From NCBI GenBank assembly GCA_031264015.1, contig JAISET010000144.1:1-38404 (forward strand): a stretch of DNA of 38,404 nucleotides, given 5' to 3'. The DNA is from Deltaproteobacteria bacterium. GTDB lineage: Bacteria > Desulfobacterota > Desulfarculia > Adiutricales > Adiutricaceae. Position 1 is the first letter of the stretch; the number at the start of each line of letters is the position of its first letter. A program made the translations under genes and the position numbers. Below the pieces are notes generated by a model. It was not told the DNA's origin, ran no database searches, and saw only the letters and a list, made by a program, of their open reading frames with translations. Positions 1 to 38,404 of this stretch are shown here, one piece after another.

Positions 1-106
1 GACAGTTAAGTGAGAAAAGGTAGGCAACAAATTTTGAATGTGACTTTTGACAAGGATTTTTGGCAGGTTTTAGACAAATTGTCCTGGCAATTTTAAGACA
101 AGATGA

Positions 107-877
107 CTTAGCATTAACAATGACCAGGCTGCTCAGGAGTTGATTTTACGAAAAGACGCTCATCTAGATTCTCTAATTGAACGGATTAAAGAATCAAGAA
201 TCAGAAGGGTCATGGAACCAATCATCACCTCCTCGGCCAACATGCCCTTAGGACTGCCAAGTGACGATGTGACATACGTTTTAGATCTGGGACTTATAAA
301 AAAAGATAAACTCAATGAAGCGATTTACCTGCCGGCCAATCCTATCTATGAAGAAATTTTGGCGAGAGTTCTGTCTCGTTATATCCAGGACAGCTTGCCT
401 CCTTCTTTAATCAACAAATGGATGGACGGAACGAAGGCGGACATTTCTGGTCTTCTGAAGGCTTTCCAAACTTACTGGAAGGAAAATGCTGAACTTTTAC
501 TAGATAAAACCGGAAAAGAGTTTGACGACAACGCTTTTAAGACCAATGAAAATCTTGTGGTATTGGTCTTGTTCGCCTTTTTGCAACGGGTTTTCAATGG
601 AGGGGCTTTAATCAAAAGAGAGTATGCCTTAGGTAGATTACGGGTAGATATCCTTATAACTTATAAAGAAAAACGCTATCCTTTGGAGGTTAAAATTAAA
701 TATACGAAAAGTGAAGAAGAAAACTTAAAACAGTTATGGGGTTACCTGGACAGAAGCAGTTCTCAGGAGGGCTGGCTCTTAGTATGCGATAAGGACTTAA
801 ACAGACCTTTGGAGAATAAGCTGACTTGGGATATCAAGCAATATCAAGGTAAGACTATACACGTGGTTGGATGCTGA
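107..877 (+). pseudogene. 3' remnant of an AAA-like ATPase with PD-(D/E)XK-type C-terminus
   Basis: The frame is open from 107, right after an in-frame TGA at 104-106, to the TGA at 875-877. It resembles the C-terminal third of the AAA-like ATP-binding proteins that are common and multicopy in deltaproteobacteria. Recognisable parts are the ELILRKDAHLD segment that normally follows the ATPase domain, the LVLFAFLQRVFNGG helix, and a nuclease-like core GRLRVDILITYKEKRYPLEVKI with the D...E-x-K pattern. The similarity starts upstream of the first possible start (TTG at 140), so translation from 140 would begin inside a domain. No Walker A or B lies in the window, and the upstream TGA blocks any longer protein. 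The base composition is much more AT-rich than downstream genes, which suggests acquisition. I call it a truncated gene; an internally started 245-residue protein cannot be excluded. Confidence 0.7.
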
Positions 878-967
878 AAATTACAGATATATAGCAGTCA
901 TAGGCAAGGTAGAAAATTGACTATTTATGATCTTTAATACTAGCACACTTAATCGGTCTTAAATGTT

Positions 968-1012
968 TAAGGCGAAGCTTTCTCTAAGGGCCTCGCCTTA
1001 TGGTTACATTTT
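968..1012 (+). terminator. possible terminator hairpin after the ATPase remnant
   Basis: TAAGGCGA (968-975) pairs with TCGCCTTA (993-1000), an 8-bp stem with a 17-nt loop. A T-rich stretch begins only about eight bases after the stem, so termination is uncertain. Confidence 0.35.
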
Positions 1013-1154
1013 TATCTTATTTTTCTTTGATGAAATTACTGGCGTTTTTTAGTTAGATTCAAATAGGCTTGAAATAAAACCTATTTTTAGCTCCGTGATG
1101 ACATTTTCAAGGTAATCGTTCGCGGGGGCGGCCAGCGAGGTTCCGGGGCCCGCT

Positions 1155-1754
1155 TTAATCGTCCGGAGTAAGACCATATTCCTGGATGTCATCGGCGTCT
1201 TCGGGCTTGATCGGCTCCCGGCGGAAAAGGGGTCTTCCAGGCCGGCCCCCTTGTCGCCGATCCGGCGCGTCGTCCGGACTCGGGTCTTTGGGCTTTGCCT
1301 TGAATTTGTCTTTGCCGGAAGGCCAGTTGGAATTAGAGGAGTTTTGACCCAGTTTAGCCTTCAAATCCCTGTTTTCTTTCGTGAGGTTGCCAATTATCTC
1401 CTCCGATTCCAAAAGCGGCGACCTAAGCGCCTGGATTTCCATTCTTAAGTCATCGCACCCAGGGCTCGGAGAAATATTATTTTGACCCGCGTTGGGGTCA
1501 TGTCCAAGCTGAGCATCGTTGTGCTCTTGGTTAGAACCTCTATTATAGCTCTCCTCACAGTCAACTTGGTCAAAAGTCTGTATTTGAGGACCATGAGAAA
1601 TAGGATTTAAAGGAATAATTTTTGCGAGGGTACAGCTGGAGAGTGGCTCAAGATGTACCTCAGAGGACGTAAAACCTTTTCTTATAGGTTTAATTCGAGG
1701 GCTAATAATTGAAATTATAGAGTAAAAAAAATTAAATTTGTCAAGCCTTAGCAT
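1155..1754 (-). pseudogene. IS66-family transposase (TnpC) N-terminal remnant
   Basis: The 199-residue frame holds the hallmark IS66 TnpC N-terminus: a leucine-zipper-like helix (about residues 100-135) running into DLKAKLGQNSSNSNWPSG, then a basic GGRPGRP segment. This matches the usual 'LGQNSSNSSKPPSSD ... GGQPGH' order. It ends at IQEYGLTPDD, where the family would go on into the CxxC zinc finger and the DDE catalytic domain, both absent. Intact TnpC is about 500 residues. The first ~90 residues do not resemble the family and lie in AT-rich sequence, so the real start may be internal. No tnpA or tnpB and no clear terminal inverted repeats were seen. It is a decayed insertion element. Confidence 0.7.
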
Positions 1755-2245
1755 TTAATTTTTCCTTTTGCCCTAAAAATTTGACATTGAAGGTGATAAA
1801 TTAACCATGGAGACAGAAATCTTGATGGCAATTTTCATCCCGGGGTAGGCCCCGGACTCGGGTCCAGTCCCAACCCTGGCGGGGGTCACCAGGGACCACG
1901 CGAACGCTTACCAAATCCACCAAATTCTTACTTCAGGTCCCTCCGGACCCGGCCAGGCGACGGAAGGCGCCGGAGGGGAGCTCTTCCAAAACCCCCGGAC
2001 CCGCCTCCCGACCGGGTCCCCCGCCCGACCGAAGCCTCCTCCCGCCCTTTCCTCCCGCCTCCTGCCCCCCCCGACCCCTCCCCAAGCCCCCGCCCTCCGG
2101 CCACCCCCGGGCCGCGATTTCCCTTTCGCCGGGGAGGCGGTCAAAACGCCCGGACGACGGCCGGGGAGCGCCCGGCTGTCCGGCCGGCGCCCCGGGGGCC
2201 TCCCCCGGCCCGGGACGGCCGGCCGGATGAGGGACGAAATTTTTG
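1755..2245. other. spacer without recognisable gene
   Basis: An AT-rich part (1755-1830) gives way to extremely GC-rich sequence. The open frames here are composition-driven, with no recognisable domain and no ribosome-binding sites. infC, which often precedes rpmI, is not present. Confidence 0.6.
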
Positions 2246-2274
2246 TTGACAAACCCCGCCCCTTGAATTATGAT
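2246..2274 (+). promoter_or_regulatory. sigma-70 promoter of rpmI-rplT
   Basis: TTGACA (2246-2251), a 17-bp spacer and TATGAT (2269-2274) make a near-consensus housekeeping promoter. Transcription would start near 2281 and give a leader of about 125 nt before rpmI. A leader is where L20 autoregulation acts in other bacteria, but no specific fold was established here. Confidence 0.8.
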
Positions 2275-2405
2275 TCCAAGGCTGTATTGCTCGAGCCCGG
2301 GAAGCCGGGGCCGGGGCCGGGGCCGGACACGAGCCGCCAAGGCGCCTCCCCGGACGGCCGGCGGCAAAATTTCCCGGGCGGGCCAGAAAGATCGGAGAAG
2401 CAGAG

Positions 2406-2609
2406 ATGCCCAAAATGAAGTCGAACAGAGGCGCCTGCAAGCGCTTCAAAACCACCGGCAGCGGCAAGGTCAAGCGCAGCAAGGCCTACGCCAGGCACAT
2501 CCTGACCACCAAGACGACCAAGCAGAAAAGAGGCCTGCGCGGCCCGGCCCTGGTCGACTCCGCCAACATGAAGTCCATCAAGAAGCTGCTGCCTTATCTG
2601 GGCGTCTGA
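2406..2609 (+). CDS. rpmI: 50S ribosomal protein bL35
   Basis: This 67-residue basic protein has the family signature: an [24 protein letters not shown] start, a central [12 protein letters not shown] segment and a [18 protein letters not shown] end. Length and termini match bL35, a structural protein of the large ribosomal subunit. The start is supported by a GGAG-type ribosome-binding site about 8 nt upstream and by the conserved N-terminus. rplT follows after 122 nt, the usual order. infC, which normally leads this operon, is missing upstream; the gene has its own strong promoter at 2246-2274 instead. Confidence 0.97.
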
Positions 2610-2731
2610 AAGCTCGGGGCGAAGCCGGCCCGTTTTGCGGAACCGGCCGGCGCGACATAACAGGGCCTAAAAATCTTTAGGGAATTTGGTGGGGCCCCCC
2701 GCGGGGTCCCGACGGGTAAAAGGAGTTCATC

Positions 2732-3091
2732 ATGCGCGTCAAGGGCGGCCTGCAAGCCAAAAAGCGCCACAAAAAGTATATCGCCATGGCCAAGGGCTAC
2801 CGGGGCGGGCGTCGCAACCTCTACAGAAGCGTCCGGGAGGGCGTCGAGAGGGCGCTCTGCTTCGCCTACCGGGACCGCCGGACCCGCAAGCGCGAGATGA
2901 GGTCCCTGTGGATCGTGCGCATCAGCGCCGCCTGCAAGGAGCTGGGCCTGTCCTACTCCAGGCTCATCGACATGCTCAACAAGGCCGGCATCTCGGTGGA
3001 CCGCAAGATGCTCTCCGAGCTGGCCGCCAGGGACCCCAAGAGCTTCGCCAACCTCGTCCAGACGGCCGGGGCCGCCGTCCCCGCCGCCTGA
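2732..3091 (+). CDS. rplT: 50S ribosomal protein bL20
   Basis: A 119-residue basic protein with the bL20 pattern: MRVKGGLQAKKRHKKY at the N-terminus, AKGYRGGRRNLYR, then AYRDRRTRKREMRSLWIVRISAA and LSYSRLIDMLNKAGISVDRKML. bL20 is an early 23S rRNA-binding assembly protein and, in several bacteria, represses its own operon. A perfect AAGGAG lies 7-8 nt before the ATG. It is cotranscribed with rpmI, and a strong intrinsic terminator follows at 3150-3184, so this transcript ends before pheS. The extreme N-terminus lacks the proline of the common MPRVKRG start, a minor variation. Confidence 0.97.
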   Translation: MRVKGGLQAKKRHKKYIAMAKGYRGGRRNLYRSVREGVERALCFAYRDRRTRKREMRSLWIVRISAACKELGLSYSRLIDMLNKAGISVDRKMLSELAARDPKSFANLVQTAGAAVPAA

Positions 3092-3149
3092 GCCCTCCCG
3101 CCCGGCCGGCCGCCGGAGCCGGGGACCAGGGACAAGACTTCGACTGCCG

Positions 3150-3184
3150 AGACCGCCTGACTGACGCCGGGCGGTCTTTTTTTT
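3150..3184 (+). terminator. intrinsic terminator of rpmI-rplT
   Basis: AGACCGCC (3150-3157) pairs perfectly with GGCGGTCT (3170-3177), followed by a run of eight T. It separates the ribosomal genes from pheS. Confidence 0.9.
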
Positions 3185-3213
3185 GGCCGCGGGGGAGGAT
3201 CCGCCCCGCCCCC

Positions 3214-3247
3214 GGCCCCCGGGCCCGTCCGGCCCCCGGGCCCGTCC
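3214..3247. repeat. two-copy 17-bp tandem repeat
   Basis: The unit GGCCCCCGGGCCCGTCC occurs twice head to tail, between the rplT terminator and the pheS promoter. No function is evident. Confidence 0.7.
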
Positions 3248-3268
3248 GGCCCGAGACCCGTCCCGCCC

Positions 3269-3298
3269 TTGACCGGGGCGGGGACGAGCGTGTATAAT
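3269..3298 (+). promoter_or_regulatory. sigma-70 promoter of pheS
   Basis: TTGACC (3269-3274), an 18-bp spacer and a perfect TATAAT (3293-3298). The transcript would start near 3305, leaving a leader of about 135 nt before pheS. No phenylalanine-rich leader peptide or attenuator with a T-tract was recognised in it. A sequence matching the DnaA-box consensus, TTATCCACA, lies at 3370-3378, but as a lone copy. Confidence 0.75.
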
Positions 3299-3440
3299 GT
3301 CTCTTTATTTGTGATAATAATTTGCCTGAAACAACTAAGTTGACAACATTATTGACCGCGCGACGCTAATTATCCACACCCGGGACAAGGGGCGCGGAAC
3401 CCGCCCCCCGCGTCGGCCGGCCTCGGAAAGACGAGCAGAC

Positions 3441-4454
3441 ATGAGCGACGTCCTGCAAAAGATCGAAGACGCCAAAAGAGACGCCCTGGAGGCCCTGGCC
3501 GGGGCCTGCGACCTCGGGGTCCTGGAAAAAGTCAGAATAGAGTTTCTGGGGACCAGGGGCCGCCTGACGGAGCTCGCGCGCTCCCTGGGGAGCCTGCCCC
3601 CGGCCGAGCGCCCGGCGGCGGGACAGGCCGCCAACCGGGCCAAGGCGGAGGTCGCGGGCGCCCACAAGGCCGCCCTGGGGAGCCTCCCGTCAAAAAAGAC
3701 GGGGCCCCCGGCCCTGGACGTGACGCTGCCGGGCCGAGCGCCGGGGCGGGGGCACGAGCACGTGGTCGGCAGGACCATGGACGAGATCTGCCAATGCTTC
3801 GCCAAGCTGGGCTTCTCCATAGCCCTGGGCCCGGAGGTGGAGACGGACTACTACAACTTCGAGGCCCTGAACTTCCCGGCCGACCATCCGGCCAGGGACA
3901 TGCAGGACACCCTGTTCGTGGGGGACAAGCTGCTGCTGCGCACGCACACCTCCCCCGTGCAGATCAGGACCATGGAGAAAAACAGGCCCCCGGTCTGGAT
4001 CGTCGCCCCCGGCAAGACCTACCGCCGCGACGACGACGTCACCCACTCCCCCATGTTCTGCCAGGTGGAGGGGCTGGCGGTGGACAAGGGGATCACCATG
4101 GCCGACCTCAAGGGCGTGCTGACCGCCTTCGCCGCCGACTTCTTCTCCCCGGGGACGAAAATTCGCCTGCGGCCCAGCTTCTTCCCCTTCACCGAGCCCT
4201 CGGCCGAGGTGGACATCGCCTGCGTCCTCTGCGGCGGGAGGGGCTGCCGCCTGTGCAAGGAGACCGGCTGGCTGGAGCTCCTGGGCAGCGGCATGGTCGA
4301 CCCGGCCCTCTACGGCTTCGTCGGCTACGACCCCTCCGAGGTCAGCGGCTTCGCCTTCGGCATCGGCGTCGACCGGGCGGCCATGCTCAAGTACGGCATC
4401 TCCAACATCCGCCACCTCTACGAGGGCGACCTGAGGTTTCTCAGGCAGTTCTAG
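3441..4454 (+). CDS. pheS: phenylalanyl-tRNA synthetase alpha subunit
   Basis: The 337-residue protein is the catalytic alpha subunit of the (alpha-beta)2 enzyme that charges tRNA-Phe. An N-terminal coiled-coil region (about 1-90) carries the FLGTRGRLTEL motif. The class II aaRS core follows, with FPADHPARDMQDT, motif 2 TYRRDDDVTHSPMFCQVEG and motif 3 GFAFGIGVDRAAMLKYGI. A cysteine-rich insertion, CVLCGGRGCRLCKETGW, is typical of many bacterial PheS proteins. The length is normal. It has its own promoter, and a hairpin overlaps the stop. The oddity is that pheT does not follow: the next gene is waaA, 283 nt on, so the beta subunit must be encoded elsewhere. The stop codon is TAG. Confidence 0.97.
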   Translation: MSDVLQKIEDAKRDALEALAGACDLGVLEKVRIEFLGTRGRLTELARSLGSLPPAERPAAGQAANRAKAEVAGAHKAALGSLPSKKTGPPALDVTLPGRAPGRGHEHVVGRTMDEICQCFAKLGFSIALGPEVETDYYNFEALNFPADHPARDMQDTLFVGDKLLLRTHTSPVQIRTMEKNRPPVWIVAPGKTYRRDDDVTHSPMFCQVEGLAVDKGITMADLKGVLTAFAADFFSPGTKIRLRPSFFPFTEPSAEVDIACVLCGGRGCRLCKETGWLELLGSGMVDPALYGFVGYDPSEVSGFAFGIGVDRAAMLKYGISNIRHLYEGDLRFLRQF

Positions 4455-4487
4455 CCCGGGCGCTATTTTTTGAGCCCCGGGCTCCTT
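4453..4487 (+). terminator. possible terminator after pheS
   Basis: AGCCCGGG (4453-4460), overlapping the stop codon, pairs with CCCGGGCT (4476-4483). The following T-tract is short (CCTTT), so termination is only plausible. Confidence 0.4.
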
Positions 4488-4560
4488 TCCCGCCCGCGGC
4501 GGGCGCGCGTCCCGCCCCGCCCGCCGGGCCGATTTTTCGGCCGCCCCGCCGGGGCTGAAA

Positions 4561-4590
4561 GTTTCGAAGTTTCGGAGTTTCGACGTTTCC
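4561..4590. repeat. short GTTTCG-type tandem repeat
   Basis: Four degenerate copies of an 8-nt word (GTTTCGAA, GTTTCGGA, GTTTCGAC, GTTTCC) stand out as AT-richer sequence in the GC-rich spacer after pheS. They resemble the longer AGTTTT-type arrays at 12231-12385 and 23755-23855. Confidence 0.6.
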
Positions 4591-4737
4591 AGGGGCCCGT
4601 CCGGCCGGGGAGTTTTTTCCCGGCCGGGGGCGGGCCCGCCGGGGAGGCCCCGCGGGCGCCGCCGGCCGCTTGCCCAGACCGCCCGCCGCCTCCCGCCCGC
4701 CGGGGGGGCGGCCGCTGATCCGGAGGGTACCCGCCTT

Positions 4738-6123
4738 ATGCAGACGTTTTACGCAGTGGTATATTTTCTGGCCTTCTGCCTGGCCGCCCCCTACTGGCTG
4801 GTCCGGGGGATCCTCAACCGCGCCTATTTGAAAACGCTGAGGTCCCGCTTCATCGGCCCGGGCCGGGTGCTGCCCAAACAGGGAGGCAGGCCCAGGGTCT
4901 GGGTCTGGGCCCTCTCGCTGGGGGAGGTCCTCTCGGCCAGGGAGCTGGTCAGAGTCCTGAGGGAAAATGGCTGCGACGTCGTCGTCACCGCCACCACCCT
5001 CTCCGGGCTGGCCCAGGCCAAGTCCGTCTGGCCCACCCTGCCGGTCCTGCCCTCCCCCCTGGACTTCGAGCTCTCGACAAGAAGGTTTCTGGACTTCGTC
5101 GACCCGGACGCGCTGGTGCTGGTCGAGACGGACATCTGGCCGGGGATCCTTTTGGAGCTGGAGCGCCGCGGCGTCCCCAAGTATCTGGTCTCGGGCCGGC
5201 TCTCGCCCAGGTCCTTCAAAAACTACAGGCGCATCTCCTTTTTCTGGGGCAGGGTCCTGAGGCTCTTCGAGGCCATAGCCGCCCAGACCGAGGAGGACCG
5301 CGAGAAGTTTGTCGCCCTGGGGGCCGACCCCGACAAGGTGGGGGTCACCGGCAACCTGAAGTTCGACCAGCAGGCCGCGCCCGGCGGCCCCGGGGAGAAG
5401 GAGGCCCTGCTCAAGGAAAGCGGCTGGCCCGACGGGCGCTGGCTGGTGGCCGGCAGCACCCACCCGGGCGAGGACGTCATGATCATGGCCTCGTTCCTCG
5501 AATTATGGCCCAGGCACAAGGACCTGCGCCTTTTGATCGCCCCCCGGGACCGCCACAAGTTCGGCCTGACCTGGAGGCTGGTCCGGGAGCGCTTCCCCCG
5601 GGACTCGGCCAGGCGCGGCGCCCCCCGGGACTCCGACTCCGGGGCCAGGGTCTTCCTGCTGGACACCCTGGGCGAGCTGGAGCGCTACTACGGGCTGGCC
5701 GACGTGGCCCTGGTCGGCAAGAGCTGGCCCGGCCCCCACGAGGGCGGCGGCCACAACCCCCTGGAGGCGGCGGCCCGCGGCAAGGCGGTGCTGGCCGGCC
5801 CCAGGGTCTCCAACTTCAAATGGATGTACAAGGCCCTGAACGCCGCCGGGGCCGCCAAGACCGTCGAGAAGGCCGAGCTGACCCGGACCCTGGACCGGCT
5901 GCTGAGCCAGCCCGGCCTGGCCGCCGAGATGGGCAGGCGGGGCCTGGAGTTCGTCGGGGCCCACCGCGGGGCCGCCCGGGCCACCCTGAAGTTTCTGGCC
6001 GGACGCGGCCCCGGGGACCTCTGGTCCGGGAGCCCCCTGCCGGCCGACCCGGCCAGGACCCCCGGGGAGGCCGGGCCCGCCGGCGACCAACCGGCCGGGA
6101 CCGCGCCCCCGGCGGACAAATAG
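4738..6123 (+). CDS. waaA: 3-deoxy-D-manno-octulosonic acid (Kdo) transferase
   Basis: The 461-residue protein transfers Kdo from CMP-Kdo to the lipid A precursor at the inner membrane, the first step of LPS core assembly. An N-terminal hydrophobic anchor (about 1-25) is followed by WALSLGE (57-63), whose Glu is the conserved catalytic residue of the family's SVGE motif. Then come VTATTLSGLAQA, LVETDIWPG and GNLKFD in the N-terminal half, and GSTHPGED and a nucleotide-binding GGHNPLEAAARGKAVLAGP in the C-terminal GT-B half. The length is about 30 residues above usual because of a Pro/Gly/Ala-rich tail that is probably disordered. The tail's composition follows the local GC extremes. It heads the lipid A/core block. 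Whether it adds one or two Kdo residues cannot be read from sequence. Confidence 0.93.
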   Translation: MQTFYAVVYFLAFCLAAPYWLVRGILNRAYLKTLRSRFIGPGRVLPKQGGRPRVWVWALSLGEVLSARELVRVLRENGCDVVVTATTLSGLAQAKSVWPTLPVLPSPLDFELSTRRFLDFVDPDALVLVETDIWPGILLELERRGVPKYLVSGRLSPRSFKNYRRISFFWGRVLRLFEAIAAQTEEDREKFVALGADPDKVGVTGNLKFDQQAAPGGPGEKEALLKESGWPDGRWLVAGSTHPGEDVMIMASFLELWPRHKDLRLLIAPRDRHKFGLTWRLVRERFPRDSARRGAPRDSDSGARVFLLDTLGELERYYGLADVALVGKSWPGPHEGGGHNPLEAAARGKAVLAGPRVSNFKWMYKALNAAGAAKTVEKAELTRTLDRLLSQPGLAAEMGRRGLEFVGAHRGAARATLKFLAGRGPGDLWSGSPLPADPARTPGEAGPAGDQPAGTAPPADK

Positions 6124-6136
6124 CCGGAACGCGACG

Positions 6137-6173
6137 GCGGGCCCCGGGGGGCGGGACGAGGGGCCCGCGTTTG
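6137..6173 (+). terminator. possible terminator after waaA
   Basis: GCGGGCCCC (6137-6145) pairs perfectly with GGGGCCCGC (6160-6168), but only GTTTGT follows. It may attenuate transcription between waaA and lpxK. Confidence 0.35.
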
Positions 6174-6334
6174 TCCGCCCGTCCCCGGCCCCGCCCGAAT
6201 TTGGGGATTTTTAGTTTCCAAAATTGGCGGCCGGGCGGTTGCTCCCGGCCTTTTCGGCCATTTTTCCCGGCCTCTTTTTTTTCCGCGCCCGCCCGACCGG
6301 GCGCCGGGCCGCGCCCCCGGGGGAGCCGCTCCTT

Positions 6335-7381
6335 ATGACCAAGCCTTCCGCCAGGCCCCTGCCTCTGCTGGCGCCCCTGGGGTCCGTCTGGGGCTCGCTG
6401 ACGGCCGCGAGGCGCCGGGCCTACGAGAGGGGCTGGCTGCCCAGCTACGACCTGGGGGTCCCGACCTTCTCCGTCGGCAACCTGACCCTGGGCGGCAACG
6501 GCAAGACCCCCATGGCCCTCTGGCTGGCCGGGCAAATCGGGGGCCTGGGCCGCGGGCCCGCCATCCTCTCCCGGGGCTACGGGCGGACGCCGGACAAGCG
6601 GGGGCGCGAGCCGCTGGTCGTCTCCGCGGGCGACGGGCCTTTGGTCGGGGCCCGGGAGGCCGGGGACGAGCCCTACTGCCTGGCCATGAGGTCGGGCTGC
6701 CCGGTGGTGGTGGCCCGGGACAGGGTGCTGGCCGGGGTCCGGGCGCTGGAGCTGGGGGCGGACGCCCTGGTGCTGGACGACGGCTTCCAGCACCTGGCCC
6801 TGAGAAGACACCTGGACGTCCTGATGATCAGGACCGCGGACGACCCGTCCGGGCAAAAGGTCGTCCCGGCCGGGTATTTGAGGGAAAACCCCCGGGCCCA
6901 GAGCAGGGCCGACGTCCTGGTGGCCCTTGGGCGGGAGGCGCCCCCCTGGCTGGTCAAAATGGCCGCGGGGAGGCCGCTTTTTTTGGCCCGCCTAAAACCC
7001 TCCGGCCTCCTGGTCCCGCCGGACTTCGGGCGCGTCCCGCTTTCAAGCCTCCCCCCCGGCCCCCTGGCGGCCTTCTGCGGGCTGGGGCGGCCCGGGGCCT
7101 TCTGGGACACCCTGGACGGGCTGGGCCTGGACGTCGCCGCCCGCCTGGCCCTGCCGGACCACGAGGACTACGGGCCGGCGAGTCTGCGGCGGCTGGACGA
7201 GCTCAGGCGCGCCTCCCGGGCCAAAAGTTTGCTGACCACCCTCAAGGACGCCGTCAAGCTGCCCCCGGACTTCTCCCGGGACGTCCTGGCCCTGGACGTC
7301 GGGCTGGAGCTGGACAGGCCGGGGGAGTTTTTAAAAATCGCCGCCGGGGTCCTCGCCGCCGGCCGAAAAGAGCGGCCGTGA
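6335..7381 (+). CDS. lpxK: tetraacyldisaccharide 4'-kinase (lipid A kinase)
   Basis: LpxK phosphorylates the 4' position of the tetraacyldisaccharide to give lipid IVA at the inner membrane. The 348-residue protein has the family order: GNLTLGGNGKTP Walker A (48-59), SRGYGR (79-84), DEP (111-113) and DDGFQH (148-153) followed by a basic RRHLDVL segment. The frame is open further upstream to a TTG at 6224, but the ATG at 6335 has a GGGGAG ribosome-binding site and gives the normal N-terminus, so I use it. It lies 211 nt after waaA. Its TGA overlaps the GTG of the next gene (GTGA), indicating translational coupling. Confidence 0.93.
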   Translation: MTKPSARPLPLLAPLGSVWGSLTAARRRAYERGWLPSYDLGVPTFSVGNLTLGGNGKTPMALWLAGQIGGLGRGPAILSRGYGRTPDKRGREPLVVSAGDGPLVGAREAGDEPYCLAMRSGCPVVVARDRVLAGVRALELGADALVLDDGFQHLALRRHLDVLMIRTADDPSGQKVVPAGYLRENPRAQSRADVLVALGREAPPWLVKMAAGRPLFLARLKPSGLLVPPDFGRVPLSSLPPGPLAAFCGLGRPGAFWDTLDGLGLDVAARLALPDHEDYGPASLRRLDELRRASRAKSLLTTLKDAVKLPPDFSRDVLALDVGLELDRPGEFLKIAAGVLAAGRKERP

Positions 7382-8844
7382 CGCCCGGGACCCTCGAAAT
7401 TTCCTCCCCCGGACCCCGGCCGGCCGTGACCGGCCCCCCGGCCCGGCCCGGCCCCGGCCCGGTGGTGGTCAGGGGCCTCAACTGGCTCGGCGACGCCGTC
7501 ATGAGCCTGCCCGCGCTCGCGGCGGTGCTGGCGGCCCGGCCCCCCGGCGGGGTCGCGGTGGTGGCCAGGGCGGGCACGGCGGATCTCTACCGCCTCGCCG
7601 CGGGCGAGAAAAACGTCATCGTGGAGGGGCCGGGCCTCTCCGGCCGGCTCGCCGCGGCCGGGGCGGTCCGGGAGCTCGGGCCCTCGGCCTACCTGGTCCT
7701 CCCGAACTCCTTCTCCGCGGCCGCCTGCGCCTTTTTGAGCCGGGCGCCCCTGCGTCTGGGGAGCGCCCGGAACCTGCGCTCGCCGCTGCTGACCCGCCCG
7801 GTGGAGTTCAGCCCCGAGGAGCTGGCCGCCCACGAGAGCTTCCGCTTCCTGCGCCTGGCCGGGGAGCTGGGGGTGGAGGCCAGGTTCTCGAGGCCGTCCC
7901 TGGCCCCGCCCGGGCCCCCGCCGGAGCTTCCCCTGCCCGCCGGCCCGCGTCTGGCCGTGGCCCCGGGGGCCGCCTTCGGGGGCGCCAAGCGCTGGCCGGC
8001 CGCCTGCTTCGCGCGCGCCGCCGCCCTGGTCGCGCGAGACCTCGGGGGCGGGGTGGTCATCCTGGGCGGGCCCTCCGAGACGGAGGCGGCCGGGGAGGTG
8101 GAGAGGCTGCTGCCCGCCGGCGTCCCCGTCGTCAACCTGGCGGGCCGCACCAGCCTGACGGAGGCCGTCTCGGTCCTGGCGGGCTGCCGCCTGACCCTGG
8201 CCAACGACTCCGGGCTCATGCATCTCTCGGCCGCCCTGGACGTGCCGGTCGTCGCCGTCTTCGGGCCCACCGACCCCGTGCGCACCTCGCCTTTGGCCGG
8301 AAGGCTGGCCGTCCTGCGCCGGGGCTGCGGCTGCTCGCCGTGCCGGCACCGGGAGTGCCCCAAAAAAGACCGCGTCTGCTTCGACGGGCTGACCCCGGAG
8401 CTGGCGGCCGCGGCCGCCGGCCGGCTGCTGGCCCCCGCCCGCCGGGCCCCCAAGACCGTCTTCTGGTCCCCCGCCCCGGGGGAGGTCTTCCCCGAGGCCG
8501 GCCCGGCGACGGCCGTCTGCCGCATGCTGGCCTCGGACCTGGAGGCCGCGGGCCTGGACCCCGGGTCCCTGCCCCCCTGGGTCGGCCTGCTGGGCGACCG
8601 GGCCGACGACCGGCGCTCCTGGACGCTGCTCCTCCGCCGCCTCGACGTCGACCCCGCCGGCGCCTACTGGCTCGGCCACGACAAGGAGGCGGTCGGGCGG
8701 GCCCGCGCCCTGGGCGGCCGCTCCCTGCTGGTCGCGGGCCCCCGGGCCCGCTCCGAGCTGCCCGGGATGCTGGCCGACGGCTCGCTCCCCTTCATGGCCG
8801 TGCCCGACGCCCGGCGCGGCCTGGAGTTGGTCGACTCCATGTGA
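7378..8844 (+). CDS. waaF: GT9 heptosyltransferase (WaaF-like) with C-terminal extension
   Basis: A glycosyltransferase family 9 enzyme, most like ADP-heptose:LPS heptosyltransferase II, adding heptose to the inner core. The GT9 domain runs from about residue 29 (VVVRGLNWLGDAVMSLPAL) to about 350, with LANDSGLMHLSAALDVPVVAVFGPTDP as the sugar-nucleotide site. The first ~28 residues are Pro/Gly-rich, so a later start is possible; the GTG at 7378 is chosen for its GTGA overlap with lpxK. At 488 residues it is about 130 longer than usual. The extra C-terminus (from about 358) contains LLLRRLDVDPAGAYWLGHDKEAVGRARALGG, reminiscent of the distal half of GmhB-type HAD phosphatases but without the DxD nucleophile motif. 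That resemblance is inference. WaaF versus another GT9 heptosyltransferase is judged from context. Confidence 0.82.
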   Translation: MTPGTLEISSPGPRPAVTGPPARPGPGPVVVRGLNWLGDAVMSLPALAAVLAARPPGGVAVVARAGTADLYRLAAGEKNVIVEGPGLSGRLAAAGAVRELGPSAYLVLPNSFSAAACAFLSRAPLRLGSARNLRSPLLTRPVEFSPEELAAHESFRFLRLAGELGVEARFSRPSLAPPGPPPELPLPAGPRLAVAPGAAFGGAKRWPAACFARAAALVARDLGGGVVILGGPSETEAAGEVERLLPAGVPVVNLAGRTSLTEAVSVLAGCRLTLANDSGLMHLSAALDVPVVAVFGPTDPVRTSPLAGRLAVLRRGCGCSPCRHRECPKKDRVCFDGLTPELAAAAAGRLLAPARRAPKTVFWSPAPGEVFPEAGPATAVCRMLASDLEAAGLDPGSLPPWVGLLGDRADDRRSWTLLLRRLDVDPAGAYWLGHDKEAVGRARALGGRSLLVAGPRARSELPGMLADGSLPFMAVPDARRGLELVDSM

Positions 8845-9072
8845 GCCGGGCCCGGACCCGCCTGGGCCGGCCCGGGCCCGAGGCGGGCCCGGCCCGGAAA
8901 CCGGACCGGCCCCGGCCAGTCAGGCGTCATGACGGCCGCCAATTTTTTGCCGCCACTTTTTCATCGTCCGGCCGGGCCGGTCCCGGCGGGGACGGCCGGA
9001 ACCCCGGGCGGGCGGGCCCCCGGGGCGACGGCGGGGGACGGAAAAAAACGACGACGACGGGGGACGGAAAAA
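8845..9072. other. GC-rich spacer with nested inverted repeats
   Basis: The sequence just after the waaF-like stop (8845-8900) is built of interleaved GGGCCCG/CGGGCCC words that can form alternative hairpins, without a T-tract. No gene is seen. An upstream extension of the next frame to 8929 has no ribosome-binding site or conserved sequence. Confidence 0.5.
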
Positions 9073-10263
9073 ATGATCTGGGCGATCGGCGACATTCACG
9101 GCATGTTCGACCCCCTGAAGAGGATCATGAGCCAGATCCGCTTTTTGGAGGAGGCCGACGACCCGGTGGAGAGGGTCGTCTTCCTGGGCGACTACATCGA
9201 CCACGGGCCCTCCTCCAGGGAGGTCGTCGACTATCTGCGGGCCCTGGACCTCCCCAAGGTCCTGCTGCTCGGCAACCACGAGGACATGGCGCTGAGGGAC
9301 CTGGGCGGGGACAAGGTCCTGGAGGGCCTCGACGGCGACGTCTGGCTCGACAACGGGGCCCTGGACACCTACAAGTCCCTCTTCGACCGCCGGGGCGGCA
9401 TGGAGACGGCCCGGGAGTTTCTGAGGGTCTGCGAAAAAAAGAGGCGCGGGGCCCGGGAGGAGGACGGCCGCGGGGGGGGGCGCCCGGCCGTCCCGAGGCT
9501 CCCCCGCAAGTACGAGACGTTTCTCAAGTCGTTGAGGCTCCACCACCGGGAGACCTTCGAGCTCCCGGGCGGGACGCTGGGCTTCTCCTTTTTCCACGCC
9601 CTCCCGGACCGGGGCTCGCCGCTGGACGACCAGAGGTTCAAGACCCGCGCCGCCTTCTCCAGGAGCCTGGACCGGGCCGCCCTGGCCCTCCGGGAGGGGC
9701 CGGCCGGGAGGGGGCGGTTCTCGGAAAGTCTCGCGGACCTCCGCATCCGCCTGCTCGAGGGCACCTGCCTGTGGAACCGCGACTACGACCTGGAGTCCGA
9801 CTACCGGGGCGAGATCGTCGTCCACGGCCACACGCCCACCGCCAACTATCCCGGCTACTACGACAACCGCGGCATGAGGCCCTATTTCCGGCAGTTCGAG
9901 AGCTGGCCGGACGGGTTTTTCCTGCCCTTCCTCTTCGCCCTCTCCCCGGACGCCGTCTGGCCCGACGGCCCCGCCGGGGCCGCCCCGCCCGGCTTCCTCG
10001 GGCCCTACGGGAACGCCGCGGGTTGCCGCCGCTACCGCTGCCCGCCCGGGACTCTCAGGGCCGTCAACATCGACACCGGGGCCGTCTACGGGCGGGCCCT
10101 GACCGCCCTGGGGCTCTCGAAAAAATACCTGGAAAGGGGGCTCATGCCTCTTCTGACCGTCAGGACCTCCGAGGGGCAGAGGCGTCCGGACAGCAAGATC
10201 ATGGCCAGGACCATCCTGGTGGAGGGCCTGGCCGGGGCGGGCGTCCGGGGCGCGCGCTCGTGA
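9073..10263 (+). CDS. PP2A/bis(5'-nucleosyl)-tetraphosphatase-like metallophosphoesterase
   Basis: The 396-residue protein has all calcineurin-like metallophosphatase motifs in order: GDIHG (6-10), GDYIDHG (39-45), GNHED (67-71), then a His in HALPD and the C-terminal HGHTPT. These residues bind the two catalytic metal ions. Family members are bacterial Ser/Thr phosphatases or dinucleotide polyphosphate hydrolases, and sequence alone does not decide the substrate. The ATG at 9073 is chosen because MIWAIGDIHG is the typical beginning; the ribosome-binding site (GGGACGG) is weak. The end overlaps the next GTG by GTGA, coupling it to the waaC-like gene. A role in regulating envelope synthesis, or simple operon hitch-hiking, are both open. 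Confidence 0.85.
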   Translation: MIWAIGDIHGMFDPLKRIMSQIRFLEEADDPVERVVFLGDYIDHGPSSREVVDYLRALDLPKVLLLGNHEDMALRDLGGDKVLEGLDGDVWLDNGALDTYKSLFDRRGGMETAREFLRVCEKKRRGAREEDGRGGGRPAVPRLPRKYETFLKSLRLHHRETFELPGGTLGFSFFHALPDRGSPLDDQRFKTRAAFSRSLDRAALALREGPAGRGRFSESLADLRIRLLEGTCLWNRDYDLESDYRGEIVVHGHTPTANYPGYYDNRGMRPYFRQFESWPDGFFLPFLFALSPDAVWPDGPAGAAPPGFLGPYGNAAGCRRYRCPPGTLRAVNIDTGAVYGRALTALGLSKKYLERGLMPLLTVRTSEGQRRPDSKIMARTILVEGLAGAGVRGARS

Positions 10264-11414
10264 GCGGATACAGGAGCATCCTGATCATAAAGATGAGCGC
10301 CATGGGGGACGTCGTCCACGCCCTGCCGTCCCTGCACGCCCTGCGCGGCCTCTATCCCGGGGCCGCGATCAGCTGGCTGGTGGAGCCGCAGTTCGCCCCG
10401 CTGCTGCCCGGCCCCCCCTGGGTGGACGAGCCGGTCGTCTTCGAGAAGAACAGGCTGAAAAAACTGGGCCTCCGGGACAAGATATCCTATCTGGCCGCTT
10501 TTCGGAAAGAGCTCCGCTCGCGTCGCTTCGACCTGGTCCTGGACCTCCAGGGCCTGATGAAGAGCACCCTGGTGGCCCTGCTGTCCGGCTGCCGCAACCG
10601 CCTGGGCTACTGCGAGATGCGCGAGGGGAGCTTTTTGTTCACCAGGGCCGTCAAAGGCCCCAACGCCCGGGGCCACGTCGTCGAGCGCTACCGGGACGTC
10701 GTGCGCAGCCTGGGGCCCGTCCCCCCGGAGGTGGTCTTCCCCCTCCCGGACCACGCCGGGCCCGCCCGCGAAATGGCCGCGGCCCTGCGGGGCCTGGGTC
10801 TGACCCGCCCCCTGGCCCTCCTGTTCCCGGGGGCGGGCTGGGACAGCAAGCTCTGGCCCGCGCGACGCTTCGCCGAGCTGGCCCGGGAGCTCGACAGGAC
10901 GGGCCTTGACGCCGCCGTCGGGGGGGCCGCCGGGGACGCCGGGCTCGCCGGGGCGATTCGGGACGCCGCCCCCGGGCTGAACCTCCCGGACCTGACCGGC
11001 AGGACCGACATCCCGGCCCTTCTGGGCCTGGTCTCCCTGGCCTCCGTCTGCGTCGGCGCCGACACCGGGCCCCTGCACCTGGCCGCCGCCTGCGGCACCC
11101 CCACCGTCTCGCTCTTCGGGCCCAGCAGCGGGGAGAGGGCGGGCACCTGGGGCGCCCTGGGGGCCTACGTCCAGACAAAGGCCCCCTGCGCCCCCTGCTT
11201 CAAAAGACGCTGCCCCGGGACGTTCGTCTGCATGGACGACATCGCCGTCGGGGAGGTCATGGCGGCCGTCGGGCGGGTCCTGGCGCGGCGGCCGCCCGCG
11301 GCCCTCCCCGACGACCCCGGCGGCGGCCGGGGGGGGCTCCCGGGGACGGGGCCGGGCGGCGGAAAGCCTCCCGGGGACGCCCGGCTTGTCGTCGCCCCCG
11401 GCAAACCCGCCTGA
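10260..11414 (+). CDS. waaC: LPS heptosyltransferase I-like GT9 enzyme
   Basis: The 384-residue protein matches ADP-heptose:Kdo heptosyltransferase I. Its start, ILIIKMSAMGDVVHALPSLHALR, is the family signature. It is followed by DLVLDLQGLMKSTLVA, LGYCEMREGS, LFPGAGWDSKLWP and the donor-site GADTGPLHLAAACGTPTVSLFGPSSGERAG. It would add the first heptose to Kdo at the inner membrane. The GTG at 10260 overlaps the preceding stop (GTGA). A much longer open frame extends far upstream, but only in the shadow of other genes. About 45 residues at the C-terminus are Pro/Gly-rich and unconserved. It closes the waaA-lpxK-waaF-phosphatase-waaC block. Confidence 0.9.
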   Translation: MSGYRSILIIKMSAMGDVVHALPSLHALRGLYPGAAISWLVEPQFAPLLPGPPWVDEPVVFEKNRLKKLGLRDKISYLAAFRKELRSRRFDLVLDLQGLMKSTLVALLSGCRNRLGYCEMREGSFLFTRAVKGPNARGHVVERYRDVVRSLGPVPPEVVFPLPDHAGPAREMAAALRGLGLTRPLALLFPGAGWDSKLWPARRFAELARELDRTGLDAAVGGAAGDAGLAGAIRDAAPGLNLPDLTGRTDIPALLGLVSLASVCVGADTGPLHLAAACGTPTVSLFGPSSGERAGTWGALGAYVQTKAPCAPCFKRRCPGTFVCMDDIAVGEVMAAVGRVLARRPPAALPDDPGGGRGGLPGTGPGGGKPPGDARLVVAPGKPA

Positions 11415-11473
11415 TCCGACTTGCCGCCGGACATCGTCCGCCCCGCCCCCGGGGAGGTTTTTCGACGGAAGCC

Positions 11474-11502
11474 TTGACAAAAGCCCCGGGGATGACTATT
11501 TT
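11474..11502 (+). promoter_or_regulatory. sigma-70 promoter of the FmdB-like gene
   Basis: TTGACA (11474-11479), a 17-bp spacer and TATTTT (11497-11502), about 165 nt before the start codon of the zinc-ribbon gene. Confidence 0.65.
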
Positions 11503-11671
11503 CTTTTCTGTCGGGAAGGGGCGCGGACGCCTCCCCCCCCGGATTTTCACCTCACGCCTCCTTTTTTGGCGGGCCTGACATATTTTGTCCGGGCCGGGCG
11601 CCAAAGGGCCCCCGGAAGACGGCCCGCCCCGGCGGCGGGCCGTCCGGACCACTTTTCGAGGAGCGACCCCC

Positions 11672-11998
11672 ATGCCCATCTACGAGTACGAATGCCAGAA
11701 ATGCCACCAGGTGACCGAGGCGCTGCAGAAATTCACCGACGGGCCCCTGACCGAGTGCCCCCGCTGCGGCGGCCGCATGGACAAGCTCATGTCCATGAAC
11801 AGCTTCCAGCTCAAGGGCGGGGGCTGGTACGTGACCGACTACGCCAGGAAGAACGACAGCAAGTGCGCCGCCGGCAAGACCGCCCACGGCTCCTCCGAGC
11901 ACGGCTCCTCCGAGCACGGCGAAAAGAAGAGCTCCGACTGCGCCGCCTGCCAGGCCGCCGAGAAGCCCTCCTGCCCCGCCGCCGCCAAGGAGGGCTGA
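11672..11998 (+). CDS. FmdB-family zinc-ribbon protein
   Basis: A 108-residue protein that begins [11 protein letters not shown], the signature of the FmdB/CxxC_CxxC_SSSS family. Cys8, Cys11, Cys29 and Cys32 form the CxxC...CxxC zinc ribbon. The family is widespread and small and is named after a putative regulator of formamide/amide utilisation; its molecular role is unclear. The C-terminal half carries a duplicated [12 protein letters not shown] segment and additional cysteines ([12 protein letters not shown]), which may bind metal. GAGGAG lies 7 nt upstream of the ATG. The gene has its own promoter and is closed by a strong terminator, so it is monocistronic. Confidence 0.88.
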
Positions 11999-12064
11999 CC
12001 AGGAGAGTCTTGACGGCCCCCGGCCGAGGCCGCCCGTGACCGGGGCTTCCGACCGTTTAATTTG

Positions 12065-12103
12065 ACCGGGCCCCCGTCCGTTCGAGGGGGCCCGGTTTTT
12101 TAT
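12065..12103 (+). terminator. strong intrinsic terminator
   Basis: ACCGGGCCCCC (12065-12075) and GGGGGCCCGGT (12086-12096) form a perfect 11-bp stem followed by six T, ending the FmdB transcript. Confidence 0.92.
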
Positions 12104-12163
12104 TGGCCGAAAGGCCCGCCGGCCTGTTGGCGAGGCCCCGGGCCGAAACGTCCTCCCCCTCCG

Positions 12164-12208
12164 AAAAATTAAACCGGGCCTCCCCGACTGTTCGGCGGGC
12201 CCGGTTTT
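12164..12208. terminator. bidirectional terminator between convergent genes
   Basis: ACCGGGCC (12173-12180) pairs with GGCCCGGT (12198-12205). A T-tract follows on the plus strand, and an A-rich tract precedes it (12164-12172), giving a T-tract on the minus strand. It therefore suits both the FmdB transcript and the convergent larA1 transcript. Confidence 0.75.
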
Positions 12209-12230
12209 GTTGGTGGAGGACGCGCGCGCC

Positions 12231-12385
<155 letters not shown>

Positions 12386-12420
12386 TCACGGCGACGCCCG
12401 CCCGCGCGTCGTCGTTCCCG

Positions 12421-13722
12421 TCAGTCTCGGCGGATGACCACGGCCACGGCCTCGGGCAGGAAGGTGATCGGGGCCAGCGGGTCGCCCACCATCTCCCCGG
12501 CCGTCTCCAGGGCCCGCCCCAGGGTGTCCGCGGGGATCATGCCGAGGTCCCGGACCACGCCGGCGGGGGCCCGGGTGACCATGACGACCCGGCGCCGGAC
12601 CATGATGGAGGCGGTCAGCTGGATGACCCACTGGTCGGCGACAGTCTCGTCGCGCCCCCGGGCGGAGATCTCGGCCAGGAGGGCCTCCATGGAGGAGGCG
12701 TTTTTGAAGGCGTTTAAAAACGACTCCGAGCCGTGCCCGTCGCGGCATTCGTTGACGGCCACGATGACCCCGCCCTCGGCGCAGGTCAGGTCCGCCGCCA
12801 TGATGGACTTGGTGGACTGGTAGACGTTCTGGTCCAGGGGGTAGCCGCCGTTGGAGGTGACCACCACGGGGGAGGGGACGGCCCTGACCCCGCAGAGCTC
12901 CAGCACCCGGCGGCAGCCCTCCAGGTGCGCCGTCTCCATCTCCCCGGCGTAGGCCCCGGAGACTTTTTTCCCCGGGGTCAGCGTGACGTTCAGGATGAAG
13001 GCCAGACGGGCCATCCGGGCGGCGGCGACCATGTCGGTTTGGAACGGGTTGCCGTCCAGCGAGCCCGGACGCGCGGCCGGGTGGACGGTGAACTCGGCGT
13101 TGTGGCTGGCCAAAACGGTCCTGAAAGCCGCCACCCCGGGCAGGACGCTCTTGCGGCCCCCGCTGAAGCCGGCGAACTGGTGGGGCTCGATGAACCCGTC
13201 GGCGACCAGCAGGTCCGCCTCGGCGGCCAGCCTGTTGACGACCAGCTCGCCCCCCGAGGGGAGCCTCCCCAGGGAGACCAGGTTGTCCTCGTCCAGGGGG
13301 TCGTGGTTGACGACGTTCTCCCGGGCCGCGAACCCCGCCCCGAACTTGGCGTCGATCTCCGCGCGGGTGGAGGCCCGGTGGCAGCCCACGCCGATTAATA
13401 TCGTCACTTTGGCGTCCGGCGAGCCGCGTCTGATCTCGGCCAGCATCGGGGGCAGGGTCAGCCTGCTGGGGACGGGCCTGGTGTGGTCGGAGGTCAGGAC
13501 CACGACGTTCTTTTTGCCCCGGGCGAGCTCGCGCAGGGGCGGCGAGTTGACGGGGGAGGCCAGGGCCCGCCCGATGACGGCGGCCTCGGACTCCGCCCCC
13601 GCGCCCGGCCCCCCGGAGCCCTCCCGGGACCTGAGCGTCGCCACCCGGCGCCCGGGGGCCAGCAGGCACTCCTCGCGTCCCGTCCCGAAGGGGACGCTCA
13701 AAACGCGGCCCCGCCCGGTCAT
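12421..13722 (-). CDS. LarA-type nickel-dependent 2-hydroxyacid racemase (paralogue 1)
   Basis: The 433-residue protein belongs to the LarA/DUF2088 family, which epimerises lactate or other 2-hydroxy acids with a nickel-pincer nucleotide cofactor. All key residues are present at canonical spacing: SDHTR (Asp79, Arg82), His115, His181, cofactor-linking Lys191 in FSGGRKSVLPG, and His207. The intervals equal those of Lactobacillus LarA (108/174/184/200). LarA homologues act on several substrates (lactate, malate, phenyllactate, hydroxyglutarate and others), so I do not call it lactate racemase. It lies 46 nt downstream of the Ldh_2 gene and is probably in one transcript with it. The cofactor genes larB, larC and larE are not in the window. 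Confidence 0.9.
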   Translation of the reverse strand: MTGRGRVLSVPFGTGREECLLAPGRRVATLRSREGSGGPGAGAESEAAVIGRALASPVNSPPLRELARGKKNVVVLTSDHTRPVPSRLTLPPMLAEIRRGSPDAKVTILIGVGCHRASTRAEIDAKFGAGFAARENVVNHDPLDEDNLVSLGRLPSGGELVVNRLAAEADLLVADGFIEPHQFAGFSGGRKSVLPGVAAFRTVLASHNAEFTVHPAARPGSLDGNPFQTDMVAAARMARLAFILNVTLTPGKKVSGAYAGEMETAHLEGCRRVLELCGVRAVPSPVVVTSNGGYPLDQNVYQSTKSIMAADLTCAEGGVIVAVNECRDGHGSESFLNAFKNASSMEALLAEISARGRDETVADQWVIQLTASIMVRRRVVMVTRAPAGVVRDLGMIPADTLGRALETAGEMVGDPLAPITFLPEAVAVVIRRD

Positions 13723-13768
13723 CGGGCCGCCGGGGGAAGACCTTTGATCCGCGGGAGACTAGCCAAAG

Positions 13769-14860
13769 TCAGCCCTCCAGACCCGGCGTCTTCCCGAGGC
13801 CGCACCGGCCGGCCAGGGAGGCCAGGTAGGCCTTGGTGGCGGCGTCGAGGAAGACCCCGTCCCGAAGCGACGCCTCCCGGGCCTCCGCCTCCTTCTCGCC
13901 GTGGATGAAGATGCGGTCCCGTCCGCCCGCCTTCTCGCTGCGCCGGATGGTTTCCAAGATCCCGCCGACGCGGTCCTTAAGCTCCCCCGGGTCGCCGAAG
14001 AGGTCCATCCTGGAGGCGCTGAAGTAATGGGTGATGCCGCCCGGGCCGCCTTTGGGGTAGGTTTCCAGGCTGCTGGCCCCCATGGAGAGGCCGGAGCAGA
14101 GGATCTCGACCAGCAGGGCCAGCCCGAAGCCCTTGTGGCCGCCGGATTCCTCGCCCGCCCCGCCGACGTAGAGGTGGCCGCCGAAGGAGGTCTGGTAGAA
14201 CGTCCTCTCGAAGCTGGAGGCGTCGTAGGTCTCCTCCCCGGACTCGTCGACCACCCAGCCCCGGGGCATGGTCTTGCCGCGGCGGTCGTAGAGCTCCACC
14301 TTGCCGTGGGAGACGGTGGCGGTGGCCATGTCCAACAAAAAGATCCGCCCGCCGCGCTCCGGCACGGCCACGGCTATGGGGTTGGTGCCCAAAAGCCTGC
14401 GGCTCCCGAAGGTGGGGACGCCGGCGATGTAGGTGTTGGTGAAGGCCGTGCCGATCATGTCGTTTTTGGCCATCAGCTCGGCCCAGTAGCCCGCGATCCC
14501 GTAATGGTTGGAGTTGCGGACGGCGCAGTGGGCGACCCCGGTCTTCCGGGCCAGCCCCATGGTCCTCTCCACGCACCACTCGGCCGCGCGGCAGCCCACC
14601 CCGGCCCGGGCGTCCACCACCAGCGAGACCGGGGTCTCCCAGACCACCTCGGGCTCCGAGCCGGGACGGCAGTGGCCCATGTCCAGGTTGGTCCGATAGA
14701 AGGCCAGCCGGGAGACCCCGTGGGAGGGGATGCCCCGGGCGTCGGCCTCGACCAGCAAGGTCGCGGTGATCCCGGCCTCCTTTTGGTTGTAGCCGTATCC
14801 CCTCAGCAATATGTCCGTGGTCAGGCGAAGAAGATCCTGGTAGTCGATCAGGCCGCTCAT
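13769..14860 (-). CDS. Ldh_2-family NAD(P)-dependent 2-hydroxyacid dehydrogenase
   Basis: The 363-residue protein belongs to the malate/L-lactate/sulfolactate/ureidoglycolate dehydrogenase (Ldh_2, MDH2) family, which differs from the classical Rossmann LDH. Signatures are EADARGIPSHGVSRL (catalytic His region), NSNHYGIAGYW, GTNPIAVAVP, and LDMATATVSHGKVE leading to GGHKGFGLALLVEILC. It would oxidise a 2-hydroxy acid to the 2-oxo acid in the cytoplasm. Its neighbours are a symporter upstream and a LarA-type racemase downstream. Together they suggest uptake of a hydroxy acid, racemisation of the unusable enantiomer and oxidation. Sulfolactate, malate and lactate are all possible substrates. A weak GGAG-like site (TTTTTAGGAG) precedes the ATG. 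Confidence 0.9.
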   Translation of the reverse strand: MSGLIDYQDLLRLTTDILLRGYGYNQKEAGITATLLVEADARGIPSHGVSRLAFYRTNLDMGHCRPGSEPEVVWETPVSLVVDARAGVGCRAAEWCVERTMGLARKTGVAHCAVRNSNHYGIAGYWAELMAKNDMIGTAFTNTYIAGVPTFGSRRLLGTNPIAVAVPERGGRIFLLDMATATVSHGKVELYDRRGKTMPRGWVVDESGEETYDASSFERTFYQTSFGGHLYVGGAGEESGGHKGFGLALLVEILCSGLSMGASSLETYPKGGPGGITHYFSASRMDLFGDPGELKDRVGGILETIRRSEKAGGRDRIFIHGEKEAEAREASLRDGVFLDAATKAYLASLAGRCGLGKTPGLEG

Positions 14861-15013
14861 GATGCAAACGCTCCTAAAAATGGAAAGGAAAAAAGGCCCG
14901 CGCGCCCCGGCGCCCCGGGGGGGGGGAACCGTCCCCCGGGCGCCCGGACCTCGGGCCCGGACGTCCGACGGCCGGCCGGCCGTGCGATCGGGCCGGCCGC
15001 CCCGGGCCGGGGC

Positions 15014-16468
15014 CTAGGACCCGGCCGGCGGCGCGGTCCGCGGCCCGTCGGGCGGGCCCGAGAAGACGCCGCCCGCGGGCTCCCTGGCGAAAATGGCGAA
15101 CAGGATCATGAGGCCGCCGCAGACGGCCCACTCGAAATAGATGAGCTCGGGGACGACGCGGACGGAGGGAACGTAGGTCCAGAGGATCCAGAGGACCAGG
15201 GAGGCCAGCACGACCCAGAAGCCGGCCGCCCGGCGGACGAGCCTGGGCCAGTAGATGCCGGCCAGCAGGATGAACGTGAACGAGGTGGTCACGGCCAGGG
15301 CGGTGGTGATGGTCCGCAGTATCCCGACCACGGTCAGGGCCAGGGCGAAAGAGAGCAGGCTGACCACCAGGACGACCACCCGGGAGACGAACACCTCGGA
15401 GGCGTCCTCCAGGGGCTTTTTGTAAAACTTCTTGACCACGTCCTCCAAAACCAGGGTCGAGCAGCCCATCAGAAGGCCCACGGCGGTGGAGATGTCGGCG
15501 GCCCACAGCGAGGCCAGAAAGATGCCGCCCACGGCCGGGGACAGGGAGGTGACCAGTTTCGGCAGGGCCATGGAGGCCTTCTCCAGACCGGGGAAATTGG
15601 CCGCGGCCAGCAGGCCGAAGACGGCGCAGAGGAAGCCCGCGGGCAGGATCAGAAAGCCGCCGATCAGAAAGCCGTTTCTGGCCGTGCGCTCGTCCTTGGA
15701 GGCGAAGCAGATCTGGGAGACGGCCTGGGTGGTGGTGGCCATGGTGATCATGACCGCCATGTAGCCCACCACGGAGGCCAGCCCCAGCCCCTCGACGAGA
15801 CTGAAGCCCGGGTTGCTCTCGGGCAGCCTGGCCAGCAGCGTCTCCACCCCGCCGAACTGGTTGAGGCTGGCCCAGAGGGCGATGATGATGCCCAGGTAGA
15901 TGGCCGCGACGTTGATGAGGTTGGTGAGCCCGCTGGCCCAGTAGCCGCCGAACAGCGTGATGACGATGAAGACGGCCGCCGAGGCCAGCATGCCCTGGTT
16001 GAAGGTGAAGACGTCGGGCAGCAGGGCGGTGAGAATCGACCCGCCCGCCACGTACTGCAGGGCGGTGATGCTGATCATGACCAGCAGCTGGCAGACGACG
16101 GAAAGAAACCTGGTCCAGGGCCCGAACATGATGCCCATCAGCTGGGGGATGGTCTTGACCGACATGCGTCTTAAGTGCCGGGCCACGAACAGGCCCACGA
16201 AGATGCCCCCCGCCCCCCAGGCGGCGTTATACCAGCCCGCCGAGAAGCCGCGGGTGTAGGCCGTCTCGGCCACGCCGACCGTCGAGGCCCCGCCCACGGC
16301 CAGGCCCACCAGCATGACGGTGACGAGGCTGGCGGGCAGGTTGCGGCCGGCCAAAAGATAGTTCAAGGCCTTGTTGGCGGTGCCCCTTTTGATGAGGACC
16401 GTCGACCACCAGGAGACGCCCAGCAGCACGATGACATAGCCTATTAAGATAACTAATTGGACGCTCAA
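15014..16468 (-). CDS. sodium:solute symporter (SSF), probable organic-acid importer
   Basis: A 484-residue, strongly hydrophobic protein with about 13 predicted membrane segments and the SSF pattern: ALNYLLAGRNLPASLV after the first helix, GGASTVGVAETAY in TM2, LFGGYWASGLTNLINVA, and the LASLWAADISTAVGLLMG helix with sodium-site serine/threonines. I start at TTG 16468, because AAAGGAG (16480-16475) lies 6 nt before it. The longer frame from TTG 16486 would put the ribosome-binding site inside the coding region. It leads the minus-strand group with the Ldh_2 and LarA genes, which suggests a 2-hydroxy or related carboxylic acid as substrate (inference). The C-terminal ~20 residues are Pro/Gly-rich. 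The stop is TAG. Confidence 0.9.
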   Translation of the reverse strand: MSVQLVILIGYVIVLLGVSWWSTVLIKRGTANKALNYLLAGRNLPASLVTVMLVGLAVGGASTVGVAETAYTRGFSAGWYNAAWGAGGIFVGLFVARHLRRMSVKTIPQLMGIMFGPWTRFLSVVCQLLVMISITALQYVAGGSILTALLPDVFTFNQGMLASAAVFIVITLFGGYWASGLTNLINVAAIYLGIIIALWASLNQFGGVETLLARLPESNPGFSLVEGLGLASVVGYMAVMITMATTTQAVSQICFASKDERTARNGFLIGGFLILPAGFLCAVFGLLAAANFPGLEKASMALPKLVTSLSPAVGGIFLASLWAADISTAVGLLMGCSTLVLEDVVKKFYKKPLEDASEVFVSRVVVLVVSLLSFALALTVVGILRTITTALAVTTSFTFILLAGIYWPRLVRRAAGFWVVLASLVLWILWTYVPSVRVVPELIYFEWAVCGGLMILFAIFAREPAGGVFSGPPDGPRTAPPAGS

Positions 16469-16720
16469 AATGAACTCCTTTGACAAAAAGAAACTAAATT
16501 TTATTATAAGACAAATTTATTCAAATATTTTTTCACTTGCGGCGATGAAAAATATTTTATTTTTTTATTAAAAATGCAATTAGTGTTTTTAAGACGCAGA
16601 CAAGATTAAACGTTACAAAAAGAAGTCTGTTTAAAACACTTTACACAATATTTATTCTTTTAGCAACCAATTGGTCATAAAAATTGAACAGATTGAACCG
16701 TCCGGCTAAAACAACGGCCG

Positions 16721-16749
16721 ATTATATGCCGCCGGCGTCGTTTGGTAAA
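16721..16749 (-). promoter_or_regulatory. candidate sigma-70 promoter of the symporter-dehydrogenase-racemase genes
   Basis: On the minus strand, TTTACC (16749-16744), a 17-bp spacer and a perfect TATAAT (16726-16721). The AT-rich leader to the start codon would be about 245 nt. Confidence 0.5.
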
Positions 16750-17279
16750 GCGCCCCCCGCCCCGACCCGCGGATGCGGGCGGCGTCGGGCGGCGCCGAGC
16801 GGCGTCGGGCGGGGAGGAGGAAAAAGACCGCCGGGGCGCGGACCCGCTTTTCCCGCGGGGCGCCGACCGTCTTCCGATGACCGGACGGAAAATATCGAAC
16901 AACTCCCGAACCTTTTACTACCAACAAGCGGTCAAGTCAAGTAAAAACGACATGATGCTCCAATAAAAATCACCCCGGCGGAACCGTTTCCCCTCCAATT
17001 ATCCTTCGCCGCCGGCCAGGAACGGTCCCGACTGGGGCGACGGAGACGGGGGAGACGGCCGGGGCGATGCCGACGGCGGCGCGGGGGTGACGGGAGACGC
17101 GACGGTGACGGAGGGGACGGCCTGGCGGCGATGGTGACGGCGGCGCGGGAACAGCCGGGACGCGACGGCGGCGAGGACGGCCGGGCGGCGATGACGACAG
17201 GGAAGGCGGCGGCGTCCGGGGGGCGGCCGCGGGCGGCCGGAACACGTCGGCCGCGACAAGGGGCGCGAATTCAGGAGTC
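16750..17279. other. spacer without recognisable gene
   Basis: It consists of GC-rich sequence dominated by CGGCGG/GACGGCG words (17030-17240), and a short AT-richer stretch (16895-16975). The open frames are composition artefacts with no conserved sequence. Confidence 0.5.
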
Positions 17280-17307
17280 GGGGGAGGCCGGCCGACCCGC
17301 CTCCCCC
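17280..17307 (-). terminator. hairpin downstream of larA2
   Basis: GGGGGAGGC (17280-17288) and GCCTCCCCC (17299-17307) form a 9-bp stem just after the larA2 stop. There is no T-tract on the minus strand, so it may only stabilise the 3' end. Confidence 0.35.
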
Positions 17308-17316
17308 GCCGGTTTT

Positions 17317-18570
17317 TCAGCCCTCTATCCTGGGCAGAGTCGAGCCGCCGTAAGGGGCGACCAGGACCTTGGAGCCGGGGCCGGCGTGGGCCAGGGCGGC
17401 CTTCAGGGCCCGGTCCAGGTCCGGCTCCGGGGTGACGAAAAGCTTTCCGGCCGCGGAATCGGGGAGGCTGGAAACCAGGAAGACCTTGAGGCGCCTCAGG
17501 ACCAGGGCTATGGCCGCCGCCTTGTGGCCGCCCAGCTCGAAGTCGGCGCGCGCCCTCGCCACCAGGTCCTCGGCGGTTTTGGCCTCGTCCAGCCAGCGCT
17601 CGAAGACGTCCTCCCCGAAGCCCTCGGCGCACTCGGCCGCCCAGACGACGGCGCCCCCGTCCCTGACGGCCTTGGCGGCGTTGTCCAGGGCCTTCTGGGC
17701 CTGGTAGACGTTGATGTCCTTGGGGAAGCCCCCGGCCGAGACCAGCACGACGTCGGCCCCGGGAGCCTTGACGGGCACCTGGAACATCTCGTCGAGCCTC
17801 CGGCAGGCCGCCCGGTGCGCCAGGAGGTGGTGGCCCGCGTAGGCCGCCCGGATCTTTTTGTCCTCGCCCAGGACGACGTTTAAGATAAAGTCCACGGAGA
17901 GATGGTCGGCCAGCTCGTCGATGTCCGAGCGGACCGGGTTGCCCTCCAGCACGCCCGCCCGGGCCCCGGGGTCGACCATGAGGCTATGGTTGTTGCGGAT
18001 GGCCCTGCGCGAGGAGACGCCCGGCAGGATGGCCTTGGCCCCGCCGGAATAGCCCGCGAAATAATGATACTCGACGTTCCCCAGGACGATCCTGAAGTCG
18101 GCGTCCGCCACCTCGAAGAAAACGTCCAGATCCGTCCCCCGGGACGTGCGGCCCAGACACCGGCACCTCTCCGGCTCGTGGTCGACAACCCGGTAGCGCT
18201 TGTAGACCCCGGGGCCGACCAGGGTTTCTTTCTCCTGGTCCGAGTGGCCGCGGTGGATGCCGAGGGCCAGCACTATGGTCACGTCGGAGTCCCTGACCCC
18301 GGCCGCCTCCAGCTCCCGCAAAAGGGGCGGCAGCATGAGGGCCGAGGGGCAGGGCCTGGTGACGTCGCTGGTCACTATGGCGATCCTCCGGCCTTTTTTC
18401 ACCAGCTCCCGAAGCCTTGGCGCGCCCACGGGGTTTTCCAGGGCGGCGTCGAGGATGTCGGCCGGCTCGCCGTCGGAGGCCCCCGTCCCGGGCAGCAGGT
18501 ACCCGGCGAACAAATCGTCGTCGAGCTCGGTCTCGAGTTTCCCGCGACCGAACTTCAAAGTTATCAGCAT
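17317..18570 (-). CDS. larA: LarA-type nickel-dependent 2-hydroxyacid racemase (paralogue 2)
   Basis: The 417-residue protein is closer to characterised lactate racemases than paralogue 1. Its sequence reads SDVTRPCP (Asp69, Arg72), LGIHRGHSDQEKE (His106), YHYFAGYSGGAKAILPG (His169, cofactor-linking Lys179) and NNHSLMVDPG (His195). The His-His, His-Lys and Lys-His spacings are compatible with the catalytic set of LarA. It would interconvert enantiomers of lactate or a similar 2-hydroxy acid in the cytoplasm. It is transcribed alone, from a candidate sigma-54 promoter at 18720-18734, and faces away from the sigma-54 activator gene at 20189. That is a classical arrangement for regulator and target. 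The cofactor-synthesis genes are absent nearby. Confidence 0.92.
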   Translation of the reverse strand: MLITLKFGRGKLETELDDDLFAGYLLPGTGASDGEPADILDAALENPVGAPRLRELVKKGRRIAIVTSDVTRPCPSALMLPPLLRELEAAGVRDSDVTIVLALGIHRGHSDQEKETLVGPGVYKRYRVVDHEPERCRCLGRTSRGTDLDVFFEVADADFRIVLGNVEYHYFAGYSGGAKAILPGVSSRRAIRNNHSLMVDPGARAGVLEGNPVRSDIDELADHLSVDFILNVVLGEDKKIRAAYAGHHLLAHRAACRRLDEMFQVPVKAPGADVVLVSAGGFPKDINVYQAQKALDNAAKAVRDGGAVVWAAECAEGFGEDVFERWLDEAKTAEDLVARARADFELGGHKAAAIALVLRRLKVFLVSSLPDSAAGKLFVTPEPDLDRALKAALAHAGPGSKVLVAPYGGSTLPRIEG

Positions 18571-18719
18571 GTTAATCCCGCCAAAATCCCGGCCGAAAAA
18601 CTCGGCCGCCCCGGGTTGCCGCCGGGGCGACGACAGCCCGGAGGATAAGATTTTTTAAAATAAGGCCGGAAGTCCCCGGCCGAGGGGCTTGATTCAAAGT
18701 CCCCCCCGCGGCCAAAGTA

Positions 18720-18734
18720 GCAAATATCGTTCCA
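18720..18734 (-). promoter_or_regulatory. sigma-54 (-24/-12) promoter of larA2
   Basis: On the minus strand the sequence is TGGAAC-GATAT-TTGC, against the consensus TGGCAC-N5-TTGC. There is one mismatch in the -24 box and exact GG-N10-GC spacing. Transcription would start near 18708, about 138 nt before the larA2 ATG. The divergent gene encodes a sigma-54 activator. Confidence 0.75.
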
Positions 18735-20188
18735 AGCCGGCGGGGGAGCCGAAACCGGGAGACGTCATGAAACCCGCCGTCCGCATGGAGGGCGACAAAA
18801 TTTACTGTCGAACCGGCGGTCTGGAAAGCCGGCGGGGGGGGCGCTAACGCCGGCCGAGACGCGGACGGGAACGCGGACGGGAGGACTGGCGGCCCGTCGC
18901 CGTCCGACGACAAAAATAAAGGACGGGTCCATTCCCCCCCCGCGGCCATAATAATCGATCGGTTTCCCGCCTCCGGGCCGCAAAAAACTTTCATGGACCG
19001 AACCCGCCCCGGCCGATGAAAGTTTGACCGCCCCCGCCCGGGAAAAAACAAACGACCGGCCCCAGACAAATTAAAGGCGGGGCGGAGGCGGGGCGGAGAC
19101 GGGCGGGGACGGGGAGGAAGAAAGCGAAGTAGGGGCGAAAAAAACCGCGGGCGGGAAGGAAGAAATCAAAAGTCTGAGGAGAGCGGAGTTCCCATGACAG
19201 TGGGGAGAAAGGATGACGACACAATAAAAAGTCATTATTTTAGGGACTTTCATCCGCCCTTTGACCTTTTCGATATTTTCGGTTAAAATGACGGCAACGT
19301 TTACATACGGACGCCAAAAAAGACTCGTCAGGACTTTGTTCGCCGCCGGAAAGCGGCCCGGCTTGTTTCTTCCTTGGCTTTGTCCGGCCGAATTCATTTC
19401 CGTCCCGCGGGCGCGGCGCCGTGTCCCGGGGCGCCATGTCCCGGGGCGGCTGTTCAAACCTGTTGGCGGTTGTTTTTGCCGTCGTCCCGGCGGCGGGTCC
19501 GAGGCGCCACGAAAAACTTGAGCCAAGACTCCGACACGCGCCGACGCCGCCCAAGCCGGCCGCCCGCGGCCGCCCGCCCGGCGGAGTCGGGAAAAGTCGG
19601 GCGCGTCCGGGCCCCAGTCATGACCGGGCGCGCAACTTGCCCCCATGGGAACGCATGGGGACACATGGGAACACTTGGGGACAAATGTTAAGGGACGCAA
19701 GAGAAACTAACGACCTGTTATTTTTCTTTCAATTAGCCCAAAGAGGAAACGGCCAATTGAAAATCGCCGGCGCCGGCCGTCATAAAACTGGAAAACAAGG
19801 CTGGTTATTTTGCCAAGTCTTTGATATCATATATTAATCTTGACCCCTTCGGTAAGACGACGGGAGAAAGACCGTCTTTCCGGCGGAGGCGGGCCGGCAA
19901 AAACGAACGAAAGACGCGGCGACGACAAGCTTTTTTAGAGCCGGGCAAAGTCCCCGCAAGCCGGGGAATTATTCTTCGACCGGCATAAATCATCAGAAGT
20001 TCAATTAAAGCGCGCGAGAGTCGAAAAAAATAACGCCCGGCAGCTAGAAAGTTTTCGCGGCGTCGACAATGATTTTTTTTGAGGCGCGGCCGGGGGGGCG
20101 AGACCCGCCCGCCGCCTTCCTTCCCGCGGCGCGGCCCCGGGGGACGACGCGCCCCGGCGCGGCCCGGCGGGCGCAGGCCAGGTGGATC
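18735..20188. other. 1.45-kb gene-free intergenic region between larA2 and its putative activator
   Basis: No conserved protein is recognisable in any frame. The region should hold activator-binding sites for the larA2 promoter and the promoter of the regulator, but no clear operator was identified. At 19646-19690 there are imperfect repeats of ATGGGRACACATGGG/CTTGGGGACA. The stretches 19190-19300 and 19700-19830 are AT-richer. Frames over 18900-19700 are unconserved. Confidence 0.5.
19646..19690. repeat. imperfect TGGGGACA-type direct repeats
   Basis: Four near-copies of (A/C)(A/T)TGGG(A/G)ACA spaced about 10 bp apart form a small array. Similar TGGGGACA repeats flank REP-type elements in various bacteria, but no transposase is nearby, so I do not assign it to one. 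Confidence 0.5.
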
Positions 20189-22156
20189 ATGGTGGGGACG
20201 GATTGTCTCGACATAGGGCCCGGGAAGAGCACGGAACTCAATCTGGCTCAAATACTGAACAGCCTGCCGGTCGCCTTCATGCTCCTGGACGGCCTGGGCC
20301 GCGTCATGGAGGCCAACCACCAGCTGGCGTCCCTGCTGGGCCTGAGCTCCCAATGGCTCATCGGCAGGCACGTCTCCGAGTTCTGGCCCCAGACGGCCCC
20401 CGAGCTCGAGCGCATAGCCGGCTCCAGCCGCCAGGCCACGGGGCTCCCTTTGGAGGAGCTCAACGGCTGCTTTCTGCAGACCGTCCCCCTGCCGAACCAC
20501 GACAAGGGCCTGGCCGTCACCGTGCTCGACCGCAGGCTCTGGCAGCCCCTTTTGGACTCCGCCCCTCTGCTGGACCCCCTGACCCCCTACTACAAAAAAG
20601 TCTTCGAAAGCTCCTCCGACGGCATCAGCATCTGCGACAACGAGGGCCGGATGATCCTGGTCAACAAGGCCTCGGCGGCGCACGTGGGCCTGCCCGCGGA
20701 CCAGCTGGTCGGGCGCCACGTGGACTTTCTGGTCAAGCACCACCTGATCGACAACACGGTCTGCATTGACGTTTTGTCCACCAAAAAGGCCGTCACCAAG
20801 CTGATAAGACACCATAAGACCAACAAGTACATCCTTCTGACCGGCAACCCCATCTTCGCGGCGGACGGCGAGGTCCAGCTGGTGGTCATCAACGAGCGCG
20901 ACCTGACCGGCATGATCAAGCTTCAGTCGAGCTTCGACCGCCAGAGCGAGCTTCTGGCCCGCTACAAGGACGAGCTGACGGCGGCCCAGCTGGCCGAGCT
21001 GGTCTCCACCGACATCGTCTGCTCCAGCAACTCCATGCGCATCATTTTGGACACGGCCTTGAAGCTGGCGGGGTACTCGGTCCGGGAGATTTTGATCACC
21101 GGGGAGTCCGGCACCGGCAAGGGCCTCATCGCCAAGTTCATCCACGCCAACTCCGCCAACAGCAACGAGCCCTTCATCCACCTCAACTGCGCCGCCATGC
21201 CGGAGACCCTGCTGGAGTCCGAGCTGTTCGGCTACGAGAAGGCCACCTTCACCGGGGCCAGCCCCCACGGACGCGCCGGGCTGTTCGAGGCGGCGGGCCT
21301 GGGGACGGTCTTTTTGGACGAGATCGGCGAGATGCCCGTCTCCATCCAGGCCAAGCTTCTGACCTTCCTGGACAACCACGAGTTCAGACGGGTGGGGGGC
21401 AGCAAGATCATCACCTCCCCCTGCAACATCATCGCCGCCACCAACCGCAACCTCGAGGAGCTGGTGGCCCAGAAGCTCTTCCGCCAGGACCTCTACTACC
21501 GCCTGAACGTCTTCTGCCTGCACCTGCCGCCCCTGCGGGAGCGTCCGGAGGACGTTCTCGAGCTCGCCCGCCGGGAGCTCCAGAAGCTCAACTCCCACTA
21601 CCGCCAGAGCCGCGCCCTGGACCCGCTGGCCATCGAGGTCCTGCAGAGCTACGACTTCCCCGGCAACGTCAGGGAGTTGTTGAACTACCTCCACCAGTCG
21701 GTGCTTCTGAGCCCCACGCCGGAGATCGGCGCCTTTCTGAAAAGCTTCCTGGAGGGCCGCGACCTGGGCCGCCGCCCCGCGGCGACGGACGCCCGCCCGT
21801 CCCGGCAGGGCGACTGGCCGCCCGGCGGCGGGCCCGCCCCGGCCGCGCCCGTCCCCCCGTCCCCGGCCCCCCGGCCGGCGTCCGAGGCCTCCCCCGCCCC
21901 GGAGCAGGCCCTGCCCGCGCGCCTGGACGACCGGGAGAAGGCCCTCCTGCTGGAGGCGCTGACCATCTGCGGCAACACCAGGGAGATGGCCAGGTTTTTG
22001 GGGATCAGCCAGGCCGGGGTCTCCAGGAAACTGAAAAAGCATAATCTGATCCCGCCGGGCAAGCGGGAACGCTTGATTCACCACCCAGCCATTGAGCCAA
22101 ATATGAATCAAAATTCCGACGACCACGCGCCTGGCACAAACCACCATGAGATATAA
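20189..22156 (+). CDS. PAS-PAS-AAA+-Fis sigma-54 enhancer-binding regulator
   Basis: A 655-residue transcriptional activator. Two PAS-like sensor domains (about 20-115 and 130-245) precede the AAA+ domain, with Walker A GESGTGKG (305-312), Walker B VFLDEIG (374-380), and RLNVFCLHLPPLRERPED and DFPGNVRELLNYLHQS further on. A Pro/Ala-rich linker (about 528-575) leads to a Fis-type HTH (about 585-620, GNTREMARFLGISQAGVSRKLKKH). The loop that contacts sigma-54, normally GAFTGA, reads ATFTGA (352-357). TFTGA is kept, but the first Gly and the Ala are changed. The ATG at 20189 follows AGGTGG; an upstream in-frame extension to 20069 is low-complexity. There is no receiver domain, so the signal is probably a cytoplasmic ligand sensed by PAS. 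The candidate target is larA2. Confidence 0.92.
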   Translation: MVGTDCLDIGPGKSTELNLAQILNSLPVAFMLLDGLGRVMEANHQLASLLGLSSQWLIGRHVSEFWPQTAPELERIAGSSRQATGLPLEELNGCFLQTVPLPNHDKGLAVTVLDRRLWQPLLDSAPLLDPLTPYYKKVFESSSDGISICDNEGRMILVNKASAAHVGLPADQLVGRHVDFLVKHHLIDNTVCIDVLSTKKAVTKLIRHHKTNKYILLTGNPIFAADGEVQLVVINERDLTGMIKLQSSFDRQSELLARYKDELTAAQLAELVSTDIVCSSNSMRIILDTALKLAGYSVREILITGESGTGKGLIAKFIHANSANSNEPFIHLNCAAMPETLLESELFGYEKATFTGASPHGRAGLFEAAGLGTVFLDEIGEMPVSIQAKLLTFLDNHEFRRVGGSKIITSPCNIIAATNRNLEELVAQKLFRQDLYYRLNVFCLHLPPLRERPEDVLELARRELQKLNSHYRQSRALDPLAIEVLQSYDFPGNVRELLNYLHQSVLLSPTPEIGAFLKSFLEGRDLGRRPAATDARPSRQGDWPPGGGPAPAAPVPPSPAPRPASEASPAPEQALPARLDDREKALLLEALTICGNTREMARFLGISQAGVSRKLKKHNLIPPGKRERLIHHPAIEPNMNQNSDDHAPGTNHHEI

Positions 22157-22376
22157 TCTTTAACTATTCTTTCCGCTAACTTCCAGCCTTTGGCTCAAAC
22201 GTCCCCCCCAGCCTCTGATTCAGTATTGAATTGCCTTTTCGACTCGTCTTTGAACCGCCCGACGGACGCGCCCCCGCCTCCCCCGGGTCGTCCTCGTCCC
22301 CCTCCCCCGCCCGGCGAACGGCTTTCCCCGGGAGAGGAGCCCGGCCGGCCCCCCCGGCTTGACGGCCGGACGGCTT
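22157..22376. other. spacer without recognisable gene
   Basis: Only GC-rich low-complexity sequence is seen between the regulator and the sigma-54-like site at 22377; no gene is recognised. Confidence 0.5.
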
Positions 22377-22392
22377 TGGAGTGACTTTTGCA
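22377..22392 (+). promoter_or_regulatory. candidate sigma-54 promoter of the SGNH hydrolase gene
   Basis: TGGAGT-GACTT-TTGCA has exact GG-N10-GC spacing and a perfect -12 box, but three mismatches in the -24 box. It lies about 145 nt before the start codon and directly downstream of the sigma-54 activator gene. Confidence 0.4.
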
Positions 22393-22537
22393 TTAAATGT
22401 TTGACAAGTTTTAAGAACGGGCGCGGTCGCCGCGGCCGGCCGACTGTCGGCCGGGCCCAGGCGCTGGACTGCCCTCTCTAGGACTGTCAGCATCTTTTAA
22501 CAATTTTCACCGACATATGTCTCCAGGAGTCAGACAA

Positions 22538-23410
22538 ATGCCCTCCAAGAACGTTTTCAGGATGCCGGCCGCCAGCCTGGCCGCCGTTGTCGCGGCCGTG
22601 GTCATGGCGGCCGCCATAGCCTCCCCGCGTCCGGCGGCGGCGGCCGACCACAACCTCCCCTTCACGTCCATCGTCGCCCTCGGGGACAGCTTCTCCGACG
22701 ACGGCTTCGCCGACGGCTGGGGCTTCAAGCGCTACACCGAGACCTCCACCTGGGTCGAGCAGCTGGCCGCGGCGACGGGCCTGCCCCTGGAGAACAGGGC
22801 CTGGGGCGGGGCCATGAGCAACCAGCGCAACTGCAACCATCCCGAGGGTACGGACTGGTCCGGCCTCGACTGGCAGGTGGACGACTATCTGAAAAACCTG
22901 GCCCCCGGAACGGACATCTCCAAGGTCCTCTTCACCGTGGTGGCGGGATCCAACGACCTCTGGGGCGGCATCGAGGACGGGGCCGTCTCCGCCGCCAACA
23001 TCAGGGCGGCCGTCGAGAAGCTGGCCGCGGCCGGCGCCAAATTCGTGCTCTACGGGGAGACCCCCGGCGTCCTCCTGGCCCCGGGCTACCTGACGGGCGA
23101 CTACGTCAGCTACGCCGAGCCCTGGCTCAAGCTGGTGGCGGACACCAACGCCGTCACCCGCCAGGAATTGGAGGGCGGCCTGGCCCAATATCCGGACCTC
23201 AAGATCTATTACGTCCGGACCGACCCCCTCATGGAAAAGATCAAAAACAAGGAGGACGGCTACGTCTTCGAGAACATCACCGACAAATGGTGGGGCACCT
23301 ACTCCTACCCCGAGCCCGGCAAGTACCTCTGGTACGACGAGTGGCACCCCATGGGCCACTTCCACTCGCTGATCTGCCGGGAGGCCCTGGCGGCCCTGAC
23401 GGCCAAGTAG
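22538..23410 (+). CDS. secreted SGNH/GDSL-family hydrolase
   Basis: The 290-residue protein opens with a signal peptide: basic MPSKNVFR, a hydrophobic Ala/Val core, and a likely cleavage after PAAAA near residue 36. It is thus periplasmic or secreted. The GDSL blocks are all visible: GDSFSDDG (Gly49-Asp50-Ser51 nucleophile), a block II Gly near 90, GSND (137-140) and the catalytic DEWH (Asp267...His270). It should be an esterase or lipase-like hydrolase of ester bonds in lipids or acylated polysaccharides; the substrate is unknown. The start at 22538 is chosen because CAGGAG lies 8 nt upstream. The ATG at 22517 would place that site inside the gene. It follows the sigma-54 activator, and a -24/-12-like site lies upstream. 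The stop is TAG. Confidence 0.88.
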   Translation: MPSKNVFRMPAASLAAVVAAVVMAAAIASPRPAAAADHNLPFTSIVALGDSFSDDGFADGWGFKRYTETSTWVEQLAAATGLPLENRAWGGAMSNQRNCNHPEGTDWSGLDWQVDDYLKNLAPGTDISKVLFTVVAGSNDLWGGIEDGAVSAANIRAAVEKLAAAGAKFVLYGETPGVLLAPGYLTGDYVSYAEPWLKLVADTNAVTRQELEGGLAQYPDLKIYYVRTDPLMEKIKNKEDGYVFENITDKWWGTYSYPEPGKYLWYDEWHPMGHFHSLICREALAALTAK

Positions 23411-23449
23411 GTCCGGGCCGTCCGGCCCGGCGCGGCCAGGAGTCGGTCG

Positions 23450-23545
23450 TTTGATTATTTGATTTGTTGTCTGATTGTTTGACGGTTGACTGGTTGTTTG
23501 TCCGGCCGTTTGATTTGCCGTTTGGCCGTTTGATTGGTCGGGGAC
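23450..23545. repeat. T/G-rich degenerate repeat (GTTTGAT-type)
   Basis: About ten loose copies of GTTTGAT/GTTTGCC/GTTTGTC follow the hydrolase gene. Unit length varies between 7 and 12, and there is no coding potential. Confidence 0.6.
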
Positions 23546-23754
23546 ATAATTCGTTATCGGAGGTTTTCGTCCGGCGCCATGATGATGATGAGGACGACGC
23601 CGGGCGGGGGCTCGGAACCGGCCGCCATGACAGGTGTGTTATGTAACCGGTTTCATTTTTCTGCGGCGCCCCATGAGCCTCCTCCACCAGACGGTCTCCG
23701 ACGAGGCCCCGGCCGTCCTCCCGGCCGGGCGGGTTTTGCGCGGAAAGACGAAGT

Positions 23755-23855
23755 TTCGAACCCGTCGACGAAGTTTTAAGTTTTGAATTTTGATTTTTGA
23801 GCAAAAAAATTAAGTTTTGAGTTTCGAGCTAAAAAATTGGTCTTTTAGTTTTCAG
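23755..23855. repeat. AGTTTTGA-type degenerate repeat
   Basis: Repeated AGTTTTAAG, AGTTTTGA and AGTTTCGAG words form an AT-rich island in GC-rich sequence. They are the same kind of word as the heptamer array at 12231-12385 read on its minus strand. Confidence 0.65.
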
Positions 23856-24138
23856 AGACGAGATTTTAGCGGAATTTGAAAGGCGCCCGGGGGCGGTTTA
23901 AACGCGGCCCGGGCGCGATTGGCGCGGGACGGTCCTGTTCCTCCGAAGTTTCGGACCTGGAACGCGCCCGGCAAAGAAGTCCAGGCGGGCCGGGGCGCGC
24001 CCGGCCAGGCCGGACCCGGCGGGCGAGCCGACCGGGGCCGGCCCCGACGGAGACAAAACCCGCCGCCCGAACAGCGGGCGGTAAAAAATAACGCCGAAAG
24101 TTGGCCGCGGGCCAAGGAAAGGCTAACGAGGTGGGAGC
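23856..24138. other. spacer upstream of the aminotransferase gene
   Basis: GC-rich, with no conserved protein. It includes the perfect palindrome TTGGCCGCGGGCCAA at 24101-24115, shortly before the start codon, a possible operator. Confidence 0.5.
24101..24115. promoter_or_regulatory. possible operator palindrome
   Basis: TTGGCC-GCG-GGCCAA has perfect 6-bp arms, 24 nt before the aminotransferase ATG. Its TTGGC...GCCAA core recurs in the inverted repeat at 29841-29855 with different spacing. Confidence 0.4.
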
Positions 24139-25467
24139 ATGTTCTACGACAAGACATCCAACCTGATCCTGCACCGGACTTCCGACAAGGAAATCCAGGA
24201 CGGGGTCCTAACAATCGTCAAGGGCGACGGCATCTACGTGGAGGACTCCGACGGCAGGCGCTACGTGGACATGGACTCCGGGATCACCAGGCCCGTGGCC
24301 CTGGGCTACGGCCAGAAGGAGATCGCCCAGGCCGCCTACGACCAGATCATGAAGATCGCCTACGTGACGCCCTGCGGCAGGGCCAGCGACACGGCCATGA
24401 AGCTGGCGGCCAAGCTGGCGACCATGGCCCCGGGCCAGATCAAATACTTCACCTTCGAGTGCTCCGGCTCCGAGGCCGTGGACTCGGCCATGAAGCTGGC
24501 CAAGCTCTACCACTACCACAACGGCGAGAAGAACCGCTACAAGGTCGTCTCCCGCCAGGGCGCCTACCACGGCGTCAACGGCCTGGGGCTCAGGGCCCTG
24601 GGGACCGTGGTGCCCATGCGCAACATGTTCGAGCCGGGGGCCACCGGGGGCGTCTTCATCCCCTCCCCCTACTGCTACCGCTGCTTCTACAGGCTCAGAC
24701 ACCCCGACTGCGGCCTGCGCTGCGCCGAGCACCTCGAGGAGGCCATCATTTTGGAGGGCCCCGAGCTCATCTCCACCTTCATCGGCGAGCCGGTCCAGCA
24801 GGGCTTCGGCAGCTACTCGCCCCCCGACGGCTACTGGCAGGCCGTCCGCAAGATCTGCGACAAGTACGGGGTGCTGATGATCTCCGACGAGGTCATCTGC
24901 GGCTTCGGGCGCACCGGCAAGATGTTCGGCATCGAGCACTTCGGCGTCGAGCCCGACATCATCTCCATGGCCAAGTGCCTGACCTCCGGCTACGTGCCCC
25001 TCTCCGGGGTGGGCGTGACCGAGAAGGTCTGGTCGAAGATCGACAGCTTCGTCCACCTGCACACCTACGGGAACCACCCCGTGGGCTGCGCCGCCGCCCT
25101 GGCGGCCATCGGGATCTACGAGCGCGACAATCTGGTCGCCCGCGCCGCCGAGATCGGCAAGTACCTTTTGGACGTCATGACCGACCGCCTGAAGGACTAC
25201 CCCTCCGTGGGCGAGGTCCGGGGCAAGGGCCTCTGGGTCTCGGCCGACCTGACCGCCGACAAAAAGACCCGGCCGGTCTTCCCCGCCGCCAACCTGGGCA
25301 GCATCGTCAACCGAGCCATGGCCAAGGGATACCTCATCAAGGCCATGGGCAGCGCCATCGAGCTGGCCCCGCCCTACACCATCGGCAAGGAGGACATCGA
25401 CAAGTTCATGGTCGTCTTCGAGGCCTGCCTCCAGGAGGAGGAGAAGGCCATGGGCCTGCGCAAGTAG
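24139..25467 (+). CDS. class III PLP-dependent aminotransferase
   Basis: A 442-residue fold-type I class III aminotransferase, the family that includes omega-amino-acid:pyruvate, taurine:pyruvate, GABA and beta-alanine transaminases and glutamate-semialdehyde aminomutase. Visible features are FECSGSEAVDSAMKLAK (PLP phosphate contact), QGAYHG, ISDEVICGFGRTG (Asp250, binds the PLP ring nitrogen) and SMAKCLTSGYVPLSG with the Schiff-base Lys279. A cysteine set (CYRC...CGLRC, about 179-195) occurs in related members. A GAGGTGGGAG site precedes the ATG. It starts the methylamine block, which suggests that the donor amine is a demethylation product or a co-imported omega-amino acid. Taurine-type transamination is an alternative. 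The exact donor cannot be read from sequence. The stop is TAG. Confidence 0.9.
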   Translation: MFYDKTSNLILHRTSDKEIQDGVLTIVKGDGIYVEDSDGRRYVDMDSGITRPVALGYGQKEIAQAAYDQIMKIAYVTPCGRASDTAMKLAAKLATMAPGQIKYFTFECSGSEAVDSAMKLAKLYHYHNGEKNRYKVVSRQGAYHGVNGLGLRALGTVVPMRNMFEPGATGGVFIPSPYCYRCFYRLRHPDCGLRCAEHLEEAIILEGPELISTFIGEPVQQGFGSYSPPDGYWQAVRKICDKYGVLMISDEVICGFGRTGKMFGIEHFGVEPDIISMAKCLTSGYVPLSGVGVTEKVWSKIDSFVHLHTYGNHPVGCAAALAAIGIYERDNLVARAAEIGKYLLDVMTDRLKDYPSVGEVRGKGLWVSADLTADKKTRPVFPAANLGSIVNRAMAKGYLIKAMGSAIELAPPYTIGKEDIDKFMVVFEACLQEEEKAMGLRK

Positions 25468-25501
25468 GCCCCGGTTCGAGAGGCCGTCCGCCCGGCGACC
25501 A

Positions 25502-25547
25502 AGCCGGCCGGCCGACGGACCGACGGACTTGCCGGCTGTTTGTTTTG
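25502..25547 (+). terminator. probable terminator after the aminotransferase
   Basis: AGCCGGC (25502-25508) pairs with GCCGGCT (25531-25537), and T-rich sequence (GTTTGTTTTG) follows. A second small stem, TGAAAGC/GCTTTCA, lies at 25561-25580. Confidence 0.5.
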
Positions 25548-25837
25548 ATTTTTAGCGGCTTGAAAGCCAGGCCGCTTTCAGGCCTGTCCAAGGGCCACCC
25601 ATCATCCCGACCGACCCGCCCGTCCGGGGCGGGCCGGCGGGCCGTCAACCGTCCGGCGCGGCGTCCTTCGGCGCCCCGGCGGACGCGCGCGCACAACGGC
25701 TTCTCGAGGCCGGGTCCCGCCGGACACCCGCCAGGGCTCCCGAGCCGGGGAGAACGGGCGGGGGCGGGGACAAAGGCGCCCGCCGCGGGCGGACGCCGCC
25801 CGCGAAACCTTGAGACGACATAGGAGGTAGAAAATAA

Positions 25838-27226
25838 GTGTCTAAAATTTTCACCCGCATGGGGGACGGCTCCCCCGTGGAACTGACCGAGGCGGAACTG
25901 CGGCAGGACATCGAGGACGGCATTCAGACCGCGGTGGACAAGGCGGGCGTTCCGGCGCTGGGCCAGGAGGAGATCGAGTACCTGATGGATCTCTTCAAGC
26001 GGACCGACCGGTTCGTGGGCGTGCCCAGGGGCAAGGAAGTCGTCATGAGCTACGACGCCGCCACGCTGAAGATCAAGCGCCACTCCTTGTTGGAGGACCG
26101 GGTCAGCTCCCTGATGATCTACGAGAAGCTCCTGGGGGCCGACACCCTCGAGCTGTGCCACGTGGACTACAGCTTCAAGCCGCTCAAGCCCATCATCAGC
26201 TACGAGACGGCCACCATGGAGCAGGCCCTCTACTCGACCATCGCCCCCCTCTTCTACGGCGCGATGCCCAACCTGGGGCTCTACACCGTGCCTGACGGGC
26301 CCTTCCCCAACCCCATGGAGCTTCTGCCCATGGGCAAGATCAAGGAGGGCCGCGCCGCCTACGAGGACATGGTCGAGGCGGCCATCAAGGACATCGTCTT
26401 CGCCTCCGAGCTGATGTGGGAGGCCGGGGCGGACGGCATCAACTTCGACACCGTGGGCGCCCAGGGGGACCCGGACTTCCAGGCGTCCTTGCGGGCCGTG
26501 GAGATCCTGACCAACAAGTACCCCGACATGCCCATCGAGGTGGGCATGGCCGGCGAGTTCGTCCTGGGCATGCACGGCCAGATGGAATACGCCGACACCA
26601 GGCTGGCGGGGCTCTACCCGGCCGAGCAGTGCGCGGTGGCCGAGAAGGCCGGCACGGCCATCTTCGGGCCGGTGGTCAACACCAACACCAACGAGTCGAC
26701 GCCCTGGAATCTGGCCAGGACGGTGGCCATCATCAAACCATGCGGCCTGTCGGCCAAGATCCCCATCCACGCCAACATGGGCATGGGGGTCGGGGCCGTC
26801 CCCGTCACCGACTACCCCCCGGTGGACGTGGTCAGCCGCTGCTCGAAAGCGCTGGTGGAGCTCTGCTTCCTCGACGGCATCTAGGTGGGCGTCGGAGACC
26901 CCATCGGCATGGCCGTCTGCCACGCTGAGGCTTCAGGCATGGGTGGAATGAGAACCGCCGGAGATCTGGTGGGAAGAGTCCAGCTAGCCAAGAAGCTTCG
27001 AATCAACGAGGCCAAGAAATACGTGGCCGACAAGTTGAAAGTGGGAGTGGACGAGCTGTCCGACCCCGTCATCATGAGCGAAGTCCGGACCGACTTGGGC
27101 TTCGGCATCATGATGCCCCTAGGAACAACCCCCAAGGGCCTGGAATGCAAGTTCAACATCGCCAGGGTCCTGGACCTCGACATCAACTGCCTCAACCGCT
27201 TCAAGTCAAGAGCCGGCCTGGTCTAG
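25838..27226 (+). CDS. mtbB: dimethylamine methyltransferase MtbB, internal UAG read as pyrrolysine
   Basis: MtbB moves a methyl group from dimethylamine to the Co(I) corrinoid of MtbC. The reading frame contains an in-frame TAG at 26882-26884 (codon 349). The flanks are VELCFLDGI before it and VGVGDPIGMAVCHAEASGM after it. This is the exact context of the pyrrolysine in Methanosarcina MtbB (DGI-Pyl-VGVGDP). Homology runs unbroken through both halves, giving 462 residues, the family length. Pyrrolysine is thought to bind the amine substrate in the TIM-barrel active site. The GTG start has AGGAGGT 9 nt upstream. Treating the TAG as a stop would yield a dead 348-residue fragment. The terminal codon is also TAG and is in frame with mtbC, 18 nt upstream of its ATG. 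pylS, pylT and pylBCD are not in the window. Confidence 0.96.
26882..26884 (+). other. pyrrolysine codon of mtbB
   Basis: A UAG at codon 349 lies in the conserved DGI-Pyl-VGVGDP context, with coding similarity continuing on both sides. It should be annotated as a translational exception. Confidence 0.95.
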
Positions 27227-27244
27227 TCCGGAAAAAAAAAGGAG

Positions 27245-27895
27245 ATGACAAAGGTGTCCGAGATTTTTCAACAGGCAGTGGATGCCATCATGGAGCAGGA
27301 CGAGGCCAAGGCCATGGACGTGGTCAAAAGGCATCTGGACGCCGGCGGCGACCCCATGCTTTTGATGAACCAGGGGTTCATCAAGGGCATCACCCAGGTC
27401 GGCGACCTGTTCGGCTCCGGGAAGCTGTTTCTGCCCGAGCTGATGATGTCCGCCGACGTCATGCTGGCCGCCTCGCAGGCCATTAACGAGGCCATGCCCG
27501 AGGGCCAGAGCAGCACTTTCGCCAACGTCCACATCACCGCCGCCACGGTCAAGGGCGACATCCACGACATCGGCAAGGGCATAGGCATCGCCCTCTTCCG
27601 CGCCAACGGCTTCACCGTGCACGACCTGGGCCGCGACGTGGACAACGACGTCATCGTCGACTCGGCCGTCAAGAACAACGCCGCGATCATCGCCACCAGC
27701 GCCCTGCTCACGACCACTTTGCCGGAGCAGAAGAAGCTCGAGGAGATGCTCAAAAAGTCCGGGCTCAAGGGCAAGATAAAAACCATGGTGGCAGGGGCCC
27801 CAGTGACACCTCGCTGGGCCAGCCGCATCGGTGCCGACATCTACGCCGAGGACGCACACGCCGGCGTCCGCGGGGTCATCGAGGCAGTTTCCTGA
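27245..27895 (+). CDS. mtbC: methylamine-specific corrinoid protein (MtbC-like)
   Basis: A 216-residue two-domain corrinoid carrier. A helical cap (about 1-85) is followed by a cobalamin-binding Rossmann-like domain with GDIHDIGKGIG (Asp105-x-His107-x-x-Gly110), whose His is the lower cobalt ligand. SALLTTT and VAGAPVTPRWASRIGAD complete the B12 fold. It accepts the methyl group from MtbB and hands it on to a corrinoid:CoM or corrinoid:tetrahydrofolate methyltransferase, which is not encoded here. AAAAAGGAG precedes the ATG. Only 18 nt separate it from the mtbB terminal TAG, in the same frame. No second corrinoid gene accompanies mttB, so this protein may serve all three methyltransferases (inference). 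A good terminator follows. Confidence 0.94.
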   Translation: MTKVSEIFQQAVDAIMEQDEAKAMDVVKRHLDAGGDPMLLMNQGFIKGITQVGDLFGSGKLFLPELMMSADVMLAASQAINEAMPEGQSSTFANVHITAATVKGDIHDIGKGIGIALFRANGFTVHDLGRDVDNDVIVDSAVKNNAAIIATSALLTTTLPEQKKLEEMLKKSGLKGKIKTMVAGAPVTPRWASRIGADIYAEDAHAGVRGVIEAVS

Positions 27896-27904
27896 GCCCG
27901 TTCC

Positions 27905-27939
27905 GGCCCGGGTCGCTCCTCGCCGAGCCCGGGCCTTTT
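27905..27939 (+). terminator. intrinsic terminator of the mtbBC unit
   Basis: GGCCCGGG (27905-27912) pairs with CCCGGGCC (27928-27935), followed by TTTT. It isolates mtbBC from pgk. Confidence 0.75.
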
Positions 27940-28506
27940 ACTTCGGCGGCGCGGGCCTCATGACCCGCGCCGCCGAAACCCTCCCCTCCCGCCGGACGCC
28001 GGCCTCCCGTCGGCGTCATCCGGACCGGGCCCTCGACCCTGGTCCGGCCTGACCGGGGACAAACGCCTCCCCGACGCCTCCCCCCCGCCCGTCCCGTTCT
28101 CAGGCGGGACGGGCGGGGGGGAAACCCGTCTTGCGAAACTCCCCGTCAGGAAGCGCCCGTCCGACCGCCGGGGCGCGTCCGACCGCCGGGGCCGGGGCGG
28201 CCTTTCGACAATTTTGGGAATTTTGGCCCGATTTTGCCAGTTTCGGCAATAATTCCCCCTGCCGCCTGTCGGAATTTATTTTGACCGGCCCGTCAAAATC
28301 ATCGGGACTTTGACAGCCCGGACGGGCGCCGTCTTTTCAAAAGAAACCCTTTTATTTCTTTTTCCAGCTTGGGGGGCGTCTCCGGGCCGCTAAAACTGTT
28401 TGGAAAAAGCCCCGGCCGCCACGGCGGGCCTCAACTACGGAAATAATTTAAAACAATCGCGGCCCCGGACCGGACCGGGGCGGAAACGGGCGGGCGGGTA
28501 CTCGGC
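27940..28506. other. intergenic region before pgk
   Basis: No gene is recognisable. It contains a perfect 15-bp inverted repeat (arms 28081-28095 and 28106-28120, no T-tract). A two-copy repeat of CGTCCGACCGCCGGGGC-like sequence lies at 28147-28190, and an AT-richer section at 28205-28310. A TTGACA at 28310-28315 lacks a convincing -10 partner at 16-18 bp. The pgk promoter was not pinned down. Confidence 0.5.
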
Positions 28507-29766
28507 ATGTTGTTTGGCATCAGAACGATGGACGAGCTGGAAGTGAGGGGCGCGACGGTCCTCCTGCGGGCGGACGTCAACCAGCCGGTGGACAGGAAGA
28601 CGGGCAGACTCAAGGACACCACCAGGATCAGGGCCTCGATCCCGACCCTGGCCGAGCTCTCCAAAAAGGGCGCCAAAACCGTGCTCCTGGCCCACCAGGG
28701 CAGCGACATAGAATACAAGAATTTTTACACCCTGAGACCGCACTCCGAGGTCATAGCGTCCCTCCTGGACGCCAAAGTCAAGTTTGTCGAGGACGTCTGC
28801 GGCCCGGCGGCCTTGGAGGCGGTTAAAAACCTGCGGGACGGGGAAGTCCTGATTCTCGAGAACGTCCGCTTCCTGGCCGAGGAGCAGACGCTCTTCGAGC
28901 TCAATTTGAAGCTCGACCACGAGCGGCAGGCCGAGACTCTTCTGGTCAGAAAGCTCGCCCCCCTGGCCGACTTCTACATAGGCGACGCCTTCGCCGCCGC
29001 CCACCGGGACCAGCCGTCCCTGTGCGGCTTCCAGCAGGTGCTTCCCTCGGCCATGGGCCGCCTGTTCGAGCGCGAGTACGCCGTCGTCTCCCAGCTGACG
29101 GAGTCCCCGGAGAGGCCCTGCGTCTTCGTCCTCGGAGGCTCCAAGATCGGCGACGCCTTTTTAATGATGGAGACGGTGCTGGCCGCGAAGACCGCCGACC
29201 TGGTCCTGGCCGGGGGGCTGGTGGGGGAGATCCTCTCCTGGGCGCGGGGCGTCGACCTGGGCCGGACCACCCGCGAGTTTATTATTAAAGAGGGCCACGA
29301 CCGGCTCCTGGACAAGGCCAAAAAACTGCTGGCCGACCACCCGGGGAGCTTCCTGGTCCCCGAGGACTACGCGTTCGCGAGCGACGGCAAGCGCGCGGAG
29401 GCGGACGTCGGCCAACTGCCCGACGACCATCTTTTGGCCGACATCGGCTCCAAAACGGCGGGGAAGTTCAGGCAGGCCATCGAGGGGGCCAAGACCGTCT
29501 TCGTCAACGGGCCCGTCGGCATCTTCGAGGAGGCGCCCTCCGAGCTCGGCACCAAGGCCGTCTGGGAGGCCCTGGCCGAGACGGGGGCCCACACGGTCAT
29601 CGGGGGCGGGGACAGCATCGCCGCCGCCGAGAAGTTCCGGGTGACGGAAAAGATCGGCTACGTCTGCACCGGGGGAGGCGCCCTGATCCGCTTCCTCTCC
29701 GGCGAGGTGCTGCCCGTCGTCCGCGCCCTGCGCCATGGCTCGCTCATCGACGAGAAGAGGATTTGA
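28507..29766 (+). CDS. pgk: phosphoglycerate kinase of archaeal type
   Basis: PGK interconverts 1,3-bisphosphoglycerate + ADP and 3-phosphoglycerate + ATP in glycolysis and gluconeogenesis. The 419-residue protein has the two-lobe PGK architecture, but its motifs are those of archaeal enzymes. VLLAHQGS replaces the bacterial SHxGRP loop, and LVRKLAPLADFYIGDAFAAAHRDQPSLCGF and RPCVFVLGGSKIGD follow the methanogen pattern. NGPVGIFE and IGGGDSIAAAE...TGGGA form the ATP lobe, so it appears catalytically complete. RVDFN is altered to RADVN. It has no strong ribosome-binding site at the ATG (28507). It is followed by an archaeal-type GAPDH gene and sits between mtbBC and mttB. Transfer from an archaeal donor is the natural reading; the donor cannot be named without a tree. 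Confidence 0.92.
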   Translation: MLFGIRTMDELEVRGATVLLRADVNQPVDRKTGRLKDTTRIRASIPTLAELSKKGAKTVLLAHQGSDIEYKNFYTLRPHSEVIASLLDAKVKFVEDVCGPAALEAVKNLRDGEVLILENVRFLAEEQTLFELNLKLDHERQAETLLVRKLAPLADFYIGDAFAAAHRDQPSLCGFQQVLPSAMGRLFEREYAVVSQLTESPERPCVFVLGGSKIGDAFLMMETVLAAKTADLVLAGGLVGEILSWARGVDLGRTTREFIIKEGHDRLLDKAKKLLADHPGSFLVPEDYAFASDGKRAEADVGQLPDDHLLADIGSKTAGKFRQAIEGAKTVFVNGPVGIFEEAPSELGTKAVWEALAETGAHTVIGGGDSIAAAEKFRVTEKIGYVCTGGGALIRFLSGEVLPVVRALRHGSLIDEKRI

Positions 29767-29775
29767 AGTTTTTTG

Positions 29776-29803
29776 GCCCGCCCGGCCGGGCGGGCGGATT
29801 TTT
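29776..29803 (+). terminator. terminator after pgk
   Basis: A fully palindromic hairpin (GCCCGCCC with GGGCGGGC around GGCC, 29776-29795) is followed, after three bases, by a run of five T. Confidence 0.6.
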
Positions 29804-29840
29804 CGCGCCCCCCGGGGGCGACGTGGCGACAATCAGACGA

Positions 29841-29855
29841 TTTGGCACTGCCAAA
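29841..29855. promoter_or_regulatory. possible operator upstream of the GAPDH gene
   Basis: TTTGGCA-C-TGCCAAA is a perfect 7-bp inverted repeat 24 nt before the GAPDH ATG, in a locally AT-rich stretch. It looks like a dimeric repressor site. The partner protein is unknown. Confidence 0.5.
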
Positions 29856-29878
29856 ATTAATACAAGGGAGCGTTCATT

Positions 29879-30913
29879 ATGATAAAGGTTGGTGTGGCCG
29901 GCTACGGGGTCATCGGACAGCGCCTGGCCGACGGCGTGGCCCTCCAGGGCGACATGGAGCTGGTGGGGGTGGCCGATCTTCTGCCCACCCTGTCGATACA
30001 GGCCTTGCGGGAGAAGGGCATGCCCTACCGCCTGTTTCTGGTGGAGGGGGCGGACCGGCAGAAGTTTGACGGCCTGGGCATCCCCGTCAGCGGGAGCTTC
30101 GCCGAGCTGGTCGGCCAGGTGGACGTCATGCTGGACAGCTCCCCCGGCGGGGTGGGCCTCAAGAACAAGGCCCTCTACGAGAAGGCGGGCGTCAAGGCCG
30201 TCTTCCAGGGCGGCGAGGCCAACAGCGTGGCCGACGTCTTCTTCCACGGCTACGCCAATTATGAAAAGGGCCTGGGAGCCAACTACCTGAAGCTGACCAG
30301 CTGCAACACCACCGGCCTCATCCGCACGGTGGACTGCCTGGACAGGGCTTACGGGCTGGAGAGGGTGGCCATCACCATCATCCGCCGGGTGGCCGACCCG
30401 GGCGACTACCACCGGGGCCTGACCAACGCCCTGCAGATCGACAAGGCCCCCAGCCACCAGGCCGTGGACCTGATGACCATCATGCCCCACGTGGAGGCCA
30501 CCGGCATCCTGGTGCACACCCCCGTCACCCACGGGCACATCATCACGGTGCTGGCCCGCGGCAGGGACGGCAAAAAGATCACCAGGGAGATGGCCCTGGA
30601 GGCCTTCGGCAAGCACGAGCGCATCAGGGTGGTGTCGCTGGCCCGGGGGTTTTTGGGGAACGCCTCCTTGTTCCGCTACGCCCGCGACCTCGGCAACCCC
30701 AGGGGCGACATGTACGAGATCGGCCTCTGGGAGGACAGCGTGGTGGAGTCCGGGCCGGACGTCATGTACGCGATCAACATCCCCCAGGAGTCCGTGACCA
30801 TCCCCGAGACCATCGACGCCGTCAGGGCCGCCTTCAAGCTGCAGCCCGACTCCGCCTCGGCCACCTCGGCCACCAACAAGTTCCTGGGCCTGGGCAAATG
30901 GCTCAAAGGCTGA
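29879..30913 (+). CDS. gap: type II (archaeal-type) glyceraldehyde-3-phosphate dehydrogenase
   Basis: The 344-residue protein matches the archaeal phosphorylating GAPDH (type II), not the common bacterial GapA. It opens with the Rossmann start IKVGVAGYGVIGQRLADGV. LDSSPGGVGLKNKALYEKAGVKAVFQGGE follows, then TSCNTTGL with catalytic Cys142, then RRVADPGD and PSH. Bacterial GAPDH would instead show SCTTNCL. It converts glyceraldehyde-3-phosphate to 1,3-bisphosphoglycerate with NAD(P)H formation, the reaction next to PGK, so the two genes make a functional pair. AAGGGAG lies 9 nt before the ATG, and a 15-bp palindrome is just upstream. It lies between archaeal-type pgk and mttB. A GC hairpin without T-tract (30914-30930) follows. 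Confidence 0.92.
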   Translation: MIKVGVAGYGVIGQRLADGVALQGDMELVGVADLLPTLSIQALREKGMPYRLFLVEGADRQKFDGLGIPVSGSFAELVGQVDVMLDSSPGGVGLKNKALYEKAGVKAVFQGGEANSVADVFFHGYANYEKGLGANYLKLTSCNTTGLIRTVDCLDRAYGLERVAITIIRRVADPGDYHRGLTNALQIDKAPSHQAVDLMTIMPHVEATGILVHTPVTHGHIITVLARGRDGKKITREMALEAFGKHERIRVVSLARGFLGNASLFRYARDLGNPRGDMYEIGLWEDSVVESGPDVMYAINIPQESVTIPETIDAVRAAFKLQPDSASATSATNKFLGLGKWLKG

Positions 30914-31057
30914 CCGGCCCGCCGGGCCGGCGCCCGCGGGCCGCCTCCGGGAACCTCCCCGGACAACGGCGGCGGAAGTCCGGGGCGGCCGCGGGCCGCA
31001 AACCATATTCATCACACCCTCAGAGGTAATTCCCCACGGGGACCAAGGAGGATAATC

Positions 31058-32542
31058 ATGACCTTTAGAGCACCGTCGGCCGGCTTTCTGGCCAGCGGCG
31101 GATTTCGGCTCGAGACCTTCACCCGCGACGAGCTTGAGGAGCTGCACAGGGCCACCCTGGAGATCCTCGAGCACACGGGGGTCTACGTCCAGAAGGAGGA
31201 GGCCCGCGCCCTCTTTCGGGAGAAAGGCGCCCTGGTGGAGTCGGACGGGGTGGTCAAGATGCCCCCCTGGATGGTCGACGAGGCCATCAGGAGCGCGCCC
31301 CGGAGGCTGACCATGGCGGGCCGGACTCCCCAGCGCGACTGCGTCATCGAGGGCGGCCGGGTGACCTTCACCTGCTTCGGCGAGGGCATCTCCATCTACG
31401 ACCCCTTCGACGGCGAGTACCGCACCACCTGCAAGAACGACCTCAAGTACTCCACCCGGATCATCGACTCCCTGGACGTCATCTCCGTGGTCGAGCGCTG
31501 CGTGGGCAGCCAGGACGTGCCGGCCAAGGTCCAGTGCGTCCACAACTACGAGGCCATCGTCAACAACACCACCAAGCCGGTGTTTCTGGGCCCGGAAAAC
31601 GGCCGCAACATCAAGATCATGCTCGAGATGGCCAAGGCGGCCGTGGGCGAGGCCAGATACAAGGCGGCGGGCTCCCCCGTCTCCTTCATCACCTGCCCCG
31701 TCAGCCCCCTGCGGCTGGTGGAGGACTGCTGCGACATCATCATGACCTGCGCCGAGGAGGACGTCGCCCTCTGCATCCTCTCCATGGCCATGAGCGGGGG
31801 CTCGGCTCCCGTCAACCTGGCCGGCACCCTGGTCACCCACAACGCCGAGGTCCTGGCGGGGATAGTCCTGTCCCAGCTGGTCAAAAAAGGCGCCAAAGTG
31901 GTCTACGGCAGCTCCACCACGGCCATGAACCTGAAGATCGCCACGGCCTGCGTGGGCTCCCCCGAGCTCGCCATGATCAACGCGGCCGTCGCCTCCATCG
32001 CCCGCTTCTACGGCCTCCCCAGCTGGGTCGCCGGGGGGTAGGGCGACAGCAAGCTCCCCGACGCCCAGTCGGGACATGAAAAGACCCTCACCGGGCTGTT
32101 GCCGGCGTTGGCAGGTGCCAACATCATTTACGGCCTGGGCATGTTGGAAATGGGGGTCACTTTCAGTCTCGAGCAGCTCCTGATGGACGCGGACATGGCC
32201 AAGATGATCATGTACGCCGTCGGCGGGATCCCCGTCACCGACGAGACCCTCTCGTTGGACATCATCAAGGAGAACGGCTACAAGAAGGACTTTCTGACCC
32301 ACAAGAACACCTTCAAGAACCGCTTCATCCAGTCGTCCCCCAAGCTCATCGACCGCCGGACCAGGGTCAGGTGGCTGGAGGACCAGGGAGGGCTGGACAT
32401 GTTCCAGCGGGCCAAGAAGCAGTTCAAGGACCTCTACGACAACTATCAGCCCGACCCCCTGCCCGAGGGCGCCCACGAGGCCATCAGGGCCATCGTCCAC
32501 CGGACCGAGGAGGGCTTCGGCCTGCCCAAAAGCGAGTACTAG
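31058..32542 (+). CDS. mttB: trimethylamine methyltransferase MttB, internal UAG read as pyrrolysine
   Basis: MttB transfers a methyl group from trimethylamine to its corrinoid protein, leaving dimethylamine for MtbB. The frame carries TAG at 32039-32041 (codon 328). It is flanked by GLPSWVAGG and GDSKLPDAQSGHEKT, the known pyrrolysine context of MttB. Similarity continues with LLPALAGANIIYGLGMLEMG to residue 494, the normal family length. N-terminal features (LHRATLEILEHTGVYV, VTFTCFGEG) are typical. AAGGAGG lies 6 nt before the ATG. Reading the TAG as stop would leave a 327-residue fragment lacking half of the barrel. The terminal codon is TAG too; readthrough there would add about 100 unrelated residues. 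No mttC gene is adjacent, so the corrinoid partner may be the MtbC-like protein. Confidence 0.96.
32039..32041 (+). other. pyrrolysine codon of mttB
   Basis: A UAG at codon 328 in the conserved VAGG-Pyl-GDSK context, with intact family similarity on both sides. Confidence 0.95.
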
Positions 32543-32706
32543 CACATCCCCGAGGCCCGGACGGGAGCCCGCAAAAGCTCCCCGCCCCGGGCCTTTTCAC
32601 ATATAGGAAGCCGGGAGCGGCGGAGGGGGGCCCAAACTCCCCGCCGCCGCCGGGCGAGTTTTTCAGGGTCGGGGGGAGCCGCCCCCGGCCCCGTCAGGAG
32701 GACCCC

Positions 32707-34134
32707 ATGCAGCCATATCCCGCGGCCTTTTGGGACCCGGTCGGTCCCGAAGTCCTGGAGAAGGTCCATCGGAGCACCATGGAGGTGCTGGAGAAGACCG
32801 GCCTCAACTTCCACAGCGAGGAGGCCCTGGGGGTCTTCAAGAAGCACTCCCTGAAAGTCGACGGGCGCAGGGTCTATTTTGACGCCAAAACGGTGGACGA
32901 GGCCATAGCCAGCGCGCCCAAGTCCTTCACCGTCGCCGCCAGGGACCCCCGACACGACGTCGTCCTGGGCGAGGGCATGGTGGTGGCCACGGCCACGGGG
33001 GCCCTGTATTTCGTCACCGAAAAGGACGGGCGCAGGCCCGCCACCCTGGCCGACTTCTCCGACATCCAGAGGCTTTACCAAACGAGCGGGGTGGTCGACA
33101 TGGTCGGCTACACCCCCGTCTACCCGTCCGACGTGCCCGCGGAGATCAAGTTCCTGCGCATGGTCCAGGAGTCCCTCAGGAACACCTCCAAGCCCTTCAT
33201 CATCCCCATGAGCCACCGGGGCGAGTGCCTCGACATGCTGGAGATGGTGGCCCTGGGCTTCGGGGACGAGCGGATCTACGAGAAAAAGTGCGTCGTCTCG
33301 GCCGGCATCACTCCTCTGAACCCCCTCCAGTACGGCGCCGAGGCCCTGGAGACGATGATCGAGTTCGCCGGGCGCGGCCAGGCGCTGTTTCTGGCCCCGG
33401 CCCCGATGATGGGTTTGTCAAGCCCGCTGAGCCACCTGGGCACGGCCGTCCAGCAGAACGCCGAGATCCTGGGGGGCCTGGTCCTGGTCCAGCTGATCAG
33501 GCCCGGGAGCCCCGTCCTCTACATGCCCGGCAGTTTCGCCGGCTACATGAAGACGGCCGGCTGCGCGGTCTCCAGCCCCGACTCCTACCTGGCCAACGCC
33601 ATCAACTTCGAGCTCTGCCGCCGCAAGTACGGCCTCCCCATCCGCGCCAACTCCAGCATGACCGAGGCCAAGGTTTTCGACGCCCAGGCCGGGGCCGAGA
33701 CCATGCTCTGCATGCTCATGGCCATGATGGGCGGCGCCCACCTCTTCCACATCTCCCTGGGCTGCCTGGACTCCATCCTGGCCTTCAGCCCGGAGAAGAT
33801 GCTTTTCGACGAGGAGATCTATCTGCGCTGCGCCCACATGATGAAAGGGCCCTCGACCGCGGAGGCCGACTACTGCGTCGATCTTCTGGCCGACGTGGGC
33901 CCGGGGGGCAGCTTCATCAGCCACAAGAACACCTTGAAGAACTTCCGCAAGCTCTGGACGCCGACGCTCTCCCACTGGGACAGCCACCACAACTGGCTGG
34001 AGCTCGGCGAGCGGAAGTCCCTGGGCGCCAGGGCCGCGGCCGCCGTGGAAAAACGTCTGGCCGAGGCCAGGAGCGACTACCTGTCGCCCGACGCCGACAA
34101 GGCCTGCGAGGCGGTCGTCCAGAGAAGGTGCTGA
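32707..34134 (+). CDS. MttB-superfamily methyltransferase lacking pyrrolysine
   Basis: The 475-residue protein is a full-length paralogue of MttB. It starts VHRSTMEVLEKTGLNFHSEEA and ends in the family's SHKNTLKNFRKLWTP and SHWDSHHNWLELGE segments. In the segment equal to the pyrrolysine site it reads GLPIRANSSMTEAKVFDAQAG. A simple gap-free alignment places Met where MttB has pyrrolysine. Pyl-free members such as the glycine betaine methyltransferase MtgB demethylate quaternary amines (glycine betaine, proline betaine, carnitine and others). By analogy this one probably uses a quaternary amine and a corrinoid protein; the substrate is unknown. AGGAGG lies 5 nt before the ATG. It is 164 nt downstream of mttB and possibly cotranscribed. 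Confidence 0.92.
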   Translation: MQPYPAAFWDPVGPEVLEKVHRSTMEVLEKTGLNFHSEEALGVFKKHSLKVDGRRVYFDAKTVDEAIASAPKSFTVAARDPRHDVVLGEGMVVATATGALYFVTEKDGRRPATLADFSDIQRLYQTSGVVDMVGYTPVYPSDVPAEIKFLRMVQESLRNTSKPFIIPMSHRGECLDMLEMVALGFGDERIYEKKCVVSAGITPLNPLQYGAEALETMIEFAGRGQALFLAPAPMMGLSSPLSHLGTAVQQNAEILGGLVLVQLIRPGSPVLYMPGSFAGYMKTAGCAVSSPDSYLANAINFELCRRKYGLPIRANSSMTEAKVFDAQAGAETMLCMLMAMMGGAHLFHISLGCLDSILAFSPEKMLFDEEIYLRCAHMMKGPSTAEADYCVDLLADVGPGGSFISHKNTLKNFRKLWTPTLSHWDSHHNWLELGERKSLGARAAAAVEKRLAEARSDYLSPDADKACEAVVQRRC

Positions 34135-34157
34135 GAGGCTTTTTGGAACGGCAGGAC

Positions 34158-34178
34158 GGCGCGGCGACCCGCCGCGCC
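34158..34178. other. perfect hairpin after the MttB paralogue
   Basis: Arms GGCGCGGCG and CGCCGCGCC around a 3-nt loop, without T-tract. It may mark the 3' end of the mRNA. Confidence 0.4.
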
Positions 34179-34194
34179 GCCGCGCCGCCGCTCC

Positions 34195-34290
34195 GGGATT
34201 TGACGATTCGACGGTTTGACGTTTGGTTTGTCGGTGTTTTGTCTTTTTGTTTTTGTCTTTTTGTTTTTGCCTTTTGGTTTTCACGCCTCG
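34195..34290. repeat. T-rich low-complexity tract (TTTTTGTC/TTTGACG words)
   Basis: Loose GACGATT/GACGTTT words pass into a (TTTTTGTC)-like tandem. It is non-coding. Confidence 0.6.
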
Positions 34291-34377
34291 GCGTTTCGAC
34301 GATTTTTTCGGTCTGACAATTTAATTAATAAAACATAGCCAATTGAAGACGCGCCAAAACTCCGAGGCTCCACATAA

Positions 34378-34437
34378 GGGCCGCGATCGGTGGCCGGGCC
34401 TTTTTTAGGGGGTCCGGCCCCCGGTCGCGAGCGGCCC
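34378..34437. other. long imperfect inverted repeat (possible structured RNA)
   Basis: GGGCCGC (34378-34384) pairs with GCGGCCC (34431-34437), and a nested GGCCGGGCC with GGTCCGGCC around TTTTTTAGG. This gives a nearly continuous GC-rich stem in AT-rich surroundings, about 550 nt before the small membrane-protein gene. It matches no RNA family I can name. Confidence 0.4.
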
Positions 34438-34529
34438 GAGCGCAGACCATGCCTTCATGCAGTTTTGATTTTTTATTGTTTTGTTTTTTGCTTTGTTAAG
34501 TTTTTGAAGATTATTTATGATTCATGATT

Positions 34530-34830
34530 TTGACTTTGTCTTTTGTCTTTTGCCTTTTGTCTTTATTTTTGCCCCGGCCTTTGCCTTTTGTTTTTAAAGA
34601 GAGCCTTCCGTTTGCAAAGAAAGCCGTCGGCCTTTGTCTTTCAGCCTTTGGATTTGCCTTTGCTTTTGCCTTTTGTTTTCCAAGAGAGCCGTCAGCCTTT
34701 TGTTTTGGCCTTTATATAACCCGTCAGTCTTTTGTTTCCAAAGAGAGCAGTTGTCCTTGTTTTCAAAGAAAACCGTTATCTTTTGTTTCTAAAGAGAGCA
34801 GTTTTTCAATCATTTATTTGCCTTTGACTT
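34530..34830. repeat. degenerate TTTTGTTTNCAAAGAGAGC repeats
   Basis: CTTTTGTCTTTTGCC-type words grade into about six diverged units of the form TTTTGTTT(C/T)(C/T)AAAGAGAGC(C/A)GT, spaced 25-60 bp. An open frame of 118 codons crosses it, but its protein is only the translated repeat (Phe/Ser/Lys-rich), so I do not call a gene. Confidence 0.65.
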
Positions 34831-34990
34831 TGATTTACGACTTATATTGCTTTTCAACCAACCTAAAAACAGTCATATAGCGCCCCCAAAATTTCTTCTG
34901 GAAATGTCCGACGCGCTCCCCCGGGGATGGCAAAAAAGTCCGGGACATATGGCTCGCTCAGGTTATCAACTCTCTAGGGAGGTAAAAATT

Positions 34991-35101
34991 ATGGGAGAAA
35001 TCATTATCTCCATCGTCATCGGCGGCTGCATGTTCATTTCCGGCGTGCTGCTAAGGGTTTGTCTGGGAAACGAGGCCAAGAAGGTCGGCCGCAAGGAGTA
35101 G
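34991..35101 (+). CDS. 36-residue single-span membrane peptide preceding the symporter
   Basis: The peptide starts MGEIIISIVIGGCMFISGVLL, a single hydrophobic helix, and ends in a polar, charged tail (NEAKKVGRKE), probably cytoplasmic. GGGAGG lies 9 nt before the ATG, and the symporter begins 52 nt after its stop, so the two should be co-translated. Tiny accessory proteins are encoded next to some SSF and NSS transporters (for example MetS with MetP), and by position this one may be such a subunit. No homologue is recognised from memory. The longer upstream frame (to 34847) lacks a ribosome-binding site. The stop is TAG. Confidence 0.7.
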   Translation: MGEIIISIVIGGCMFISGVLLRVCLGNEAKKVGRKE

Positions 35102-35153
35102 GCCCGGCCCCGATTCCCCTCACAAGATTTTTGCCTAAAGGAGCAGCCATATT

Positions 35154-36779
35154 ATGAGCATGCAATTCGTCTTCGTCATATTTAGCATCCTGGTCTACAT
35201 CGTCGTGGGCCTCTGGGCCGGCCGCAAGGTCAAGGACACGGCCGACTACTACGTCAGCGGGCGCAACGCCCCGACGCTGTTGATCGCCGGGACCCTGTTC
35301 GCCTCCATGCTCAGCACCAACGGTTTCATGGGGGACACGGCCTGGACCTACGGGGGCGCCCTGGTCAACGCCGTGACCCTCAACGCCCTCTGCGGGGCCG
35401 GATACGTCGTCGGCGTCCTATTTTTCGGCCGCTACCTCAGACGGGCCAAGAGACTGACCATGCCGGAATACTTCGGCAAGCGGTTCAACAGCCCGGCCGT
35501 CCAGAAGGTGGCCGGCGTCATCACCGTCCTCTCCATCACCTCCTACCTGCTGGCGGTGACCACCGGGACGGGCATCCTCCTGTCCGAGCTGATCGGGTCC
35601 TCCAGGGCCGTGGGCTTCATCATAGCCTGGGTCTGCTTCACCTCCTTCACCTTCTACTCCGGGTCCTCCGGCGTCATCATCACCGACACGATGATGTTCC
35701 TTCTCTTCCTCGGCGCGACCGTCATCGCCGGCCCCTACATGTTCTCCGAGGCCGGCGGCCTGAGCAACCTGATGGACAACATCTTGAACAACCCCAACGC
35801 CCCCGCGGACATGTTCGCCTACCACGGCACCACCTACGGCAGCGGCGACAAATTCGGGGCGGTCATGTACGGGCTCATCTACGGGGTCATCTGGCTCATC
35901 GTGGTGGGCATCAGCCCCTGGCAGGCCGGCCGCAACATGATGGCCAAGAGCGAGCACGTGGCCATGCGCTCCTCCACCGTCGCCTGCGTCTGCACCACCG
36001 TCTTCCTGACCTACCTCTATCTGATGAGCATCGCCGTCATCCAGCTGGATCCGGCCCTCGACCCGCCCGAGCGCGTCATCATCTGGGCCTCCTACAACAT
36101 GATGCCGAAAGTCATAGGCTGCCTGGTCCTGGCGGGCATCATGGCCGCCGGTCTGTCCTCGGCCTCGACCTTCCTCTCGGTGGTGGGCTTCACCGTCACC
36201 CAGGACATCGTCGGCGTCAAGTTCAAAGACGACCACAGCAAGCTGGTCTGGACCAGGATAATCATGCTGATCGTCGGCGTCGTGGCCCTGATCCTGGCCT
36301 TCGCCGACCTTGGCAGCATCAGGATCATCTCCTGGTTCGCCTCCACCATCATCGCCTCCTCGTGGTTCGTGGTGGCCTTCGGCAGCGTCTGGAGCAAGAA
36401 GCTGACCGCCAGGGGCGCCCTGTGGTCCATGGTCGCGGGCTTCCTGGGCTTCATCATCACCAAATGGCTGCACGCCTCGGGCATCTGGAAGGTGTTCTCC
36501 AACTTCACCGACCCCTTCTTCATCGGGCTCTACCTCTCCATCATCTTCGCCTTCCTGGGCAGCATGGGCCATAAGCCCAGCAAGCAGGAGGCCGACATCC
36601 TGGCCGAGATGCACGTCATCCCGGCCGAGGAGACGGTCATGACGGAGTACAAGAGGACCTTCGCCTACGCCAACGTTCTCATTGTTCTCGGCCTGGCCAT
36701 CATCGTCGGCCTGATCGTTTTTTGGGCGCTCCCCTACAACGAGTTCATGGCCAACGCCGCGGCCGCCGTGACGCCGTAG
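35154..36779 (+). CDS. sodium:solute symporter (SSF) of the methylamine block
   Basis: The 541-residue polytopic protein has about 13 membrane helices and the SSF pattern: ADYYVSGRNAPTLLIAGTLFASMLSTNGFMGDTAWTYGG at TM1-TM2, RLTMPEYFGKRFNSPAVQ, the FYSGSSGVIITDTMMFLL helix, and LAGIMAAGLSSASTFLSVVGFTVTQDIV with sodium-coordinating Ser/Thr. It differs clearly from the symporter at 15014-16468. AAAGGAG lies 9-10 nt before the ATG. By position it is the uptake system for a methylated amine or betaine used by the neighbouring methyltransferases (inference; the SSF family also carries proline, acetate, sugars and others). The C-terminal part (about 460-500) is a charged loop before a last helix. 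It is followed by a strong terminator. The stop is TAG. Confidence 0.92.
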   Translation: MSMQFVFVIFSILVYIVVGLWAGRKVKDTADYYVSGRNAPTLLIAGTLFASMLSTNGFMGDTAWTYGGALVNAVTLNALCGAGYVVGVLFFGRYLRRAKRLTMPEYFGKRFNSPAVQKVAGVITVLSITSYLLAVTTGTGILLSELIGSSRAVGFIIAWVCFTSFTFYSGSSGVIITDTMMFLLFLGATVIAGPYMFSEAGGLSNLMDNILNNPNAPADMFAYHGTTYGSGDKFGAVMYGLIYGVIWLIVVGISPWQAGRNMMAKSEHVAMRSSTVACVCTTVFLTYLYLMSIAVIQLDPALDPPERVIIWASYNMMPKVIGCLVLAGIMAAGLSSASTFLSVVGFTVTQDIVGVKFKDDHSKLVWTRIIMLIVGVVALILAFADLGSIRIISWFASTIIASSWFVVAFGSVWSKKLTARGALWSMVAGFLGFIITKWLHASGIWKVFSNFTDPFFIGLYLSIIFAFLGSMGHKPSKQEADILAEMHVIPAEETVMTEYKRTFAYANVLIVLGLAIIVGLIVFWALPYNEFMANAAAAVTP

Positions 36780-36805
36780 CCATGACGGCCTGACCTACAA
36801 CCCTG

Positions 36806-36855
36806 ACGGGGCGGAAACCTGGGGAGAAATCCTCCGGCTTCCGCCCCGTTTTTTT
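36806..36855 (+). terminator. intrinsic terminator after the symporter
   Basis: ACGGGGCGGAA (36806-36816) and TTCCGCCCCGT (36839-36849) form a perfect 11-bp stem followed by seven T. Confidence 0.92.
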
Positions 36856-37041
36856 GGCCCGAAAATAGACGGCATCCAAGTCGGACGAGCGCCGCCCCCG
36901 CGTCTGGCGGTCGCGGCGGACGCGGACTGACCAGGCTGGCAAGAGACAAGTTTGGCGGCGGGAAAAGACGCGGCGGGAGCGGATAAAATCGGACGGGGCG
37001 GCTGAGGCGGGACGCCGGCCGCCGCTATTATTGGACAAGCC

Positions 37042-37066
37042 GGGGCCCGCGGCCCGGGCGGGCCCC
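37042..37066 (-). other. hairpin at the vsr 3' end
   Basis: GGGGCCCGC (37042-37050) and GCGGGCCCC (37058-37066) form a stem that touches the vsr stop codon. It has no proper T-tract on the minus strand, so it is a weak terminator at best. Confidence 0.35.
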
Positions 37067-37479
37067 TAGCCGGGGAACAGGCGGTCCAGCCTGGCGAACA
37101 GCTCGGGGAGGTTCTTCTTTCTCAGCTCGCACTCCCAAATCCGCACCACCGTCCAGCCCCGCCTTTCAAACTCCCTCGTGACCGTCTTGTCGCGGCTCAT
37201 GTTCCTCTCGAGCTTGGCCGCCCAGAACTCGGCGTTCTGCTTGGGCCTCGAGAGGCGGCAGTCGTGGCCGTGCCAGAAGCAGCCGTCCACGAACACGGCG
37301 ATCTTGCGTTCCGGAAAAATAAAGTCCGGGTGGCCCCTGACGTCGTAGTTGCGCCTCCAGCCCTTGACGCCCCGCTCGGCGAAGATGTCGATCAGCCGCA
37401 GCTCCGTCGACTTGTTGCCCTTGGAGCGGATCTTGCTCATCACCAGCGAGCGTTTGGCCTTGTCGAACACGTCGGTCAT
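37066..37479 (-). CDS. vsr: very short patch repair (Vsr) endonuclease
   Basis: A 137-residue protein with the Vsr core: SLVMSKIRSKGNKSTELRL at the N-terminus, then GHPDFIFPERKIAVFVDGCFWHGHDC carrying the catalytic Asp52 and the His residues, and RRGWTVVRIWECEL near the end. Vsr nicks 5' of the T in T:G mismatches that arise by deamination of 5-methylcytosine at Dcm-type sites. The start at 37479 (MTDVFDKAKRS) fits the family length and has a GGAGGGGAG purine stretch 12 nt upstream. A longer frame from 37539 lacks a ribosome-binding site. No cytosine methyltransferase is in the window, although vsr usually accompanies one. The stop is TAG. Confidence 0.92.
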   Translation of the reverse strand: MTDVFDKAKRSLVMSKIRSKGNKSTELRLIDIFAERGVKGWRRNYDVRGHPDFIFPERKIAVFVDGCFWHGHDCRLSRPKQNAEFWAAKLERNMSRDKTVTREFERRGWTVVRIWECELRKKNLPELFARLDRLFPG

Positions 37480-37539
37480 GCGGACTCGAGACTCCCCTCC
37501 CCGCCAGCGGCTCCCCGCCGTTGGCGATTCAACAATCAT

Positions 37540-37910
37540 CCAATATTAAGAGACTGTGAATAGAGAGAGGCAAGACTTTAGACATCTTTATAATCTAAAA
37601 AAATATTTATTGAGGAACAATAAATATTTTTAGAAATATAAAATTCTTTTAACATTAAAAAACAATTGTTTAACGGACAAAAACTATAACTACCGAAATG
37701 TTTTAAGACTAACGATAGACACAATGATAACTTTAAAAATTAATAATGTCAAGAGAGGCGTCATGAAAGCATGAGACTTATCTCCGTCAAATTTTAGAAG
37801 CGTCCGGACAGCAAATTCCTTGGAGATGAGTTTCATTTTTCATAAAAGTATTTATTTATATACTTAAATGAGCTGTTTAGTCGGCAAAAATGAGCGAGAC
37901 GCCGAGGCGG
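37540..37910. other. AT-rich gene-free stretch
   Basis: Composition changes abruptly to AT-rich after vsr. No gene, tRNA or repeat was recognised. It leads into the GGAT satellite. Confidence 0.5.
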
Positions 37911-37917
37911 CACCAAG

Positions 37918-38404
37918 GGTGGATGGGTGGATGGACGGATGGATGGATGGATGGATGCACGGATTGATGGATGCATGCACGGACGGACGGACGGATGGAT
38001 TGTTGGATGCATGCATGGACGGACGGATGGATGGATTGTTGGATGCATGGATGGATTGTTGGATGCATGCATGGACGGATGGATTGATGGATGCATGCAT
38101 GGACGGACGGATGGATGGATTGTTGGATGCATGCATGGACGGATGGATGGATTGTTGGATGGATGCATGCATAGACGGATGGATTGATGGATGGATGGAT
38201 TGTTGGATGCATGCATGGACGGACGGATGGATGGATTGTTGGATGCATGCATGGACGGATTGATGATGGATGGACGGATGGATGGATGCATGCATGGACG
38301 GATGGATTGATGGATGCATGCATGGACGGATGGATGGATGGATTGTTGGATGCATGCATGCAAGGAGGGACGGATGGATGGATGGTTGGATGGATGCATG
38401 GAGG
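37918..38404. repeat. GGAT-based satellite with higher-order repeat, running off the window
   Basis: Tetranucleotide units GGAT/GGAC/GCAT/TGTT fill the region. They form a higher-order unit of about 50-60 bp built around GGATTGTTGGATGCATGCATGG, repeated about eight times with small length changes. Because 4 and 3 share no factor, several frames stay open on both strands and encode MDGWMDGR- or HPSIHPSM-like repeats. These are not credible proteins. Confidence 0.9.

Follow-up and report, generated by a model that had tools for sequence, protein, structure and literature searches.

The mtbB gene in this 38,404-nucleotide stretch of DNA (hereafter the window) carries a UAG in frame, which raises the question of whether it is one intact gene and, if so, what reads this codon in a genome where UAG also ends genes. 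Sequence comparison shows mtbB to be intact, and UAG codon 349 is very probably translated as pyrrolysine. The genome to which the window belongs comprises 3.95 Mb in 282 contigs and is 87% complete; it comes from a relative of the termite-gut Candidatus Adiutricaceae (Desulfobacterota).

The mtbB gene and its in-frame UAG

The locus has the following features.

25822..25828, + strand: Shine-Dalgarno-like AGGAGGT, 9 nt upstream of the mtbB GTG start, read directly
25838..27226, + strand: mtbB, dimethylamine--corrinoid protein Co-methyltransferase, 462 residues, GTG start, terminal TAG
26882..26884, + strand: in-frame TAG, putative pyrrolysine codon (codon 349)
27224..27226, + strand: TAG terminator of mtbB (ordinary stop), where the family models end

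Under translation table 11 this DNA is read as two ORFs of 348 and 113 aa, so that a standard gene finder would split mtbB, as the sequence-only reading had anticipated. With the TAG translated as a residue, O falls at position 349 in the context DGI-O-VGVGDP, the MtbB pyrrolysine site to which that reading had assigned it. Curated Pfam and NCBIfam models were used as stand-ins for the Methanosarcina and Bilophila MtbB. PF09505, which also matches in the control genome of Methanosarcina acetivorans, runs through the TAG (617 bits, profile positions 5–462, one TAG inside), and TIGR02368 gives a whole-length match of 477.7 bits over protein residues 6–457 (curated cut-off, 369.1 bits). The protein is assigned to MtbB on its whole-length profile score above the curated cut-off together with the in-frame UAG at the pyrrolysine position. 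The earlier claims of one gene with an in-frame UAG, and of family similarity through both halves to normal length, are thus borne out. No sequence relative of MtbB was found in the PDB; its AlphaFold model is weak (mean pLDDT 67.9, with residues 352–373, just after the site, below 50), and a fold search gave no match below E = 0.001.

The TAG is conserved wherever we found the gene. A scan of GTDB contigs yielded 15 mtbB loci, all 15 with the TAG in the motif DG[IL]-TAG-[VI]GVGDP, and among 41 genomes of the order 8 carried mtbB, in 11 copies that each contained exactly one TAG. One copy, L040, is that of the cultured relative Desulforhopalus singaporensis. After more distant copies had been added from a phylum scan of 395 genomes, the combined codon alignment of bacterial mtbB showed TAG in the column of codon 349 in 25 of 25 rows, of which 24 are distinct in the compared region (L185 repeats L033). 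The nearest mtbB is that of the MAG Deltaproteobacteria Ct408_bin86 (92% identity), followed by that of Candidatus Adiutrix sp. Kf353_bin84 (80%); other close copies come from the MAGs Gx485_bin194 and Pcl387_bin95. Sequences identical to these four closest copies occur in the order-search genomes G008, G005, G010 and G011, and three of the four hosts are members of the window's genus, while the fourth, also from this family, is placed in a sister genus.

In every pair compared with relatives, amino-acid identity in the part after the TAG equalled or nearly equalled that in the part before it (94.6 vs. 91.4% for copy L028 and 86.6 vs. 78.7% for copy L029). The dN/dS ratio was low on both sides in the computable pairs, for instance 0.055 after and 0.086 before the TAG with L028. 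These comparisons indicate that both halves of mtbB are under purifying selection.

This bears on the alternative that the TAG is a true stop, in which case mtbB would be a pseudogene or would yield only the 348-residue protein, with the 113-codon ORF separate. The split made by standard gene finding, and the fact that UAG commonly serves as a functional stop in this organism, are what such an alternative would lead one to expect. However, all 25 homologues keep the TAG and continue in frame, dN/dS downstream of it ranges from 0.055 to 0.23 in the computable pairs, all pyl genes are encoded, and three genes of the genome carry a TAG, each at the pyrrolysine site known for its family. We consider a true stop very improbable, and favor the intact gene.

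MtbB is an already known protein. The window gene resembles its family in the whole-length match, the TAG at the family's pyrrolysine position and the corrinoid gene directly downstream, but differs in its terminator, again a TAG, where TAA or TGA ends the majority of bacterial homologues. One message, that of mtbB, would thus hold both a pyrrolysine UAG and a stop UAG.

Other methylamine genes

Further genes related to methylamine metabolism follow mtbB in the window.

27245..27895, + strand: mtbC-like cognate corrinoid protein (PF02310, PF02607; TIGR02370 201.6 bits, slightly below the cut-off of 215.3)
31058..32542, + strand: mttB, trimethylamine--corrinoid methyltransferase, Pyl type (TIGR02369 652 bits, cut-off 525), ending in TAG
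32040..32042, + strand: in-frame TAG of mttB, context SWVAGG-O-GDSK
32707..34134, + strand: MttB-family methyltransferase without an internal stop, a non-Pyl paralogue (PF06253 335 bits)
35154..36779, + strand: sodium:solute symporter family protein (PF00474 112.7 bits)

The corrinoid protein scored 183.8 bits against the MtbC model, far below its cut-off, and the non-Pyl paralogue scored 271.6 bits against TIGR02369, below the cut-off of 525. The in-frame TAG of mttB is common to 13 aligned Pyl-mttB genes. A third gene, an mttB paralogue on contig C192, has a TAG at residue 330 (SWTGGT-O-TDSK), and each of the three TAGs, in mtbB, mttB and this paralogue, lies at the known pyrrolysine site of its family. 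Standard gene calling would miss these three catabolic methyltransferases, and with them the sign that this organism probably uses methylated amines. MtmB was looked for and was absent.

By established knowledge of MtbB, MtmB and MttB, Pyl349 of MtbB would hold dimethylamine, and the corrinoid protein, whose gene directly follows mtbB, would take over the methyl group.

Ten MttB-superfamily genes were found on contigs C34, C57, C63, C68, C120, C152 and C192, at least two with a pyrrolysine codon and the rest apparently without; so many members suggest that several methylated amines are demethylated. Between the mtbC-like gene and mttB (28507–30913) lie genes for phosphoglycerate kinase and a type II (archaeal-type) glyceraldehyde-3-phosphate dehydrogenase. 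The symporter might, at a guess from its position, be a methylamine transporter.

Pyrrolysine genes in the genome

The sequence-only reading had expected pylT, pylS and pylBCD elsewhere in the genome, and a search for the pyl genes and a CUA tRNA recovered the full set, on contigs C258 and C19.

C258, 1564–1636: tRNA-Pyl, anticodon CTA (CUA), found with ARAGORN
C258, 1665–1994: pylSn (TIGR03912 100.7 bits, cut-off 51)
C258, 2196–3038: pylSc (TIGR02367 226.2 bits, cut-off 178)
C258, within the ORF 7422–8678: pylB (349.1 bits, just over the cut-off of 348.2), with the radical-SAM motif CRNDCFFC
C258, 8804–9892: pylC (243 bits, slightly below the cut-off of 248.3)
C19, 4607–5389: pylD (154 bits, cut-off 150)

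The genes on C258 stand in the order tRNA-Pyl, pylSn, pylSc, pylB, pylC. We class the genome as pyrrolysine-encoding on the presence of tRNA-Pyl, both PylS parts and pylB, pylC and pylD, with pylC slightly below its cut-off; a genome devoid of pyl genes, which would have spoken against pyrrolysine, is not what was found. The tRNA has one base between the acceptor and D stems, a 6-bp anticodon stem and a 3-base variable region. Among 14 tRNA-Pyl sequences of the family the loop CUCUAAA is invariant, and changes in the stems preserve pairing. In the proposed pathway, PylB, PylC and PylD would convert lysine to pyrrolysine, which PylSc with PylSn would load onto tRNA-Pyl(CUA).

PylSc occurs in 17 of the 41 genomes of the order. 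PylS was present in 7 of the 8 MtbB-bearing genomes and in 10 of the 33 others (Fisher p = 0.005, uncorrected for relatedness). The one MtbB genome without PylS is 68% complete and has part of a pylD, and several PylS-positive genomes without MtbB have a TAG-containing mttB beside pylSc.

A near-cognate tRNA, such as one for Gln or Lys, might instead read through the UAG of mtbB. Against this stand the dedicated CUA tRNA-Pyl and both PylS parts encoded in the genome, the compact tRNA-Pyl fold kept in relatives, and the co-occurrence of PylS and MtbB. We consider such readthrough very improbable as well, and pyrrolysine remains the favored residue.

A split pyrrolysyl-tRNA synthetase is characteristic of bacteria. 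The set found here, with a CUA tRNA-Pyl, separate pylSn and pylSc, pylB and pylC, is like the pyl systems described in Desulfitobacterium, Bilophila, Desulfotomaculum and other bacteria (PMC3639795) and in marine Deltaproteobacteria (PMC8318568). It differs from the bacterial systems in three respects: pylD is on another contig, as it is in other members of the genus and in a second genus; about 4.5 kb separate pylSc from pylB; and trmL follows pylC.

Pyrrolysine in Deltaproteobacteria was already known (PMC8318568). In the NCBI taxonomy Candidatus Adiutrix belongs to Candidatus Adiutricaceae (Thermodesulfobacteriota), a family of putative acetogens of the termite gut (PMC9137090); a termite gut may be the source of the window's own sample. 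Our literature search found no description of pyrrolysine in Adiutricaceae; a single paper contained both terms, each of them one time. The present analysis adds this family as a pyrrolysine-using one, with a full pyl system and with UAG freely used as a stop alongside.

The partly AT-rich spacer between pylSc and pylB (C258, 3039–7571) contains a gene for a PD-(D/E)XK nuclease family transposase (PF12784, 3732–4832), together with a degenerate second copy of the 3′ end of pylSc (5552–5794, 73% identical). Nothing comparable was seen between the two pyl genes in the relatives examined. With this insertion, co-transcription of the pyl cluster is uncertain. The window's genus and others have the order pylT-Sn-Sc-B-C with pylD elsewhere; an alternative order, pylSc-pylD-pylSn-pylB-pylC, was seen in six genomes (G021–G025 and G035; loci L110, L112–L115 and L117), one of which, that of locus L113, has two tRNA-Pyl genes.

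Directly 3′ of pylC, on the same strand, lies trmL, encoding a tRNA wobble 2′-O-methyltransferase (C258, 9944–10399). The two genes are adjacent in eight genomes of four genera, this genome and seven others (those of L103, L105, L107, L108, L111, L116 and L155). The tRNA-Pyl sequences here have C34 and AAA at 36–38, which we take to be features recognised by TrmL. We considered TrmL as a dedicated tRNA-Pyl modifier but retain this as no more than a lead: trmL is a single-copy gene present in 35 of the 41 genomes, with or without pyl genes, and the pylC-trmL block runs on into unrelated neighbours. Inherited gene order explains the adjacency equally well on these grounds and is the simpler account.

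UAG as an ordinary stop

Stop usage was counted with a simple home-made gene caller in a 381-kb sample, 10% of the genome. The 222 predicted genes ended in TGA (118), TAG (77, about 35%) or TAA (27), and TAG-terminated genes include pylSn, pylB, mtbB and mttB. We looked for depletion of UAG and for back-up stops in this sample and found neither; UAG was common, and the next in-frame stop was no closer after TAG than after TGA.

Since UAG is frequent as a stop, pyrrolysine insertion cannot rest on a freed codon; it must have its basis in competition with release factor 1, in induction, in context, or in the three together. Competition of Pyl-tRNA with release factor 1 is the established model for bacterial systems. 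Here, too, charged tRNA-Pyl would compete with release factor 1 at UAG, and, with UAG ending about 35% of the sampled genes, translation should stop at codon 349 part of the time.

A hairpin downstream of the mtbB UAG

Two further features lie within mtbB.

26882..26981, + strand: match to PYLIS_2 (RF02509) whose first base is that of the UAG; 63.0 bits against a gathering score of 36 (E = 1.9e-14)
26955..26972, + strand: hairpin CCGCCGG-AGAU-CUGGUGG, 73–90 nt after the first UAG base, conserved at silent sites and covarying

PYLIS_2 is an already known element, but a match to it might reflect protein homology alone, and the DNA was therefore tested for constraint beyond the protein. Silent sites were scanned in ten-codon windows in 17 mtbB copies and then in 8 further copies, one of which repeats L033. 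In both sets the strongest silent-site conservation in mtbB lay in windows 19–35 codons past the UAG (P = 0.031 and 0.037 for the separate sets), and with all 25 copies the best of 462 windows reached P = 0.006 against column shuffles. The core of the hotspot, GCY-GGA-GAT-CTG, belongs to a stretch that folds as a seven-pair hairpin (columns 74–80 with 85–91) in the register of the second hairpin of PYLIS_2.

The pairing is supported across the 24 bacterial sequences, with 99.4% of cells paired in the hairpin core and a covariation score of 0.220 vs. 0.102 shuffled (0/500). Five of the seven pairs are invariant, being fixed by the encoded protein; the covariation signal comes from the other two. 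Columns 75 and 90 (26956–26971 in the window), both third-codon positions, hold C-G in 11 sequences, U-G in five, G-C in three, G-U in two, U-A in two and G.G once; of the 24,575 variable column pairs in mtbB whose members lie no more than 60 nt apart, this one ranks first, and the protein tree implies ten or more changes at it. Rival third-position partners for the two columns did worse, the best reaching 0.875 and 0.833 vs. 0.958. At columns 78 and 87, C-G is replaced by U-A in one sequence and by U-G in five.

The likeness to PYLIS_2 lies in the match starting from the UAG and in the second hairpin (model 73–92), which is present in the same register, although its outermost Rfam pair, 73–92, forms in only 4 of 24 sequences. 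Column pair 78–87, unpaired in Rfam, is paired in 24 of 24. A further difference is that the first Rfam stem (model 7–38) is broken in most bacterial copies: 71.6% of its cells are paired, and pairs 12–33, 14–31 and 17–27 are broken in 17, 20 and 22 of the 24. For bacteria, the analysis thus adds strong comparative evidence that speaks for one PYLIS_2 hairpin and against the first stem.

The same silent-site analysis of 13 Pyl-mttB genes revealed no significant hotspot (P = 0.56); the hairpin is thus particular to mtbB, and the reading of UAG does not in general require it. This agrees with a 2013 report in which mtmB and mtbB had their own predicted structures and mttB had none (PMC3639795); those structures look like the origin of the Rfam PYLIS_2 model.

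It is nearly an even question whether the hairpin acts on UAG decoding or is a real RNA element unrelated to it, serving, for example, mRNA stability or a folding pause, with the balance somewhat against the latter. An unrelated role would fit the distance of 73–90 nt, beyond the stretch covered by a ribosome at the UAG, and the lack of a comparable hotspot in Pyl-mttB, by which UAG decoding in general needs no such element. On the other side, the hairpin is part of an Rfam element named for pyrrolysine insertion in mtbB and is the most silent-site-conserved part of that gene. In addition, an E. coli study, in the terms in which PMC3639795 cites it, found that the PYLIS structure was non-essential but increased the Pyl product, which fell when PYLIS carried silent changes. 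A role in UAG decoding is plausible, although a simple road-block is less likely at this distance from the codon. The hairpin would probably raise the share of full-length protein or otherwise tune translation.

A more specific and rather doubtful proposal has two parts. In bacterial mtbB the cis element under selection would be this short hairpin, rather than the larger fold placed beside the codon, and through it the internal UAG would be read as pyrrolysine while the UAG that ends mtbB, and about a third of all genes, still stops translation. TrmL, whose gene keeps its place after pylC in some members of the family, might there have C34 of tRNA-Pyl as a further target. The covarying hairpin offers a concrete, mutable candidate signal. 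In the window, the RNA from 26882 to 27001 has a predicted folding energy of −58.2 kcal/mol (z = −4.08), and the hairpin is present in its best structure.
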